This document shows positions 1 through 64,000 of a DNA stretch of 64,000 bases, piece by piece (positions within the stretch are counted from its first letter, which is position 1; each line of letters begins with the position of its first letter). The notes beneath the pieces were generated by a model. That model was not told the DNA's origin. It saw only the letters and a program-made list of their open reading frames with translations, and did no database searches. Position numbers and translations under genes: made by a program. Source of the DNA: Moraxellaceae bacterium (lineage in GTDB: Bacteria > Pseudomonadota > Gammaproteobacteria > Pseudomonadales > Moraxellaceae); the NCBI GenBank assembly GCA_020697295.1, contig JAJFBF010000008.1, positions 1 through 64,000 on the forward strand. The letters run 5' to 3'.

Positions 1-3
1 ACC

Positions 4-255
4 ATGGCCAGCCATCGACAGCCGCCGCAAGAGCAGGCCCGCACTACCAGCCGGGCCGCGCAAGCCACCAATCACACGCACAAGAACCAGCAGGACTTCA
101 GCCGCCGCGACGTCAAGCGCGGCACCCAGCGCAGCGAGACGCAGACCGAAGGCGGGCAACGCCGAGATGATGCCGGCAACCTGGCGCCCGACCCCGCGCG
201 CCCGGAACAGGAGCACGGCGACGACAAGCGTCCCTACAAGCGCGCCGGCCGCTGA
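4..255 (+). CDS. Small hydrophilic hypothetical protein
   Basis: An 83-residue open frame starts three bases into the window, so the true start could lie outside it. The product is extremely polar (rich in Arg, Gln, Asp, His and Thr) and has no hydrophobic segment, so it would be a soluble, possibly disordered protein. Most codons end in G or C, as in the real genes here, which favours this strand. The opposite strand is also open and hydrophobic, but that is expected from the complement of polar codons, and it has no ATG start. I recognise no family. Confidence 0.4.
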   Translation: MASHRQPPQEQARTTSRAAQATNHTHKNQQDFSRRDVKRGTQRSETQTEGGQRRDDAGNLAPDPARPEQEHGDDKRPYKRAGR

Positions 256-389
256 GCGACCCTCCAGGCGGTGGGCGCTGTCCGGCGAGCGGGCGCCCGC
301 TGCCTGAGCAGGGCGTATGAACCCGGGACATGAGAACCATCGCAAGGATCGCACCGGTCGCTCAATCGCAGCTGAGTGACGCCCCGCTT

Positions 390-416
390 CGTAATACGGG
401 CGGGGGCTGTATTACG
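390..416. other. CGTAATAC hairpin
   Basis: CGTAATAC and GTATTACG form a perfect 8-bp inverted repeat around an 11-base G-rich loop. There is no T run next to it, so it is not a typical intrinsic terminator. It could be a protein-binding site. Confidence 0.4.
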
Positions 417-567
417 CGCATTCCTTGAGTAGCTGATAATTTATTTAAAAAAATCCATGTAAATACGCGCAATTTTCGAACAAATACTCATAAATTTATT
501 ACATAACCGCCTACTTTCTGCTCATCTCACGACACATTCTGAGCCTTTATTCGCGTACATTTTCCCC

Positions 568-629
568 TGAACAGTCGCGCTGATTTTTTTGAACACAAAT
601 CATCTGTTCAAAAACGAATCAGTTGTTCA
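568..629. promoter_or_regulatory. TGAACA/TGTTCA operator cluster upstream of minC
   Basis: TTTTTGAACA (586-595) and TGTTCAAAAA (605-614) form a perfect 10-bp inverted repeat with a 9-base spacer. One more TGAACA lies upstream (568-573) and one more TGTTCA downstream (624-629), giving four half-sites in 62 bp. The cluster ends about 64 bp before the minC start, where a promoter would be. The layout resembles a dimeric repressor or activator site. The cognate protein is not identifiable from the window. Confidence 0.55.
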
Positions 630-692
630 TGCCTTTCTTGCACCAGCGCGCCGCGCCAGCTATAAAGCCGGCCTTTCGCCTCCGGGGTACCG

Positions 693-1547
693 ATGAAGCA
701 GTACGAACTCCCCGTCAGCCCGACGGTATTCCGCCTCAAGGGCAGCACGCTGGCCGCCACCGTGCTGGAGCTGTCCGCGGTGCAGCCGGAGGCGCTCGCG
801 CGCCAGCTCGCGCAGAAGGTGGAACAGGCGCCGCAACTGCTGCGTCACTCGCCACTGATCATCACGCTCGACAAGCTGGCCGAGGCCGATGGCCCGCTGG
901 ACCTGGCCGACTTGCTCGCGACCTGCCGCCGCCTCGACCTGCAACCAGTGGCGGTGCGCGCATTGCGTGCCGATGACATCTCCCAGGCGGCGCGCCTGGG
1001 GCTCGCCTGCCTCCCGGCCTTGCGGGGCCGCGAGCGCGCGCTGCAGTCGGTGGAGGCGGACGCAGGGGAGGCGGCAGCCAATACGCCTGCGGCGGCGGCC
1101 CGCGACACATGCGACATCACGTCCGGCGATGCCCGGGAAGGTACTGCCAGCATGACTGCCGATGCCGCCATGAGCACCGGCAGGGCCGCCACGGTGCCCG
1201 AGACAGCAACCGTGCCTGCCCGCGTCACGCGCGTCATCACGCAACCGGTCCGCGGTGGCCAGCAGATCCATGTGGCCGGCGACCTCATCCTCCTCGCCCC
1301 GGTCAGCGCCGGCGCCGAGGTCATGGCCGACGGCCACATCCATGTCTACGCGCCCTTGCGTGGCCGCGCCCTGGCCGGCGTGCAGGGCGACACCGGCGCG
1401 CGCATCTTCTGCCGTGAACTGAACGCCGAGCTCGTCGCCATCGCCGGCCACTACCGCGTCGCCGACGACCTCAAGGCCGACGCCCTGTGGGGCCACAGCG
1501 CCCAGCTTTTCCTGCACGACGATGCCCTCCGGCTCGTCGCGCTCTGA
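693..1547 (+). CDS. minC: Septum site-determining protein MinC
   Basis: MinC is the FtsZ antagonist of the Min system, which blocks Z-ring assembly away from midcell after recruitment by MinD. The 284-residue product has the two-domain form: an N-terminal FtsZ-inhibiting domain (about 1-105), a long Ala/Thr-rich linker (about 110-180) and a C-terminal beta-helix domain (about 185-284) with the RGGQQI and GDLILLAPVS segments used for dimerisation and MinD binding. It is the first gene of minCDE, 33 bp before minD. The linker is longer than in E. coli MinC (231 residues). The family call is very secure from sequence and context. Confidence 0.96.
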   Translation: MKQYELPVSPTVFRLKGSTLAATVLELSAVQPEALARQLAQKVEQAPQLLRHSPLIITLDKLAEADGPLDLADLLATCRRLDLQPVAVRALRADDISQAARLGLACLPALRGRERALQSVEADAGEAAANTPAAAARDTCDITSGDAREGTASMTADAAMSTGRAATVPETATVPARVTRVITQPVRGGQQIHVAGDLILLAPVSAGAEVMADGHIHVYAPLRGRALAGVQGDTGARIFCRELNAELVAIAGHYRVADDLKADALWGHSAQLFLHDDALRLVAL

Positions 1548-1580
1548 CACCCCTTCACCTTCCACACGCAGGACTTCAAC

Positions 1581-2390
1581 GTGGCAAAAATCATCGTCAT
1601 CACTTCCGGCAAGGGCGGGGTCGGCAAGACCACCTCGTCCGCGGCCATCGGCACCGGCCTCGCCCAGCGCGGCCACAAGGTCGTGCTCATCGACTTCGAC
1701 GTCGGCCTGCGCAATCTCGACCTCATCATGGGCTGCGAGCGACGCGTCGTGTATGACTTCATCAACGTCATCAACGGCGAGGCCAGCCTCAACCAGGCGC
1801 TGATCAAGGACAAGCGCATCGAGAACCTTTGCGTGCTGGCCGCCAGCCAGACCCGCGACAAGGACGCCCTCACCCAGGACGGCGTCGAGCGCGTGCTCAA
1901 CGAACTCGCGCAGCAATTCGACTTCATTCTCTGTGATTCCCCCGCCGGCATCGAGAAAGGCGCCCACCTGGCCATGTACTTCGCCGACGAGGCCGTGGTC
2001 GTGACCAATCCGGAGGTGTCCTCCGTGCGCGACTCCGACCGCATGCTGGGCCTGCTCTCGGCCAAGTCGCGGCGCGCCGAACAGAACCTGGAGCCGGTGA
2101 AGGAGCACCTGCTGCTGACCCGCTACAATCCGGAGCGGGTGGAAAAGGGCGAGATGCTGTCGGTGGAGGACGTGAAGGACATCCTCTCGATCAAGCTGCT
2201 GGGCGTGATCCCGGAATCCCAGGCCGTGCTCAAGGCCTCGAACTCGGGCGTGCCCGTCATCCTCGACGCCGAGTCCGATGCCGGCCAGGCCTATGCCGAC
2301 GCCGTCGAGCGCCTGCTCGGCAACGACCTCGCCCACCGCTTCCTGGAAGTGCAGAAGAAAGGCTTCCTGAATCGCCTGTTCGGAGCCTGA
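1581..2390 (+). CDS. minD: Septum site-determining ATPase MinD
   Basis: MinD is a membrane-cycling ParA-type ATPase that carries MinC to the membrane and is released by MinE. The 269-residue protein has the deviant Walker A motif KGGVGKT at 11-17 and a C-terminal amphipathic membrane-targeting helix ending in [11 protein letters not shown]. It starts with GTG, preceded by AGGA; this start places the Walker motif at its usual position. It lies between minC and minE, with one base separating it from minE, which indicates translational coupling. Confidence 0.97.
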
Positions 2391-2391
2391 C

Positions 2392-2646
2392 ATGAACCTG
2401 TTTGAATTTTTCCGCGACCGGAAGCAGCAGAGCAGCGCCTCGACCGCGCGCGAGCGCCTGCAGATCATCGTTGCCCACGAACGCAACCAGCGTGGCCAGC
2501 CCGACTATCTGCCGCAGTTGCAGCGCGAGCTGGTGGAGGTGATCCGCAAATACGTGGCCATCCAGGACGACCAGGTGCAGGTGGCGCTCGAAAGCCAGGG
2601 CAACTGCTCCATCCTCGAGCTCAACATCACGCTGCCGGAGCGCTAG
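2392..2646 (+). CDS. minE: Cell division topological specificity factor MinE
   Basis: MinE stimulates MinD ATPase and drives pole-to-pole oscillation. The 84-residue product matches the usual length. It begins with the membrane-targeting and MinD-binding segment MNLFEFF, followed by the anti-MinCD region (about 10-32, ending near [10 protein letters not shown]) and the dimerising topological-specificity domain. Its ATG follows the minD stop after one base. A strong terminator follows, so minCDE forms a closed operon. Confidence 0.96.
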
Positions 2647-2670
2647 GCGCTACCGGCCCCTCGCGGCACA

Positions 2671-2705
2671 AATGAAAACGGCCCCGACAAGGGGCCGTTT
2701 TCATT
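2671..2705. terminator. Intrinsic terminator of minCDE
   Basis: AATGAAAACGGCCCC and its exact complement form a 15-bp stem around a 5-base loop, with A and T runs within the stem flanks. It lies 24 bp after the minE stop and can act in both directions, also serving the convergent AraC-type gene. Confidence 0.9.
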
Positions 2706-2800
2706 TCCAGGGGAGCGGGAACGGCTACGCCTGTGACACTCCCCTGCCCCGCCGGGGCGACCGCGTCATCGGCTGCAATCGGGCTCGGGCGGAGACGGAA

Positions 2801-3844
2801 CTAGACCTCCGGCTCACCGCTGCCACGGCGGAAGGACAGCGGGGTCTGCCCGTTGGCATTATGGAAGGCGCGCGAGAAAGCCGAGATATTACTGAAGCCG
2901 GCGCGCTCCACGATGGCCTTGATCGGCAGCGTGGACTGGCGCAGCAGGCGCCGGGCGATGTCGTTCTGCAGCGCGATGCGCAGCTCGCGGAAGCTGGCGC
3001 CCTCTTCCTGCAAATGCCGGGTGAAGGTGCGGGTCGACATGCTGAAGTGCTCCGCCACTTCCTCCTGCGTGGGAAATCGCGCCTCCTCCGCGCAGCGGAA
3101 CAGGTACTGGCGCACCCGGAAGCCCAGCGTGAGGTGGCCCTGCAGGGCCTCGCGCAGGTCGCGGATGCCCTGCAGGGCCTGCTTGTACAGGAGCGGCGCA
3201 TAGTAATCGTTGACGATGGCGGTCTGGCTACGCGGGAAGCTCAGCGTGTTGGCCGCCTGGCCGAAGGCCGGGGTCAGGCCGAAGCTGTCCTGGTAAAAGG
3301 CCAGCGGCAACTCCGGCGCATGGGCAAAGCCGATCTCCGCCCGGGCCACACCACCGCTGAGGTTGCGGATGAGGGCGGCGGTCATCAGGAGGATGAGCTC
3401 CATGAAGGTCTCGGTGATCTCCCCCAGCTCCGCCGTCAGCCGGATCTCGAAACCGCGGGCGGTCGCCGTCTCGCGCCAGACGATGTCCACCATGGGCGCG
3501 AGCAGGTGCGCGTTCTCCACCCAGAGTGTCAGGCTGTCGTCAATGCTGGGCGCGGCTTCCATGGCCAGGCCGACCGCGCCCATGTGGCGGGCACGGATGT
3601 CAGCCACATAGGACCCGAGGAAGCGGTCGCGACCGAACAGGTTCTTGGCCAGTCGGACCACCTGGCAGTAATCCTCCAGGCTGATCAGGGTATCGGTGAG
3701 ATTGCTGTCGTCGACATCGACATCCAGCAACACGGCCAGCAAGTCCACCCAGTCCTGCTGGCAGAGGCCGTAGCGGGCCAGTGTCTTTTGCGGCAGCTGC
3801 AGCACGAACAGCGGCAGGAAGATGTCTTGGCCGGAACTCTTCAT
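2801..3844 (-). CDS. AraC-family transcriptional regulator
   Basis: This 347-residue protein has the layout of the arabinose-binding/HTH_18 type: an N-terminal ligand-sensing domain (about 1-210) and a C-terminal double helix-turn-helix (about 240-340) with the recognisable segments FSMSTRTFTRHLQ and AGFSNISAFSRAFH. Relatives in oil-degrading and lipid-using Gammaproteobacteria often control adjacent fatty-acid or alcohol metabolism genes, but no obvious target sits beside it. The ORF track starts four residues earlier at TTG; I prefer the in-frame ATG at 3844, although neither has a clear ribosome site. It is convergent with minE. Confidence 0.85.
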   Translation of the reverse strand: MKSSGQDIFLPLFVLQLPQKTLARYGLCQQDWVDLLAVLLDVDVDDSNLTDTLISLEDYCQVVRLAKNLFGRDRFLGSYVADIRARHMGAVGLAMEAAPSIDDSLTLWVENAHLLAPMVDIVWRETATARGFEIRLTAELGEITETFMELILLMTAALIRNLSGGVARAEIGFAHAPELPLAFYQDSFGLTPAFGQAANTLSFPRSQTAIVNDYYAPLLYKQALQGIRDLREALQGHLTLGFRVRQYLFRCAEEARFPTQEEVAEHFSMSTRTFTRHLQEEGASFRELRIALQNDIARRLLRQSTLPIKAIVERAGFSNISAFSRAFHNANGQTPLSFRRGSGEPEV

Positions 3845-4081
3845 AGGGGGCGTCAAGCGTGGCGGTTTTTTATTGGAGTGCGCCGGACAGCGCCCGGCAC
3901 CATCGCAGCCCTGCTACCATGCGGGAGCGATGCGCCATTCTCGACAAGAATGACCGGCGCTGCCACGCTTTCCGGCAGATATGTGGGACGGGACTCGAAA
4001 ATGGCCCTGTGCCAGGCAAGTACAAGGGCACAACACGCAGACCGGTGACAGGCAGGGCTGGCGGTGTTCCGGAGCGCCTCC

Positions 4082-6493
4082 TCAGGCGCGGGCCAGGGCG
4101 CCGGCAGCCACGGTCTCGACCCGGTTGCGGCCCCCTTCCTTGGCGCGGTAAAGAGCTTCGTCCGCAGCCTTGACCAGGGCCTCGGCATCCAGCCCCAGGG
4201 CCTGCTCGTTGCTGGCCACGCCAAAGCTGGCGCTGATGGTAAAGGTATCCCCGTTGTCAGCCTGAACACGGGTGGCGGCCAGCTGCGCGCGGCAGCGCTC
4301 GACCAGGGCGGCCGCTCCTGCCAGCGGCGTGTCGGGCAGCAGCAACAGGAACTCCTCACCGCCATAGCGGCCCACCGCATCACCGTCGCGGATCGCGGCC
4401 TCGAGCACGCGCGCGGCCTCCTGCAGCACACGGTCACCGGTGGGATGGCCCCAGGTGTCGTTGATCTTCTTGAAATGGTCCAGGTCCAGGATGACGACGG
4501 CGAGCGCCGGGCCCCGGTGCCGGGTACGCGCCACTTCGCGGTCCAGGACGCCGAGAATGCTGCGGCGGTTGTGCACCTGGGTCAGCGCGTCGGTGCGACT
4601 CATCGCGAGCACCTGCTGGCCGCGCTGGCGCCAGCGCCCCAAGGTCTGGTCCGCGAGCACGAGGATCACCAGCAGCGTGGGAAAGGTGAAATGGTAGGCG
4701 GTGTAGCCCCAGAAAAACGAGTGCGGCTGATAGCGGTCGACGCCTTCGGCAAGCAGCGGCGCATAGGGCAGCCAGCCGAAGGCGCTGGCATAGGCCAGCG
4801 CCACCGTGACCACCAGCGAGGTGGCGAAGGACAACAACACCAGGGAGCGTGAAAAATATATGAAGCCGATCAGAGGCAGGCCCACCAGCATGATGCCGAC
4901 AGGAAAAGACAGGATGCCCAGGAAATAGCCGGCGAAAACCAGGGTCAGGGCGAAAAACTGCTGGCCCGCCAGCTGGTAGAGCCAGGAATTCGGCCAGCGC
5001 TTGCGAATGTACAGGCCGATGCCGATCAGGAGCACGAAGCCGGCGATCACGCCCGCCAGGTAGAGCATCAGGCTCTCGCCCATCGGCACCTTCACCAGCT
5101 GCTCGCGATCCTCAAGATAGAGCACCCAGCCACCCCAGCCCGCGAAGCTGGCAAACATGGCGATCGAGAGGGCGAGGAAAAATATCTGCTTGTCGGCCTG
5201 GTTCCACGCCGGCCATCCCTTCACGAAATCGCCCAGCAGGCGCAGGAGGCGTCGCGACACCGGCGGCGGAGTCTCCTGCCCGCGCAGGATGCGGGCAGCA
5301 TTCCCTTTCCACTCCTGCTCGCGCGCCTTTGCAGCATCGCCGGCGCCCGCTTCGGGTACGCCCTGGCACACGCAGTTGCGCCCGGCCTGCTTGGCGGCAT
5401 AGAGCAGGCTGTCGGCGGCGTGCACCCGCGCCTCCGCCGATACCACCGCGCCGGCAGGATTCCAGACCAGGCCGAAGCTGCCGCTTACCGGCATGGGCTC
5501 ACCGCTGTCGGCTACCAGCGCCAGTGTCGCCAGTTGCGCGCGGCATTGCTCCGCCTGCTGCGCGGCTTCTTCCAGAGTGCGCCCTGGCAACACCAGCAGG
5601 AACTCCTCGCCCCCAAAGCGGCCGATGGCATCGCCCGGGCGCAGGCTGGCCTTGAGCGCGGCAGCCGCCGCCCTCAGCACGCGATCGCCGGCGGGGTGCC
5701 CCCAGGTGTCGTTGATGCGCTTGAAGTGATCAAGATCGAGCAAGGCCACCGCCAGCGGCTGACCCAGACGCTGCGTTCGCGCCATTTCCGCCTCGAGCTG
5801 CACGAGGATGCTGCGGCGGTTGTGCACATGCGTCAGCGCATCGGTGAGACCCAGGCGCAGCACATAATTCTCGCGCTTCTGCCAGAAGCCCAGCATGAGC
5901 GTCATCGCGCCCACGCTGAAGGCGATATGCGGCGCCGCCAGGAAGAAGGTGGCATTCGTCCAGAACAGCGCGCTGGCCTGGTCCGTGGGCGCGCGCAGCG
6001 CCGGTGCATAGGCAATGAATTCGAAAGCGGCCGCGAGGTTGAGGCCGAGAATCAGCAGGAAGGCCGTGACAAAGGCGGGCAGGATGACCTGGCGCTCAAG
6101 GGCGATATAGCCGGAGAGCGCCGCTCCCATGAGGACCACGCCCGCGGTATACCCAAGGGGCCCGGTGAGATAACCCACCCACACCAGCGAGAAGCTGAAG
6201 TAATGGGCGGCGACATGCTGGAAGAGAAGCGAGTCCGCCCGATGCCGGCGCAGTAACAGACCGAGGACCATCAGCCCCAGGGCGCCGGCAATGACCGACG
6301 CAAAGACGGACAACTGCGACTCGACCAGCCCGACATTGATGAACCGGTCCCGCCCCTCCAGCCCCAGGGCTATGCCCATCCCGGCCAGGTAATAGCTGTA
6401 GACCAGCGCCACCATCAGTACCGGCGCCAGCGCCCGCTCCACGCGGGACCAACGCAACAGCCCAAGACCCAGCAGGATTCTCTTTATCGCCAT
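4082..6493 (-). CDS. Membrane diguanylate cyclase with two complete sensor-GGDEF modules
   Basis: The 803-residue protein is a tandem repeat. Each half has about six membrane helices followed by a GGDEF domain, with active-site motifs RFGGEEF in the first and RYGGEEF in the second. Each GGEEF is preceded by an RxxD product-inhibition site (RPGD, RDGD), and the substrate-side signature LDLDHFKRINDTWGHP is kept in both. Both domains should therefore be able to make c-di-GMP from GTP. The track begins at a TTG eleven codons upstream; I chose the ATG that begins MAIKRILLG. The two single-module cyclases at 27.3 kb and 56.0 kb are clear relatives of its second half. Confidence 0.9.
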   Translation of the reverse strand: MAIKRILLGLGLLRWSRVERALAPVLMVALVYSYYLAGMGIALGLEGRDRFINVGLVESQLSVFASVIAGALGLMVLGLLLRRHRADSLLFQHVAAHYFSFSLVWVGYLTGPLGYTAGVVLMGAALSGYIALERQVILPAFVTAFLLILGLNLAAAFEFIAYAPALRAPTDQASALFWTNATFFLAAPHIAFSVGAMTLMLGFWQKRENYVLRLGLTDALTHVHNRRSILVQLEAEMARTQRLGQPLAVALLDLDHFKRINDTWGHPAGDRVLRAAAAALKASLRPGDAIGRFGGEEFLLVLPGRTLEEAAQQAEQCRAQLATLALVADSGEPMPVSGSFGLVWNPAGAVVSAEARVHAADSLLYAAKQAGRNCVCQGVPEAGAGDAAKAREQEWKGNAARILRGQETPPPVSRRLLRLLGDFVKGWPAWNQADKQIFFLALSIAMFASFAGWGGWVLYLEDREQLVKVPMGESLMLYLAGVIAGFVLLIGIGLYIRKRWPNSWLYQLAGQQFFALTLVFAGYFLGILSFPVGIMLVGLPLIGFIYFSRSLVLLSFATSLVVTVALAYASAFGWLPYAPLLAEGVDRYQPHSFFWGYTAYHFTFPTLLVILVLADQTLGRWRQRGQQVLAMSRTDALTQVHNRRSILGVLDREVARTRHRGPALAVVILDLDHFKKINDTWGHPTGDRVLQEAARVLEAAIRDGDAVGRYGGEEFLLLLPDTPLAGAAALVERCRAQLAATRVQADNGDTFTISASFGVASNEQALGLDAEALVKAADEALYRAKEGGRNRVETVAAGALARA

Positions 6494-6670
6494 AGGCCAC
6501 TTCACCCCTGAAGACCGGCCGTACAAAGTCTTGCCGGCCCCGTTCCCTGGAAAGGGGGGGGGGCATGCCCAAGCCTCCTACCCCAAAAGCGGGATTTTGC
6601 CGCGCCCCCCCGCACGCACCAACCCCCTGCCGACAAAACGCCTTTCCCTCCATTGCCGACCCCAGCCTCT

Positions 6671-6697
6671 GGGGCTGGGGCTGGGGCTGGGGCTGGG
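6671..6697. repeat. GGGGCT hexanucleotide repeat, about 4.5 copies
   Basis: Four perfect GGGGCT units plus GGG. It is one of several short tandem repeat loci in this window and sits in non-coding sequence. Confidence 0.9.
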
Positions 6698-6961
6698 ATC
6701 AATCTCAAACGCCCCCCAGGCGAGGCAAAGCCGACGCTCACACCCCAGGCCCCTTGAGGCGAAGCCGACAGCCACCCGCCAATGCTTCAGCCCGGGCACT
6801 GCGGCAAATGGCGGGTGACTGGAGGGGTTGCTCCTGCGGGAGGCAGGGGCAGCCCCTTCAGACGCCCAAATAGCAGAGGAGCTCGCTACTGCCAAAAAGG
6901 GGCCCAGAAAAGGACAACGGCTCCAGGAGCCTACCGCAGCAGACCGCCCGGCATATTGCCA

Positions 6962-6979
6962 GTCGGGATAAATCCCGAC
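6962..6979. repeat. REP palindrome, copy 1
   Basis: GTCGGGATAAATCCCGAC is followed by CTACC. The palindromic core recurs in this window at 8515, 32345, 46078 and 46169, always between genes, as expected for repetitive extragenic palindromes. Confidence 0.8.
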
Positions 6980-7000
6980 CTACCAAGCCAGGCTCAAAAT

Positions 7001-7021
7001 GTGGCGGTGGCGGTGGCGGTG
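7001..7021. repeat. GTGGCG hexanucleotide repeat, 3.5 copies
   Basis: Three perfect GTGGCG units plus GTG, 22 bp after REP copy 1. The same hexamer in another phase forms part of the satellite at 21948-21990. Confidence 0.85.
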
Positions 7022-7195
7022 CTCAGGGCATGGGCCGGCCCCCAAGGCCAACCAGCCCCATGGCTGCCCGGCCCCCAAGACCCGCCACCCCGGCCAACCC
7101 CCCGGCCCCAGCCAATGGCATGCTGAGACCACTGACCCCGGAGCGCAGGCAGTGTAGGCTCCCGGGTTTATTGCCCGACGAGACCCCGACTCCCC

Positions 7196-8461
7196 ATGAC
7201 CGGACTTGAGCAATTCTGGCAGGAACTCACTGCCCGCCCCGACTTCTGGGGCTTCATCAGCATTCCCATCGTGGCCGCCATCGTTACATGGGGCCATGTC
7301 TGGTGGGCCATGCAGATGGTGTTTTACCCCCTGGATTTCGTCGGCATCAAGACGCCCCAACTGGAGAAGGCCATCGGCCTCCATCCCTTCGGCTGGCAGG
7401 GCATCATCCCGCGCAAGGCGCGCAAAATGTCGGACATCGTGGTCGAGCGCGTCATCCGCAAGATGGGTTCGGTCAGCGATTTCCTGCGCCAGATGGAGCC
7501 GGAGAAAGTCGCCGCCTATGTCGCGGCATCCGTCGCCGCCAATATCGAGGACTACACCGACGAGGTGATGCGCGAACGCAACAGCGTGTTCTGGGACAAC
7601 CTGCCCGTCGGCATCAAGAAGCGCATCTACGCGCACGCGCGCCAGCGCCTGCCCCTGATCATGGATGGCGTGGTGCAGGCCATGATCGAGCAGATCGACG
7701 AGCTGGTGGACGTCAAGGAAATGTGCGGCCGCCAGATGGAGGCCGACAAGGCCCTCGTGGTGCGCATGTTCATCGAGGTGGGCGACCAGGAAATCCGCTT
7801 CATCATCAACGCCAGCTTCTGGATCGGCCTGGTCTTCGGCGTCGTGCAGATGGTGCTGTTCTGGTTCCTGCCCTGGCACGGCCTGCTTCCGCTGTATGCC
7901 GCGGTATTGGGCTGGCTCACCAACTGGCTGGCGCTGGCCATGGTATTCCGCCCGGTGAATCCGGTGAAGATCGGTCCCTTCATCATCCAGGGCCTGTTCC
8001 TGCGCCGCCAGGCGCAGGTGGCGGACAAGTTCGCCACGCTCGCCTCGCAGGAAATCCTCACCGTGCACCAGTTCATGAAGGAAGTGCTGACCGGCACGCG
8101 CTCCGGCCGCGCGCGCCAGCTCATCAAGCGCCACGTCAACCGCCTGATCGACGACTCCCTGCTGGCGCGCACCGGGGCGCAGGTGGCTTTCGGTCCCACC
8201 GGCTTTGCCGACCTCAAGGCGCTCATCACCGACAAGAGCGTGGACATGGCGCTGAAGCCGCTTTCCGACAAGAAATTCAGCCGCGAGCGCGCATCCGAAC
8301 TGGCCACGCTGTTCGCCGGCAAGATGAAGGAAATGACGCCGACGGAATTCCAGGACCTGCTGCGCCCGGCTTTCCAGGAAGACGAGTGGATCCTGCTGTT
8401 GCTGGGCGCGATTACCGGCCTGCTGGCGGGGACCGCACAGTTGTTGCTCGGCTTCCAGTAG
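7196..8461 (+). CDS. DUF445 family membrane protein
   Basis: The 421-residue product matches DUF445 proteins: an N-terminal membrane segment (about 17-40, FISIPIVAAIVTWGHVWWAM), a long predicted alpha-helical region, a hydrophobic central pair (about 200-245) containing GWLTNWLALAMVF, and a C-terminal hydrophobic helix ending at the stop (about 400-418). The TNW-x-A motif is typical of the family. Its biochemical function is not established. It has its own promoter region and is followed by a REP element, so it is probably monocistronic. Confidence 0.85.
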   Translation: MTGLEQFWQELTARPDFWGFISIPIVAAIVTWGHVWWAMQMVFYPLDFVGIKTPQLEKAIGLHPFGWQGIIPRKARKMSDIVVERVIRKMGSVSDFLRQMEPEKVAAYVAASVAANIEDYTDEVMRERNSVFWDNLPVGIKKRIYAHARQRLPLIMDGVVQAMIEQIDELVDVKEMCGRQMEADKALVVRMFIEVGDQEIRFIINASFWIGLVFGVVQMVLFWFLPWHGLLPLYAAVLGWLTNWLALAMVFRPVNPVKIGPFIIQGLFLRRQAQVADKFATLASQEILTVHQFMKEVLTGTRSGRARQLIKRHVNRLIDDSLLARTGAQVAFGPTGFADLKALITDKSVDMALKPLSDKKFSRERASELATLFAGKMKEMTPTEFQDLLRPAFQEDEWILLLLGAITGLLAGTAQLLLGFQ

Positions 8462-8484
8462 CGCCCGATTCCCCCTTTAAAAGC

Positions 8485-8544
8485 CTGTTCCGGCAGGGCG
8501 TCTGCCGCTTGCCAGTCGGGATGAATCCCGACCTGCCGGAACAG
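8485..8544. repeat. REP element with outer arms, copy 2
   Basis: The core GTCGGGATGAATCCCGAC (8515-8532) is enclosed by a perfect 13-bp outer inverted repeat, CTGTTCCGGCAGG (8485-8497) and CCTGCCGGAACAG (8532-8544). The whole could fold as a two-tiered hairpin just after the DUF445 stop and may protect or terminate that transcript. Confidence 0.8.
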
Positions 8545-8581
8545 TTTCCAGACCCTCCCTGCCTTCCTGAAGAGACCTGCC

Positions 8582-9850
8582 ATGGCCAAGCCCGCCAACA
8601 CCTCCACTCCCCTGCCTCGCGCGGAGCGTCCCTATGACGTCATCGTCTACGGCGCCGCCAGCTTTGTCGGCCAGATCCTCGCGCGCCACCTGTTCGCGCG
8701 CCATGGCGAGGCCGGGCCGCTGCGCTGGGCGCTGGCCGGGCGCAACGTCGCCAAGCTGGAGGCGGTGAAGCGCGAGCTGGGCATGCGGCAGCTGCCGGTG
8801 CTGATCGCCGATGCCGCCGACCCCGCGGCCCTGCGCGAAATGGCACGCCAGGCGCGCGTCGTGGTGTCCACGGTGGGGCCCTATGCGCTCTATGGCTCGG
8901 AGCTGGTCGCCGCCTGCGCCGAACTCGGCACAGACTATTGCGACCTGACCGGCGAAGTGCCCTGGATGCGGCGCATGATCAGCCAGCACGAGGCGACAGC
9001 AAAGCAAAGCGGCGCGCGCATCGTGCACACCTGCGGCTTTGATTCGATTCCCTCCGACATGGGCGTGTGGTTCAGCCAGCGTGAGGCGATGCGGCGCCTG
9101 GGCGAGCCCTGCGTGCGTATTCGCGGCGGCATCAAGGCCGCGAACGGCGGCTTCAGCGGTGGCACCGTCGCCAGCCTGGTGAATGTGCTGAAGGAGGCCG
9201 AGGCCAGCCCGGACGTCATCGCGCTGCTGAAAAATCCCTATGCCCTGGCGCCGGACCCCGGCCATGCGCCGGTGCGCCAGCACGACGTCAACGCGCCCGA
9301 GTTCGACGCCGAACTCGGCGTCTGGCGCACGCCCTTTGTCATGGCCTCCATCAACACCCGCGTCGTACAGCGCAGCCATGCCCTGCAGAGCTATCCCTGG
9401 GGCCCGGACTTCCGCTACGACGAATCCATGCTCACCGGCCGCGGCTTCAAGGGGCGCGCCACGGCTTGGGGCGTGGCGCTGGCCACCGGCGGCCTCATGG
9501 GCCTGCTGACGAATACGCGCACGCGGCCGCTGGTAGAGCGCACGTTGCTGCCGGCGCCCGGCACCGGCCCGAGCCCGCGCGCACAGGAGCGCGGCTTTTT
9601 TGACATCCGCTTCCACGGCAGCACGCGCGACGGGCGCAAGATCGAGACGAAGGTGACGGGCGACCGCGACCCGGGCTATGGCTCGACCGGCAAGATGCTG
9701 GGCGAGGCGGCGGTCTGCCTGGCGCTGGATGTAAGCCGGGAGCAGACGCCGGGCGGTTTCTGGACGCCGTCCACCGCGATGGGCGAGGCGCTGCTTGAGC
9801 GCCTGGAGGCGCATGCCGGGCTGGGCTTCAAGGTCGTCGGGGAAAAATAA
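8582..9850 (+). CDS. Saccharopine dehydrogenase-like NAD(P)-binding reductase
   Basis: The 422-residue protein starts with a Rossmann motif (about 19-36, VIVYGAASFVGQILARHL) followed by the typical VAGRN-like and ADAADPAAL segments of the saccharopine dehydrogenase-like family. This branch includes mycobacterial trans-acting enoyl reductases and many proteins in lipid-accumulating bacteria. The ATG is preceded by a purine-rich GAAGAGA about 10 bases upstream. It likely reduces or oxidises an acyl or polyketide-like substrate, but that is family-level inference; no neighbour fixes the substrate. Confidence 0.82.
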   Translation: MAKPANTSTPLPRAERPYDVIVYGAASFVGQILARHLFARHGEAGPLRWALAGRNVAKLEAVKRELGMRQLPVLIADAADPAALREMARQARVVVSTVGPYALYGSELVAACAELGTDYCDLTGEVPWMRRMISQHEATAKQSGARIVHTCGFDSIPSDMGVWFSQREAMRRLGEPCVRIRGGIKAANGGFSGGTVASLVNVLKEAEASPDVIALLKNPYALAPDPGHAPVRQHDVNAPEFDAELGVWRTPFVMASINTRVVQRSHALQSYPWGPDFRYDESMLTGRGFKGRATAWGVALATGGLMGLLTNTRTRPLVERTLLPAPGTGPSPRAQERGFFDIRFHGSTRDGRKIETKVTGDRDPGYGSTGKMLGEAAVCLALDVSREQTPGGFWTPSTAMGEALLERLEAHAGLGFKVVGEK

Positions 9851-9915
9851 AACCCACCCGCGCGCGGCGGCTGCCCGCGCGGAAAATGCAGGCGCCGTTG
9901 CTGGCGTAGCGGCCG

Positions 9916-10623
9916 TTACGCCCCGTGGGCGCCGCGGATTTCCCGCGCCAGGTGCAGTGCCCACTGCGCATAGGCGGGTGGTCCCGGGTGAAAGCCGTCA
10001 CTGGCCATGTGCGTGACGTCCAGTGCGAACTCGGGGGTCAGGAATCGGCAGCCTGCCTGCGCCGGCGCCCATTCGCCCAGGTGCTGGTTGAAACGGCGGG
10101 CGCGCGCGCCGAAATACCAGCGCAGGGGCTGCGGCAGCGCCGGAAAAAGATGCATGGGCGGCAACGCGGACAGGAATACATGGCGCGCCGCGAACTTGTC
10201 GCGCAGCAAGTCCACCAGTTGCGCCTGCTGCGCCAGCCAGTCGCGCAACCGGACGCCACCGGTAAGATCATTGACGCCCAGCGAGGTGACGACGACATCA
10301 AACGTCTGCGCCGGCAGGGCCTCGAGATGGGCCAGGGCCTGCGCGGTGGTGTTGCCGGTTTTGGCCTCCAGCGCCCATGACAACTGGAAGTGACCGGCCA
10401 GGGCCGCCACCAGGTGCCCGGCCAGCGCCTCGGACTGGTCCTGCGCCCCGACCCCGGCGGCGGCGGAGTCACCGGCGATCAGCAGGCGCAGCGGCGCGCC
10501 CTGCCCCGCCTCGCCGTGGCGCGGGCCTTCGGGCTCGGGCAGGCGCGGCGTGACCCGGCGCACATAAAGGCCTTGCAGCAGGAGCAGCGGAGCGAGGCCT
10601 AGGGTGGCCAGGTGATGTTTCAT
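9916..10623 (-). CDS. SGNH/GDSL-family esterase or lipase
   Basis: This 235-residue hydrolase has the SGNH blocks: block I with the nucleophile (LLIAGDSAAAG, Ser about 53), block III GVND, and the Asp/His pair in SDGFHP near the C-terminus. A hydrophobic N-terminal helix suggests an exported or membrane-tethered enzyme. The track extends the frame 56 residues upstream, but that part is Arg-rich and crosses the divergent promoter region, so I use the ATG at 10623 (MKHHLATLG). The substrate is probably an ester or acyl chain. Confidence 0.82.
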   Translation of the reverse strand: MKHHLATLGLAPLLLLQGLYVRRVTPRLPEPEGPRHGEAGQGAPLRLLIAGDSAAAGVGAQDQSEALAGHLVAALAGHFQLSWALEAKTGNTTAQALAHLEALPAQTFDVVVTSLGVNDLTGGVRLRDWLAQQAQLVDLLRDKFAARHVFLSALPPMHLFPALPQPLRWYFGARARRFNQHLGEWAPAQAGCRFLTPEFALDVTHMASDGFHPGPPAYAQWALHLAREIRGAHGA

Positions 10624-10762
10624 GGACAGGTAACCGGGCGGGACATACGGAAGAGAGTAGCCATTGTTGGCCGTCGCCGGCAAAGAAAATGCACAGCGGC
10701 GACCCGGGATTTTTTGCCGCCGGCGCAGTACATTCGGGTTTCCGGACTCCGAGGACCGTTCC

Positions 10763-11215
10763 ATGCCCCGCTCCCCCCGCCCCGCCGCCACGCCCGAAGC
10801 CGTGGTGACGCAGTTCCTGAATGCCCTGGCCGCGAAAGACCATGACCAGGTCGCGGCCCTGCTCGCCCCCGAGCTGCGCTACACCAATGTGTCGCTGCCC
10901 ACGCTCAAGGGCGGCGAATTCGTCTCGCGCGTGCTGCGCCGCGCGCTCGGCCGTGGCACCGGCTTTGATGTGCAGATCCACAGCATCGCCAGCAAGGGCG
11001 ACACCGTGCTCACCGAGCGCAGCGACGTGCTGGCGCTGGGCCCGCTCCATATCCGCTTCTGGGTCTGCGGCACCTTCCGCGTGCAGGACGGCCGCATCAC
11101 CTTGTGGCGCGACTATTTCGACTGGTGGGACTTCGGCAAGGGCACCGTGCGTGGCGTGCTGGGCATCGCCCTGCCCCGCCTGCGCGCCTCCCTGCCGGCC
11201 CAGCCCGGCCAGTAA
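10763..11215 (+). CDS. Limonene-1,2-epoxide hydrolase-like protein
   Basis: The 150-residue product fits the small LEH/SnoaL-like fold. The C-terminal half carries the family pattern LTERSDVL ... RFWVCGTF ... DGRITLWRDYFDW, which includes the Asp-Arg-Asp residues used in LEH catalysis to activate water. The track starts 33 residues earlier in an unlikely Arg/Cys-rich stretch; I use the ATG at 10763 (MPRSPRP). It is followed after 14 bases by an FKBP gene, so the two are probably co-transcribed. The true substrate epoxide is unknown. Confidence 0.82.
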   Translation: MPRSPRPAATPEAVVTQFLNALAAKDHDQVAALLAPELRYTNVSLPTLKGGEFVSRVLRRALGRGTGFDVQIHSIASKGDTVLTERSDVLALGPLHIRFWVCGTFRVQDGRITLWRDYFDWWDFGKGTVRGVLGIALPRLRASLPAQPGQ

Positions 11216-11229
11216 GCCGGGCACCGTTG

Positions 11230-11571
11230 ATGAGCAAGGAACTGAAAATCGACGACCTCGTGGTGGGCGAGGGCAAGGCGTGCGTCAAAGGCGCACTCAT
11301 CCTCACCCACTACACCGGCTGGCTGGAGGACGGCACCAGGTTCGATTCCTCGCATGACCGCGGCCGGCCGTTTGAATGCGTGATCGGCACGCGCCGGGTG
11401 ATCGCCGGCTGGGACCAGGGACTCATGGGCATGAAGGTCGGCGGCAAGCGCCGGCTGTGGGTGCCAGCGCACCTGGCCTATGGCGAGCGCCAGGTCGGTC
11501 CCTTCATCACGCCCCACTCCAATCTGCTCTTTGAAATCGAGCTGCTGGAAGTGCGCACGCGCGACGAATGA
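11230..11571 (+). CDS. FKBP-type peptidyl-prolyl cis-trans isomerase
   Basis: A single-domain 113-residue FKBP with the conserved core: HYTGWLEDGTRFDSS, GTRRVIAGWDQGLMGMKVGGKRRLWVPAHLAYG and a closing FEIELLEV strand. It catalyses proline isomerisation during protein folding. There is no signal peptide, so it is likely cytosolic. The track frame is longer by 42 residues, but the ATG at 11230 gives the normal FKBP length. It lies 14 bases after the LEH-like gene. Confidence 0.93.
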   Translation: MSKELKIDDLVVGEGKACVKGALILTHYTGWLEDGTRFDSSHDRGRPFECVIGTRRVIAGWDQGLMGMKVGGKRRLWVPAHLAYGERQVGPFITPHSNLLFEIELLEVRTRDE

Positions 11572-11614
11572 ATCGCGACCGCTGTAGCACTCGCGTCGGC
11601 GAGGCTCAATCGCT

Positions 11615-11639
11615 GCCGCAGGCGGTTCTCGCCTGCGGC
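11615..11639. terminator. Hairpin between convergent genes
   Basis: GCCGCAGGCG and CGCCTGCGGC form a perfect 10-bp stem with a 5-base loop. A second small hairpin (GCACTG/CAGTGC) follows. They separate the FKBP gene from the convergent flavin-binding protein gene. There is no long T run, so termination efficiency is uncertain. Confidence 0.5.
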
Positions 11640-11655
11640 GCCTGCACTGGCCTTT

Positions 11656-12195
11656 TCAGTGCGGCTTCACCTGGCCTTCGATGGAATCATCGAGCGTCCT
11701 GCCCGTCGCGGCGCCCATCAGGATCTTGATGCCGGCGACCAGGTCGCCGTGCTGGTTGTCCCAGTAATAGCCGTCGCCGGGCGTGACCTTGATGACAGTG
11801 ATGCGCGGATCATCGATGCCGCCGGTAAACCAGTTCTTCAGCACCGGCTCCCAGAGCTCCCCGATTTTGGCGCGATCGCGGGACACCGTCGCGCGTCCGG
11901 TCACATGCAAGAAGCCGGATTGCTCGGAGCCCTGGAAAAACAGCTCCACGGTGGCGTCGCTCGCCAGCTCGGCGTTCTTCAGGCTGTCGCTGGAACTCAG
12001 GAACCAGAAATTGCCCGCCTCATCCACCTGGCGGACACTCATGGGCCGGGTATCGGTCGGCTGACCGGCGCCGGGATGGGTGCAGAAAAAGCAGTTGGGC
12101 GAATCCTTCACCATCTCGCGCAGACGTTCGATGGCGGCGGCGCCGTGCAGGTTCTGGCGGTGATCCGCCGGTTTCTGCTGCTGGGTGGAATCCAT
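11656..12195 (-). CDS. Pyridoxamine 5'-phosphate oxidase-like general stress protein
   Basis: The 179-residue product has the split-barrel flavin-binding fold of the general stress protein 26 group: CFFCTHP, TRPMSV, GNFWFLSSSDS and a C-terminal VIKVTPGDGYYWD. Such proteins bind FMN or related cofactors and are associated with stress responses. The start at 12195 is fixed by GGAGGAG about 8 bases upstream; the longer track frame is rejected. There is no signal peptide, so it is cytosolic. Confidence 0.87.
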   Translation of the reverse strand: MDSTQQQKPADHRQNLHGAAAIERLREMVKDSPNCFFCTHPGAGQPTDTRPMSVRQVDEAGNFWFLSSSDSLKNAELASDATVELFFQGSEQSGFLHVTGRATVSRDRAKIGELWEPVLKNWFTGGIDDPRITVIKVTPGDGYYWDNQHGDLVAGIKILMGAATGRTLDDSIEGQVKPH

Positions 12196-12425
12196 GACGA
12201 GCTCCTCCGGAAACGGGTGCGGCAGCCGCCCTCGCCCCATGCACCGGCGGCGTGTTGCGGCTGTCGTGACTGTTCCAGTGTAGCCCGCCCCGCCGCGGGC
12301 ATGAGGGGTTTGCCCCCGCACTGCCAAGCGCGTGCTGTTGCGCCGGCATGCCGTCACCACTCACTGGCCGGACCTGTACCGCGGCCTGGCGCGTGACCGG
12401 CAATCGCAACGGCCGGCGCAGAGGA

Positions 12426-13373
12426 TTACCGCGCCAGGAAGGCCTGCACCGGGACCAGCGTGGCGGCGGGGTCTTCTTCCTGCGGCACGTGGCCCAGGCC
12501 TTCGAACATCACCAGCTGGCTGCCGGGAATGTCCTTCGCAAAGCGCTCCGCATCCGCCGGCACCAGCAGCTGGTCACGGCCGCCCCAGAGGATGAGCGTG
12601 GGCTGGCGGATGGTACGGATCTGCTCGCTGTAGTCCGTGGCCAGGTCCTGCTGGGCAAAACGCTCGCGTAGCGCGGCGCGGTTGCCGGCGCGCAGGGTGA
12701 GGTCATAGTAGCGGTCGACCAGGGCCGGCGTGACCTTGCCGGCATCACCGTACACGTTGCGCACGCTGGACTCGACCATGGCGCGCGGCAGGGTCACCTC
12801 CATGATGCGGTTGAGCACGGGAATTTCCGCAATACGGAAGCCGATGGGCAGGGAGCCGGTAAAGCGGTAACCGCCGGCATCCACCAGGATCAGCTTCTGC
12901 ACGCGCTCCGGATACGCCACCGCCACGCCCCAGGCCACGCGACCGCCCAGCGAGTTGCCGCCAATCACGAATTTCTGCACGCCCAGCTTGTCCATCACCG
13001 CCGCCACCAGCTTCACATAGGCCTCGAGGCGGTAGTCGTTGTCGGGCGCGGGACCGGTCAGGCCGAAGCCCGGCATGTCGAAGCGGATGACACGGCGGCT
13101 CTGGCCGAGGCCGGCGGCCCAGCCGTCCCAGGTATGCAGGCTGGCGGAGGTGCCATGCAGCAGCACGACCGGCAGCGGATCCGCGCGCGGCCCCTCGTCG
13201 CGCAGGTGCACCTGGTAGCCGTTGACGGCGATGAACTGCGAGGGCGGCGGCGCCCAGCGGCCGCGCAATTCATCCACGGACTTGTCCGGCGCCCAGGTCG
13301 CCGCCACGAAACCGCCCGTGCCCAGCAGCACGAGCACCAGCACGGCCAAGAGGCCCTTCACCACACCCTTCAC
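12426..13373 (-). CDS. Membrane-anchored alpha/beta hydrolase
   Basis: The 315-residue protein begins with one hydrophobic helix (about 4-26) and then an alpha/beta hydrolase domain. I see the oxyanion motif LLHGTSASLHTWD, the nucleophile elbow GGNSLGG, an acid residue in GGRDQLLVP and the catalytic His in GLGHVPQEEDP. The start is probably the GTG at 13373, which has AAGGAG six bases upstream; the track's longer start lacks one. It probably hydrolyses an ester, lactone or acyl compound at the inner membrane or in the periplasm. Confidence 0.85.
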   Translation of the reverse strand: MKGVVKGLLAVLVLVLLGTGGFVAATWAPDKSVDELRGRWAPPPSQFIAVNGYQVHLRDEGPRADPLPVVLLHGTSASLHTWDGWAAGLGQSRRVIRFDMPGFGLTGPAPDNDYRLEAYVKLVAAVMDKLGVQKFVIGGNSLGGRVAWGVAVAYPERVQKLILVDAGGYRFTGSLPIGFRIAEIPVLNRIMEVTLPRAMVESSVRNVYGDAGKVTPALVDRYYDLTLRAGNRAALRERFAQQDLATDYSEQIRTIRQPTLILWGGRDQLLVPADAERFAKDIPGSQLVMFEGLGHVPQEEDPAATLVPVQAFLAR

Positions 13374-13673
13374 TTGTCTCTCCTTGCGCTCTGGCGCACT
13401 GCCCTTGCCTGAAATGCCACCGCCCCCTGCCATGACGGCGGTGATGTGATCCTTTTATATCCGCCGACGCCTCCCCGGCATTGGCAAGGCCGCCTGACCG
13501 GCAGGAAGGCGGGCCAGTATCGGGGCCGGCAAACTCCTCATCCCGGCACCGGGCCGCCCTGCCTCGTGCCAAGAGCCGATGCCCATCGCCGCAGGCGCGG
13601 CGCAAAGTCAGAGCCGTGACGGGCGCTGCCGCACCCGCACTCGCCTTCCCTCCCGACAACGGAAGAACCTGAC

Positions 13674-15191
13674 ATGCTCCGGATTCCCCTGCGCGGCCTG
13701 CTGCCCGCCCTCCTGTTCCTGTCCCCGGCCGCCCTCGCCGCCAGCGTGACCCTCAGCGCCGATGCCGAGAGCCCGGTCCCGGGCGACCCCGCCCCCGCCT
13801 ATACCCTCATCCGGCAGGCCCTGGGCAAATCAGGCTTCAACACGCCCGACTGCACGCATCCCGACTTTGGTCCCCATATCCGCCAGGACGTCGACAGCAG
13901 CCTCGGCCGCGTCTTCATGTTCCACCTGCATGTCTTCCCGGACGGCGACATGTGCATGAACACCAATCATCCCCGCAACGAGATCAAGGTCGACGCGCAA
14001 TCGTCCGACTATCTCAAGGTCTTTCATAACGACAGCGTGAACTACCGCTGGACGTTCCGTCTGCCGCCGGGCTTCCAGTCCTCCTACAACTTCACCTATA
14101 TCCACCAGATCAAGGCCGCCGACGGCGACACCCTGATCCCGCTGATCGCCTTCAATGTACAGAAAGGCAAGAGCGGCAGGCCTGACAGGCTGCTTCTCAA
14201 TCATGCCGACTCCGCCGGCGTGCGCACCACCCTGCGCAGCGTCGACTTGCCGTCCCTTCTCGGGGAATGGGTCGAGGCGCACGAGAGCATTACCGCCGAC
14301 ACCCATGGCCGCTATGCCCTCACCCTCACCCGGCTGCGCGACCGGGCGGAGCTGCTGTCCTACCGGAATGACGACATCGACATGTGGCGCTTCAGTGGCA
14401 CCACCTTTATCAGGCCCAAGTGGGGGTTCTACCGCAGCGTGGACAATCCGCAATACCTGCGCGACGACTATGTGAGCTTCAAGCAGTTCTGTATGGCCAA
14501 GGGCGAGGATGACTGCCCTGCCACGCAGCAGATGGCGGCAGCTCCCGTGTTCACGCCCGCGCCCGGCACTTATGCCGGCGCGCAATCGGTGACGCTGGCC
14601 AGCACCACGCCTGGCGCCACCATCCGCTACAGCAGCGACGACTCCACCCCCGACTGCGGCAGCGGCCTGACCTACGGCGCGCCACTCGACATCGCCAGCA
14701 CCACCACGCTGCGGGCCGTGGCCTGCGCCGACGGCATGGGCGCGAGCACCGTCGCCCTCGGCAGCTACCGGATCGGCCCGGCAGGGCTGCCCGAAAAGCT
14801 GGCCGTTGCCGACAGTGGTGTCAGCGCCAGCGCCAGCGCCGACAGCAACCATGGCCCGACCGCCACCGTGGACGCCAACCTCGGCACCAGCTGGGCGGCC
14901 CAGGGCGACGGGCAGTGGATCCGGTACGACCTGGAAGCCGTCAGATCCCTCAGCCAGGTGCGGATCGCCTGGTACCGGGGCACTCAGGGGAAAGCTACTT
15001 TCGATCTCCAGGTATCGAGCGACGGCTCCTCATTCGCCACCGTCTACAGCGGCCAGAGCAGCGGCACGACCACGGCGCCGGAAAGCTATGGCTTTCCTGA
15101 GGTGAACGCCCGCTTTGTACGCATCCTCGGACACGGCAATTCGGTCAACACCTGGAACCTGATTGCCGAAACCGAACTCTGGGGGCGCTAG
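13674..15191 (+). CDS. Secreted polysaccharide lyase-like protein with CHB_HEX and discoidin domains
   Basis: The 505-residue protein has a clear signal peptide (1-22) and three modules. Residues about 25-285 form a jelly-roll resembling the PF14099 polysaccharide lyase/heparinase I-like group, with PRNEIKV, YIHQIKA and IRPKWGFYRS, the last recalling the KWGxYR signature. Residues about 290-365 resemble a chitobiase C-terminal (CHB_HEX) domain, and about 375-503 an F5/8-type C (discoidin, CBM32-like) domain ending in AETELWGR. It probably cleaves an anionic polysaccharide outside the cell. It is the only obvious carbohydrate-active enzyme in the window. Confidence 0.72.
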   Translation: MLRIPLRGLLPALLFLSPAALAASVTLSADAESPVPGDPAPAYTLIRQALGKSGFNTPDCTHPDFGPHIRQDVDSSLGRVFMFHLHVFPDGDMCMNTNHPRNEIKVDAQSSDYLKVFHNDSVNYRWTFRLPPGFQSSYNFTYIHQIKAADGDTLIPLIAFNVQKGKSGRPDRLLLNHADSAGVRTTLRSVDLPSLLGEWVEAHESITADTHGRYALTLTRLRDRAELLSYRNDDIDMWRFSGTTFIRPKWGFYRSVDNPQYLRDDYVSFKQFCMAKGEDDCPATQQMAAAPVFTPAPGTYAGAQSVTLASTTPGATIRYSSDDSTPDCGSGLTYGAPLDIASTTTLRAVACADGMGASTVALGSYRIGPAGLPEKLAVADSGVSASASADSNHGPTATVDANLGTSWAAQGDGQWIRYDLEAVRSLSQVRIAWYRGTQGKATFDLQVSSDGSSFATVYSGQSSGTTTAPESYGFPEVNARFVRILGHGNSVNTWNLIAETELWGR

Positions 15192-15232
15192 GCGCGCATC
15201 GGTCCCACGCGAACGCGCCGGTCTGCCGCAGG

Positions 15233-15263
15233 CAAAAAAAAGCCGGCCCCGTCAGGGGCCGGC
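15233..15263 (-). terminator. Terminator of the desaturase operon
   Basis: GCCGGCCCC and GGGGCCGGC form a 9-bp stem with a GTCA loop. On the minus strand the stem is followed by a run of eight T, immediately after the desaturase stop. Confidence 0.88.
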
Positions 15264-15279
15264 CGGAGAGCAAGGCGTA

Positions 15280-16455
15280 TCAGGCCTTGATCATGTCCGA
15301 GCCACCCGGCAGTGACAGGCGCAGGATCTTCCACACCGTGGTGCCGAACTGGCGTGTCATGGAGCCGGTGTTATAGGGCAGACCGTAACGCACACACAGC
15401 GCCTGTACGCGTGGCGCGACTTCCGGGTAGCGGTTGCTGCACATGTCCGGAAACAGGTGATGCTCGATCTGGTGCGAGAGATTGCCCGAGAGGATATGGA
15501 AAATCTTGCCGCCACCGATATTGGCCGAGCCCAGCAGCTGGCGCAGGTACCAGTGGGCGCGCGTCTCGCCCTCTACCTGCTCGGGCGTGAAGGTGTGCAC
15601 GCCGGCCGGAAAATGGCCGCAGAAAATGATCGCGAAGGCCCAGATGTTGCGGATGACGTTGGCGATGGCGTTGGCGCCGGCCACGAGGCCGAATACCAGC
15701 CAGGGCGACATGGGCACATACATCGACAGAGGCAGCGCCACCAGCAAGGCCGCCAGCGGCCACATGATGTAGTCCTTGAGCACCTGCCGCCCGATCTTGC
15801 GCATCACGTGCCCCATCAGGGGCTTGATCTCGGAAAATTTCTTGCGCCCTTCCAGCCAGTCCATCAGCGCCTGTTCATGCATCGCCACGCCCTCCTCGAA
15901 CAGCATCATGAGCAGGAATGCATAAATCGGCTGGGGCAGGTATTTCCACTTCCAGGGCTGCAGGGTGGTCACGCGCAGGATGCCGTAGCCGACGTCCAGA
16001 TCCTTTTCCATCACATTGGTCCAGGTGTGATGAACCACGTTGTGCGAATGCATCCAGCGATCCGAAGGACTCATATTGTCCCACTCCCAGGTACTGGAGT
16101 GGACGCTGCTGTCCTTCATCCAGTCCCACTGCGCATGCAGCACGTTGTGCGCAATCTCCATGTTCTCGAGGATCTTGGCGATGCCCAGCATCAGGGTGCC
16201 CAGGCCGAGCAGGCCCAGCGCGCCGGTCCAGCTGGCCAGGGCATGCCCCCAGGCCGGCAGGAAAAAAAGCGCCGCATAGATCACCAGGCGACCGCCCAGG
16301 GCCAGGCTGCGCTGGAAGCGGATCAGGCCCAGGATGTACTTGCGGTCGCGTTCGCCGCGCGAATCCAGGACTTCATCGCGGATGGCGTCCAGCTCGCGGC
16401 CGAACTCCTCGATCTGCTGGGGGTTGAGCGAAACGGGAAGGGAGGCGGTGCTCAT
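15280..16455 (-). CDS. Acyl-lipid/acyl-CoA fatty acid desaturase
   Basis: This 391-residue integral membrane di-iron desaturase has the three histidine boxes HNVLH (103-107), HNVVHH (138-143) and HQIEHH near residue 330, with hydrophobic helices between them. It would introduce a double bond into a fatty acyl chain using O2 and electrons from a redox partner. That partner is probably the ferredoxin reductase encoded 35 bp upstream in the same operon, an arrangement like PA4888-PA4889 (DesB and its reductase) in Pseudomonas. The ATG has GGAGAA upstream. A second paralog lies at 24.5 kb. Confidence 0.92.
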   Translation of the reverse strand: MSTASLPVSLNPQQIEEFGRELDAIRDEVLDSRGERDRKYILGLIRFQRSLALGGRLVIYAALFFLPAWGHALASWTGALGLLGLGTLMLGIAKILENMEIAHNVLHAQWDWMKDSSVHSSTWEWDNMSPSDRWMHSHNVVHHTWTNVMEKDLDVGYGILRVTTLQPWKWKYLPQPIYAFLLMMLFEEGVAMHEQALMDWLEGRKKFSEIKPLMGHVMRKIGRQVLKDYIMWPLAALLVALPLSMYVPMSPWLVFGLVAGANAIANVIRNIWAFAIIFCGHFPAGVHTFTPEQVEGETRAHWYLRQLLGSANIGGGKIFHILSGNLSHQIEHHLFPDMCSNRYPEVAPRVQALCVRYGLPYNTGSMTRQFGTTVWKILRLSLPGGSDMIKA

Positions 16456-16490
16456 CGGACTTCTCCGGTTTTAAAAAAGGTGGAAGACAC

Positions 16491-17615
16491 TTACAGGTCG
16501 AGTTCGCAATCGCCAGCGGCAGCGCAGATGCAGGGCTGCACCAGGCTGCCGGCCTCGTTGATCACCTGGCCGGTGCGCATGTCGCGTACACAGCCCGACA
16601 GCAAGGTGGTGTCGCAGGCGTGGCAGATGCCCATTCGGCAGCCGTGCGCCGGATTGAGGCCGGCATCCTCGGCCACGCGCAGGAGGCTGGTGGCGCGGTC
16701 GCCCTCGGCCTTCACGCCGCTCTTGGCGAACGCCACGACTCCGCCCACGGCGTCGGCCGGCACCTCGGCCACGGTGGCGCGGAAGCGCTCCACGTGCAGC
16801 CGGCGCGACAGCCCCGCGCCGTCCCACAACGCCTCGATCGCGGTGAGCAGGCCCTGCGGGCCACAGGCATAGCATTCGCGCTCGCGCCAGTCCGGACACA
16901 GCTGATTAAGCTGGGCCTCGCTGAAGTGGCGCTTTTCGCGCTGCTCCTCGCCCAGGGCGCGGGTGAACACGGGCTGGAAGCCGTAACGCGGATGCGCCCT
17001 GGCCAGTTCGCCAATCTCCTTGCCGAAGATGAGATCGAATTCATGCGGCGCGTAATGGATGTGCACGGTGTCGGGCAGGCGTTCCTGCGCAATCAGGCTG
17101 CGCACCATGCACATGGCGGGCGTGATGCCGCTGCCGGCGGTGATGAACAGCGGCTTTACCGGCTGCGCATCGGGCAGGTAGAAGTCGCCCTGGGGCAAGC
17201 CGATCGGCAAGTAGTCGCCGGGCTTCAGGTTGCGCACGATATGGCGCGAGATACGGCCGCCCTCGACCACCTTGACGGTGATGGTGAAGCAGCCATCGCT
17301 GCGCTCGGGCTCGGAAGAAATCGTGTAGGTGCGGGTGTAATGCATGCCGCCCACGGGAATGCCGACGCGCACATGCTGGCCGGCGCGGTGGCCGCGCCAG
17401 TTGAGGCCGGGCTTGAGCGTGATCGTGCGCGAGTCTTTCGTCTCGTCCCAGACTTTCATCACCCGGGCCTGCAGCAGGTGGGTGGTCCAGAGCGGATTCA
17501 CCAGCTCCACATAGTGGGAGGTGCGCAGGGGATAGGCGAAAAGGTCGGTGATGCGGCTGATGGCGGAAAATAGCGAGCGCTGGGGCCGGGTTGCCGGCCG
17601 TGCCGTGTCGTTCAA
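16491..17615 (-). CDS. Ferredoxin-NAD(P) reductase with C-terminal 2Fe-2S domain
   Basis: The 374-residue protein has an FAD-binding barrel (RTYTISSEP, about 100-110), an NAD(P)-binding domain (FITAGSGITPAM) and a C-terminal plant-type ferredoxin with CRMGICHAC plus a later Cys (cluster ligands C-x4-C-x2-C ... C). It passes electrons from NAD(P)H via FAD to the iron-sulfur cluster and probably on to the desaturase encoded next. I choose the TTG start at 17615, with AAGGGAGA about 8 bases upstream; the track frame continues 76 residues upstream without support. It is the first gene of a two-gene operon. Confidence 0.9.
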   Translation of the reverse strand: MNDTARPATRPQRSLFSAISRITDLFAYPLRTSHYVELVNPLWTTHLLQARVMKVWDETKDSRTITLKPGLNWRGHRAGQHVRVGIPVGGMHYTRTYTISSEPERSDGCFTITVKVVEGGRISRHIVRNLKPGDYLPIGLPQGDFYLPDAQPVKPLFITAGSGITPAMCMVRSLIAQERLPDTVHIHYAPHEFDLIFGKEIGELARAHPRYGFQPVFTRALGEEQREKRHFSEAQLNQLCPDWRERECYACGPQGLLTAIEALWDGAGLSRRLHVERFRATVAEVPADAVGGVVAFAKSGVKAEGDRATSLLRVAEDAGLNPAHGCRMGICHACDTTLLSGCVRDMRTGQVINEAGSLVQPCICAAAGDCELDL

Positions 17616-17660
17616 ATTTTTCTCCCTTTTTCCTGTTGTGCAGGGGGATGTTGTTTTATT

Positions 17661-17682
17661 GGTGTCCACGCAGGGCGACACC
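17661..17682. promoter_or_regulatory. GGTGTC-N10-GACACC palindrome upstream of the reductase-desaturase operon
   Basis: A 6-bp inverted repeat 46-67 bp upstream of the TTG start, in the promoter zone. Desaturase operons in related bacteria are controlled by TetR-type regulators such as DesT, but this sequence does not match the known DesT site, so it is only a candidate operator. Confidence 0.3.
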
Positions 17683-17848
17683 GGAGCGGGACGCAGGCGC
17701 CTCCTGACCCGAATGTAGCGGAATAATCCGCCGCTGGCTGCCCCCACCTTGCGGTGTCTGCCGCATGACGCCCCGGCGCTGGAACGACCGTGCCAATCAC
17801 GGAGCCGTATTGGCGCAAGACTCCAGACCGGGCACGGCGACACAGCAT

Positions 17849-17882
17849 GAAAAAGGCCCGGAATCGCGTGGAGTTCCGGGCC
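17849..17882 (-). terminator. Terminator of the SDR gene
   Basis: GGCCCGGAA and TTCCGGGCC form a 9-bp stem with a 10-base loop, followed on the minus strand by TTTTT. It lies downstream of the SDR gene that ends at 18012. Confidence 0.8.
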
Positions 17883-17952
17883 TGGTATATCGCCAGCCCG
17901 CCCTTCAGGGCAGTCCTGCGCTCCGGCTCTGGCCTTTATTCAGGCACTGACA

Positions 17953-17999
17953 GGTGTTCTGGCTTTGGCCGGTGTTCTGGCTCTGGCCTGTTCTTGGCC
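17953..17999. repeat. 18-bp tandem repeat, about 2.6 copies
   Basis: GGTGTTCTGGCTTTGGCC is followed by a copy with one change and then a shortened copy. It lies just downstream of the SDR stop, between the gene and its terminator. Confidence 0.75.
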
Positions 18000-18011
18000 A
18001 GGGCTTGCCGT

Positions 18012-18872
18012 TCAGCCCTGGCGCACGACCGGCAGGCCCGGGATGCCGGCCAGCTCGCAGCTGGCTGCATACAACTCATCCTGCGCCTCGTGGCTGCGGG
18101 CGGTGCGGCTGAGCGGCCGTGGCCATTGCGCCGTGTAGTAGCCGCCATTGACGCCGGCATGCTCGGCGGACAGAGCCAGGTCGGCGCCAAGCCGGCCGGC
18201 ACGCTCGGGCGTGATCAGGAAGGGCTTGAGCATAAGATAGACCGGACGCGGCAGGTCGCGCCAGATTTCCGAATCGACGCCGCCCGGGTGCATGGCCTGC
18301 GAAGTGACGCCGGTGGGCAGGCGCCGCGCCAGCGCATTGCTGAACATGAGGTTGGCCAGCTTGGATTGCGCATAGGCGCTGCCGGGACTGTAGCGCTTCA
18401 TGCCGCGGAAGGTGTCGGGACGGATGCGTCCGAACATGTGCATGATCGAGGCGACATTGACGATGCGGGCCTCGCCCTTGTGCTGCACCCCCGCCTGCAG
18501 CAGCGGCAGCAGCAGATGCGTCAGCAGGAAGGGCCCGAGATAATTGCCGCCAAACTGCATCTCGAAGCCTTCTTGCGTGAACTGCTGCGTCAGCGGCGCG
18601 GCGCCGGCATTGTTGATCAGCACGTCGATGTGATCGTGGCGACCGGCCAGCTCACTGGCGAACTGGCGGATGGACGCAAAGGAGGCCAGGTCGAGGCTGT
18701 ACAGCTCGATGCGCGCGGACGGCGTTTTCGCCAGGATCAGGTCCCGGGCCTCCGCCGCCTTGGCCTGGTTGCGGCAGGCCAGGCAAACCCGCGCGCCGCG
18801 CGCTGCCAATTGATGGGCCATGGCCAGTCCGATGCCGGAGTTGCCGCCCGTGATGACCACGACCTTTTCCAT
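18012..18872 (-). CDS. Short-chain dehydrogenase/reductase (retinol dehydrogenase-like)
   Basis: The 286-residue SDR has the cofactor motif TGGNSGIG (about 8-15), NNAG (about 89-92), the active-site YAQSK with an upstream Ser, and HPGGV after it. CRNQAKAAEA after the second strand suggests NADP(H) preference, since Arg follows the strand. Proteins of this retinol dehydrogenase-like subgroup reduce or oxidise long-chain or hydrophobic alcohols and ketones. The ATG has GGGAGAA upstream. It appears monocistronic with its own terminator. Confidence 0.88.
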   Translation of the reverse strand: MEKVVVITGGNSGIGLAMAHQLAARGARVCLACRNQAKAAEARDLILAKTPSARIELYSLDLASFASIRQFASELAGRHDHIDVLINNAGAAPLTQQFTQEGFEMQFGGNYLGPFLLTHLLLPLLQAGVQHKGEARIVNVASIMHMFGRIRPDTFRGMKRYSPGSAYAQSKLANLMFSNALARRLPTGVTSQAMHPGGVDSEIWRDLPRPVYLMLKPFLITPERAGRLGADLALSAEHAGVNGGYYTAQWPRPLSRTARSHEAQDELYAASCELAGIPGLPVVRQG

Positions 18873-19145
18873 TCTTGTTCTCCCGGGTGTGTTGAGGCCG
18901 CGGGCGCGGCGGGCGTCCAGGCCGGCAGGCAGGAAGTGCCGGCACGGACTGAATCAGGTCCGGCATTCTACGCCCTGGTCCCGGCGCATCGACAACAGGG
19001 CGTGCTGCCCCGGGCGACTCCCTGCTGCCTCAGCCCCCGCCCTGGCTGCTGCGACTTTGCGCGACCAAGGGTTCCGTGCTCCTGCTCCTGCACCGGTTAC
19101 GGCACCAGGCCCTGTCCTGCTGCGCCGCTGCCAGTCTGGCCGCCC

Positions 19146-20123
<978 letters not shown>

Positions 20124-20154
20124 CCTCCCAACGCCCCGCGGGGCAAGTGGAGCC

Positions 20155-20186
20155 ACCCTAAAGCCTGGAGTACACTCAAGGGTCAA
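20155..20186 (-). promoter_or_regulatory. MerR-type operator/promoter facing the MBL-fold gene
   Basis: On the minus strand TTGACC (20186-20181) and TAGGGT (20160-20155) are separated by 20 bp. Between them is a near-perfect dyad, CCTGGAGT-AC-ACTCAAGG (7 of 8 positions pair). Over-long spacers of 19-20 bp with a central dyad are the hallmark of MerR-activated promoters. The predicted transcript would start about 25 bp before the hydrolase ATG, and the divergent MerR gene starts 17 bp away on the other side. Confidence 0.7.
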
Positions 20187-20202
20187 GCGCAGTGAGGAAA
20201 TC

Positions 20203-20640
20203 ATGAATATCGGCAAGCTGGCGGAGGCCACGGGGGTGACGCCCGACACTCTCCGCTATTACGAGAAAGAGGGGCTGATCGACGCGCCGCAGCGCGGCGC
20301 CAACGGCTATCGCCGCTACGATGCGACGCACCTGACCCGCCTGCGCTTTGTGCGCAATGCCCAGGCCCTGGGATTCTCACTGGCGGAAATCCGCGAGGTG
20401 CTGCCGCGCCTGGCGGCCGGCGCCTTTGGACGGGAAGAGATCGAGGCACGGCTCCACACCAAACTGGCGGAAATCGATGCGCATATCCGGCAACTGGAAA
20501 ACCTGAAGCAGGAATTGCGGGGAACGTTTGCACAGCTCACCTGTGCTCCCGGGCAAACCGTGTCCTTTGCCGGGGCGACACCGGAGGTGGCGGAGTCCGC
20601 CGGCGCCCGCAAGCCGCAGGGCTGGCGCGGCAGCGCCTGA
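20203..20640 (+). CDS. MerR-family transcriptional regulator
   Basis: The 145-residue protein starts with the MerR winged helix: MNIGKLAEATGVTPDTLRYYEKEGLI, then GYRRYD and a second helical region, followed by a dimerisation helix (about 80-105) and a short effector tail with a single Cys (TCAPG). It lacks the paired C-terminal cysteines expected of most metal sensors, so the inducer is unclear. The ATG at 20203 has GAGGAA upstream; the much longer track frame runs through the hexamer repeat and is rejected. It probably regulates the divergent MBL-fold hydrolase gene. Confidence 0.9.
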   Translation: MNIGKLAEATGVTPDTLRYYEKEGLIDAPQRGANGYRRYDATHLTRLRFVRNAQALGFSLAEIREVLPRLAAGAFGREEIEARLHTKLAEIDAHIRQLENLKQELRGTFAQLTCAPGQTVSFAGATPEVAESAGARKPQGWRGSA

Positions 20641-20879
20641 CGCGCCACTCCAGGGCAGCCGTACCGGGCTCGCCTTGCGTTACAACAGCAAGCGCGCAGC
20701 GGCATGGCCCGCAAGCACCGAGGACAAAAGGGTCCGGCACAACCTTCGTTTCCGGCCGGCGAAGCCACGCGGCGCGTATAGACTTTCCGGGGTGTCGCCA
20801 CGCATCACCCGGGCGGCACAGCCTTGGTCACTGCACACATGAGGCCGTGCTGGCCACGCCAGCCGGACTGGAGGTCATC

Positions 20880-21320
20880 ATGCAATTCCAGGAGTTCCTG
20901 GGGCAGGTGCAAAACCGCGCCGCCCTGCCCTCACCGGGCCATGCCCTTGCCGCCACCCGCGCCACGCTGGTCACCCTGGGCGAGCGCCTGGCCGGCGGCG
21001 AGCCCCGCGACCTGGCGGCACAACTGCCGCGCGAGATTTCCCATTTCGTGACCCGTGGCGACCCGGCCAGCATGGGTTCTGGCCAGCGCTTCGACCTGAC
21101 GGAGTTCCTGGCCCGGGTGGCGCAGCGTGAAGGCGTGCCCGTGGCCGCGGCCTGCCTGCATGCGCAGGCCGTGCTGGCGGTGCTGGAAGACGCCGTGTCG
21201 CCGGGAGAGATGACGCAGGTGCGGAACCAGCTGCCCGAAGACATCCGGCGCCTGCTGGAGGGGAGCGGCGGCCTCGTGCCGGAGGGCATCGCCGCCAGTG
21301 CGGCCAGTGCCGGTTTCTGA
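20880..21320 (+). CDS. DUF2267 family protein
   Basis: A 146-residue soluble protein matching DUF2267: FQEFLGQVQNR at the start, ATRATLVTLGERLAGGEPRDLAAQLP in the middle and EDAVSPGEMTQVRNQLPEDIRRLL near the end. The fold is alpha-helical and its function is not established; family members often sit near stress genes. The ATG at 20880 has GGAGG 7 bases upstream, so the track's 11-residue extension is unlikely. Confidence 0.85.
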   Translation: MQFQEFLGQVQNRAALPSPGHALAATRATLVTLGERLAGGEPRDLAAQLPREISHFVTRGDPASMGSGQRFDLTEFLARVAQREGVPVAAACLHAQAVLAVLEDAVSPGEMTQVRNQLPEDIRRLLEGSGGLVPEGIAASAASAGF

Positions 21321-21341
21321 GGGGAGCCGCCTGCGGATTAT

Positions 21342-21734
21342 TTATCGGCAGGCGCGCAGGTACTCTTCCCGCTTCTGCATCCGCTCGGCATCGCTGGTGC
21401 GCTTGTAGCTGGCCGCGAATTCATAGTCACGGCGGGCATTGTCGCAGTCGGTCTCGTCGCGCGCGGGCGGAGCGGCGGTGGCCTGCCGCGACGCCCCGGA
21501 GTCATTCGAACCCGAACGCTGCGCGTCGGAATTGCGTCCGGCCCAGTTGCGCAGGCCTTCACTGCTCAGGACACTGGCCGGCGCCACCTTGACCTGCTGC
21601 TGGACCTGCCCCGCCGCCGCGCAGGGAACGTCGCTGAACGTCTGCCGGCCGTCCGGCTGCGTGCATTTGTAAACCTGCTCGGCAAAAGCCGGACCGCAGC
21701 TAATCAATAGCAGTGCCGTAAATAACTGTTTCAT
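21342..21734 (-). CDS. Secreted DUF4124-domain protein
   Basis: The 130-residue product has a clean signal peptide (MKQLFTALLLISCGPAFA). It is followed by the DUF4124 motif, here YKCTQPDGRQTFSDVPC, common in gammaproteobacterial periplasmic proteins. The C-terminal part is polar and helical with two more cysteines. Function is unknown. The track frame extends upstream through a polyproline and satellite stretch and should be ignored. Confidence 0.82.
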   Translation of the reverse strand: MKQLFTALLLISCGPAFAEQVYKCTQPDGRQTFSDVPCAAAGQVQQQVKVAPASVLSSEGLRNWAGRNSDAQRSGSNDSGASRQATAAPPARDETDCDNARRDYEFAASYKRTSDAERMQKREEYLRACR

Positions 21735-21863
21735 CTTGTCCGCGTCCCTTAATTGTGGCCGCACCCTACAAGAGCTCCCGCGCAGGGTCCAGCCCCTGCC
21801 CGCCTCTCGGCCGCTTTTCCTCTCGCCCCCGCCATCCGCCGGCTGATCGCCGCAAACTTTTAG

Positions 21864-21990
21864 TTCCTGGTTCCTGGTTCCTGGCTTCTGGCTTCTGGCT
21901 TCTGGCTTCTGGCTTCTGGCTTCTGGCTTCTGGCTTCTGGCTTCTGGCGGTGGCGGTGGCGGTGGCGGTGGCGGTGGCGGTGGCGGTGGC
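21864..21990. repeat. Compound satellite: TTCCTGG x3, CTTCTGG x9, CGGTGG x7
   Basis: Three adjoining perfect tandem arrays with no gap, in the 374-bp spacer between the divergent DUF4124 and VIT genes (21735-22108). The spacer holds no gene; the long minus-strand frame through it is a repeat artefact. The spacer must also carry both promoters. Confidence 0.96.
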
Positions 21991-22108
21991 AAGGGATGCT
22001 CAGGCTCCAGGCGCACCATCAGGGTTGCCGGCCCTTCCCCTAAATAAATGACGTCGTCGGCAATTCTCATTACATTCGTATCCCTGCCGTTACCTCAGAG
22101 ATACGCCC

Positions 22109-22804
22109 ATGCCCCGCCTCCACCTGGAATTCCACAAGTCGGACCGTATCGGCTGGCTGCGGGCGGCCGTGCTGGGCGCCAATGACGGCACCATTTCCAC
22201 GGCCAGCCTGGTGGTGGGCGTGGCGGCGGCCGGCGCCTCCCAGGGCACGCTGCTGCTGACGGGCGTGGCGGGACTGGTCGCGGGCGCCATGTCGATGGCG
22301 GCGGGCGAATATGTCTCCGTCATGTCGCAGTCCGACACCGAGAACGCCGACCTGGCGCGGGAGCGCGGGGAACTGGAGTCGCAACCCGAGCACGAGCTCG
22401 ACGAGCTGACCGAGATCTATGCCAGCCGCGGACTCGATGCGGCCCTGGCACGGCAGGTGGCCGTGCAGATGACGGCCCACAACGCCCTCGAGGCGCATGC
22501 CCGCGACGAGCTCGGCATTACCGAGACCCTGCGCGCCCGGCCGGTGCAGGCCTCCCTTGCCTCCGCCGCTTCCTTCGCCCTGGGCGCCAGCGTCCCCATC
22601 ATCACCGTGCTGCTGGCGCCGGGTGGCTGGGCCGCCAGCATCACCACCGCGGCCTCGCTGCTGACGCTGCTCGTGCTGGGCGGCCTGGCCGCGGCGGCCG
22701 GCGGCGCCTCCGTGACCAAAGGCGCGGTACGCGTCGCATTCTGGGGCGCGCTGGCGATGGCCGCCTCGGCGGCGGTGGGCCAGCTGTTCGGCGCCACGCT
22801 GTAA
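22109..22804 (+). CDS. VIT/CCC1-family iron/manganese transporter
   Basis: The 231-residue membrane protein matches the VIT1/CCC1 family, which moves Fe2+ or Mn2+ out of the cytosol. The first helix carries LGANDGTISTASLVVGVAAAG, followed by AGAMSMAAGEYVSVMSQ, then a polar linker with Glu/Asp/His (about 85-145) and three C-terminal helices. About five membrane helices fit the family. The linker is shorter than in eukaryotic VIT1, as usual in bacteria. It is probably monocistronic. Confidence 0.9.
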   Translation: MPRLHLEFHKSDRIGWLRAAVLGANDGTISTASLVVGVAAAGASQGTLLLTGVAGLVAGAMSMAAGEYVSVMSQSDTENADLARERGELESQPEHELDELTEIYASRGLDAALARQVAVQMTAHNALEAHARDELGITETLRARPVQASLASAASFALGASVPIITVLLAPGGWAASITTAASLLTLLVLGGLAAAAGGASVTKGAVRVAFWGALAMAASAAVGQLFGATL

Positions 22805-23053
22805 CGCCCCCGGCGAGCGCGCTGTCATCACGGCCACGCCGCCCTTGCCTGCGCAGGGGTGGACGCTGGCCGCCTCTCCGTTCCGGGTTTCCGGAACCCC
22901 TGCACATTTCGTAGCGCACCGTAGAAGCCGACAGTCTGTTACGGAGGCGCGTGCCAGAATGGCCGCAACGGCTGCGTGTTGTTGCCTGTGCTCGTCCTGA
23001 CGCAAGGCTGCCGCAGGCGCGCTGTCACCACGTCTCGGCTGACGGGGAGGCTC

Positions 23054-24112
23054 ATGGATTCTTCCGCGCTTCACCAGAAAACCTTCCTGCTGCTGATGGT
23101 GCTGGCATCGCTGGCCTTTGGCTGGATTCTCCTGCCGTTCTTTGATGCCGTGTTCTGGGGCATCGTGCTGGCCATCGTTTTTGTACCGCTCTACCGCCGG
23201 CTGCTGCCGCGCCTGCGTCAGCGCCGCAACCTGGCCGCTTCGCTCACCCTCCTGCTCTGCCTCGTCATCGTGATCCTGCCGCTGACCCTGATCGGCTCCC
23301 AGCTGGTCAAGGAAGGGGTGCTGGTCTATGAGGGCATCCGCTCCGGCCAGCTCGATATGGGCGGCTATTTCCGGCAAGGCGTCGGGCTCCTGCCCGGCTG
23401 GCTGCAGCGGCTGCTTGGGCGCCAGGGCCTCACCGATTTCAGCACACTGGGGGAACGCATCGCGACACTGGCGCTGCAGGGCCGGCAGTTCCTGACCGGC
23501 CAGGCCCTGGCGGTGGGTCAAGGCACCTTCAAGTTCCTGACCAGCCTCGTGCTCATGTTGTACCTGCTGTTTTTCCTTTTGCGCGACGGCGACCACCTGG
23601 CCACGCGCATCCGCGAGGCGCTGCCGCTGGACGATTCGGACAAACATCGCCTGTTCGCCAAGTTCACCACGGTGATTCGCGCGACCATCAAGGGCAACTT
23701 CGTGGTGGCGGCCGTGCAGGGCACGCTGGGCGGACTGATCTTCGCCTTCCTGGGCATCCAGGGCGCGGTCCTGTGGGGCGCAGTGATGGCCTTCCTGTCG
23801 CTGCTGCCGGCGCTCGGGGCGGCTCTGGTGTGGGCGCCGGTGGCAATTTTTTTCCTGCTCTCGGGCTCCATCGCCAAGGGCGTGATCCTGATCGCCTTCG
23901 GCGTGCTGGCCATCGGCCTGATCGACAACCTCCTGCGGCCCCTGCTGGTCGGTCGCGACACGCGCATGCCCGACTATGTCGTGCTGATTTCCACGCTCGG
24001 CGGGCTGGCGCTGTTCGGACTCAGCGGCTTCATCATCGGCCCGGTGATTGCGGCGCTGTTCATCGCCACCTGGGACCTGTTTGCACCGGCGGGTGAGGAA
24101 CCCGCTCGCTGA
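23054..24112 (+). CDS. AI-2E family transporter
   Basis: The 352-residue polytopic protein fits the AI-2E/PerM family: paired N-terminal helices, an amphipathic region, then a hydrophobic block with LYLLFFLLRDGDHLATRI, GNFVVAAVQGTLGGLIFAFLG and a C-terminal LVGRDTRMPDYVVLISTLGGLALFG. Members export diverse small molecules or ions; AI-2 transport is shown for only a few. The start at 23054 has GGGGAGG upstream, so the longer track start is rejected. Confidence 0.88.
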   Translation: MDSSALHQKTFLLLMVLASLAFGWILLPFFDAVFWGIVLAIVFVPLYRRLLPRLRQRRNLAASLTLLLCLVIVILPLTLIGSQLVKEGVLVYEGIRSGQLDMGGYFRQGVGLLPGWLQRLLGRQGLTDFSTLGERIATLALQGRQFLTGQALAVGQGTFKFLTSLVLMLYLLFFLLRDGDHLATRIREALPLDDSDKHRLFAKFTTVIRATIKGNFVVAAVQGTLGGLIFAFLGIQGAVLWGAVMAFLSLLPALGAALVWAPVAIFFLLSGSIAKGVILIAFGVLAIGLIDNLLRPLLVGRDTRMPDYVVLISTLGGLALFGLSGFIIGPVIAALFIATWDLFAPAGEEPAR

Positions 24113-24523
24113 GGCCCGTCATCTCCGCAGGAGCACGGCGCCCCATGGCGCCTGCACCGGCGCACTCCTTGCCGGCCCCGACGCCCTTGCCTACCTCAGC
24201 CTGCGGGATCAATCGCCCCCTTCGACTCAACTCCTCATCCGCTGCCTCGAACCAGCCATGAAAGCGTTCGGCTGCGTGGATGACATGCAGAGTTGAGGAC
24301 ACTCTGCCGTAAAAATTTTATATCTCATTGTGCTTATGTGGTCAGCACGCCTGTAAATGCGAAGAAACACGCAATGCGAGCGCCACGACGGCGACAGTAA
24401 GATGACTGTTAAGACAGGTAGTCTTCAGCACGAACCGGAAATTCACGCCTATTAGCTGCCCTGATTTCAAAAGCGGGAAGAAGAATAAACCAACACTGGC
24501 GGAAGCCCACGGAGGAAAAAATC
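24113..24523. other. Intergenic region upstream of the second desaturase
   Basis: No gene is supported. The right half is AT-rich and contains small imperfect palindromes (ACAGT-N6-ACTGT at 24394-24409; AAGAC-N5-GTCTT just after). It probably holds the promoter of the desaturase at 24524. Confidence 0.5.
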
Positions 24524-25819
24524 ATGACAAGCATGGAAGCATGGTCATTAAAAAAACGCGTCATCAGCCGGTATCTGACCCGGATGGAAGTCGAGGCCTT
24601 CGGGGCCGAGCTGGACGCCCTGCGCAAGCGGATACGCGCGGAACTCGGCGCGAGCGATGTAACGCACATCAAACGGGTCATGCGCTGGCAGCGCCGGCTC
24701 GAGACCGGCGGACGCCTGGCCCTGCAGTTCAATTTCTTCAATCCGCTGCTGTGGGCCGGCGGCGTGAGCGCCCTGGCCGCCTCCAAGATCCTCAACACGC
24801 TGGAAATCGGGCACAACGTCATGCATGGCCAGTACGACTGGGCCAATGACCCCGAACTTAAGGGCGCCACCTTCGAATGGGACTTCCTTTGCCCCAGTGA
24901 CAACTGGCGCAGCCTCCATAACATCTATCATCACCGCTACACCAACATTGTCGGCAAGGACCGTGATATCGGGTACGGGCTGCTGCGCATGGCCGAGGCG
25001 CAACCCTGGCACCCGGTTCGCCTGGTGACCCAGCCCGCCCTCACCCTGTTCACCGCCGTAGCCATGGAGTGGGGCATCGCCCTTTACGAGCTCGAGCTGG
25101 GCAAGGTCGCCAAGGGCAAATGGCACTGGCACGAGCGCAAGGCCAGCGTCAAGGCACTGGCCGGCAAGGTCCTGCGGCAGCGAGGCAAGGATTACGTCGT
25201 GTTCCCGCTGCTGGCCGGGCCTTTTTTCGCGCCGGTGCTGCTCGGCAATTTCACCGCCAACCTGCTGCACAATATGTGGTGGTTCTCGCTGATTTTCTGC
25301 GGTCATTTCCCGGAGGATATCGAGATGTTCAGCCGCGAAGAATGCACGGACGAAACCCGCGCGGAGTGGTATGTGCGACAGATCCTCAGTACCGGCAATA
25401 TCGAAGGGGGCCGCTTCTTCCGCATCATGAGCGGCCATGTGGGTCACCAGATCGAGCATCACCTGTTCCCGACACTGCCCGCGCACCGCTGCGCCGAGAT
25501 CGCGCCCGAGGTGCGTGCCCTCTGCGAGAAATACGGACTGCCCTACCATAGCGGCCCCCTGCACCGTCAGCTGGGCTCCGCCCTCAAACGGGTGTTGCGG
25601 CACACTTTCCCGAATAACGACGCCGCTCAGCCAGCGCAGACAGCGGCGCGCCCCAGGGTGATGCTGGACAAGCTGTATCAGCTGGGGTTGCTGTCACCGC
25701 GAGTTCCCGGCGGGCGCCGTCCGGGCAAGGCAGCGGATACTCTCGCCACGCTGAGCGCAGAGGCTGTCCGCCCCCCCTCAACCCCACCGCAGGTTGCCGG
25801 CCTGGCTGCCGCAAGCTGA
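24524..25819 (+). CDS. Fatty acid desaturase, second paralog
   Basis: The 431-residue membrane desaturase has the three His boxes HNVMH (97-101), HNIYHH (132-137) and HQIEHH in its last third, matching those of the 15.3 kb desaturase. It differs by a roughly 50-residue Pro/Ala-rich C-terminal tail. GGAGG lies 8 bases before the ATG. It has no adjacent reductase, so it may share the one encoded at 16.5 kb. The two enzymes could act at different positions or under different conditions, but regiospecificity cannot be read from sequence. Confidence 0.9.
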   Translation: MTSMEAWSLKKRVISRYLTRMEVEAFGAELDALRKRIRAELGASDVTHIKRVMRWQRRLETGGRLALQFNFFNPLLWAGGVSALAASKILNTLEIGHNVMHGQYDWANDPELKGATFEWDFLCPSDNWRSLHNIYHHRYTNIVGKDRDIGYGLLRMAEAQPWHPVRLVTQPALTLFTAVAMEWGIALYELELGKVAKGKWHWHERKASVKALAGKVLRQRGKDYVVFPLLAGPFFAPVLLGNFTANLLHNMWWFSLIFCGHFPEDIEMFSREECTDETRAEWYVRQILSTGNIEGGRFFRIMSGHVGHQIEHHLFPTLPAHRCAEIAPEVRALCEKYGLPYHSGPLHRQLGSALKRVLRHTFPNNDAAQPAQTAARPRVMLDKLYQLGLLSPRVPGGRRPGKAADTLATLSAEAVRPPSTPPQVAGLAAAS

Positions 25820-25867
25820 CGCCCGGCCTGCATCGAAGTCGCCAACGGCGGTCGTCCGGTCAGCTCG

Positions 25868-27091
25868 TCAATGCGGCCGCCGCTGCAACTGCCAGCTCAA
25901 CCAGAGCATGGGCAGCAGCAAGACCGCATTAGCCAGGTAGGGCAGGTGCGGATGAACCTGGTAGAGCCCGGTGCCCAGCACCGGCCCGATGATGGAGCCC
26001 AGGGCCGGTACCGCCGAAGTAAGGCCGGCCAGGGCGCCCTGCTCTGCCGGCCCCACCGCCAGCGAGGCCAGCGCCAGGCAGGCCGGGAAGGCCAGGCCGA
26101 TACCGAGGCCACACAAACCCACGCCCAGATACAGGCCGCCAATGCTGCCGGCCACGCCCAGCACGACGGAGCCGGCGACCAGGCTGGCCATGCCCCAGAA
26201 GGTCAGGCGCGCCGGCGACCAGTGCAGGCGCTGCACCAGCACGGCCTGGGCCACCAGCGCCACGGCGGCGGAGAGCATGAGGGCGAAGCCCACCTGGCGG
26301 GCCGCCGCCTGACTGTCGAGGTGGAGCGTGTCCTGGAAATAAAACGCCAGCGTCTGCTGCACCACCGAATAGGCCACCAGCATCGCCACCGCGATCATCA
26401 GCACCCGGCGATAGCGGGGGTCGTTGTAGCCCAGGTTGATGCGGGCGGAGTCGCCGTCACCGGTGTCATGGCGCGGCGACTCGGGCAGGCGCCAGGCCAT
26501 GAGCAACAGGCAGATGCCGGTGATGGCGGCGGCAAAGAGCAGGGGCGCCAGCAGGCTGATGGCGGCAAGCAGGCCGCCGCAGGCCGGGCCGATGATGGTG
26601 CCGGTGCTGTTGGCGGCGCCGAGGCGCGCAAGGCCGGCCGTGCGCGTCGCCGGCGTGGTGATGTCGCAGATATAGGCATTGGCGGCCGGCATGGTGCCCG
26701 CCATCACCAGCGACTGCAGGCAACGCGCGACCACCAGGCAGGTCCACAGCATGAGTCCCTGCAGCCAGCCCACCATGCCGGTCCAGAACAGGCCGGCGAA
26801 GAGCAGGGTGCCGGCAGTATAGCCGGAGAGTCCCAGCAGGATGACGCGGCGCCGGCCCCAGACATCGCTCTGCCGGCCCCAGAAACGGGCCGCCAGCGCA
26901 TACACGGCCGAGGACAGGGTAATGATGATGCCGACCTGCAATTCCTTGAGCCCGACCTCGCGGCCCAGCAAGGGCAGCAGGGTGAACACCAGCGTCTGCC
27001 CCAGCACCATGGACATGATGGCCAGGAACAACAGCGTGAAAGGCTGGGCGGGCGGTGGCGTTTCGGGCAGGGTCTGGCCAGGTGCAGTCAT
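25868..27091 (-). CDS. MFS transporter, drug/metabolite efflux type
   Basis: The 407-residue protein has about twelve hydrophobic helices and the MFS motif A in loop 2-3 (FWGRQSDVWGRRRVILLG, about 68-86). The sequence resembles TetA/multidrug-type exporters in the first half. Substrate cannot be deduced. It stands alone between a desaturase gene and a divergent diguanylate cyclase gene. Confidence 0.86.
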   Translation of the reverse strand: MTAPGQTLPETPPPAQPFTLLFLAIMSMVLGQTLVFTLLPLLGREVGLKELQVGIIITLSSAVYALAARFWGRQSDVWGRRRVILLGLSGYTAGTLLFAGLFWTGMVGWLQGLMLWTCLVVARCLQSLVMAGTMPAANAYICDITTPATRTAGLARLGAANSTGTIIGPACGGLLAAISLLAPLLFAAAITGICLLLMAWRLPESPRHDTGDGDSARINLGYNDPRYRRVLMIAVAMLVAYSVVQQTLAFYFQDTLHLDSQAAARQVGFALMLSAAVALVAQAVLVQRLHWSPARLTFWGMASLVAGSVVLGVAGSIGGLYLGVGLCGLGIGLAFPACLALASLAVGPAEQGALAGLTSAVPALGSIIGPVLGTGLYQVHPHLPYLANAVLLLPMLWLSWQLQRRPH

Positions 27092-27305
27092 GAGTCCCTT
27101 TGCAAAGGCAGGGCGTGGCGGCCAACAGCAGGAAGAGGGCTATGCTGCCATTCTCCCCCATTGCCACGCCGGCTGCCCAGCTCCGGGCGCCAGGCTGCGG
27201 GCCTCCCTCCACCAGTCCGTTTCCCGTACCAGTGATGGTCCGGGGGCTTGGCAACCCGTCCCTTGCTGTGGCTAGTTAACGGCTTTCCAATATCAGGACA
27301 GGGAA

Positions 27306-28463
27306 ATGTCGACGACTCCGGTCAAGACCTGGCGCGAGACACTGGCTGCCGTGCTCGAGTGGTCGCCCGTGGACAAGGGTCAGATCATGATGCTGATGCT
27401 GGTGCCCGTCCTGGTCCAGTACCAGTTGTGGGCCTGGGCGGTGCTGCAGCGGCCGGACCGCGAGGAGCTGGTCAATGTGGCGGCCCTGACCCGCCTGATG
27501 TGGAGCGAGGCGCTGCTGGCCGTCGGCGCCGTGCTGCTCATTGGCCTCGGTCGCTGGCTGCGCCGGCACTGGCCCGACACCCTCTGGTTCCAGCACGTCT
27601 CGGCGCAATATTACACGCTGACGCTGTGCTATCTGGGCTATCAGGTCGGCATGAACGCGATCAGCACCGGCATCGTGCTGCTGGGGGCCCCCGTGTTCGG
27701 CTTTATCGTGATGAACCGGCGCGTGATCTGGCCGGCCACGACCACGGCCCTCGTGGGCACCCTCGGCCTCAGCTATTGCAGCGCCCTTGGCTACCTGCCC
27801 TACGCGCCGGTCATGGTGCAACCGACCACCCCGGCCAGTGAACTCTTCCACCTCAACAGCATGCTCGGCTTCGCGGCGCCGCACTTCATCATCATCCTGC
27901 TGCTGGCCGACCAGACCCTGAGCTGGTGGCGCCAGCGCGAGGACACCATCCGCGAACTCTCGCGCACCGATGCGCTGACCGGCCTCAACAATCGTCGCGC
28001 CATCATGGAAATGCTCGACAAGGAAGTGGCGCGCACCCGCCGCCATGGTCCGCCGCTGGCCGTGGTCATCCTCGACCTCGACCATTTCAAGAAGATCAAC
28101 GACAGCTGGGGCCATCCCACGGGCGATCGCGTGCTGCAGCAGGCGGCACAGGTGCTGCGCCAGTGCATCCGCCAGACCGACGTGGTGGGCCGCTATGGCG
28201 GCGAGGAATTCATGATCGTGCTGCCGGACACAACGCTCGAGGGCGCGGCGGTGCTGATCGAACGCTGCCGCGCGCAGCTCGCCGCCGCCATCATCACCGC
28301 CGACAGCGGCGAGACCTTCACCATCAGCGCGAGCTTTGGCCTGGTCGGCAACGAGCAGAACATGGTGCTCGCGAGCGAGGCGCTGATCAAACTGGCCGAC
28401 GATGCGCTCTACCGCGCCAAGGCGGGTGGACGCAACCGCGTCGAGATCGCCGCGGCGGCCTGA
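27306..28463 (+). CDS. Membrane diguanylate cyclase, single module
   Basis: The 385-residue protein has about six N-terminal helices (about 30-215) and a GGDEF domain with LDLDHFKKINDSWGHP and the active site RYGGEEF (about 298). RQTD just before it is an intact RxxD inhibition site. It should make c-di-GMP. It is very similar throughout to the cyclase at 56.0 kb and to the second half of the double protein at 4.1 kb. The helical part is not one of the named MASE domains I can recognise with certainty. Confidence 0.92.
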   Translation: MSTTPVKTWRETLAAVLEWSPVDKGQIMMLMLVPVLVQYQLWAWAVLQRPDREELVNVAALTRLMWSEALLAVGAVLLIGLGRWLRRHWPDTLWFQHVSAQYYTLTLCYLGYQVGMNAISTGIVLLGAPVFGFIVMNRRVIWPATTTALVGTLGLSYCSALGYLPYAPVMVQPTTPASELFHLNSMLGFAAPHFIIILLLADQTLSWWRQREDTIRELSRTDALTGLNNRRAIMEMLDKEVARTRRHGPPLAVVILDLDHFKKINDSWGHPTGDRVLQQAAQVLRQCIRQTDVVGRYGGEEFMIVLPDTTLEGAAVLIERCRAQLAAAIITADSGETFTISASFGLVGNEQNMVLASEALIKLADDALYRAKAGGRNRVEIAAAA

Positions 28464-28630
28464 AGCGCGGCTGCCGCAGAGGCGAAGCGCGCCCTGTTAC
28501 CCTGCGCGGCCCCTCCCGGCGACAGGCCGAGCCGCTCCGCCGCCTCACCCGATCGATACGCCCCGCTCCCGGGCAGGGCCGCCGGCGCTGGACTACTGTT
28601 ACCTGTCCCCTATCCACCCGGAGACATGTG

Positions 28631-29005
28631 ATGGCACACGAACAATTTTCCAGCTGCATCGAAGCCTGCAATACCTGCGCCACAGCCTGCGATCACTGCG
28701 CCACAGCCTGCCTGCTGGAACAGGACATCAAAGCCATGGCCCGCTGCATCGCCCTCGACATCGACTGCGCCCAGGCTTGCCGCCTGGCGGCCGGCTTCAT
28801 GGCGCGCGACAGTGAAATGGCCGCCTACTTCTGCAAGTTCTGCGAGGAAATGTGCGAAGCCTGCGGCGAGGAATGCGCGCGGCACGCGCATGGCCATTGC
28901 CAGGAGTGCGCGCTGGCCTGCCGGCGCTGTGCCGAGGAATGCCGGCGCATGGCCGTCAAGATGCCGGGCGCGCGGGCCGCGCAAGCGGCCTCGCCCTCGC
29001 ACTGA
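28631..29005 (+). CDS. Cytosolic four-helix-bundle copper storage protein (Csp-like)
   Basis: The 124-residue protein has 19 cysteines arranged along predicted helices in CxxxCxxC and CxxC patterns, with His residues near the third helix. This is the signature of the Csp/DUF326 family, which stores many Cu(I) ions inside a four-helix bundle. No signal peptide is present, so it resembles cytosolic Csp3 rather than exported Csp1. The start follows GGAGA; the longer track frame simply reads out of the upstream region. Confidence 0.9.
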   Translation: MAHEQFSSCIEACNTCATACDHCATACLLEQDIKAMARCIALDIDCAQACRLAAGFMARDSEMAAYFCKFCEEMCEACGEECARHAHGHCQECALACRRCAEECRRMAVKMPGARAAQAASPSH

Positions 29006-29057
29006 CGCGAGCACCCGAAAAAACGCGCCCCGGTCGCGGCACCCGCCAGAATTCCGG

Positions 29058-31760
29058 TCAGGCGTGCTGCGGCCGGACGCGCAGGGAGTGACGCAGGGCT
29101 TCCAGCACCTGGGCCCGCGTCACCGGCTTGCTGAGGTAATCGTCCACGCCGGCGGCGCGGGCCTCGCGGATGCGGTCCGGCGTGGCATGTGCGCTGAGGG
29201 CGATGATCCAGCACGGCGAGTGTCCCTCCTGCCCCTCCCAATCGCGGATGCGGCGCGTGGCCACATGCCCGTCCATCTGCGGCATTTCCGTGTCCATGAG
29301 CACGACGTCCCACTGGCCGGGCGCCGCGGTCACGGCCGCGAGGGCAAGCGCGCCATTTTCCACGACGGAAACTTTGATGCCCAGGCTGTTGAGCAGGCTC
29401 ACGATCACCAACTGGTTGACGACGTTATCCTCGGCGACCAGCACGCGCAGATGGCCAAGGCCATTGCCCTGCCCATCCACGGGATCGGCACTGGGAGCCG
29501 GCTCGGCACGAAGAGAGGACAGCAGCAAGGATCTGAACTGAAGCGGATGCAGGGGCAGCTCCAGCACCTTCATCGCCCCCGGCAGGAGCGGCTGCGCGAG
29601 CGGCCAGGCCTGCAGCAACGCGGCGCCATTTTCCCGCGCCGGGCGCCCTGCCTCCGCCGATTGGTCCGGCCCCAGCAACAGCACGTCACAGGCAGGCGTG
29701 GGCGCTGACGGGTCGACATGGTCGAGGCTCTGCACGGCCATGCCCCAACGCCCGGCCCAGGTCGCCAGATGACTGACCAGCACAGGGTCGCCGCTGGCCA
29801 CGCACAGGCTCTTGCCCGCCAGCCCGGGCACCGGCTCGGATGCCGCCACGGCAACGACCGGCAAGGTAAACCAGAAGCAGGTGCGCCCGGGCTGGCTGCT
29901 GACGCCAATGCGGCCCCCCAGCAACTCCACCAGGCGCTTGGAAATGACCAGGCCCAGGCCGGTGCCGCCGTACTGGCGGCTGGTGCCGGCCGCCGCCTGC
30001 TCGTAAGAGCGAAACAGCCGTCGCACCTCGTCCGGGGAGAGTCCGATACCGCTGTCCTCCACCTCGAAACGCAGCACAGGATGGGCGCCCTCCCCCTCGG
30101 CCTGCAGGCTCACGCGCAGGTGAATGGCCCCGCGCTCGGTGAACTTGCAGGCATTGCCCAGCAGGTTGTTGAGAATCTGCTTGAGGCGCAGGGGATCGGT
30201 ATGGACGACGGCCGGCACCGCCGGGTCCATGCGCACCCACAACGCCAGCTGCTTGTCGACGATGCGCGGCGCGTGCAGGGCCACGCAATCGCCCAGCAAT
30301 TGCTCCAGTGAAGTGTCGATATGCTCCAGGCCCAGCTTCCCGGCCTCGATCTTGGAGTAATCAAGGATGTCGTTGATCACGGTGAGCAGGGATTGCGAGG
30401 AGCGGTAGATGGTATCGGCATACTGGCTCTGCTGCTCGGTGAGCGGCGTGTGCCGCAGCAACTCCGACAGGCCCAGCACGCCGTTCATGGGCGTGCGGAT
30501 TTCGTGGCTCATGGTGGCGAGGAATTCGCTCTTGGCCTGGCTCAGCGCCTCGGCATGGGACTTTTCCGCCTTGAGCCGGTTGATCTGCGCCGCCAGCGCC
30601 CGCGACAGCAAGGCCACGGCCAGGAAGCTGCCGACCTCCACCAGGTGTTCGGTGAAAAGGTTGCGCGGCACTATGCCGAGCTTGTTCAGCACGAGCAGGA
30701 TGGACCCGAACAGAAAGCAGGCCCAGGCCACGATAAAGCCGTTCAGCTCGGGCTTTTCCGCCTCGGAGCGGTCATGCGAGAGCAGGATGGCGATGCCCGC
30801 CGTCAGCGACAGGCTAAAGATCACCAGCATCTGCAGGATCAGGAGCGGCGTGCGTCCCATCCAGGGCAAGAGCAGCAACAGCACCACGCCAGCCACGCTG
30901 TGCGCCCACAGCAGGCGGGACAGGCGCGGCGTCCACCTGCCCAGGTTGAGGAATCGGATCACGAACCAGGGGGCGATCATGACGATGACGGCCAGCGTGG
31001 CCTCAATGGCGATCGTCAGGACATGAGCCTGATCCGGCCAGAGAAATCGCGTCCCGAAGCCCTGCAGTACCACCTGCAGGGCCGTAATCACCGTCGCCCA
31101 GCAGACATAGGGCAGCCAGGCCGATTCGTGCAGCGAGGTGTAGAGCAGCAGGCTGTAGAGGATCATGACCAGCATGCCACCCAGCAACAGGCTGTGGATG
31201 ACGGTCACCAGGGCGCTGTACTCGGAAAATTCCCGTGCCGGCATCAGCACGAGTGGCAATTGCAGATTGGGCGTTTCGAAGCGCATCAGGATTTCGCGCG
31301 GCGCCTGCGGCGGCAGCTCGACGGCGAAGGCAAAGGCGAGGGTCTGCAAGCTGCGCTGGTCGTAGGGCAGGTCGGCGCCTTCGCGGTAATGCGTGAGCAC
31401 CTGCCGCTCCTCATCCAGCAGCCACAGGTCCACCAGTGTGATCAGCGGGTAGTCCAGCCCCAGCACCCAGTCGCGCGCGGCATGGCTGTGATTGCTCAAC
31501 GCCAGCCGGTACCAGCAGACCTCGGTGGTATAGCCGTGATTGGGGACCGCCGGACCACTGGCGCGCCAGGGCCAGCGCCCGGGATCCTGGCGCAGGGCCT
31601 CGATATCGGGCGCCGCCGACGGAGGCATGCAGAAGTGGCGCAGTTGCGGGTAGGGCTGGTAGCGGTCATGCCCGGCCTCCAGCGTCAGCACGGACGCCGG
31701 CGCCGGCAATGCGGCAAAAAACAGTACGAGGAAGGCCACCCAGCCGCGCCATGCTTTCAT
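29058..31760 (-). CDS. Hybrid sensor histidine kinase/response regulator (7TMR-DISM type)
   Basis: The 900-residue protein has a signal or anchor helix (1-25), a periplasmic domain resembling 7TMR-DISMED2 (about 30-180), seven membrane helices (about 190-390), HisKA with HEIRTPMNG (phospho-His about 419), HATPase with DSGIGL and GGTGLGL, and a C-terminal receiver with phospho-Asp about 823 in [13 protein letters not shown] degraded receiver-like segment may lie between the ATPase and receiver. It senses an unknown periplasmic ligand. No partner regulator is adjacent. The ATG at 31760 starts the signal helix; the longer track frame is rejected. Confidence 0.92.
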
Positions 31761-31896
31761 TCCCACTCCCCGCTCCTTCCTGCCTCGGGCCGTCAGGCCG
31801 GGTGCCAATTGGCGCATGCGGCCCACGCTCGGCCCAAGCGTTTGTTCCGGAGGATGGCGCGAATGGCAGGATAGCGGGACGAAAGGCAGAGCGGCG

Positions 31897-31940
31897 AGAG
31901 TACAAAAAGGACGGCTGGCGATTGTGTGAACAGCGTCACC
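31897..31940 (-). promoter_or_regulatory. Candidate class II CRP/Vfr-dependent promoter of the hybrid kinase
   Basis: TGTGAACAGCGTCACC (31925-31940) matches the CRP core TGTGA-N6-TCACA at nine of ten positions. On the minus strand a TACTCT hexamer (31902-31897) would be the -10 box of a transcript starting near 31891, which puts the CRP centre at about -41.5, the class II position. The kinase ATG lies about 130 bp further on. Confidence 0.45.
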
Positions 31941-32240
31941 CAAGTCAGGCGCAAGCCCGTCAATTCAGCACCAGTGGTGTGGCCGGCCGGGAATGCCCGC
32001 CCGGCGTGTGCGGCGGTGGCCGGCTGAAGCCGCAACCGCAGGCAATCAAGGCGTCCGGAAATGCCGGAGAGCGGCCTTCCGTCCCGGCAATGTCCGTCAT
32101 CACATGGAAACGGGCGAGCCATTCGCAGTCGATGTTGCACCGGAATGGAGCGCCATGCCGAGCCGGCTCCGGCGCAGGAAAGCGGCGGCGCGGCCTGGCG
32201 GCGTTATTGCAAAACAGGCTATCCGGCGGCATCGCAAAAA

Positions 32241-32283
32241 AAGAAAAGGGGCGGCACGCCTGGCGGCGCCCGCCCCTTTTCTT
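32241..32283. terminator. Strong hairpin terminator downstream of the esterase
   Basis: AAGAAAAGGGGCGG and CCGCCCCTTTTCTT form a perfect 14-bp stem with a 15-base loop and A/T-rich ends, about 96 bp after the esterase stop on the minus strand. Confidence 0.8.
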
Positions 32284-32344
32284 GACCTTACGACTTTGGT
32301 ATCCGCCCTGGCGGCCATTTCAGCCGGGCGTCTGCCTCCTGCAA

Positions 32345-32375
32345 GTCGGGATGAATTCCGACCTGCCGGAACAGG
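32345..32375. repeat. REP palindrome, copy 3
   Basis: GTCGGGATGAATTCCGAC (one change from copy 2) is followed by CTGCCGGAACAGG, as in copy 2. It sits just after the esterase stop. Confidence 0.75.
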
Positions 32376-32378
32376 CGC

Positions 32379-33443
32379 TTAGCGGCTCAGGAAATCCCGG
32401 AGGCGCTGCAGGCTGCTGTCGGACGTTGCCGTATCCGTCGTGTCGCCGGTATCAACAGGCAACGGCGCGGGCGGCGGGGTCGTCCCGGTTTCCACCGGGG
32501 CGGCCGGCGGCGTCACTACCGTGCCATCGGAGGTCACGTTGATATAGCGGTCCAGGAAGGCCAGGGCCTGCGGCCGGTACAGCGAAGTGGCGCCCGAGGC
32601 GGTGCTGTGGTCATAGCCCTGCAGCTTGACCAGCTCGACCGGCACGCTGGCGGCGCGCAGGGTCGTGGCGAAATTATCCGACTGCACGGGGGGCACCACC
32701 GTGTCTTTGGTGCCGTGGTAGAGGAATACCGGCGCCATGCCGGAGCGCACCTGGCGCCGCGGCGAAGCCTGCTCGTACAGGGCCGGGATCTCGGCATAGG
32801 TGCCGCCCATGAAAATCTTCACCGAGGAAGCGTCGCGCGCTTCGGGCGCGGCCAGGTCCGAAGGCGGGGCACCCGCGATCGCCACCTTCACTGCGGGAAG
32901 GTCGGATGCCGGCTGCACGGCCAGCAGCGTCGCCAGGTGGCCTCCCGCCGAATAGCCCCAGACCGCGAGGCGGCTCATGTCGAGGCGGTATTCGCTCGCA
33001 TGCTGCTGCAGCCAGCGCAGGGCCTGCTGCATGTCCTGAAGCTGGGACGGATGCGTGGAACCGGGCGCAAAGCGGTAATTGATGGAGAACGCCGCATAGC
33101 CGCGCCCCGCCAGGGTCTTGCCCGTGCCGCTCATGCTGGTCTTGTCGCCGCGCTGCCAGGCGCCACCGTGCAACAGCAGCACCACGGGGCGCTGCCCGGC
33201 GTTCGACGGCAGATAGAGATCACCCTTCAGAGCCTGAGGCCAGTTGGTCGGGGTATAGGTGACGGTGCGGGTGCTGGCGGTCGTGCTGGTAGTCGTGGTT
33301 GTGCCAGAGGTCGAACTGGTGGTCGAGCCTGAGCGCAGGGCAGTCAGGCTATCGAGGAGGCCGGCCGAAGCGGAAAGCGGAAACGCAAATAACACGGCAG
33401 CGGAAAATGATAATACTTTTTTACGAGTGGAAATTCTTTGCAT
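32379..33443 (-). CDS. Secreted alpha/beta hydrolase (esterase)
   Basis: The 354-residue product has a signal peptide (1-26, starting MQRISTRKK), a Thr/Ser-rich low-complexity linker, an alpha/beta hydrolase domain of the BD-FAE/esterase type, and a Thr/Pro-rich C-terminal tail. The triad is visible: nucleophile in GYSAGG, Asp in HGTKDTVVP and His in GYDHST. HGGAW forms the oxyanion hole. It probably deacylates an extracellular ester or polymer. Its 5' region is noticeably AT-rich. I use the ATG at 33443 rather than the 28-residue extension. Confidence 0.85.
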   Translation of the reverse strand: MQRISTRKKVLSFSAAVLFAFPLSASAGLLDSLTALRSGSTTSSTSGTTTTTSTTASTRTVTYTPTNWPQALKGDLYLPSNAGQRPVVLLLHGGAWQRGDKTSMSGTGKTLAGRGYAAFSINYRFAPGSTHPSQLQDMQQALRWLQQHASEYRLDMSRLAVWGYSAGGHLATLLAVQPASDLPAVKVAIAGAPPSDLAAPEARDASSVKIFMGGTYAEIPALYEQASPRRQVRSGMAPVFLYHGTKDTVVPPVQSDNFATTLRAASVPVELVKLQGYDHSTASGATSLYRPQALAFLDRYINVTSDGTVVTPPAAPVETGTTPPPAPLPVDTGDTTDTATSDSSLQRLRDFLSR

Positions 33444-33578
33444 GGATAAAAAACTCCGTCCAAATACTACTTTAGTTGGGCGGAGTACCATCCGTTTTGC
33501 AGAGGTAACATTCAACAGCTTGAGCACGAGCTAAATGTTTAGGAAATAGGTATTTTTGTATTTCCGACTGAAAATTTA

Positions 33579-33598
33579 TCCTGAAAAAAATTTCAGGA
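33579..33598 (-). terminator. AT-rich hairpin downstream of the hypothetical gene
   Basis: TCCTGAAA and TTTCAGGA form an 8-bp stem around AAAA, about 95 bp after the stop of the gene ending at 33694. The stem is weak, so termination is only a possibility. Confidence 0.3.
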
Positions 33599-33693
33599 CT
33601 GCCACATTTCTTGACTCGCTCCTGGCGGAAGCAGCGATCACTCAGCCTTCTGCGCGTTAACGGCCAGAGCGCCATCCGCTTGTGACGCGCGAA

Positions 33694-34239
33694 TCAGTCG
33701 GCCACGGGCCAGGGCGTGGTCTTGGTGCCTTCCACAAAGCCATAGACCGCAATGCCATAGCCGACCGCCGGATCCAGCACGGACTGGCAGTTATGGATGA
33801 GCAGGGCCACGGCACAGGCGGCGGCCCTGCCCGCCTCCACATTGGAAAGCGCATGCGCGGCCTTGATGGGCGCGAAGGCGCGCTCCAGGCGCGGCTGCGT
33901 GAACTCGAAATCGAGCAGGGGCTGATGGCTGCCCTGGTCATCGAGGGCGGCGCGCACGCGATCATCGGCGAGGCGCAGGCCGAGCCGCGACAGCAGCTCA
34001 TGCGTGAGGTTCATCAGCTCGGGGCCTTTCTGGTTGGCCTCGTCGGAGAGCACCGCCTGGCCCGGCACCAGCTGCATCGCCGCATAGCCGAAGGACCGGA
34101 AATAATAGGTGCCGGCCATGCGCGCCAGCGCGGCAATGACGGACTCGGCCTGCAGGCGGCCCTCCGGGGCGAGCGCATCGAAGGCGACGGAGGCAAAGGC
34201 CTGGGCGACGGCGGCACGGGTGGCGGCGGGGGTGGTCAT
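33694..34239 (-). CDS. Conserved-looking hypothetical protein
   Basis: A 181-residue soluble protein, mostly alpha-helical, with no signal peptide, no membrane segment and no motif I recognise. It is Ala-rich with two aromatic patches (GTYYFRSFGYAAMQLVPG; GYGIAVYGFVEGTK) that could line a binding pocket. Codon use matches the neighbours. GAGGA is found about 8 bases before the ATG. It is divergent from the GMC oxidoreductase gene and might be functionally linked, but nothing proves this. Confidence 0.65.
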   Translation of the reverse strand: MTTPAATRAAVAQAFASVAFDALAPEGRLQAESVIAALARMAGTYYFRSFGYAAMQLVPGQAVLSDEANQKGPELMNLTHELLSRLGLRLADDRVRAALDDQGSHQPLLDFEFTQPRLERAFAPIKAAHALSNVEAGRAAACAVALLIHNCQSVLDPAVGYGIAVYGFVEGTKTTPWPVAD

Positions 34240-34423
34240 GGGGAGTCCTCGAACGGAGATTGACCGCTGCTGGCGGCGGGCAAGCCGCCCGCGGCGTTGA
34301 GGCCGCGATGATACGTCAATCGTTGCACGCTGGCAGGCGCGCTACGAGGCCGCCACTGTATGATGAGGGTCCGGGCGCGGCACGCGCGCCACAACAACAA
34401 GACGCGAAATCGAAGGAGCGAAC

Positions 34424-36067
34424 ATGCAGGTCGTGGATTATGTGATCGTGGGCGCCGGCTCCAGTGGCTGCGCGCTGGCCGGACGGTTGTCGGAGGATGC
34501 CGGGGTGTCGGTGGCGCTGCTGGAGGCCGGCGGCAACAAGGGCGACAGCTGGCTGGTCACGACACCGGCGGCGGTGGTGCTCATGGTGCCGCAGTCGATC
34601 AACAACTGGGCCTTCGAAACCGTGCCGCAGCCCGGCCTCAACGGCCGCCAGGGCTACCAGCCGCGCGGCAAGGTGCTGGGCGGTTCCTCGGCCATCAACG
34701 CCATGGCCTATATCCGCGGCCACCGCCGCGACTACGACCACTGGGCGGCCTTGGGCAATCCCGGCTGGTCTTTTGCAGAAGTGCTGCCTTACTTCAAGAA
34801 GGCCGAGCACAACGACGCCATCAATGATGAATGGCACGGCCAGGACGGCCCGCTGCACGTCAGCCACCTGCAAACCGACAATCCCTTCCAGCAACACTAT
34901 CTGAAGGCCGCCGAAGAGGCCGGCTATCCGCTCAATCCGGATTTCAACGGCGCCGAGCAGGAAGGCCTCGGCCTCTACCAGGTCACCCAGCTCAATGGCG
35001 AGCGCTGCAGCACTTTCCGCGCCTATGTGCAGCCGCACCTGGGCACGCGCTCCAACCTGCAGGTGGAAACCGGCGCGCTGACCCAACGCATCCTCTTTGA
35101 AGGCAAGCGCGCGGTGGGCGTCGAATACCGCCAGGGCGGACAGGTGAAAACCCTGCGCGCGCGCCGCGAAGTCATTCTCAGCGCGGGCGCCTTCCAGTCG
35201 CCGCAACTGCTCATGCTCTCCGGCGTCGGCGATGCCGCCGAGCTGCAGCAACATGGCATTCCCCTCGTGCAGCACCTGCCTGGCGTCGGCAAGAACCTGC
35301 AGGACCATCCGGACTTCATTTTTGGCTACAAGTCCAAAGACACCAACCTGCTCGGCTTCTCGCTCAAGGGCGCCGTGCACGGCTTCCGGCAGATCCTGCG
35401 CTACCGTCGTGAACGGCGCGGCCTGATGGCCTCCAATTTCGCGGAAGGCGGCGGCTTCCTGAAAACGCGGCCCGAGCTCGACGCGCCCGACATCCAGCTG
35501 CATTTTGTCATCGCCCTGGTCGACAACCATGCCCGCACCCTGCATGGCGGCCACGGCCTGTCCTGCCATGTCTGCCTGCTGCGGCCCAAGAGCCATGGCA
35601 CGGTCAGCCTCAAGGACCGCAATCCGGAGACACCGCCGGTCATCGATCCGAAATTCCTCGATCACCCGGACGACATCGAGACCCTGGTCGCCGGCTACAA
35701 GATGACCGAACGCCTGATGAAGGCGCCGGCGCTGGCCCGCTTCATCACCGAGGATCCGTTCACCGCGAACGTGAAAAGCGATGACGACATCCGCGCCATC
35801 CTGCGCGCGCGCACCGACACCGTGTACCACCCGGTGGGCACCTGCAAGATGGGCAGCGATGCCCTGGCCGTGGTCGACGCCGAGCTCCGGGTGCATGGCC
35901 TGGAGGGCCTGCGTGTCGTGGATGCCTCCATCATGCCGACGCTGATTGGCGGCAATACCAATGCACCGGCCATCATGATCGCGGAAAAGGCGGCGGACCT
36001 GATCCGCCTGGGCGAACAGACAATGGCAACGATGGCCCCTGCCGACCTCGCGACGCAGGAAAGCTGA
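34424..36067 (+). CDS. GMC-family oxidoreductase (alcohol/choline dehydrogenase type)
   Basis: The 547-residue flavoprotein has the N-terminal FAD motif VIVGAGSSGCALA (7-19), the GMC signatures RGKVLGGSSAINAMAYIRG (about 83-101) and GAFQSPQLLMLSGVG, and the catalytic His in YHPVGTCKMG with a downstream GNTNAPAIM. It oxidises a primary alcohol, passing electrons to the respiratory chain or oxygen. AlkJ-like enzymes in this family act on medium-chain alcohols from alkane oxidation; choline is the other common substrate. GAAGGAG precedes the ATG. No betaine aldehyde dehydrogenase is adjacent, so a fatty alcohol role is favoured. Confidence 0.92.
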   Translation: MQVVDYVIVGAGSSGCALAGRLSEDAGVSVALLEAGGNKGDSWLVTTPAAVVLMVPQSINNWAFETVPQPGLNGRQGYQPRGKVLGGSSAINAMAYIRGHRRDYDHWAALGNPGWSFAEVLPYFKKAEHNDAINDEWHGQDGPLHVSHLQTDNPFQQHYLKAAEEAGYPLNPDFNGAEQEGLGLYQVTQLNGERCSTFRAYVQPHLGTRSNLQVETGALTQRILFEGKRAVGVEYRQGGQVKTLRARREVILSAGAFQSPQLLMLSGVGDAAELQQHGIPLVQHLPGVGKNLQDHPDFIFGYKSKDTNLLGFSLKGAVHGFRQILRYRRERRGLMASNFAEGGGFLKTRPELDAPDIQLHFVIALVDNHARTLHGGHGLSCHVCLLRPKSHGTVSLKDRNPETPPVIDPKFLDHPDDIETLVAGYKMTERLMKAPALARFITEDPFTANVKSDDDIRAILRARTDTVYHPVGTCKMGSDALAVVDAELRVHGLEGLRVVDASIMPTLIGGNTNAPAIMIAEKAADLIRLGEQTMATMAPADLATQES

Positions 36068-36233
36068 TCCCGGGAGCACCGGCATTGGCCAAATGCCAAC
36101 GCTTGTAAAACCGGCCTGCCACAAACTTGGGGTGAACTGATACTCCGCGACCGCGAATTCAAGCCTAACTCTCTACTGGCAGTCGCACGCTGGCCGTCAC
36201 CTGACGGGCTTCAGCTACGCTGCCATCCCAACT

Positions 36234-36268
36234 CCGGGCAGGGGCGGCGCTTCGCCGCCCCTGCCCGG
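36234..36268 (+). terminator. GC-rich hairpin downstream of the GMC gene
   Basis: A 16-bp perfect stem (CCGGGCAGGGGCGGCG and its complement) with a 3-base loop lies 170 bp after the stop. It lacks a T tract, so it may stabilise RNA or act with a termination factor. Confidence 0.45.
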
Positions 36269-36338
36269 ACATTGATTCCCGCGCGCTTCTTCAGCGCCGG
36301 GGGCAGCGTCCTTCGGCAGCAAAGAGAGGCGCGACGCG

Positions 36339-37631
36339 ATGCGAAAAACCCTGGTACGCGTGGTCGCGCTGTTTGCCAGCATGGCCCTGCTGATCGCCGG
36401 CAACGGCCTGCTCAGCACGCTGCTGTCGGTACGCCTGGAACTGGAGGCCTTTTCCACTGCCAGCATCGCCATTGTGCTGTCCATCTACTCGCTGGGTTTT
36501 ATCGCCGGCAGCCTCTGGCTCGACCGCGTCATTCACCGGGTCGGGCATATCCGTTCCTTTGCCGCCTTTGCGGCCCTCTACTCCGCCTGCATCCTGGCGT
36601 TCCCGCTGCATGTCTCGGTCCCTGGCTGGATCGTGCTGCGCGTGCTCACCGGCTTTTGCATCGCCGGCCTCACCCTGGTCATGGAAAGCTGGCTGAACGG
36701 CCGCGCCACGGTGGAAAACCGCGGCCGGCTGCTGGCGACCTATATGGTGGTGTTCTTTCTTGCGGCCGCCCTGGGCCAGCTGCTGCTGCGCTGGGGCAAC
36801 CCGGCGGAGCTGCCGTTGTTCAGCCTGGCGGGCATCCTGGTGGCGCTGGCCGTCATTCCCCTGGCGCTCACGCGCGAATCCGCACCGGAGATCCTGCCGG
36901 CGCCGCGCCTGCCCTTGCGCGAGCTGGCCCGGCAGGCGCCGCTCGGCGTGGCGGCGGCCTTCACCGCCGGCATTGTCACCAGCGCCTTTTCCGGTGCCGG
37001 CCCGATCTATGCGGTGCGCATCGGGCTGCCGCCGGAGACGATTGCGTTTTTCATGGCGGGTCCCATCGTTGCCTCCATGCTGATCCAGCCGCCGGTGGGC
37101 TGGCTCTCGGACCGGCTGCCGCGCAAATCCGTGCTCAGTGTCACCGCGCTGGTGGCGCTGGCGGCGGCGCTCGCGATCCCGCTGGCAGGAACGCTGGGTT
37201 ACGCCCCGCTGGCCGTCACTATCGCGCTGCATGTCGCGCTGGCTTCCGTGCTCTATCCCATGAGCCTGGCCATCACCCATGACGCGCTGGATGCGCACCA
37301 TGTGATTCCCGCCAACGCCACCTTGCTGCTGGCGCTGGGCCTGGGCACGGTGATCGGGCCGTTGGCGGCGCCGGTGGCGATGGCGGTACTGGGCCCGAGC
37401 GGCCTCTTCCTGTTCATTGGCGGCGTGCTGGGCCTGCTCGTAGTGGTGTTGATGGCGATGCAGCGACGCCAGCCAACCGTGCCGGTGGCGGCGCAGGTGC
37501 ATGGCGTCGTCCTGCTGCCGCCGGGAGCGTCGCCGCAGGCGACCGAGCTGGATCCGCGCGCCGATGCCGGTGATTTCGAAGCGCTGCACCATAACCTCGA
37601 GGAGGTGGAGGACGTGGCGCGCCGGGCGTGA
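36339..37631 (+). CDS. MFS transporter, YcaD-like
   Basis: The 430-residue protein has about twelve hydrophobic helices and resembles the YcaD-type MFS group: VRLELEAFSTASIAIVLSIYSLGFIAGS in helices 1-2 and VMESWLNGRATVENRGRLLATYMVVFFLAAALGQ. The C-terminal 45 residues are polar and cytosolic. The substrate is unknown. The neighbouring alcohol oxidoreductase is separated by a strong hairpin, so the two are likely separate transcripts. Confidence 0.85.
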   Translation: MRKTLVRVVALFASMALLIAGNGLLSTLLSVRLELEAFSTASIAIVLSIYSLGFIAGSLWLDRVIHRVGHIRSFAAFAALYSACILAFPLHVSVPGWIVLRVLTGFCIAGLTLVMESWLNGRATVENRGRLLATYMVVFFLAAALGQLLLRWGNPAELPLFSLAGILVALAVIPLALTRESAPEILPAPRLPLRELARQAPLGVAAAFTAGIVTSAFSGAGPIYAVRIGLPPETIAFFMAGPIVASMLIQPPVGWLSDRLPRKSVLSVTALVALAAALAIPLAGTLGYAPLAVTIALHVALASVLYPMSLAITHDALDAHHVIPANATLLLALGLGTVIGPLAAPVAMAVLGPSGLFLFIGGVLGLLVVVLMAMQRRQPTVPVAAQVHGVVLLPPGASPQATELDPRADAGDFEALHHNLEEVEDVARRA

Positions 37632-37658
37632 GCGGCCGTGGTCGCCAGATGCCCGGCT

Positions 37659-38591
37659 TCAGGCCGCCACCTCGCTGTCGCGAAGCGCGGCCGCCCGGGC
37701 CGCCGGCGAGCGCGCCAGGTAATCCAGCGCCTGCTGCGTATTGCCCTCGGTGACCGGATGAAACCTCGGCGAGATCCAGCGCAGGGTGGCGCGCAGGAGG
37801 AAGCCGAAGGTCGGCACGTTTTCCGTGCGCCGGCCGGTGCGCTCCAGCTCCAGCAGCATGCGCGGGAGCGACTGCCGCGACAGCCAGCGCGAGTACGCAT
37901 CGGTATCCTGCCCGGCCAGCGAACGTCCCCCCTCGGCCAGAAAATAGAGAAACAGCGGAAATATGACGGCCATCAGTGCCTGTCGGCTGACATAAAAGCC
38001 GAGCTCGGTGCGGCACAGGTGCTGGAACAGGTCAAAGGCCACCGTGCGATGCTCCACTTCTTCGGCCAGATGCCAGCGAAAAAGATCCGCCATGACCGGG
38101 TCGGCCTTGTCCCAGGTCTTGTTGTCCATGCACCACTGGCCGAGCACACCGGTGAAATGCTCGATGGCGGCAATGACGCCGACGCGAAAGATCAGCCACT
38201 GCTTTTGTCCCGGCAGCCGCTGCAGCCCCTTGATGCCGAAAGGCGCATCACCCAGAAACTGCTCGAACAGCCAGTCGGCCTTGCGGCGATAGGTGTCCGT
38301 ATCGAGACCGTGGCCCTGCAGGAACTGCTCGGCCTTGGAGTGGCTGCGCGCGTGAATGGCTTCCTGGCGGATAAAGCCCTCCACATCGGCGCGCAGCTGC
38401 GCATCGCGCACCAGCGGCAGCGCCTGGTTGTAGACGCGGCAGAACCAGAGTTCACCGGCGGGCAGCAGCAGGTTGATGCCGTTGATGAGGTGGTTGGCGA
38501 GCGGATCGTCCGGGATCCAGTGCAGGGGAACGTCCTGAAAATCGAACTGCACGCGACGGGGTTTCAGCGGATGACGGATGGCGGCGGTCAT
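37659..38591 (-). CDS. Metal-dependent hydrolase, PF10118-like
   Basis: The 310-residue protein resembles the predicted metal-dependent hydrolase family PF10118. It has carboxylate/His clusters that look like a ferritin-type di-metal site: EAIHARSH (about 77-84) and AEEVEHRTVAFD (about 176-187), plus IEHF between them. The N-terminus RRVQFDF...PLHWIP is typical. Two hydrophobic stretches are present near residues 205-220. Members are common in lipid-storing Gammaproteobacteria and mycobacteria; activity is unproven. GGAGA precedes the ATG. It follows the EphD-like gene by 27 bp, so it is probably the third gene of that operon. Confidence 0.83.
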   Translation of the reverse strand: MTAAIRHPLKPRRVQFDFQDVPLHWIPDDPLANHLINGINLLLPAGELWFCRVYNQALPLVRDAQLRADVEGFIRQEAIHARSHSKAEQFLQGHGLDTDTYRRKADWLFEQFLGDAPFGIKGLQRLPGQKQWLIFRVGVIAAIEHFTGVLGQWCMDNKTWDKADPVMADLFRWHLAEEVEHRTVAFDLFQHLCRTELGFYVSRQALMAVIFPLFLYFLAEGGRSLAGQDTDAYSRWLSRQSLPRMLLELERTGRRTENVPTFGFLLRATLRWISPRFHPVTEGNTQQALDYLARSPAARAAALRDSEVAA

Positions 38592-38618
38592 GAGGCTCTC
38601 CAGTCTTGGAACGTGGGA

Positions 38619-40370
38619 TCAGGGCGTGAGGTCGATACGCGCCACCAGGCGCGAGACGCCGGGGACGAAGCGGCTGAGCAGGCGCGTGGCCCAGGCCTCG
38701 GCGCCCACCAGGGACAGCGCGGGGTTGTCCTGCACGGCACGGAACACGGCAGTGGCCACGTCCTCCGGCGCGAAGTTGCGGCGCTTGTAGAGGGCGTCGG
38801 CCTTGCTGCGCAAGCGGACCTGCTCGGCCTCGCTCACGCCGGCATAAACCGTGGCGGAGGCGATGCCGGTGGCGACGAAGCCCGGGCAGATCGCCGTGAC
38901 GCCGATGGCGTGCCCGGCGAGTTCCGCGCGCAGGCATTCGGTCAGCATGTGCACGGCGGCCTTGCTGGTCGAATAGGCGGCAAGCTTGCGGTTGGGCGCG
39001 AAGGCGGCGGCCGAGGCCACGTTCACGATATGGCCGGCGCGGCCACCGGCCACCATCTGCTGCGCGAACAGGCGCGAACCGTGGATGACGCCCCAGAGGT
39101 TCACCTTGAGCAGCTTGTCCCAGTCCGCCACGGACGTGTCGAGCAGGCCGCCGGCCATGCCGATGCCGGCGTTGTTGACCATGATGTCGGCGCCGCCGAA
39201 GTCCTTCTCCACTTCCTTCGCCAGCGCTTCCATGGCCTTTGCGGCCCCCACGTCGACGGTGCGCGCCCAGGCCGTGGCGTCCAGCAGGCGGCACAGCGCC
39301 GCCGTGCGTTCGGCGGCGGCCGTATTGATATCCACGCACACCAGGTCGGCACCCTCCTCCGCAAACTTCAGCGCGGTGGCGCGGCCGATGCCGGAGCCGG
39401 CCCCGGTGACCACGGCCAGTTTGCCGGCCAACGGCAGCGCCTGGCGCGTCGGGCGCACGCGCGCCCGCTGCAGCGCGATGGAGAGTTCGCCGCGTTCGAC
39501 GCCCTCGACAAATTCGACTATCCACGCCGCGATCAGGTTGGGATGACTGAGCGGCACCCAGTGACTGGCATTGATATCGCGGCGATAAAGCTCCGGCACC
39601 CAGCGGTGCAGGTCTTCGAAGAGCTGCGGGCTCACGTAGTTGTCGCGCGTCGGCACGATGAGCTGCACCGGGCAGGCCGCGTGACGGATTTCCGGCGCGA
39701 TAAGCTTCTGACGGAAATTGGCGCGGTATAGCTGCACGCCGTTGGCGCCGTCGGTGATCTGCGTCGGATTGGGTTCGGCTTCCACCACGCCCTCGCGCTT
39801 CTCCAGATAGGTCGGCCAGAGTTTTCCGAAGCCTGCCCGCCAGCCTGCGGTCGGCAGCACCGGCAACTGGAAGAATCCGATATACCAGGAACTCAGCAAC
39901 TGCTTCATCACCTTGGCCTTGGCGGCCGGCGAAAGATTCAGCGTGCGCTCGCGCACCCAGTGCGCGGCATGATCGAGCGCGGGGCCGGAGATCGTGGTGT
40001 AACTGGCGATGCGCGGCTTCAGGCGCTCGGTGGTCACGGATTCCCAGCTCTGGATGGAGCCCCAGTCGTGGCCCACCAGATGAAAGCGGCGGTTCGGGAT
40101 CACGGTGTCCACCACCGCCGCCAGGTCCTGCGCCAGCAACTCCAGCGTGTAGGCGCGCACGCCCGGCGGCGCATCGGACTGGCCGGCGCCGCGCACGTCA
40201 TAGGCGATCACGTAAAAGTGTTTGGCCAGGTGCTCCGCCACCGGCTTCCACACCAGGTGGTTGTCGGGATAGCCGTGCACCAGGACGACCGGGGTCTTCC
40301 TGCTGTCCCCCCAGCCCGTGACATGCAGGCTGACGCCGGCGGACTGGATGCGTGCGGTCATGGTCTTCAT
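38619..40370 (-). CDS. EphD-like fusion of alpha/beta hydrolase and short-chain dehydrogenase
   Basis: The 583-residue protein joins two enzymes. Residues about 1-300 form an epoxide hydrolase-type alpha/beta hydrolase with HGYPDN, nucleophile Asp in GHDWGS and a late His in NASHWVPLSHP. Residues about 315-583 form an SDR with TGAGSGIG (about 322), NNAGIG and YSTSK (about 465). The order matches mycobacterial EphD (about 590 residues), linked to oxygenated mycolate metabolism. Here it may open an epoxide or hydrolyse an ester and oxidise the product. Its ATG overlaps the upstream M24 gene by four bases (ATGA), so translation is coupled. Confidence 0.88.
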   Translation of the reverse strand: MKTMTARIQSAGVSLHVTGWGDSRKTPVVLVHGYPDNHLVWKPVAEHLAKHFYVIAYDVRGAGQSDAPPGVRAYTLELLAQDLAAVVDTVIPNRRFHLVGHDWGSIQSWESVTTERLKPRIASYTTISGPALDHAAHWVRERTLNLSPAAKAKVMKQLLSSWYIGFFQLPVLPTAGWRAGFGKLWPTYLEKREGVVEAEPNPTQITDGANGVQLYRANFRQKLIAPEIRHAACPVQLIVPTRDNYVSPQLFEDLHRWVPELYRRDINASHWVPLSHPNLIAAWIVEFVEGVERGELSIALQRARVRPTRQALPLAGKLAVVTGAGSGIGRATALKFAEEGADLVCVDINTAAAERTAALCRLLDATAWARTVDVGAAKAMEALAKEVEKDFGGADIMVNNAGIGMAGGLLDTSVADWDKLLKVNLWGVIHGSRLFAQQMVAGGRAGHIVNVASAAAFAPNRKLAAYSTSKAAVHMLTECLRAELAGHAIGVTAICPGFVATGIASATVYAGVSEAEQVRLRSKADALYKRRNFAPEDVATAVFRAVQDNPALSLVGAEAWATRLLSRFVPGVSRLVARIDLTP

Positions 40371-41263
40371 GCCACCGCCCTCCCGGCCGTGGCATCCACC
40401 GGCCACAGGCCGCGCTCCTTCCAGCGCCGGACATGCGGCGACTCGTCGTCCAGCCAGTAAGCGTCGTCCTCGGTGATGACAAGCAGCTCCTCGAACTTGG
40501 CGCCGACGCCGTGGAATCCCAGGTGCGGCTCCACCGCCCACAGACCGGGCACCGGCGCGTGATTGGAGCTCTCATTGGAGGACCAGATCGGCGACCAGCC
40601 CTGGCGGCGCGCCACCAGGCCGAGGCGGCCCAGCGACTCCACCGCCTGCAGGCCGAACTTGAACAGGGTGGTGGGCGTCTGGCGCTTGCGCGGCGGCATG
40701 GGCTGCACGGTGTGCGCCAGGGTTTCGAAGGGATAGGCCTTGTGCCGGGGCGCATGGCCCTGCTGCAGGATCAGGCGGTCGACGGCGCGCGAGACTTCGC
40801 TCATGGGCTGGCGCTGCCTGATGAGGTCCAGGATCAGGGCACGATGGGCCGCCAGGTCGTCGAGCAGCAGGTCGAGGATGGGGTTCTCGCCCAGCACGCC
40901 GGCATAGCCGATGTCGGCCACATAGCCGTTCACCACCGGCGCGTTGTCCAGGATGAAGGGCATGTTTTCTTCGAGGCGGCGGTTGGTGGGCAGGAACTGC
41001 AGGGCGACCTTGAAGCCCTGGAAGGCGGTGCGGTCGCCGAACCAGGCAAAGGGCGAGTGGAACCAGTCGGTGACGCCATGATCGAGCAGCCAGACTTCCT
41101 GCAGGCGGGCGGCCTGCTTCTCGGTCATGCCGGGCTTGAGCTCCTTGGCGACGGCCTCGGCGGCGGCATAGGCCAGGCGCTGGACGTGGCGGAACTGCTC
41201 GAGGTCGGCGGCGTCGGGCTGGTAACCCCGGACGGCGGCCGGGGGGGCAGAGAGGAGGGGCAT
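40367..41263 (-). CDS. M24-family peptidase-like protein
   Basis: The 298-residue protein resembles the M24 (creatinase/aminopeptidase P) fold: an N-terminal LKPGMTEKQAARLQEVWLLDHG, FLPTNRRLEENMPFILDNAPV, and a C-terminal VEPHLGFHGVGAKFEELLVITEDDAYWLDD. Some of the usual metal ligands (D, D, H, E, E) are recognisable but the central HxxGHGxG-like stretch differs, so catalysis may be altered. It leads an operon with the EphD-like fusion (4-base overlap) and the PF10118-like hydrolase. GGAGA precedes the ATG, and a palindromic operator lies just upstream. Confidence 0.78.
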   Translation of the reverse strand: MPLLSAPPAAVRGYQPDAADLEQFRHVQRLAYAAAEAVAKELKPGMTEKQAARLQEVWLLDHGVTDWFHSPFAWFGDRTAFQGFKVALQFLPTNRRLEENMPFILDNAPVVNGYVADIGYAGVLGENPILDLLLDDLAAHRALILDLIRQRQPMSEVSRAVDRLILQQGHAPRHKAYPFETLAHTVQPMPPRKRQTPTTLFKFGLQAVESLGRLGLVARRQGWSPIWSSNESSNHAPVPGLWAVEPHLGFHGVGAKFEELLVITEDDAYWLDDESPHVRRWKERGLWPVDATAGRAVA

Positions 41264-41279
41264 GGCAGGTCTCCTGGAA

Positions 41280-41294
41280 CTTAACGGCGTTAAG
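41280..41294. promoter_or_regulatory. CTTAACG-G-CGTTAAG palindrome upstream of the M24-EphD operon
   Basis: Perfect 7-bp arms around one base, 17 bp before the M24 ATG. The size and position suggest a TetR-type repressor operator. No regulator gene is adjacent. Confidence 0.5.
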
Positions 41295-41395
41295 ACCCAG
41301 GAACCTTACATCGAACAATGTCACATTGCATGACCGAAATGACTAAGGCCGCCGGCACGGCAGTCAACCGCCCCCTCCCCGTTACCGGTGCGGCT

Positions 41396-42319
41396 TCAGC
41401 GCTCCGTTGGCTGCAGCGTGTAGCCCTCGCGCGGGAAATGCACATGCACGGTGCCCACCTGTGCGTCTTCTCGCGCCAGGATCCAGCGCGTGGGGGTGGC
41501 GCCCGCCAGCACCCCGGCGCTCGGTACCTGGGCATAGTCGGACGGCGCAATGGTCACGGTGCGGCCCACCAGCGGATCGCTGCGGTGCTCCGCCGGAATG
41601 GCGCGCGGCGTTGCCTGCCGGGCAATGGCCAGGGCGGCGTCGATCGTCAGGGTCGCCGGGCGCCCGTCGCCCAAGGCCTGCATCCGGTCCATCCAGGCGT
41701 TCAGGCGCGGCAAGTCCTTCAGCATCCGCGACTCAGCCTGGTCACGGATCATCCACAGGCTGTGATAGGTGGAGAAATCCGCGTGGTTGGGCGTCGCTCC
41801 GAACAGGAAGTCCTGCGTGAGCGCGGCCTCCACCCGGGCCGCATGCGCGAGCGCTGCCGGCCGCGCCGCGCGCAGGCCGACGATGCGTGTGGTTGCCGTG
41901 CGCCCGAGCTTGATGCGGTCCCAGGCAAAACGCAGCAAGCCCGGCAGCGACATCGATTCCCGCGCCTTGCGGCGCAGGGTGCGGTTGCCCGCCGCCAGCA
42001 CGCAGGCAAAGAATTCGTCCAGGTCCACCTTCGCCACCCAGGCCTGCGCCTCGGGACTGCAATTACCCAGGGCCAGCTCGGGCTTGCCGGCGCGGGCGGC
42101 GATTTCCTCGGCAATGATGCGCGAATCGCAAAACACGTCGGCCCCGTCCTGGGCTACCGGCACCTTGCGGTAGCCGCCGGCCAGCGCAGCCAGATGCGGC
42201 CGCGGCGGGAACTCGCGCACGGTCACGGACTGCCAGGGCAGGCCCGCATAGCCGAACATGCTGCGCATCTTCTGCGAGAAGGGGGACATGGGGTAGTGGT
42301 GCAGGATGAGGTCGGGCAT
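41396..42319 (-). CDS. Glutathione S-transferase family protein
   Basis: The 307-residue protein begins with a GST N-terminal thioredoxin-like domain (ILHHYPMSPFSQKMRSMFGYAGL, then KVPVAQDGADVFCDSRIIAEEI with the Ser of the glutathione gamma-Glu site) followed by an all-helical C-terminal domain. The C-terminal extension beyond residue 230 is longer than in standard GSTs (about 210). The start at 42319 matches the domain boundary; the track's 39-residue extension is Arg/Pro-rich. The second Ser of SPFSQ could be the catalytic residue. Substrate is unknown. Confidence 0.86.
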   Translation of the reverse strand: MPDLILHHYPMSPFSQKMRSMFGYAGLPWQSVTVREFPPRPHLAALAGGYRKVPVAQDGADVFCDSRIIAEEIAARAGKPELALGNCSPEAQAWVAKVDLDEFFACVLAAGNRTLRRKARESMSLPGLLRFAWDRIKLGRTATTRIVGLRAARPAALAHAARVEAALTQDFLFGATPNHADFSTYHSLWMIRDQAESRMLKDLPRLNAWMDRMQALGDGRPATLTIDAALAIARQATPRAIPAEHRSDPLVGRTVTIAPSDYAQVPSAGVLAGATPTRWILAREDAQVGTVHVHFPREGYTLQPTER

Positions 42320-42513
42320 GGCGGCGTTCCTGGCAGGGGGAGCCGCAGCGTAACCGAGCGGCAGGCTTCCGCAAACCGGAGGGCTGCTGGCCGGGGCTCT
42401 TGGACGCCGAAGGTCCGGCTCTTCGCGACTCCGCATGAAAAGCAGGCTTTGCCGGGGAAGGCTGCACCACAGTATCGTCAGCGCAGTTCAGATGAGCGAA
42501 ACCGGGACGCCCC

Positions 42514-43383
42514 ATGAAAAACCTGGCCTTTATCCAGCGCAATGACACGCGCTTTGCGGTGGGCGACTTCTCCCCCGTGCTGTCGATCTTTTCCTATCAC
42601 GACCTGGGCAGCACCGTGTCGCCCTTCCTGCTGCTGGACCATATCGGTCCCGGCCGACTGCTGCCGTCGACGCAGCGCAAGGGCGTGAACGACCATCCGC
42701 ATCGCGGCTTCGAGACCGTGACGATCGTTTATGCCGGCGAGCTTGAACATCGCGATTCCAGCGGCGGAGGCGGCATCATCAGCGCCGGTGACGTGCAGTG
42801 GATGACGGCAGCGGCAGGCATCATCCATCAGGAACGTTTCAGTGAGGGGTTCACGCAAAGCGGCGGGCGCTTCGAGATGGTCCAGCTCTGGGTCAACCTG
42901 CCGGCGGCCGACAAGATGGGGCCGCCGCGCTACCAGAGCCTGGCGCGTGCCGCCATTCCCGTCCTCGAGTTGCCGGACGGCGCCGGCTCCGTGCGCATCA
43001 TTGCCGGCACGCACCAGGGCGTGGCCGGCCCGGCGCAAACGCATACCCGCATGAATGTGCTTGATGTGCAGCTGAACGCCGGCCAGTCCGCGATTTTTGA
43101 CAGCGCGGAAGGCGACACGGCCCTGGTCTATTTGCTGTCGGGCCGCCTGCTGTTCGACAAGGACCAGGCACTGGAGGAGCAGGGCCTCGCCGTGCTGTCA
43201 CAGCAAGGGGCGGGGGTGTCGGTGACGGCAACGGAAAACAGCCGGCTACTGGTGCTGAGCGGTGAACGTATCGACGAGCCCATCAACGGCCATGGCCCCT
43301 TCGTCATGAACAGCTACGAAGAGATCCTGCAGGCCTATGACGACGTCAAGAATGGCCGGCTGGGGCCGGGCACGGCGTCCTGA
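42514..43383 (+). CDS. Pirin-family cupin protein, copy 1
   Basis: The 289-residue bicupin has the pirin signature HPHRGFETVTIVYAGELEHRD (two His ligands) and WMTAAAGIIHQERF (His and Glu ligands), so the N-terminal cupin should bind Fe. Bacterial pirins include quercetinases and redox-linked regulators; the function here is unassigned. It starts just right of the GST gene, divergently, and is convergent with exbD. A second pirin lies on the other side of the iron locus. Confidence 0.92.
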   Translation: MKNLAFIQRNDTRFAVGDFSPVLSIFSYHDLGSTVSPFLLLDHIGPGRLLPSTQRKGVNDHPHRGFETVTIVYAGELEHRDSSGGGGIISAGDVQWMTAAAGIIHQERFSEGFTQSGGRFEMVQLWVNLPAADKMGPPRYQSLARAAIPVLELPDGAGSVRIIAGTHQGVAGPAQTHTRMNVLDVQLNAGQSAIFDSAEGDTALVYLLSGRLLFDKDQALEEQGLAVLSQQGAGVSVTATENSRLLVLSGERIDEPINGHGPFVMNSYEEILQAYDDVKNGRLGPGTAS

Positions 43384-43390
43384 GCCCCCC

Positions 43391-43804
<414 letters not shown>

Positions 43805-43805
43805 G

Positions 43806-44513
43806 TCACTGCCCTCCGGACTTGCCAGCGGCGCGCGCTACGGGCGAACCCGTCAGGAAATACGCGTGCAGCTGGCGGGCGAAGCGGTGCATGCGGCTGA
43901 CCACGCCCTTGTTGGCGCGCACCAGGGCGTTGTAGCCCAGCACCGCGGGAATCGCGACCGCGAGGCCGAAGGCCGTCATGATCAGCGCCTCCCCCACCGG
44001 CCCCGCGATCTTGTCGATGCTGGCCGAGCCCGCCATGCCGATGCTGACCAGGGCGTGGTAGATGCCCCACACCGTGCCGAACAGGCCGATAAAGGGAGCG
44101 GTCGACCCCACCGAGGCGAGAATGGGCAGGCCGGCCCCGATGCGCTCGGCGCTCTCGTCGATCTCGCCGCGCAGGCTCCCGGTCAGCCACTCCGCCAGGC
44201 TGAGCTGCCCGTGCAGGTCCTCGCGGTTGCTGGCGTGATGCTCGGCCGCCGCCTTGCCCTCCAGCGCCAGGCTGGTGAAGGGATTGTCGCGGCCATCGAC
44301 GTGCAGGAGGGCGAAGCCTTCGTCAAACGTGTGCGCATGCCAGAAGCCGCCGACATGGCGCGACACCCGGCGCAGGCGCCAGGCCTGCCAGCCGCGCGTG
44401 ACAATCACGTACCACGACGTTACTGACATCAGCAGCAGCAGGAAGGCCACCGACTTGATGACGATATCGCCTTGCGCCCAGAGGGCGGCAATTCCGTAGG
44501 GATTGCTGTCCAT
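43806..44513 (-). CDS. exbB: ExbB/TolQ/MotA-family proton channel protein
   Basis: The 235-residue protein has the three-helix layout of ExbB: one N-terminal helix (about 17-37), a cytoplasmic domain with the region ERIGAGLPILASVGSTAPFIGLFGTVWGIYHAL, and a C-terminal helix with GPVGEALIMTAFGLAVAIPAVLGYN. It forms the pore with ExbD. It lies between tonB and exbD. No N-terminal periplasmic extension is seen. Confidence 0.94.
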   Translation of the reverse strand: MDSNPYGIAALWAQGDIVIKSVAFLLLLMSVTSWYVIVTRGWQAWRLRRVSRHVGGFWHAHTFDEGFALLHVDGRDNPFTSLALEGKAAAEHHASNREDLHGQLSLAEWLTGSLRGEIDESAERIGAGLPILASVGSTAPFIGLFGTVWGIYHALVSIGMAGSASIDKIAGPVGEALIMTAFGLAVAIPAVLGYNALVRANKGVVSRMHRFARQLHAYFLTGSPVARAAGKSGGQ

Positions 44514-44532
44514 TCGTGCATCTACCTCTTTG

Positions 44533-45219
44533 TTAGCGAATCAGGGAAAAAACCAGGGACTGGGCATGCCAGAGGGCCACGGCGGCATCGCCGCGGCGCG
44601 CCGGCACATAGGTCCAGCGGCGCACGGCGGCGAGCGCGGCTTCATCAAGACGGGGATAGCCGCTTGAAACCTTGACGCGCAACTGCCCCACCGAGCCGTC
44701 AGGCAGGATGTAGACGTCAAGCACGACGCGGCCGGCTTCCTTGAGGCGACGCGATACCGCCGGATAGACCGGCTTGGGATTGTTGAGATGGGCAGCTTCA
44801 CTGCGTGGCGGTGTGACGGGTCCGCTGGCGCTGTTGTCGGTGCTCGCCGGGGCCGCCGCGGGAGCGGTCGCCGTTTCTGCCGGCGCGGCCGGCGCCGGTG
44901 ACTGGACCGCCGGTTCCGGCGGCAGCACCGGGGCACGCTCCGAGGGGGGCAGCTCCTGCCGCGGCGCAGCGGCGGGTGTGGGACGCGCACGCGGCGTTGG
45001 TGCCGCCAGGGGCGGAGTCGATGGCGGTTGCCGGTGCTCCGACACCAGTACCCCCATCACGGCCGGTGGTGATGTCACCACCGCCGGCGTCGCCCGGCCG
45101 TACAAAATGAACAGCAGCAGGCCGGCGTGCGCGAACACGACGGCAGCCATGGCGAGCGCGCGCCCGGCCTCATCGCCCCTGCAGGCCTGGCGCAGAAGAT
45201 GCAGGACACGGGCCGTCAT
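44533..45219 (-). CDS. tonB: Energy transducer TonB
   Basis: The 228-residue protein has one N-terminal membrane helix (about 22-42), a long Pro/Ala-rich periplasm-spanning region (about 50-145) and the TonB C-terminal domain with NPKPVYPAVSRRLKEAGRVVLDVYILPDGSV. Its job is to drive TonB-dependent receptors such as those at 48.1 and 53.7 kb. Its ATG overlaps the cytochrome b561 stop by four bases. The track's upstream extension is rejected because ATG 45219 gives a normal TonB start. Confidence 0.93.
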   Translation of the reverse strand: MTARVLHLLRQACRGDEAGRALAMAAVVFAHAGLLLFILYGRATPAVVTSPPAVMGVLVSEHRQPPSTPPLAAPTPRARPTPAAAPRQELPPSERAPVLPPEPAVQSPAPAAPAETATAPAAAPASTDNSASGPVTPPRSEAAHLNNPKPVYPAVSRRLKEAGRVVLDVYILPDGSVGQLRVKVSSGYPRLDEAALAAVRRWTYVPARRGDAAVALWHAQSLVFSLIR

Positions 45220-45725
45220 GAGCGTCTTCCCGTGACCATGGCGCGCAGCAGCGCGACACCCGTCAGCCGTTGCATTAAAAAAACCGCAAGAACATGCACG
45301 ACGACCACCACCATCACCACGTCGGCGGACCACTCATGCAGGCGCTGCACCCACTCCTCGCCCCAGAAGGCGTCGGTGTCCTGCAGCCAGCCGCTCACCG
45401 CGGTGACCACCAGCATCAGCAGCAGGAAAAGGATCATCAGCGCCCCCAGCGGGTTATGCCCCGGCCACTCGGCATGGCCGGCGGGAAAAGCGCGCAGGTA
45501 TCGGGCCAGCCGCGCAGGCGTCGGCCAGAAGGCGGCAAAGCGCTCCTGGCCCTGCCCGAAAAGCCCCAGGCCGATGCGCGCGAGCACCAGCGCCAGCACG
45601 GCATATCCGGCCCACTCGTGCAGACTCCCGCCCCCTTCCAGCCACCCATAGGCGGCGAGAAACAGTGCGGCGTTCAGCCAGTGAAACAGGCGGACGGGCA
45701 GGCTCCAGACCGGCAAGACAGACAT
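45216..45725 (-). CDS. Cytochrome b561-type membrane haem protein
   Basis: The 169-residue protein has four hydrophobic helices with paired His residues (RLFHWLN, SLHEWAGYAV, RLHEWSADV, VVVHVLAVFL), typical of the b-type cytochrome b561/Ni-Fe hydrogenase b-subunit family. It can carry electrons across or within the inner membrane. Placed between PepSY and tonB genes, it may supply electrons for ferric reduction during iron uptake, which is inference. It follows the PepSY gene by two bases. Confidence 0.87.
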   Translation of the reverse strand: MSVLPVWSLPVRLFHWLNAALFLAAYGWLEGGGSLHEWAGYAVLALVLARIGLGLFGQGQERFAAFWPTPARLARYLRAFPAGHAEWPGHNPLGALMILFLLLMLVVTAVSGWLQDTDAFWGEEWVQRLHEWSADVVMVVVVVHVLAVFLMQRLTGVALLRAMVTGRRS

Positions 45726-45727
45726 GC

Positions 45728-46048
45728 TCAGTCGCGGACCTTTTTCTTCACGATGGCGCCGGTGACCGGGTTGAAATACACCTCGATCTCGACAAAGCGG
45801 TCGCGCTTGTCGTTAAGGCCCCAGCCATAGATTTCGTAGCAGTTGCCATCGGTAAGGAAGCGCTTGATGGCGAAGCCGTACTCGTTGACGATTTTTTTCT
45901 GCATCTCGAGCACGTGCAGCCACTGCTCCTTCGGGGCCTCCGGGCAATTGGCGCTGGCCAGGGCCGGACCGGACAGCGCCGACAGCAGGGAGGCCAGGGC
46001 AAGCCCGCCCAGGCGATTGTTCAGGCCCTTGTTCATCGTTTTCTTCAT
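45728..46048 (-). CDS. PepSY-domain secreted protein
   Basis: The 106-residue product has a signal peptide (about 1-32) and a small PepSY-like domain with YEIYGWGLNDKRDRFVEIEVYFNPVTGAIVKKK. PepSY proteins often sit with haem-containing reductases and iron transport genes. AGGAGA lies about 7 bases before the ATG. It opens the unit PepSY-b561-tonB-exbB-exbD, with gaps of 2 bases, overlap, 19 and 1. Confidence 0.88.
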   Translation of the reverse strand: MKKTMNKGLNNRLGGLALASLLSALSGPALASANCPEAPKEQWLHVLEMQKKIVNEYGFAIKRFLTDGNCYEIYGWGLNDKRDRFVEIEVYFNPVTGAIVKKKVRD

Positions 46049-46073
46049 TGCGATCTCCTGAGAACCAGTCTTG

Positions 46074-46190
46074 GTAGGTCGGGATTTATCCCGACTGACA
46101 ATCTGCGAGGCGGCCTACTGGCATAGGCTCTGGGAACCCTTTCCAGCAGGAAATTCTGTATCCTGAAAGTCGGGATAAATCCCGACCTAC
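46074..46190. repeat. Inverted REP pair (copies 4 and 5)
   Basis: GTAGGTCGGGATTTATCCCG (from 46074) is mirrored by the complementary arm ending at 46190; the matching arms are 23 bp and perfectly complementary, with about 70 bp between. Each contains its own palindrome (cores 46078-46095 and 46169-46186). This arrangement resembles a BIME-type unit. It separates the iron-uptake operon from piuC. Confidence 0.85.
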
Positions 46191-46210
46191 AGGAACAGGT
46201 ATTTGTTGGC

Positions 46211-46897
46211 TCAGACGCTGGCCCAGCGCCGGAGCAGGTTGTGGTAGAGACCGGACAGCTGCAGCGCCTGTGCGGCGGCCGCGGCGTCCGGCGAGGACGT
46301 GAGGGCTTGCACTGACTGGTCCAGGTCGAAGAGCAGCTCGCGCTCGCCATCGTCGCGCACCATGCTCTGCAGCCAGAAAAAGCTGCAGATGCGCGCGCCG
46401 CGCATCACCGGCTGCACGCGGTGCAGGCTGCTGGAGGGATAGAGCACCAGATCGCCGGCGGCGAGCTTGACCTGCTGTGCGCCGAATCTTGTCTCGATGA
46501 CCAGCTCGCCGCCGTCGTACTCCCCGGGCTCGCACAGGAACAGCGTCACCGAAAGATCGCTGCGCAGCAGTTGCGGCGAACCCGGCAGCGGCATGATGGC
46601 GCTGTCGACATGGGTACCGTAGTGGCCGCCGCCGGCGTAGCGGTTGAAGCGCGGGGGATGGATGCGATCGGGCAGTGCCGCTGACAGGAACCGCGGATGC
46701 CGGCCCAGCACACCAAGGATGTGCCGCCCCAGCGCCTGCGCCACCGGCGACGCATCCGGCAATTGCTCGTTGTGCTTGACCCGGATAGCGAGCGAGCCCG
46801 CGGTGGCCTGGCCATCGCTCCAGCCGGCACCGTCCAGCTGTTCGCGAAAGGCGCGCACGGTGGCCTTGTCCAGCACGTTTTCAATCACCATCAACAT
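46211..46897 (-). CDS. piuC: PKHD-type Fe(II)/2-oxoglutarate hydroxylase, PiuC-like
   Basis: The 228-residue protein matches the PiuC/YbiX family in length and motifs: the His-Asp pair in GTHVDSAI (96, 98), the distal His in [10 protein letters not shown] (159) and an Arg for 2-oxoglutarate (169), with [11 protein letters not shown] between. In Pseudomonas and others it is Fur-regulated and sits next to a siderophore receptor (PiuA/Fiu). The start with GGGAGG seven bases upstream overlaps the preceding FMN oxidase gene by seven bases. The substrate is unknown. Confidence 0.92.
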
Positions 46898-48024
46898 GAC
46901 GTGTCCTCCCCTGCCCGGTCGCGCCACAGCGCGTCACGGGTGATATCCGCCAGAGTCGCGCAGCCGGCCAGCGCCATCACCACTTCCAGTTCCTCGCGCA
47001 GGCAACGCAGCAGATGCGCGACACCGAGCGCACCCGCCACCGCCAGCGCCTGCGCCGCGGGGCGGCCCACCACTACGGCATTGGCGCCCAGCGCCAGCGC
47101 CTTGAAGGCATCGGCGCCGCTGCGCACGCCGCCATCCAGCAACACCAGCGCGTCGGCACCGGCCGCGGCGCGCACCGCCGGCAACAGGTCCAGCGGCGCC
47201 GGCAATTCGTCGAGGGCGCGGCCGCCATGGGCGGACACCACAAAACCGGCAACACCCAGCGCACGCAGCCGGCGCACGTCGTCCGGATGCGCCACGCCTT
47301 TCACCAGCACCGGCAACACCGTCTGCGCCAGCAGCCACTCCAGATCGGCCCAGGTGGGCGCCTCGGCCATCAGACCCTGGAATACGACGCTATCGTCCGC
47401 GCCCAGTTCGCGGCGTGGCGGCGGCGCATAACGCGCCAGGCTGCCGGGCCGGCCCTCCGGCGGCATCACGAAGCCGGCGGCAAGCGCGCGGCGGCTGGCT
47501 GGCTGCACGGGCGCATCCAGAGTCACCACCAGCGCGGCATAACCGGCGGCCTCGGCGCGACGCAGCAGATCAAGCGTGACCTCGCGCTGCGGCTGGAAAT
47601 ACAGCTGGAACCAGCGCAGGGCCTCGGGGGCTGCGGCCGCCACATCCTCCAGCGGCAGCGACGACAACGTGCTCAACACCAGCACGCCGTCCGTTGCCGC
47701 GGCGCCGCGCGCGGCGGCGACCTCACCCTCCGGATGCAGGATTTTCTGCGCCGCCACCGGCGCCAGCAGGAAGGGATGCGCCAGCGTACGGCCGGTCACC
47801 GCCACCCGCGTGTGGCCGCCGGCGAGGTCCTGCAGCACGCGGTTGACGATGCGCCAACGCTGGAAGGCAGCGCGACTCTCGCGCAGGCAGCGCTCGTCGC
47901 CACTGCCACCGGCCAGCCAGGCCCAGGTGGCAGGCAAAATGAAATCCGGCGCCAGCCGCTCATAGTCGGCGGCCGACAGCAGGTCGCGCGGCAACGTGGT
48001 CAGCGGCGGTCGGGTCGGCGTCAT
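46891..48024 (-). CDS. FMN-dependent alpha-hydroxy acid oxidase/dehydrogenase
   Basis: The 377-residue protein fits the lactate/glycolate oxidase family: a TIM barrel with the catalytic His266 in SAHGGR, Lys242 in VLVKGV and the FMN-phosphate loop [25 protein letters not shown]. The usual SNHGGR has Ala for Asn here, a minor change. It oxidises a 2-hydroxy acid such as lactate, or a peptidic hydroxy acid. Between a siderophore receptor and piuC it could process a hydroxy-acid siderophore part; that is inference. Confidence 0.88.
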
Positions 48025-48043
48025 GGCAGTGCCTCAAGAGAAA

Positions 48044-48070
48044 GCCCGGACGGTGCAACGCCATCCGGGC
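48044..48070 (-). terminator. Possible attenuator between receptor and oxidase genes
   Basis: GCCCGGACGG and CCATCCGGGC pair with one mismatch; on the minus strand the hairpin is followed by TTTCTC. It sits in the 89-bp gap after the receptor gene and may reduce expression of the two downstream genes. Confidence 0.4.
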
Positions 48071-48113
48071 CTCCCTGCAAATATCGCCCCGCTTCCTGCG
48101 GGACGAACCGGGG

Positions 48114-50597
48114 TCAGAAGGAGTACGCCAGCGTCACCCTGGCATTGCGACGATCGCCGATGTAGGTGAAGGCGCCGCTGCGATACGCCGCAAGGTAGTA
48201 ATCCTCGTTGGTCACATTGCCGACGTTGACGCGTACGCTGGCCTGCCTGGTGAACTCGTAGTTGGCGAAGACATCAAACACGGTGTAGTCGGGCACCTCG
48301 TAGGAATAGCCGCCCAGCGTGGCGTTCCAGGCCGCCGCGCTGTCGGGCTGGCCGGCGTAGCGCTCGCTGGCATAGGTCGCGGTGCCGCCAAAGGCAAAGG
48401 CCGGCGTGATCTGGTAGCGCAGCTGCAGGAACACGCTGTCATCGGCGAAGTTGCTCAGGGTGCGGCCCACGCTGGCCGGATCCACCACCGAGCGCAGCAC
48501 TTCCGATTTCATGGTCGCGGCGCCCAACTGGGTGGAGAGCTTGTCGGTGAGGTTGCCGGTGACGCCGATTTCCACGCCCTGCACGCGGTTCCTGCCGGTG
48601 TTGAGGGTGCCGGTGGTGGCGTAGCTGTTGGCCGACAGCCCTTCCATCACGTCGTCCTTGGTCACCTGGAACACGGCGGCGGTCAGCAGCAGCTTGTCGT
48701 CGGCCAGGTTCCACTTGGTGCCCAGCTCGAGGTTTTCCGTGGTCTCGGGACGACTGCCCGCCACCAGCGCCGGATTGCCGGCGACGGTGCAGATGCCGCC
48801 ATAGCCGCAGTTGGCGCCGAGGTCGGATTCGCCGCCGTTGATCTCGGAGGCGGTGCTCCAGGTGGCGTAGACATTGCCAAAGTCATTGAGCTCGAGCACG
48901 GTGCCGAGGTGGTAGTTCCAGAGCTCCTCGTCATAGGCGTAGCGCGTCTGCACCAGGGTCGTGGTGTTCTGCACCGTGTTCTCGTAATCAAAGCCGTCCA
49001 GGCGTACGCCCGCGAACACGTTCAGGCGCTCGGTCAGGTCCACGGTATCCATCACCGAGAACGAAGTGGTTTCGACATGGTAGTCGGAATCCCAGTTGCC
49101 TCGGGTGATGGAGCGGCCCATCAGCGAGCTGATGTTGGAAATGTAGTTGCCGCCAGTATCCACAATGCAGAAGCCGTTATTGGACGTCGCGGTGGTGCCG
49201 GTGATGCAGTTGGCATTGGCGGGATTGGTGAGGCCGGTGTAGACGCCGTTCAGCACCTTGTGATCGGTGTACTCGACCCCGAACAGGAACCGGTGCTGCA
49301 TGCCCGCCAGCTCCGTGTCCACGAAAAGGTTGGTCTGGTTGGCCACGTAATCGACCTGCTGCCAGCCTTGGTGCGTGCTCAGGGTCACCGTGGCGGTGCC
49401 GGCGTCGGGATCGTTGGTGCCGCGCACGGTGCCGCGGGCGCCGGTGGCGACATAACCGTTATCGGCCGAGCCATGGCGCGAGGCATTGGTGATGCGGACG
49501 CTGTCGCTGATGTCGTAGTTGAGGCGCAAGGTGGCCACGTCCACATCGGAGCTCAGGAAATCCTGGTCCTGCAGATAGGCCGGCAGGCCCACCACCGGGG
49601 CGCCGCCATTGGGCCGGATATAGGTGCCGAGGTCGGGCTTGTCGCGCGCTTCCAGATGATAGAGGTCGGCGATGACCTCGAGCTTGTCCAGCGGTGTCAG
49701 CAGCAGCGAGGCGGCGTAGCCATTGCGCTCGCGGTCGGCCGGCTCGCGGTCGGGCACTTTCTCGTAGGCCTGCAGCAGATTGACGCGCAGCGCCGCGTCG
49801 TCGCTGATCACATGGTTGGCATCGAGCTCGATGCGGCGGAATTCGTCGGAGCCCGCACCCGCCTTGAGCCGGCTGAAATCGTGTTCGGTGCTGGCCTGCT
49901 TGCTGACGCTGTTGACCGCGCCGCCGACCGTGCCGCGACCGGCGAAGGTGGCGCTCGGGCCCTTGGAAATCTCGACCTGCTCGGTCACGAAGCTTTCGCG
50001 GATGGTCATGCCGGGATCGCGCAGGCCGTCCACGAACACATCGGAGCGGGCTTCGTAGCCACGGATGATGTAGCGGTCGCCAAACGCATTGCCGTTCTCA
50101 CCGGTGCCGAGGGTGATGCCGGGCTGGGCCTGCAGCACTTCGCGCAAATCGGTGCGACCGGAATCCTCCATTTGGGCCTGGGTCAGCACACTGATGGTTT
50201 GCGGCGTTTCGGCCAGCGGCTTGACGTGGCGGGCATCGCCGGAGACGCGGGCTTTATAGGGAGCACCGACCTCGGCATAAGGGTTGGTGTCGATGGCCCG
50301 TTCCTCGATCAGCACGGTGGCCAGCGCAGGCTCGGCTTCGGTGGCCGGGACTGTCGCGGCGGCTGCCGGTGTGGCAGGTGCGGCGTTGCTCGCAGGCTCT
50401 CCGCCATTGGCAGGCGCCGGGGCGGCAGCGACGGGGCCGGCGGGCGCGAGCTCCGCCGGGGCCGTCTCCGCGGCCAGTGCCAGCGGCGCCAGCAGGGCGG
50501 CAGAGATCCCCAGCGCCAGCGCGCAGCGCTCGGGGGCCAGGGCCGGCGCGGAGCGCAGGGAAGCGGGTCGGAGGGCGGCGGTCGAACGGGCAGGCAT
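48114..50597 (-). CDS. TonB-dependent siderophore receptor (PiuA/Fiu-like)
   Basis: The 827-residue outer-membrane receptor has a signal region (about 1-42), an Ala/Pro-rich N-terminal stretch, a plug domain (about 100-235; RYIIRGYEARSDVFVDG, VEISKGPSATFAGRGTVGGAVN) and a 22-strand beta-barrel ending in the aromatic NARVTLAYSF. Its plug resembles catecholate siderophore receptors of the PiuA/Fiu type. GGAG is 8 bases before the chosen ATG at 50597. A Fur box lies just upstream. It heads the row receptor-FMN oxidase-piuC. Confidence 0.93.
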   Translation of the reverse strand: MPARSTAALRPASLRSAPALAPERCALALGISAALLAPLALAAETAPAELAPAGPVAAAPAPANGGEPASNAAPATPAAAATVPATEAEPALATVLIEERAIDTNPYAEVGAPYKARVSGDARHVKPLAETPQTISVLTQAQMEDSGRTDLREVLQAQPGITLGTGENGNAFGDRYIIRGYEARSDVFVDGLRDPGMTIRESFVTEQVEISKGPSATFAGRGTVGGAVNSVSKQASTEHDFSRLKAGAGSDEFRRIELDANHVISDDAALRVNLLQAYEKVPDREPADRERNGYAASLLLTPLDKLEVIADLYHLEARDKPDLGTYIRPNGGAPVVGLPAYLQDQDFLSSDVDVATLRLNYDISDSVRITNASRHGSADNGYVATGARGTVRGTNDPDAGTATVTLSTHQGWQQVDYVANQTNLFVDTELAGMQHRFLFGVEYTDHKVLNGVYTGLTNPANANCITGTTATSNNGFCIVDTGGNYISNISSLMGRSITRGNWDSDYHVETTSFSVMDTVDLTERLNVFAGVRLDGFDYENTVQNTTTLVQTRYAYDEELWNYHLGTVLELNDFGNVYATWSTASEINGGESDLGANCGYGGICTVAGNPALVAGSRPETTENLELGTKWNLADDKLLLTAAVFQVTKDDVMEGLSANSYATTGTLNTGRNRVQGVEIGVTGNLTDKLSTQLGAATMKSEVLRSVVDPASVGRTLSNFADDSVFLQLRYQITPAFAFGGTATYASERYAGQPDSAAAWNATLGGYSYEVPDYTVFDVFANYEFTRQASVRVNVGNVTNEDYYLAAYRSGAFTYIGDRRNARVTLAYSF

Positions 50598-50641
50598 GGG
50601 CAGCTCCAGGGAGGGGGATCCTAACTGGAGCGGGAGTATAT

Positions 50642-50660
50642 CTAAATGAGAATCGTTATC
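50642..50660 (-). promoter_or_regulatory. Fur box upstream of the siderophore receptor
   Basis: GATAACGATTCTCATTTAG on the minus strand matches 13 of 19 positions of the Fur consensus, including both GAT-type arms and CATT. It lies 45-63 bp before the receptor ATG. This indicates iron-repressed transcription of the receptor and probably the downstream oxidase and piuC. Confidence 0.78.
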
Positions 50661-50838
50661 AATACTATTTGCAAATAGACGGACCCGCGCAACGCCGCTG
50701 CCTCCCCCTGCGGCTTCCCGAGCCGCCGCCCGGGCTTCCATGCTGTCAGGCAGGCCCCAAAACGGGCCCTCAGGTCGCTATGCTGTCCAGAAAGGCCGGC
50801 GCCCCCGGCAGCCTGCCCCGCGCCAACAGGAGCCCCCC

Positions 50839-51729
50839 ATGATCGAACAGGTAATCGAGGCCCGGCACCGCGACCTCGGCGGCTTTGAAGTCCGGCGCGT
50901 GCTGCCCGCGGGCAAGCGGCGCATGGTCGGCCCTTTCATCTTCTTCGACCAGATGGGCCCCGTCGACCTGCCGGCGGGCCTGCCCCGCAGCGTCGACGTG
51001 CGACCGCATCCACATATCGGCCTGTCGACGCTGACCTATCTGTTCGCGGGCGAAATCATGCACCGCGACAGCCTGGCAACGGAGCAGCCCATCCTGCCGG
51101 GTGAAGTGAACTGGATGACCGCGGGCGCCGGCATCACCCACTCCGAACGCTTCGAGCACGCCCGCGCCCACGGCGACCACGTGCACGGCATCCAGGCCTG
51201 GGTCGCGCTGCCGCGCGAGCTCGAGGAGATGGCGCCGGCCTTCGCCCATTACGGCAGCGGAGATTCGCCGGTCTATGCCAGTGGCGGCCTGCAGGCGCGG
51301 CTGATCGCCGGCAGTGCCTTCGGCGCCTCGGCCAAAGTCAGCACGCACTCGCCGCTGTTTTATGTGCACTGGGAACTGGCGACCGGCACGCAGGCGCAGT
51401 TGCCGGCGGAATACCCGGAGCGCGCGGCCTATATCGTGAAAGGCGCCGTCGAGATTGACGGCAGGCCGTGGACGGCGGGCCAGATGCTGATCTTCAGCCC
51501 GGGCAAGCCGGTGCGCTTTACCGCCCTGACACCCGCCACCGTCATGCTGCTGGGCGGCGAACCGGTGGGCGAGCGCTACATTGAATGGAACTTCGTGTCG
51601 TCGTCGCGCGAGCGCATCGAGCAGGCCAAGGCCGACTGGACGGCCGGCCGCCTGAAGCTGCCGGACTTCGACCACGCCGAGTTCATTCCCCTGCCCGGCG
51701 CGGCCGCCCCGCCCGACCCGATGTCGTGA
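50839..51729 (+). CDS. Pirin-family cupin protein, copy 2
   Basis: The 296-residue bicupin has the pirin metal site in RPHPHIGLSTLTYLFAG...MHRDS and WMTAGAGITHSER (His, His, His, Glu). It is a different branch from pirin copy 1: the HPHIG form replaces HPHRG. Function is unassigned; activities range from quercetinase to transcription cofactor. GGAG precedes the ATG. It is divergent from the Fur-boxed receptor, so it may share that control region. Confidence 0.92.
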   Translation: MIEQVIEARHRDLGGFEVRRVLPAGKRRMVGPFIFFDQMGPVDLPAGLPRSVDVRPHPHIGLSTLTYLFAGEIMHRDSLATEQPILPGEVNWMTAGAGITHSERFEHARAHGDHVHGIQAWVALPRELEEMAPAFAHYGSGDSPVYASGGLQARLIAGSAFGASAKVSTHSPLFYVHWELATGTQAQLPAEYPERAAYIVKGAVEIDGRPWTAGQMLIFSPGKPVRFTALTPATVMLLGGEPVGERYIEWNFVSSSRERIEQAKADWTAGRLKLPDFDHAEFIPLPGAAAPPDPMS

Positions 51730-51736
51730 CGCGCGC

Positions 51737-51844
51737 TTACTTGTCGCGCTTTTCCTTCTTTTCCGCCTTTTCCGCCTTCTTCTCCTGCGGGGTCTTCGCC
51801 GGCTTCTTCTTGGTTTCCTTCTTGCGCTCCATACCCTTGCTCAT
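51737..51844 (-). CDS. 35-residue lysine-rich small protein (absent from the ORF track)
   Basis: The minus strand encodes a 35-residue protein beginning MSKGMERKKETKKK and ending in KRDK, with about half its residues Lys or Arg and no hydrophobic segment. AGGAGA stands 7 bases before the ATG, as good as for the large genes around it. It is convergent with pirin copy 2. Similar tiny Lys-rich proteins are common in Gammaproteobacteria (general recollection, not searched). It could bind nucleic acid; function is unknown. Confidence 0.75.
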   Translation of the reverse strand: MSKGMERKKETKKKPAKTPQEKKAEKAEKKEKRDK

Positions 51845-51874
51845 GGCGATCTCCTGTTGGTAGTGATGAGATTA

Positions 51875-53380
51875 CTATCCCACAGTGGGGAGAGGATTGC
51901 CCGGCCCTTCTTGCCGCGCGCCCGGGGGGAGGCTCCGCGCCGGCAAGGGCTCGCCCGGGCCAAACGCCATCTCCACTTGCCGCACCGCCCCCTCCAGCTC
52001 ATCCAGGGCATCGGCCAGGTAGTCGGCCAGGCGCTGCGGATCACGCAACACTTCCGGCGCGCTGGTCATGGCAATGGACAGCGTGTCGCCATAGCTCAGC
52101 ACCACCAGCGACAGCGCCATGCCGTCAAAGACGCCGACCATGCCGCTGAAGCTGCGCATCGGCGCGCCATCGAGGTAGAGCGGCACCGGCGAGCCCGGCA
52201 CATTGGTGATCACCAGGTTGAACATGGGGGGCAGCTGCCGCGCCCTGTTGCCCTGCGAATAGCGCGACAGGAAATGCGCGGTGGCGGCGTGCGGCAACTG
52301 GTCGAACAGCGCCTCCACCGTCATCTCGCGGCTATAGGCCTTGGCGCAACTGGCGTTCTGGTGGATCTGCCGCAGGCGCATCAGCGGATCCTCGATATCC
52401 GTGGCGAGCCGGATCAGCATCGCCGACACCTTGTTGCCGAGCGCATGCTTCTCGTCATGGTTGCGCTTGGAGACCGGCGCCATGCCGACCAGCGAGCGGG
52501 CCGGCAGCGCGCCGTCGTCGGCCAGATAACGGCGCACGGCGCCGGCGCAGACCGCCAGCACCACGTCATTCACGGTCAGGCCGTGCATGTGGCGGCGGAT
52601 TTGCCGGATGCGCGCCATCGACAGCTCGGCCGTGCAGTACACGCGCCGCGCGCTGACGGGAACATTGAACGGCGTGTGCGGCGCCGTGAACCAGTGCGGC
52701 AGCAGCGTCCGTTCCTCGGGATCCGCCAGGCGCTGCAAGAAGCGCCGCCCGAGCTGGAGACCCGAGCGCGACAATTCCTGCGCCTGCTCGCGCCAGCCGG
52801 TCGCGGTGAACAGGCGATGCCAGACCATCGCCGCCTGGCCCGGCATGGGCTCGGGCGTCCACGTGTCCGCCGGCAGCGGGCGCGGCGTGGCCTCCAGGTC
52901 GAGCAGTCCACTGATGACCGCTTCGGCCGAGACCCCGTCCAGCGCCGCATGGTGCACCTTCAGCAGCAAGGCAAACGCCCCGCCCTGGCGCGTGCGATGG
53001 CCCTCCCCGGACTCCACGTAGAGAAGTTCCCAGAGTGGACGGTCGCGCCGCAGCGGCTTGCTGAAGAATTCCGCGCTGAGCGTCTCCAGCCCGGCCAGGT
53101 CGAGGGGCGCCTGCACCGTTTCCCGGCGCAGGTGATGGTCCAGGCAGAAGTGCTCGTCCTCCACCCACCAGGGCGCATCCAGGTGCAGGGGCGCCATGGC
53201 GAGGCGCTGCCGGAACACGCGCGCCGTCTGCAAACGCGTAAACACGTGTTCACGAACGCGCTCAAGGCTCATCCGGCCCCGGGCCGGGGCGTCGAAGATC
53301 AGGACACCGCCCACATGCATGGGGGAATGGTCATTCTCGAGATGCAGGAAGGAGGCATCGAGGTTGGTCAATTGCTGCAT
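51875..53380 (-). CDS. Wax ester synthase/diacylglycerol acyltransferase (WS/DGAT)
   Basis: The 501-residue enzyme esterifies fatty alcohols or diacylglycerol with acyl-CoA to make wax esters or triacylglycerol. It has the catalytic HHAALDG motif (143-149), NDVVLAVCAG and the conserved C-terminal NLVITNVPGSPVPLYLDGA...FDGMALSLVVLSYGD. Length and motifs match the bacterial AtfA family. GAGAGG precedes the ATG at 53380. Palindromes lie just upstream in the promoter region. It is a strong marker of neutral-lipid storage and fits the desaturases elsewhere in the window. Confidence 0.94.
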   Translation of the reverse strand: MQQLTNLDASFLHLENDHSPMHVGGVLIFDAPARGRMSLERVREHVFTRLQTARVFRQRLAMAPLHLDAPWWVEDEHFCLDHHLRRETVQAPLDLAGLETLSAEFFSKPLRRDRPLWELLYVESGEGHRTRQGGAFALLLKVHHAALDGVSAEAVISGLLDLEATPRPLPADTWTPEPMPGQAAMVWHRLFTATGWREQAQELSRSGLQLGRRFLQRLADPEERTLLPHWFTAPHTPFNVPVSARRVYCTAELSMARIRQIRRHMHGLTVNDVVLAVCAGAVRRYLADDGALPARSLVGMAPVSKRNHDEKHALGNKVSAMLIRLATDIEDPLMRLRQIHQNASCAKAYSREMTVEALFDQLPHAATAHFLSRYSQGNRARQLPPMFNLVITNVPGSPVPLYLDGAPMRSFSGMVGVFDGMALSLVVLSYGDTLSIAMTSAPEVLRDPQRLADYLADALDELEGAVRQVEMAFGPGEPLPARSLPPGARQEGPGNPLPTVG

Positions 53381-53397
53381 ATCCCTCTCCGATAAAT

Positions 53398-53413
53398 GTG
53401 AACATCCGTTCAC
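53398..53413. promoter_or_regulatory. GTGAAC-ATCC-GTTCAC operator at the WS/DGAT start
   Basis: A perfect 6-bp inverted repeat with a 4-base spacer, 18 bp before the WS/DGAT ATG. It resembles the half-site geometry of the DesT-type TetR regulator, whose known site begins AGTGAAC with a 4-base spacer. No TetR gene is adjacent. Confidence 0.55.
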
Positions 53414-53446
53414 TGTCGGAGGCAACTCTAGGGCATGCCCGCCAAA

Positions 53447-53472
53447 CCGGACTTGATCATGGTCAAGTCCGG
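53447..53472. promoter_or_regulatory. CCGGACTTGA-N6-TCAAGTCCGG palindrome
   Basis: A perfect 10-bp inverted repeat about 67 bp before the WS/DGAT start. On the minus strand it contains TTGACC, a good -35-like hexamer, but no matching -10 follows at normal spacing. It is a second candidate operator. Confidence 0.45.
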
Positions 53473-53707
53473 CAAGGGCAGTGCCTTGGCCCGGCCCTGA
53501 TCGTGGCCGGCCTCGACCTCGACCCCCTCAGGCGCGCCAGTGGCTCCCGGGGCCACCCAGAAAACCCGGTCCTGCAGCGCCGGACGCGACAAATTTCCCG
53601 CCATACGGCGCCCCACGGCCGGCCGGAAATGCTTAGCTTAGGTTTCATGGACAGGGGATAGCGTCTGAAACCCGATGTGCCGCCGGAGTCGCGGCACACA
53701 GGACGGC

Positions 53708-55792
53708 ATGATGGAACGACAAAAAGGATGCGTACTGGGGCTGCTGTCCCTGCTGGCGGCCCCCCTGGAAACGGCCCGTGCCGCTACCGCGGAGCCGCTT
53801 GTGCTGGCGGCCAACACCGACCTGCTGACCCTGCCGCTGGAGGATCTCGGTCGCCTCCGCGTGGATGTCGCCACCGGCACTCCCACCCCGCTCGCAGCCA
53901 CGCCCGCCGCCACCAGCCTGCGCCAGGACACAGACGTACGCGCCCTCGGCAGCCGCACCGTGGATGAAGCCCTGGCCGGCATTCCCGGCCTGCACGTCTC
54001 TTCCTACAGCGGCCCGCAGGGCACCACCCGCTATTACTTCCGTGGCCTCTCCGCCGGCCTCAACACGCAAGCGCTGATCATGGTCAACGGCATTCCCGTC
54101 ACCACCGTCGGCATCAGCAACCTGCCCCTCGAAGGCGGCCTGCCCATGGCGCAGGTGCGGCGCATCGAGGTCATCCGCGGCCCGGGCTCGGCAGTGCACG
54201 GCGTCGACGCCTTCGGCGGCGTCATCAACATCATCACCAAGGACGCCGCCGACCTGCCCGGCACCCAGGCCGGCGCCAGCTACGGCAGCTTCGACACCTT
54301 CTCCAGCCACGTCTCGCAAAGCGGCAAGCTCGCCGGCGCCGATGCGCTTCTGCAGCTGGCGTACAGCGGCACGCAAGGGGACGACTCGGGCCGCATTGAT
54401 AGCGACACGCAAACTCTCTTCGATCAGCTGGGTGGCACTTCAGCTTCGCGCGCGCCGGGACCCACCCACCAGCAGCTCAAGCGCTTCGATGCCTACAGCA
54501 GTTTCAAATGGCAGGAGGTTGACGCCCATTTCTTCCTGCGCCAGATCCGCGACTATGGCGTCAGCCCCGCCGTCACCGGCGCACTCGATCCCGTGGGCCT
54601 GCTGTCCTGGCAGCGCGCCGGCGGCGATGTCAGCTGGCACCGCGAGAATCCGGGCGGCTGGAGCCTGCAGGCGCAACTCACCGCCTGGCATCTGGACATC
54701 GATACGCAGGAGCCGCTGCGGCTGTATCCCGCCGGCGCCTTCAACAGCTTTCCGGACGGCCTGCAGGACAAGCTCGAGATCAACGAGAATACGGCGCGCG
54801 CCACCGTCACCGCGATTTTCGAAGGCTGGAAAGGGCATCGCCTGCGCCTGGGCGCCGGCTGGGGCGTGAACGACCTGGTGAAGGTGCGGCAGTGGACCAA
54901 CTACCTCGTCACCGGCCCCGGCACCTATGCGCTGCGCCCGGGCGGCCTAACCGAGGTCAGCGATACGCCGGCCTCAGGATTGCCGGAGGAAGACCGCAAG
55001 GTCACCTTCGCCGTCCTGCAGGACGAGTGGCAGCTACTGCCGCGCTGGCACCTGACCGCCGGCCTGCGCCACGACCGCTTCGACGACTTTGACGAAGTCA
55101 CGACGCCGCGCCTGACGCTGGCCTGGCAAGCGCGGCCCGACCTCACCGCCAAGCTGATCCATGGCGAAGCCTTTCGCGCGCCATCGGTGACCGATGTCGC
55201 GTTTGGCAACGGCAACATTGGCGCCGAACGCTTGCGCAGCACCGAGCTCGGGCTGTCCTGGCTGCCGGACGCGCACTGGAACGGCGACCTCAATCTCTAC
55301 CGCTTCGTCATGCGCGATCTCATCACCCTGGTGCCGGGCCCCACGCTGCAAGTGCAGAACAGCGGCCGCGGGCGAGGCCATGGAGCCGAGCTGGAAGTCG
55401 GCTATCAGGATGCAGGCTGGCGCCTGCTCGGCAATGTGTCGGTGCAGCGAACGCACGACGAAAGCAGCGGCGATGATCTCGGCCTCGCCCCGGATTACCT
55501 CGCCTATCTGAGGCTCAGCCGCGACCTGGCGCCGGGCTGGCAACTCAGCAGCCAGCTCAACCACGTGGGCCAGCGCCAGCGCGCGCCCGGCGATACGCAG
55601 CCGGCCCTGGATGGCTACACCACGCTGGACCTGCACCTGCGGCACCTGGCGGCCGCCGGGCTCGAGATTTTCCTCACCGGCCGCAACCTGCTCGATGACG
55701 ACATCACCGAGCCCGGCATCATGCCGGTGCCGAGCAGCATTCCCCTGCCCGGCCTCAGCGTCAGCGTGGGCTTCAACAAGGCCTGGGACTGA
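53708..55792 (+). CDS. TonB-dependent receptor (FepA/colicin I receptor-like)
   Basis: The 694-residue outer-membrane protein has a signal peptide (about 1-27), a plug (about 60-200; DEALAGIPGLHVSSYSG, RRIEVIRGPGSAVHGVDAFGGVINIITK) and a beta-barrel ending in SVSVGFNKAWD. It is shorter than the PiuA-like receptor and belongs to a different branch. No Fur box is visible upstream, so its ligand need not be iron. The start is the first of two adjacent ATGs after AGGA; one residue either way is possible. Confidence 0.9.
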   Translation: MMERQKGCVLGLLSLLAAPLETARAATAEPLVLAANTDLLTLPLEDLGRLRVDVATGTPTPLAATPAATSLRQDTDVRALGSRTVDEALAGIPGLHVSSYSGPQGTTRYYFRGLSAGLNTQALIMVNGIPVTTVGISNLPLEGGLPMAQVRRIEVIRGPGSAVHGVDAFGGVINIITKDAADLPGTQAGASYGSFDTFSSHVSQSGKLAGADALLQLAYSGTQGDDSGRIDSDTQTLFDQLGGTSASRAPGPTHQQLKRFDAYSSFKWQEVDAHFFLRQIRDYGVSPAVTGALDPVGLLSWQRAGGDVSWHRENPGGWSLQAQLTAWHLDIDTQEPLRLYPAGAFNSFPDGLQDKLEINENTARATVTAIFEGWKGHRLRLGAGWGVNDLVKVRQWTNYLVTGPGTYALRPGGLTEVSDTPASGLPEEDRKVTFAVLQDEWQLLPRWHLTAGLRHDRFDDFDEVTTPRLTLAWQARPDLTAKLIHGEAFRAPSVTDVAFGNGNIGAERLRSTELGLSWLPDAHWNGDLNLYRFVMRDLITLVPGPTLQVQNSGRGRGHGAELEVGYQDAGWRLLGNVSVQRTHDESSGDDLGLAPDYLAYLRLSRDLAPGWQLSSQLNHVGQRQRAPGDTQPALDGYTTLDLHLRHLAAAGLEIFLTGRNLLDDDITEPGIMPVPSSIPLPGLSVSVGFNKAWD

Positions 55793-56049
55793 ACCGGACA
55801 GCCGCCGGGCATCCGTCCTGCCCACCGGGTACGCCTGCCGCAAAGCGGGTCGTGGCTCATTGACTGTCGGGGGCCGACAGGCAGGGGTGGCAGGAGCACG
55901 ACCACCCTCCGGGACTGACGACCGTCTGCCCGGCGGCACGGCAGGGCCGCCACGCGTCGGCGGCAAGCGCCTCCCGCACGGCGCCAGCTAGTGTGCCGTA
56001 CCTCACAAGGTGTAGCTAAATAGCCATGCGAAAGGGGGCGGGAAGGTCC

Positions 56050-57195
56050 ATGACAACAACAAAAACATGGCGGCAAAAGCTGGCGGCGGTCCTGGAATGG
56101 TCGCCGGTGGACAAGGGGCAGATCCTGCTCGTCATGCTGGTGCCCATCCTCGGCCAGTACATGCTCTGGACTCTCTATGTGCTGGACCGCTCCGACCACA
56201 CCCTGCTGGTGAACGTCGCGGCGTTGAACCGGGTGCAGCAGGTGGAGGGCGTCATGCTGGCCGGCGCCCTGCTGCTGATCGCGCTCGGCCTCCTGCTGCG
56301 CCGCCGCCATCCCGACAGCCTCTGGTTCCAGCACCTGGCGGTGCAGTACTACGCCATCGTGCTGCCCTTTCTCGGCTACGGCGTCGGCCTCAATGCCATC
56401 AGCACGGGCATCGTCCTGATCGGGGCGCCCATCTTCGGCTTTATCGTGCTGAACCGGCGCGTCGTCTGGCTGGCCACCGGCACCGCCGTCTCCCTCGTGC
56501 TCAGCATCAGCATCGCCACCGCCGAGGGCTTGCTGCCCTATGCGCCGGTCATGCAGCCGGTAACGAGCGCCACCGTGCTGAGTTTCCAGACCTACAGCGT
56601 GCTCAGCTTCGCCGCGCCGCACTTCCTTTTCATCCTCCTGCTCGCCGACCAGACCCTGCATTTCTGGCGCGAGCGCGAAAACACCATCCGCGAAATCTCC
56701 CGCACCGACATGCTGACCGGTATCCCCAACCGCCGCAGCATCATGGAAGTGCTGGACAAGGAGGTGGCGCGCACCCGCCGTCACGGCCCGCCCCTGTGCG
56801 TGGTCATCCTCGACCTCGACCACTTCAAGAAGGTCAACGACACCTGGGGCCATCCCACCGGCGACAAGGTGCTGCGGGAAGCCGCGCGCGTGCTGCGCGA
56901 GTCCATCCGCACGTGCGACTGCATCGGCCGCTACGGCGGCGAGGAATTCATGATCGTGCTGCCGGACACCAACGCCGAAGGCGCCGCGGTCCTGCTGGAG
57001 CGCTGTCGCGCAGCGCTGGCCGCCACCATCATTCGCGCCGAAACCGGCAAGACTTTCACCATCAGCGCCAGCTTCGGCGTGGTGTGCAACGTGAAAGACA
57101 TGAACATGGATGGCGAAACGCTGATCAGGCTGGCGGACGAGGCGCTCTACCGCGCCAAGGAAAACGGCCGCAATCGCGTGGAAATGGCGGCTTGA
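56050..57195 (+). CDS. Membrane diguanylate cyclase, third relative
   Basis: The 381-residue protein has about six helices (about 27-210) and a GGDEF domain with LDLDHFKKVNDTWGHP and RYGGEEF. RTCD before it is an intact RxxD inhibition site. It should synthesise c-di-GMP. The N-terminus MTTTKTWRQKLAAVLEWSPVDKGQI closely matches the start of the 27.3 kb paralog, which supports the ATG at 56050 over the track's eight-residue extension. GGGAAGG precedes it. Confidence 0.92.
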   Translation: MTTTKTWRQKLAAVLEWSPVDKGQILLVMLVPILGQYMLWTLYVLDRSDHTLLVNVAALNRVQQVEGVMLAGALLLIALGLLLRRRHPDSLWFQHLAVQYYAIVLPFLGYGVGLNAISTGIVLIGAPIFGFIVLNRRVVWLATGTAVSLVLSISIATAEGLLPYAPVMQPVTSATVLSFQTYSVLSFAAPHFLFILLLADQTLHFWRERENTIREISRTDMLTGIPNRRSIMEVLDKEVARTRRHGPPLCVVILDLDHFKKVNDTWGHPTGDKVLREAARVLRESIRTCDCIGRYGGEEFMIVLPDTNAEGAAVLLERCRAALAATIIRAETGKTFTISASFGVVCNVKDMNMDGETLIRLADEALYRAKENGRNRVEMAA

Positions 57196-57516
57196 GGAAC
57201 GGCAGTCAGGGCGGATGCCATTGACGGGCGGACTATCAGGGAACGGCTGTCCGCCGCAAAAGACGTAAGCCCTTTTGGCGCTCCGTTCGTCGGGCGCAGG
57301 AGAAAATTCATCCTCCACCCTCCGACTCTCCCCCAATTCCGGGGTAGAGCCTCCCCCGCGCCTCTCCTACACTCGAAAACTTGCCGGTACCGCCCTTTCC
57401 CCTGATGGACAGGCCGCGTCCTCTTGAGACCTTGCCCCGAAAGCGACCCGGTAGCCATGGACAACCACACCGCATTTTCGCCGCTCGCGGCATTTTTACA
57501 GGAGTACCTCCCCACC
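57196..57516. other. Intergenic region with a hairpin
   Basis: About 320 bp. GGCGGAC and GTCCGCC (57227-57255) form a 7-bp stem with a 15-base loop soon after the cyclase stop, perhaps its terminator, though no T run follows. I see no gene. The next gene's promoter must be near the right end. Confidence 0.5.
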
Positions 57517-58521
57517 ATGCGCAAGTCCCTCCTCGCCCTCGGTCTCTCGCTGGCCCTGCCCTTCGGCCTGGTGTCCCAGGCCCTGGCCCTGACGCCGCCC
57601 AAGATCGAAGTGAACTCCGGCTATGCCGACGACCTCCGGGATTTCGGCGGCACCATCGTCGTGCCGACGGTCTATGTGAACATGCTCGTCGAAGGCAAGA
57701 CCTTCATCTCCAAGCAGGGCAGCGCCCTGTCCACCCTCGGCGGCGGCAGCGCCAACTCGGTGAAGGCCAGCGCCCGCTACAAGGTCGTGGGCATGGACAA
57801 GGCGTTCGCGCAGTCCATCGCCAAACAGGCCTATGACGACTTCGTGAAGCGCATGCGCGACGCCGGCTACACGGTGCTGACCTACGACGATGTGAAAGAC
57901 CGCGATGTCATAAAGGAAATCGAGCGCGATACTGGCATCGACGCGGAATGGGGCCTGCCGGTGATGTCGCCGATCAACACCAGCGACAAGTACGTCATCG
58001 CCACGCCGAGCGATGCGCAGCAGTTCAAGATCGGCTTCACCGGCGCGTTCGCGCCGTTCATGAAGCGCGGCAAATCCAAACTCGACGACGCCGTGGTCGT
58101 GATTCCGCAGTACACCATCGTGGCGCCGCAGGTCTGGGGCGCCACGGACCAAGGCTACAACCGCATTTCCGCCGCCATCAACACCGCGCCCGGCATGAAC
58201 CTGAACTACGCCACCGTGTCGTGGGTGGGCAAGCCGCATGTGCGCATGGGCGGGAAGACGACCGGCGTGACGACCAAGAGCTATGTGGTGAACATCACCG
58301 AGAAGGCGGGCGAGATGGTGAAGACGGAAGAAACCACGCCGAAGGCCGCCAACGGCCTCAGCAAGGCGCTGTCCATGCTCGGGGGTGGCGGCAGCATCTC
58401 CGCCTCCTCCGCCAACTACACCTTCACGCTGGACCCGGCCGCTTATACGGAAGGCGCCATGAATGGCATCGGGGCTTTCAACGCGCAGGTGGGCGCCTAC
58501 GCGGCGACCGCCAAGAAGTAA
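57517..58521 (+). CDS. Secreted protein of unknown function
   Basis: The 334-residue product has a clean signal peptide (MRKSLLALGLSLALPFGLVSQALA, about 24 residues). The mature part is beta-rich with repeated Gly/Ser patches (LSTLGGGSANS, MLGGGGSISASS) and a C-terminal aromatic strand. I recognise no family; it may be periplasmic or a surface protein. AGGAG lies about 12 bases before the ATG, and the longer track frame has no ribosome site. It ends in a strong terminator, so it is probably monocistronic. Confidence 0.72.
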   Translation: MRKSLLALGLSLALPFGLVSQALALTPPKIEVNSGYADDLRDFGGTIVVPTVYVNMLVEGKTFISKQGSALSTLGGGSANSVKASARYKVVGMDKAFAQSIAKQAYDDFVKRMRDAGYTVLTYDDVKDRDVIKEIERDTGIDAEWGLPVMSPINTSDKYVIATPSDAQQFKIGFTGAFAPFMKRGKSKLDDAVVVIPQYTIVAPQVWGATDQGYNRISAAINTAPGMNLNYATVSWVGKPHVRMGGKTTGVTTKSYVVNITEKAGEMVKTEETTPKAANGLSKALSMLGGGGSISASSANYTFTLDPAAYTEGAMNGIGAFNAQVGAYAATAKK

Positions 58522-58534
58522 ACGCGCTTTGATC

Positions 58535-58566
58535 AAAAAGGCCCCGCTCCGGCGGGGCTTTTTTTT
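58535..58566 (+). terminator. Intrinsic terminator of the secreted unknown
   Basis: GCCCCGC and GCGGGGC form a 7-bp stem with a 4-base loop, followed by eight T. It begins about 20 bp after the stop. Confidence 0.92.
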
Positions 58567-58592
58567 GCCGTCTGAACGCCGTCGCCCCTGAC

Positions 58593-59243
58593 TCACCCCG
58601 CCTTGCGCAGCGTGAAATTGATGCGCTGTCGGCCCAGCACTGGATGCGGGTCGTCCTTCAGCGGCAATACCCCGTGAAAGCGCAGCCGGTCCACCCCACC
58701 CCACACCACCACGTCGCCGTGGTACAGCGGAATCCGGATCGCCTTGTCCGCGCGCGCCAGGCCGCCGAACAGGAAGGTCGCGGTCATGCCCAGTGAAACC
58801 GACACCACCGGCGCGCCAAGATCGCGCTCGTTCCGGTCCTGGTGCAGCGACATCCTGGCGCCGGGGAGGTAACGGTTGATCAGGCAGGCATCCGGCTGGA
58901 AGTCGTCGAAGCCGGCGGCCGCCGCGGCCTCGCGCGCCAGGACGGCAAACACTTCGGGCATGGCGGGCCAGGGCTGGCCGGTGTCCGGGTCCAGCGGACT
59001 GTAGCGATAGCCGCGCCTGTCCGTGGTCCAGCCGAGCGGGCCGCAATTGGTCAGGGCTACCGACATGGTGAAGCCGCCCGGCGTGACCATGTGCCGGAAC
59101 GGCGAAGCCGTCTGCAGCAGGGCCAGGGCCGGCAGCAGCGCCTCCACACGAGGCAGGGCAAAACCGCGCAGCACGACCGCCTGCGGCCCCAGGAATTCGC
59201 GCTGGCCGATACGCTCGTGCTCGAAAAGATCAGGCGTTTTCAT
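58593..59243 (-). CDS. alkB: AlkB-type Fe(II)/2-oxoglutarate DNA/RNA demethylase
   Basis: The 216-residue protein repairs alkylated bases by oxidative demethylation. The metal and cofactor residues are in place: His134 and Asp136 in SLHQDRNE, His190 in RFHGV, and Arg207/Arg213 in RQRINFTLR, which align with H131/D133/H187/R204/R210 of E. coli AlkB. WTTDRRGYRYS is also typical. Length equals E. coli AlkB. It is monocistronic here; no ada gene is adjacent. Confidence 0.95.
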   Translation of the reverse strand: MKTPDLFEHERIGQREFLGPQAVVLRGFALPRVEALLPALALLQTASPFRHMVTPGGFTMSVALTNCGPLGWTTDRRGYRYSPLDPDTGQPWPAMPEVFAVLAREAAAAAGFDDFQPDACLINRYLPGARMSLHQDRNERDLGAPVVSVSLGMTATFLFGGLARADKAIRIPLYHGDVVVWGGVDRLRFHGVLPLKDDPHPVLGRQRINFTLRKAG

Positions 59244-59514
59244 GCGGCATTTTTCTGAAGGAAGCCGGGGGCGTTGCCCGCACTGCGCAGCACACGTGAC
59301 GGACTCAGGTCGCGGCCTTCAGTGTCCGCTGGTTGCCGAAGTACTCGCGCATCAGGACATGCAGGCGATCGGCCTCGGGACGCGCCCAATCGCGCTGCAG
59401 CTCGCAGGCAAGACCTGCCACAGAAAATTCCGCCGCCCCGAATGGCCGCGCAATCATTCAATGCAAGGGCTCCACGGCAGTGTCGAACGCCACTTGCCTG
59501 GAGCCCATTCCGTT

Positions 59515-60750
59515 TCACACCAGCATCTGCCGCACCACCGCCTCGCAGGTGGCCTGGTCCATGTAGCGCGGCACCGCATAGGTGAAGTGCGCTTCCTGCA
59601 GCGCGGCTTCGGCGATGGCCGGAATGTCGGCCTCGCGCAAGTCCTTCAGCCCTTCGGGAATGCCGCAGTCCTGCTTGAGCTGGCGGATGTGCGCGATAAA
59701 TTTGTCCGCGAGCTCCGCCTCGCCCTCGCCACCGGCCGCGAGGCCGCTGACGCGCGCCAGCTCCGCCAGGCGCCCGGTGCAGGCCGGCTTGGAATACTCG
59801 AGCACATAGGGCAGGACGATGGCGTTGGCCCAGCCGTGCGGCGTGTGATAGTAGCCGCCGAAGTTATGGGCGATGCCGTGCGTATACCCCAGGCCGGCGC
59901 GGTTCAGCGCCATGCCGGCGCGATAGGCGGCCCAGGACATCATCTGGCGCGAATCCTCATCGCTGCCATCGGCCATCACGCGCGGCAGGTGGCGCATGAT
60001 CAGGCTCACCGCCTCCAGCGCATACTGGTCGCTTTCCGGCGTCGCGATGCGCGCGATATAGGCCTCGACAGCGTGCGTCAGCGCATCCATGCCGGTGGCG
60101 GCGGTGCCGGCACGCGGCAAGCCTGTCATCAGGCGTCCGTCGAGCGCGGCCATGCGCGGCACCAGCTTGTGGTCGATGATGGGCAGCTTGCGCTTGTTCG
60201 CGGGATCGGAGATCACCGCGCCTACCGACACTTCGGAGCCGGTGCCGGCCGTGGTGGGGATGCAGTAGATCGGCAGCGGCGCATTCGCCACCTTGAAGAA
60301 GCCGGCCATCTCCAGGATGGCCTTGTCGTTGCTCGCGCAGGCCGCGACGATCTTGGCCGCATCCATCGCTGAGCCGCCGCCCACCGCGAGCACCGCCTGG
60401 CAGCCGTCGCGCCGGAGCATTGCCAGCGCTTCCTCGACCTGCTCGATGCGCGGGTCGGGCAGCACGCCGTCATAGACCGTCACCGCCACGCCCTGCGCTT
60501 CCAGCCGCGCCCGCAGCGGTTCCACGATGCCGAGCTTGACCAGCATGGCGTCCGTGACCAGCAGCAGCCGCTTGGCCCCGGTGCCGGCGAGGGCGTCGCA
60601 GAGCAGCAGCGAGGCGCCGGGGCCGGCGAAGATTTCCGGCGGCCGGATGATCAGGGCGAGGGCCTTGCCCACGTACTTGAGGCTGCCGGTCAGGCCGCGG
60701 TAGAAGCGTTCCTGGAGGGGAAAGGGGATGCTGCGGGTCAGGGTATTCAT
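59515..60750 (-). CDS. Iron-containing alcohol dehydrogenase
   Basis: The 411-residue protein is a group III (Fe-type) alcohol dehydrogenase: GGGSAMDAAK for NAD binding (about 107-116), TTAGTGSEV, and the metal-ligand cluster MDALTHAVEAY plus GYTHGIAHNFGGYYHTPHG with the His residues. It interconverts an alcohol and aldehyde. The ATG at 60750 fits the family start; the 30-residue extension in the track is unlikely. Possible role: fatty alcohol or short alcohol oxidation in the lipid network, which is inference. Confidence 0.9.
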   Translation of the reverse strand: MNTLTRSIPFPLQERFYRGLTGSLKYVGKALALIIRPPEIFAGPGASLLLCDALAGTGAKRLLLVTDAMLVKLGIVEPLRARLEAQGVAVTVYDGVLPDPRIEQVEEALAMLRRDGCQAVLAVGGGSAMDAAKIVAACASNDKAILEMAGFFKVANAPLPIYCIPTTAGTGSEVSVGAVISDPANKRKLPIIDHKLVPRMAALDGRLMTGLPRAGTAATGMDALTHAVEAYIARIATPESDQYALEAVSLIMRHLPRVMADGSDEDSRQMMSWAAYRAGMALNRAGLGYTHGIAHNFGGYYHTPHGWANAIVLPYVLEYSKPACTGRLAELARVSGLAAGGEGEAELADKFIAHIRQLKQDCGIPEGLKDLREADIPAIAEAALQEAHFTYAVPRYMDQATCEAVVRQMLV

Positions 60751-61303
60751 GAAGAGGCGTTCCGGCGAGACAAGGTAAACGGGGCGGGATGGAGTCCAGG
60801 ACCCCCGGGGGAATAAGGCGCCCCCGGATTGTGCCGGCACCTGGCGGCCAGCGCCAAGGCCAAAGGGGACAGATTCGTGGCCGGGCGCCGCCCGCTGCGG
60901 CCCGACCGCCCGAAAGTGGCCCGGGGACGGTCAAGTCCCGGACCGCCGCCCCTGCAGTCCGGTCGCCCCGGCCGGCGACCGGACTGCAGGCAAAGTATCG
61001 AAGCAGGGCGTCACGATCCTGAAACGCGCCACCGCAGTGGTCGATGCCGTGTACAGGCTTGGTATGGATTCCTGAGCAGGACTACGCGACCGGTGATGCG
61101 GCGCCGCTCACGCCCCCTATCCTGCCTGAGGACAGTCGCCAGAAGCGGGCCACCCGGTGGAGAAGCAGCTCGCCTTCCACTTCCTCCATCGGTTGGGACG
61201 CCACGGCCGCTAGCGCCATCCGGCCGAACGCGCCCATCCAGCAGCAGTTCCTGCCGCCGCGCACCGCCCCTTCCCCCTGTCACTGACCTGAGGAGGAAAT
61301 GCC
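60751..61303. other. Long intergenic spacer with a large palindrome
   Basis: About 550 bp. The plus-strand ORFs across it are Arg/Pro-rich and lack ribosome sites. CTGCAGTCCGGTCGCC (60952-60967) is mirrored by GGCGACCGGACTGCAG (60974-60989) with a 6-base centre, a very strong hairpin of unknown role. The rest shows nothing I can assign beyond the promoters of the two flanking divergent genes. Confidence 0.55.
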
Positions 61304-62002
61304 ATGCCACATTCGCTACCGCGCCTGCGCTTCCACCCACTGCTGGCGGCCGTGCTGCTCGCCGCCAGCGCCACGCTCGCCATGGCCGAAGGGCAGGCGG
61401 ACTCGCCTGTCGCCCGCAGCAATATCGCCGGCGGCGTCACCATTGTCCCGGACCGGATCATTGCCGAGGGCCTGCGTGCCTCCGCGCTGCTCGATGCCGA
61501 GGTCTACAACGGCCGCAGCCAGCAGCTCGGCCGCGTGAGCGAACTCATTGCCACGCAGCGCGAGGGCAGGCTGCGCCTTGTCTTCGTCGACACCGGTGGC
61601 TTCCTCGACATTGGCGGCAAGGAAGTGGCCGTGCCGGTCGCCCACTTCGCCGCGCTCGCGCGCCAGTTCGTGCTGCGCAACGCCACGCGCGACAGCCTGG
61701 CGCAATATCCCGAAGTCAGTTCCGAACGCGTGACGCAGCAGGATGATGTGCGCCTGTCCCGCCTGCTCGAGGCCGGTGTGTACAACGACGCCGGCGAGCA
61801 CCTCGGTGAAGTGAACGACCTCGTGGTGTCGCGCGAGGGCGTGGTCACGGTTGTCATCCTGGATGTCGACGGCTTCCTGGGCCTGGATGAACACCGTATT
61901 GCCGTGCCGCTGCAGCAGTTCCGCGGGCTGGACCTGCGCATGGTGCTACCGCGGGCGACCCGGGACATCCTGCGCGATCTGCCACCCTACCGCGGACGCT
62001 AG
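61304..62002 (+). CDS. Secreted protein with two PRC-barrel repeats
   Basis: The 232-residue protein has a signal peptide (about 1-28) and two PRC-barrel-like repeats (about 55-130 and 148-225), with GRSQQLGRVSELIA and AGEHLGEVNDLVV at matching positions. PRC-barrels are small beta-barrels found in envelope and ribosome-maturation proteins; the function here is unknown. GGAGG lies 7 bases before the ATG. Its stop overlaps the convergent YetF-like stop by four bases. Confidence 0.82.
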   Translation: MPHSLPRLRFHPLLAAVLLAASATLAMAEGQADSPVARSNIAGGVTIVPDRIIAEGLRASALLDAEVYNGRSQQLGRVSELIATQREGRLRLVFVDTGGFLDIGGKEVAVPVAHFAALARQFVLRNATRDSLAQYPEVSSERVTQQDDVRLSRLLEAGVYNDAGEHLGEVNDLVVSREGVVTVVILDVDGFLGLDEHRIAVPLQQFRGLDLRMVLPRATRDILRDLPPYRGR

Positions 62003-62526
62003 TCCGGCACGCCGGGCACGCCCTGCAGCGCGCCGGTGGCGCCCGTGTGGGCGCGCTGCACCACGCTCAGCGCGCCGTTGGTCTCGAGAATCACCGCCTC
62101 GACGTCCTCCAGTGCCGCGTGCCCATATGCGCGCAGCGTCGCGCGGACCTCATCGTGGCTGACGCGGGCGCGGCGCATGGCCACTTCAAGGAAGGCGCCG
62201 CGATGGAGGAGCAGCACCGGCTCACCATTGACAAGGCGTTCGATACCTGCCGAACGGCTCGTCAGCCACGCCAGCCCGTACTGCATGCCGATCAGCAGCA
62301 AGAAGGCCAGCAGTCCCTGCGCCAGTGCCACACTGCCGGTGAGGATGACGCTGGCCAGTGTGGAGCCAAGCGCAATCGTCACCACGAAGTCGAAGGAATT
62401 CATCTTGGAAAGCGTGCGCTGGCCGGACAGGCGCAGCAGCACCAGCATGGCCGGATAGGCGAGCACGGCAATGACGAAGGTGCGCGCCAGCGTGCTCCAG
62501 CCACTGAAGAGGATGTCGTTACTCAT
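61999..62526 (-). CDS. DUF421 (YetF/YcaP) family membrane protein
   Basis: The 175-residue protein has three N-terminal membrane helices with SGQRTLSKMNSFDFVVTIALGSTLAS, the DUF421 hallmark, and a cytosolic domain with NGEPVLLLHRGAFLEVAMRRARVSHDEVRATLRAYG. Function is not established. The track frame is longer by 71 residues, but the ATG at 62526 gives the family start. It overlaps the PRC-barrel stop on the opposite strand. Confidence 0.88.
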   Translation of the reverse strand: MSNDILFSGWSTLARTFVIAVLAYPAMLVLLRLSGQRTLSKMNSFDFVVTIALGSTLASVILTGSVALAQGLLAFLLLIGMQYGLAWLTSRSAGIERLVNGEPVLLLHRGAFLEVAMRRARVSHDEVRATLRAYGHAALEDVEAVILETNGALSVVQRAHTGATGALQGVPGVPD

Positions 62527-62663
62527 GCCCGCGCTCCTGCCTGGAAACGCCGTGCGTCCCGTGTCGCAACGGCATGACGGGCGGAGCGACGGCGAAGACG
62601 CTGCTATGCTTTTTGCGGGCCCGGCGCCCGGCATGTCCGTCGCGCTCCGCCCTGGAGGTGCCC

Positions 62664-63017
62664 ATGAAACTGCCTGCCGCCATCCCGCCACTCCTTGTCG
62701 CTGCCCTGGTGCTCGCGCCTGGCATCCTGCCGGCGCCAACCCGTGCGGGGCCCGTGGAAGCCGTGAAACAGATCCGCGGCACCGGGGTGATCCACCGCAT
62801 CGACCGGGCGCAGATGCGGCTCACGCTGACGCACGAACCCATCCGCGAGCTCGGCTGGCCGGCGGGCACCACCAGTGTCGCGGTGAGCCCGGACCTGCCC
62901 CTCGGCGCGTTCTGGCCGGGGCAGCAGGTCGTGATCACACTCGACGAAGACGGACGCATCATCTGGCTGGAGCCGGTGCTCGAAGCCGACGCCATTCCCC
63001 CCTTCCCCGAGCCCTAG
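62664..63017 (+). CDS. CusF-like periplasmic protein lacking the copper methionines
   Basis: The 117-residue protein has a signal peptide (about 1-28) and a CusF-type beta-barrel: GVIHRIDRAQMRLTLTHEPIRELGWP and a closing GQQVVITLDEDG. His57 and Trp65 match the CusF ligands H36 and W44. The two methionines of the copper site (WPAMTM in CusF) are Gly68 and Thr70 here. Cu(I) binding should therefore be weaker or lost. GGAGGTG precedes the ATG at 62664; the track's 30-residue extension is rejected. No cus-type RND genes are adjacent. Confidence 0.8.
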   Translation: MKLPAAIPPLLVAALVLAPGILPAPTRAGPVEAVKQIRGTGVIHRIDRAQMRLTLTHEPIRELGWPAGTTSVAVSPDLPLGAFWPGQQVVITLDEDGRIIWLEPVLEADAIPPFPEP

Positions 63018-63102
63018 CGCCACGGCGCCGCAGCCATGCCCCGCACACCATTACCGCCGGGGCGGCCCGACATCCGGTCCCGCCCCGGCGGCAACGCGCC
63101 AA

Positions 63103-63630
63103 TCAGCGCGTGCTGCCGGACCCACTGCTACCGCTGCCGCCACTGCGGGAGGGGTTGGCACAGCTCACCTTCACCGACTTGATGTCTTCGAAGAAGCCCA
63201 TCCGTGCGTCGAGATCCCGCACGCGCTGGTTGGCGCGGAAGGTGGTGGAATCCTCGGTGTAGTCGCTGCCCTGCCACACCATCAAGGTGGCGTTGGGGCC
63301 AACCTGGACGCTGTCGAAGTTGCGGTCCCACTCAAAGCCGGCAATGCGGCCGGACTCCAGCGAGGGAATGTCGACCGGTCCGGATATCGTAAACATATTG
63401 CCCTTGAGGTCCGTGCTGTCATAAAGCCGCGCCCAGCAGCCGCTGGCCATGCCCTGGTCCATCGCGGTCAGCATCGGCACGATCAGCACGACCGGCGCCT
63501 TGCCGTCCTGGCCCTGGCCCTGATTCCGCATCTGGTCCTGGCTGCCGGCGTCACTGCCCTCGGCCAGTGCGGTGCCCACGAACGTCAGCGACAGGCAGCA
63601 TGCCACTGCCGAAAGTTTCATGATCTTCAT
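63103..63630 (-). CDS. Secreted beta/gamma-crystallin-like protein
   Basis: The 175-residue product has a signal peptide (about 1-23), a Gln/Gly-rich linker and one beta/gamma-crystallin-like domain with two Greek-key motifs (CWARLYDSTDLKGNMFTISG; LMVWQGSDYTEDSTTFRANQ). Two Cys residues in the domain could form a disulfide. The C-terminal 15 residues are Gly/Ser-rich. Microbial members often bind Ca2+ through N/D-N/D-X-X-S/T-S motifs, which I do not clearly see here, so calcium binding is uncertain. GGAGA precedes the ATG. Confidence 0.8.
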   Translation of the reverse strand: MKIMKLSAVACCLSLTFVGTALAEGSDAGSQDQMRNQGQGQDGKAPVVLIVPMLTAMDQGMASGCWARLYDSTDLKGNMFTISGPVDIPSLESGRIAGFEWDRNFDSVQVGPNATLMVWQGSDYTEDSTTFRANQRVRDLDARMGFFEDIKSVKVSCANPSRSGGSGSSGSGSTR

Positions 63631-64000
63631 GATCTTGTCTCCATGGATGAGTCTGGAATGACCGCCACGCCAGCAATATGACGATGACTACAGCCAGTAT
63701 GGAAAGAATTGCGGGATATTCGCGCGCGCCGCGTGGAAGGAATGTTTGGCGCCGGTGTAGCGCGTGACTTTATGTGCTGAATAAGTCGCTGGCCTTCCTG
63801 CCTCGTTAATGGGCGCCACGAGCACGGTCGACACAGGGCAACTTTCCATCGCGGACCCGTTACGTTCCGCCTGCTGTAGATACCGGGCATCTTCCGCACC
63901 GGTCATGCCGCGCAGTCGACTACGCTTGGAGAGTAGCCGCAGCGGAAATCGCCCTCCCGCAGGCACCGGTTGACGCCCCGGAGGCCCGCGACGCGGGCAC
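63631..64000. other. Right-end region without a supported gene
   Basis: The small ORFs on the minus strand (about 90 residues) lack ribosome sites, have no recognisable motif and overlap in different frames. The first 100 bp are AT-rich and likely hold the promoter of the crystallin-like gene. Confidence 0.5.

Follow-up and report, generated by a model that had tools for sequence, protein, structure and literature searches.

Division-site placement is usually thought to be under the control of protein dynamics, and the DNA upstream of minCDE in this Moraxellaceae genome raises the question of whether a regulatory protein acts there as well. Directly in front of these genes lies an imperfect palindrome of 62 bp, and its likeliest reading, to which we assign a probability of roughly 0.45 from sequence analysis, is that of a species-specific regulatory protein-binding site. 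If a regulator does bind, the placement of the division site would be under species-specific transcriptional control. The analysed stretch (64 kb in length, referred to as the window) starts at the beginning of its contig in a 3.7-Mb genome, the nearest relatives of which are MAGs labelled Moraxellaceae bacterium. Between a small open reading frame at 4-255 on the plus strand, which matches no known family, and the genes minC, minD and minE lie 437 bp of intergenic DNA, and the genes and promoter elements are as follows (G003 and G004 are the two congeners that possess minCDE):

638-643, plus strand: predicted -35 box TTGCAC of the minC promoter (TTGC.. at equal 17-bp spacing in G004, TTGCGC, and G003, TTGCGT)
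661-666, plus strand: predicted -10 box TATAAA (TATAAA in G004, TATAAG in G003)
693-1547, plus strand: minC (Pfam MinC_N and MinC_C)
1581-2390, plus strand: minD (CbiA/ParA-type P-loop ATPase models; 91% identity to MinD of G004)
2392-2646, plus strand: minE (Pfam MinE)

The intergenic DNA is GC-rich until about position 420 and then AT-rich, with 28-42% GC until about 600. A 150-bp segment drops below 40% GC at only two sites in the 64 kb, of which this block at about 421-600 is one, compared with 67% GC overall. The palindrome has the following parts:

568-629, no strand assigned: whole imperfect palindrome, 62 bp, centre about 600
568-573, plus strand: outer left half-site TGAACA
580-585, plus strand: CTGATT, middle segment of the left arm, mirror of 617-622
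586-595, plus strand: inner left arm TTTTTGAACA, which includes the half-site TGAACA at 590-595
605-614, minus strand: inner right arm TGTTCAAAAA (minus strand TTTTTGAACA), which includes TGTTCA at 605-610
617-622, minus strand: AATCAG, middle segment of the right arm
624-629, minus strand: outer right half-site TGTTCA

The original prediction had described four half-sites and a perfect 10-bp inverted repeat within 568-629. All of these were found where they had been described, the half-sites at 568-573, 590-595, 605-610 and 624-629 and the repeat, with a 9-bp spacer, formed by TTTTTGAACA at 586-595 and TGTTCAAAAA at 605-614; the description was correct but understated, as it had overlooked the symmetric pair CTGATT (580-585) and AATCAG (617-622). 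Because this pair bridges the inner and the outer half-sites, all 62 bp form a single gapped palindrome with the layout TGAACA-n-CTGATT-TTTTTGAACA-N9-TGTTCAAAAA-CG-AATCAG-T-TGTTCA. The left arm reads TGAACA-GTCGCG-CTGATT-TTTTTGAACA and the right arm, on the minus strand, TGAACA-A-CTGATT-CG-TTTTTGAACA. The distance from the outer to the inner half-site is thus 22 bp on the left and 19 bp on the right, about two helical turns on each side.

The claim that a non-random palindrome lies directly upstream of minCDE is borne out by its gapped-palindrome score of 26, the highest in the upstream region of minC, which was reached by none of 300 shuffles of positions 421-692 and, in a separate test, by none of 200 shuffles of the local sequence. 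In a simpler test by self-alignment the contrast was weaker, 2 of 500 shuffles reaching the observed value, and the highest-scoring of the other Moraxellaceae minC upstream regions tested came to 25. In the whole 64 kb, eight places score at least 26, compared with 1.2 expected from block shuffles, and of the seven besides the palindrome several are rich in GC and resemble terminators. In a plain scan for structure (66-nt windows on a 15-nt grid) the palindrome does not rank with the top places of the 64 kb, and the claim of non-randomness therefore rests on the palindrome score given the local composition.

Folded as a single strand, positions 568-629 yield an RNA structure of -19.8 kcal/mol (z -3.6) and a DNA structure with a z of -4.0, and this good fold is what speaks for an RNA element, namely a hairpin that would terminate or attenuate transcription coming from upstream. 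Such an element is nevertheless very unlikely, given that a U-run is missing after the 3' arm on both strands while an A-run lies inside the 3' arm, that no Rfam match was obtained and a terminator scan did not report 568-629, that the minC promoter starts downstream of the palindrome, and that the fold of the minus strand stands out less from its shuffles (z -2.8). An intrinsic terminator, with a GC-rich stem and a U-run, was rejected for the specific reasons that the stem is AT-rich, the A and T runs have the wrong polarity and no T-run follows either arm.

The predicted sigma-70 promoter TTGCAC-N17-TATAAA at 638-666 stands shortly before the start codon of minC, and in an alignment the form TTGCnn-N17-TATAA(A/G) is kept upstream of minC in all three members of the genus that have the gene (the window, G003 and G004). 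With the transcription start of minCDE taken as near 673, also a prediction, the palindrome spans about -103 to -44, with half-site centres at about -102, -80, -66 and -47 and the dyad centre at -73. It ends 8 bp before the -35 box and covers neither promoter box, so that the term "operator" in the sense of a repressor site, used in the original prediction, is not supported. A repressor might still act from a distance, through looping of the DNA or by obstructing an activator upstream; several half-sites in one palindrome are what one expects of a repressor operator, and the site is unique, but the -35 and -10 boxes are left free and a second, distant operator was not found in the genome, which makes this reading unlikely.

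As the palindrome lies wholly upstream of intact, conserved -35 and -10 boxes and in an AT-rich block, activation or modulation is likelier than a block of RNA polymerase. We infer protein binding, an arrangement in dimers and the direction of regulation from this layout: two dimers of a predicted helix-turn-helix regulator would bind cooperatively, occupying the inner pair and the outer half-sites, and the bound palindrome would raise or modulate minCDE transcription, either through activation of the class-I type or in concert with an AT-rich upstream promoter element. A LysR-type T-N11-A dyad would be placed near -65, in comparison with -73 for the dyad centre of the palindrome, and T-N11-A turns up too often in AT-rich DNA to carry weight. 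No regulator gene adjoins the palindrome upstream, where the contig ends after 567 bp; the neighbour of minE, a convergent AraC-family gene, is a possible candidate regulator by proximity only.

The original prediction had been made to depend on conservation upstream of minC in relatives, and here the evidence goes against it at the genus level. TGAACA/TGTTCA is absent within 250 bp upstream of minC in both G004, despite 91% identity of the MinD proteins, and G003, and the N9 palindrome is absent at all 27 other loci of the family with a readable minC start; one locus (L014) has a chance-like pair of half-sites with N14 spacing, the right half of which is close to the minC start. The palindrome thus looks like a local feature rather than a general one. 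A small open reading frame similar at the DNA level lies upstream of minC in both the window (4-255) and G004 (L069, 1813-2151). It should also be noted that neither minC nor minD was found in six of the nine genomes of the genus (G001, G002 and G005-G008), one of which is estimated to be about 99% complete; the Min system has apparently been lost within the genus, where the min operon is patchy.

The lack of the palindrome in the congeners favours the main rival explanation, namely a non-functional quasi-palindrome: an AT-rich stretch, promoter-proximal or left by gene loss, would have become symmetric through template-switch mutation, and only the promoter would matter. The different gene order at this very junction (tfoX between the small open reading frame and minC in G004, AT-rich DNA in the window) and the indels between the two arms, as quasi-palindromes have them, point in the same direction. 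Set against this explanation are the facts that the strongest local palindrome adjoins a conserved promoter, that its design is nested on two levels, and that 0 of 300 local shuffles matched it. However, local shuffles are the wrong null for a sequence that arose by template switching, so that the last of these facts is not decisive, and we regard the quasi-palindrome as a serious, if somewhat doubtful, explanation. Origin from a mobile element, a plasmid or a phage was rejected, as similar DNA was absent from the genus and from the plasmids and phages searched.

A genome search for TGAACA-N9-TGTTCA, proposed together with the original prediction, found the exact core to be unique, and even with the spacing left free between 4 and 16 bp only one occurrence of TGAACA-N-TGTTCA exists in the 3.7-Mb genome. 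Two congeners also contain the exact core, one copy each, at what seems to be an orthologous position, and a lone exact match is therefore not striking in itself. With one mismatch, 12 further sites were found; codon-position GC places 11 of them in coding DNA, and the twelfth lies upstream of mraZ. With two mismatches there are 174 matches, too many to be informative, and their excess over the reversed control is probably due to codon usage.

mraZ opens the division cluster, and the near-match TGAACAGTATACTACTGCTCA lies 193 bp ahead of it. A division regulon common to minC and mraZ was rejected, as the congeners mostly keep the half TTTTGA(A/G)CAGTAGT without a second arm; with this as the sole other non-coding one-mismatch site, and one lacking a conserved palindrome, a genome-wide regulon is not supported. 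Of the 10 occurrences of TTTTGARCAG in the genome most are coding, and the two that are clearly AT-rich and non-coding are those of minC and mraZ, a coincidence that was picked after the fact and is suggestive only. The element TATTTTGA(A/G)CAGTAGT is conserved genus-wide upstream of the mraZ promoter (L159-L166), and MraZ-box-like TGGNN repeats precede the gene.

Taken together, the reading as a protein-binding site draws on the score of 26, with 0 of 300 and 0 of 200 shuffles, the conserved promoter, the unique core and the half-site spacing of two helical turns. Against it stand the lack of conservation, of an adjoining upstream regulator gene and of a regulon, as well as the 3-bp difference between the arm spacings of 22 and 19, which strict cooperative binding would disfavour. 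Independent support that min promoters of this family can carry palindromes comes from the Acinetobacter type: 24 of 29 genomes of genus g15, which by sequence and context is taken as Acinetobacter, carry about 65-115 bp upstream of minC a palindrome of 29 bp of the type GCTAGAGAATT-N5-AATTTGTTCTAGC, with a fixed CTAG-N19-CTAG (L026-L033 but not L034, and most of L119-L137). In one species the outer pair is C..G instead of G..C. It is the sole copy in five of the six genomes scanned, the sixth having one more match with three mismatches. As its generic palindrome score lacks significance when genomes are taken singly, the evidence for it is its conservation.

The Acinetobacter palindrome resembles that of the window in its distance from minC, in being mostly single-copy and in containing TGTTC, whereas its arms are GCTAG, its half-sites are spaced differently and it is conserved across the genus. 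It might be speculated that the min operons of Moraxellaceae answer to regulators of their own which bind palindromes and evolve rapidly from one lineage to the next, and that GCTAG-N19-CTAGC, present in most Acinetobacter species sampled, and the TGAACA palindrome are divergent versions of one min-specific site, possibly connected with the promoter of dcw (mraZ) through the TTTTGA(A/G)CAG half, though we consider this quite unlikely.

Among known regulatory sites, those of the SOS type, bound by LexA or by UmuDAb of Acinetobacter, would tie division to DNA damage. Acinetobacter is not known to have LexA. The genome studied here encodes a genuine LexA (NCBIfam lexA; L100, 1231-1872, plus strand) with a CTGT-N8-ACAG box, CTGTACACCCGGACAG, upstream of it. 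A LexA box at 568-629 was rejected, as the type present at the organism's own lexA does not occur there. The TTGA/TCAA arms of the 21-bp UmuDAb operator, TTGA-N13-TCAA with a GTnAC core (PMC11332147), enclose a spacer and loosely resemble TTGAACA/TGTTCAA, but TTGA (589-592) and TCAA (608-611) are separated by N15, the GTnAC core is missing and the genome has LexA, so that an SOS-type site is disfavoured and highly improbable.

The occurrence of TGAAC/GTTCA at the start of the wax ester synthase/DGAT (WS/DGAT) gene had been noted in the original prediction; this motif is real (TGAACATCCGTTCA at 53399-53412), but the N4 spacing and the GTGAAC flanks separate it from the minC palindrome. GTGAAC-N4-GTTCAC, a perfect 16-bp palindrome (53397-53414), is situated just upstream of the minus-strand gene and reads, on the gene's strand, AGTGAACGGATGTTCACA, directly upstream of the ribosome-binding site. 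Further copies (L095 and L096, about 1499-1516 in each) separate a TetR gene that is FabR-like (FabR is its best NCBIfam match, below cut-off) from a ferredoxin-reductase gene and precede one other gene; TGAAC-N4-GTTCA occurs five times in the genome and not at all in the reversed control. From the gene context and the known DesT site, we take the motif to be of the FabR/DesT type, which suggests that a fatty-acid regulator of this type controls storage-lipid synthesis. FabR/DesT operators of the TetR family share the TGAAC/GTTCA half-sites with the minC palindrome and differ in having N4 and a GTGAAC flank instead of N9 and TTGAACA; with the N4 sites of the genome located elsewhere, a FabR/DesT operator at minC was rejected, and the two motifs, judged by their sequences, are different classes of site.

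The view that min operons are not usually described as tightly regulated, expressed in the original prediction, holds only in part: Reg-Seq found no binding site at E. coli minC (PMC7567609), whereas minCDE of Proteus mirabilis is activated by RcsB and minD of Neisseria is affected by OxyR (both cited in PMC5908139). DepR binds upstream of the Chromobacterium min operon without a clear effect on the operon (PMC5908139). A regulated min operon is thus uncommon, but not unheard of. The motifs of these regulators, N3-GA-N5-C-N3 for the RcsB box and T-N11-A for the OxyR type, are unlike the palindrome, and in place of an oxyR-like gene after minE the neighbour here is the convergent AraC-family gene. 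What the min regions of Proteus mirabilis (RcsB) and Neisseria/Chromobacterium (OxyR/DepR) have in common with the window is a regulator-binding region directly upstream of minC, which in the present case is a predicted one.
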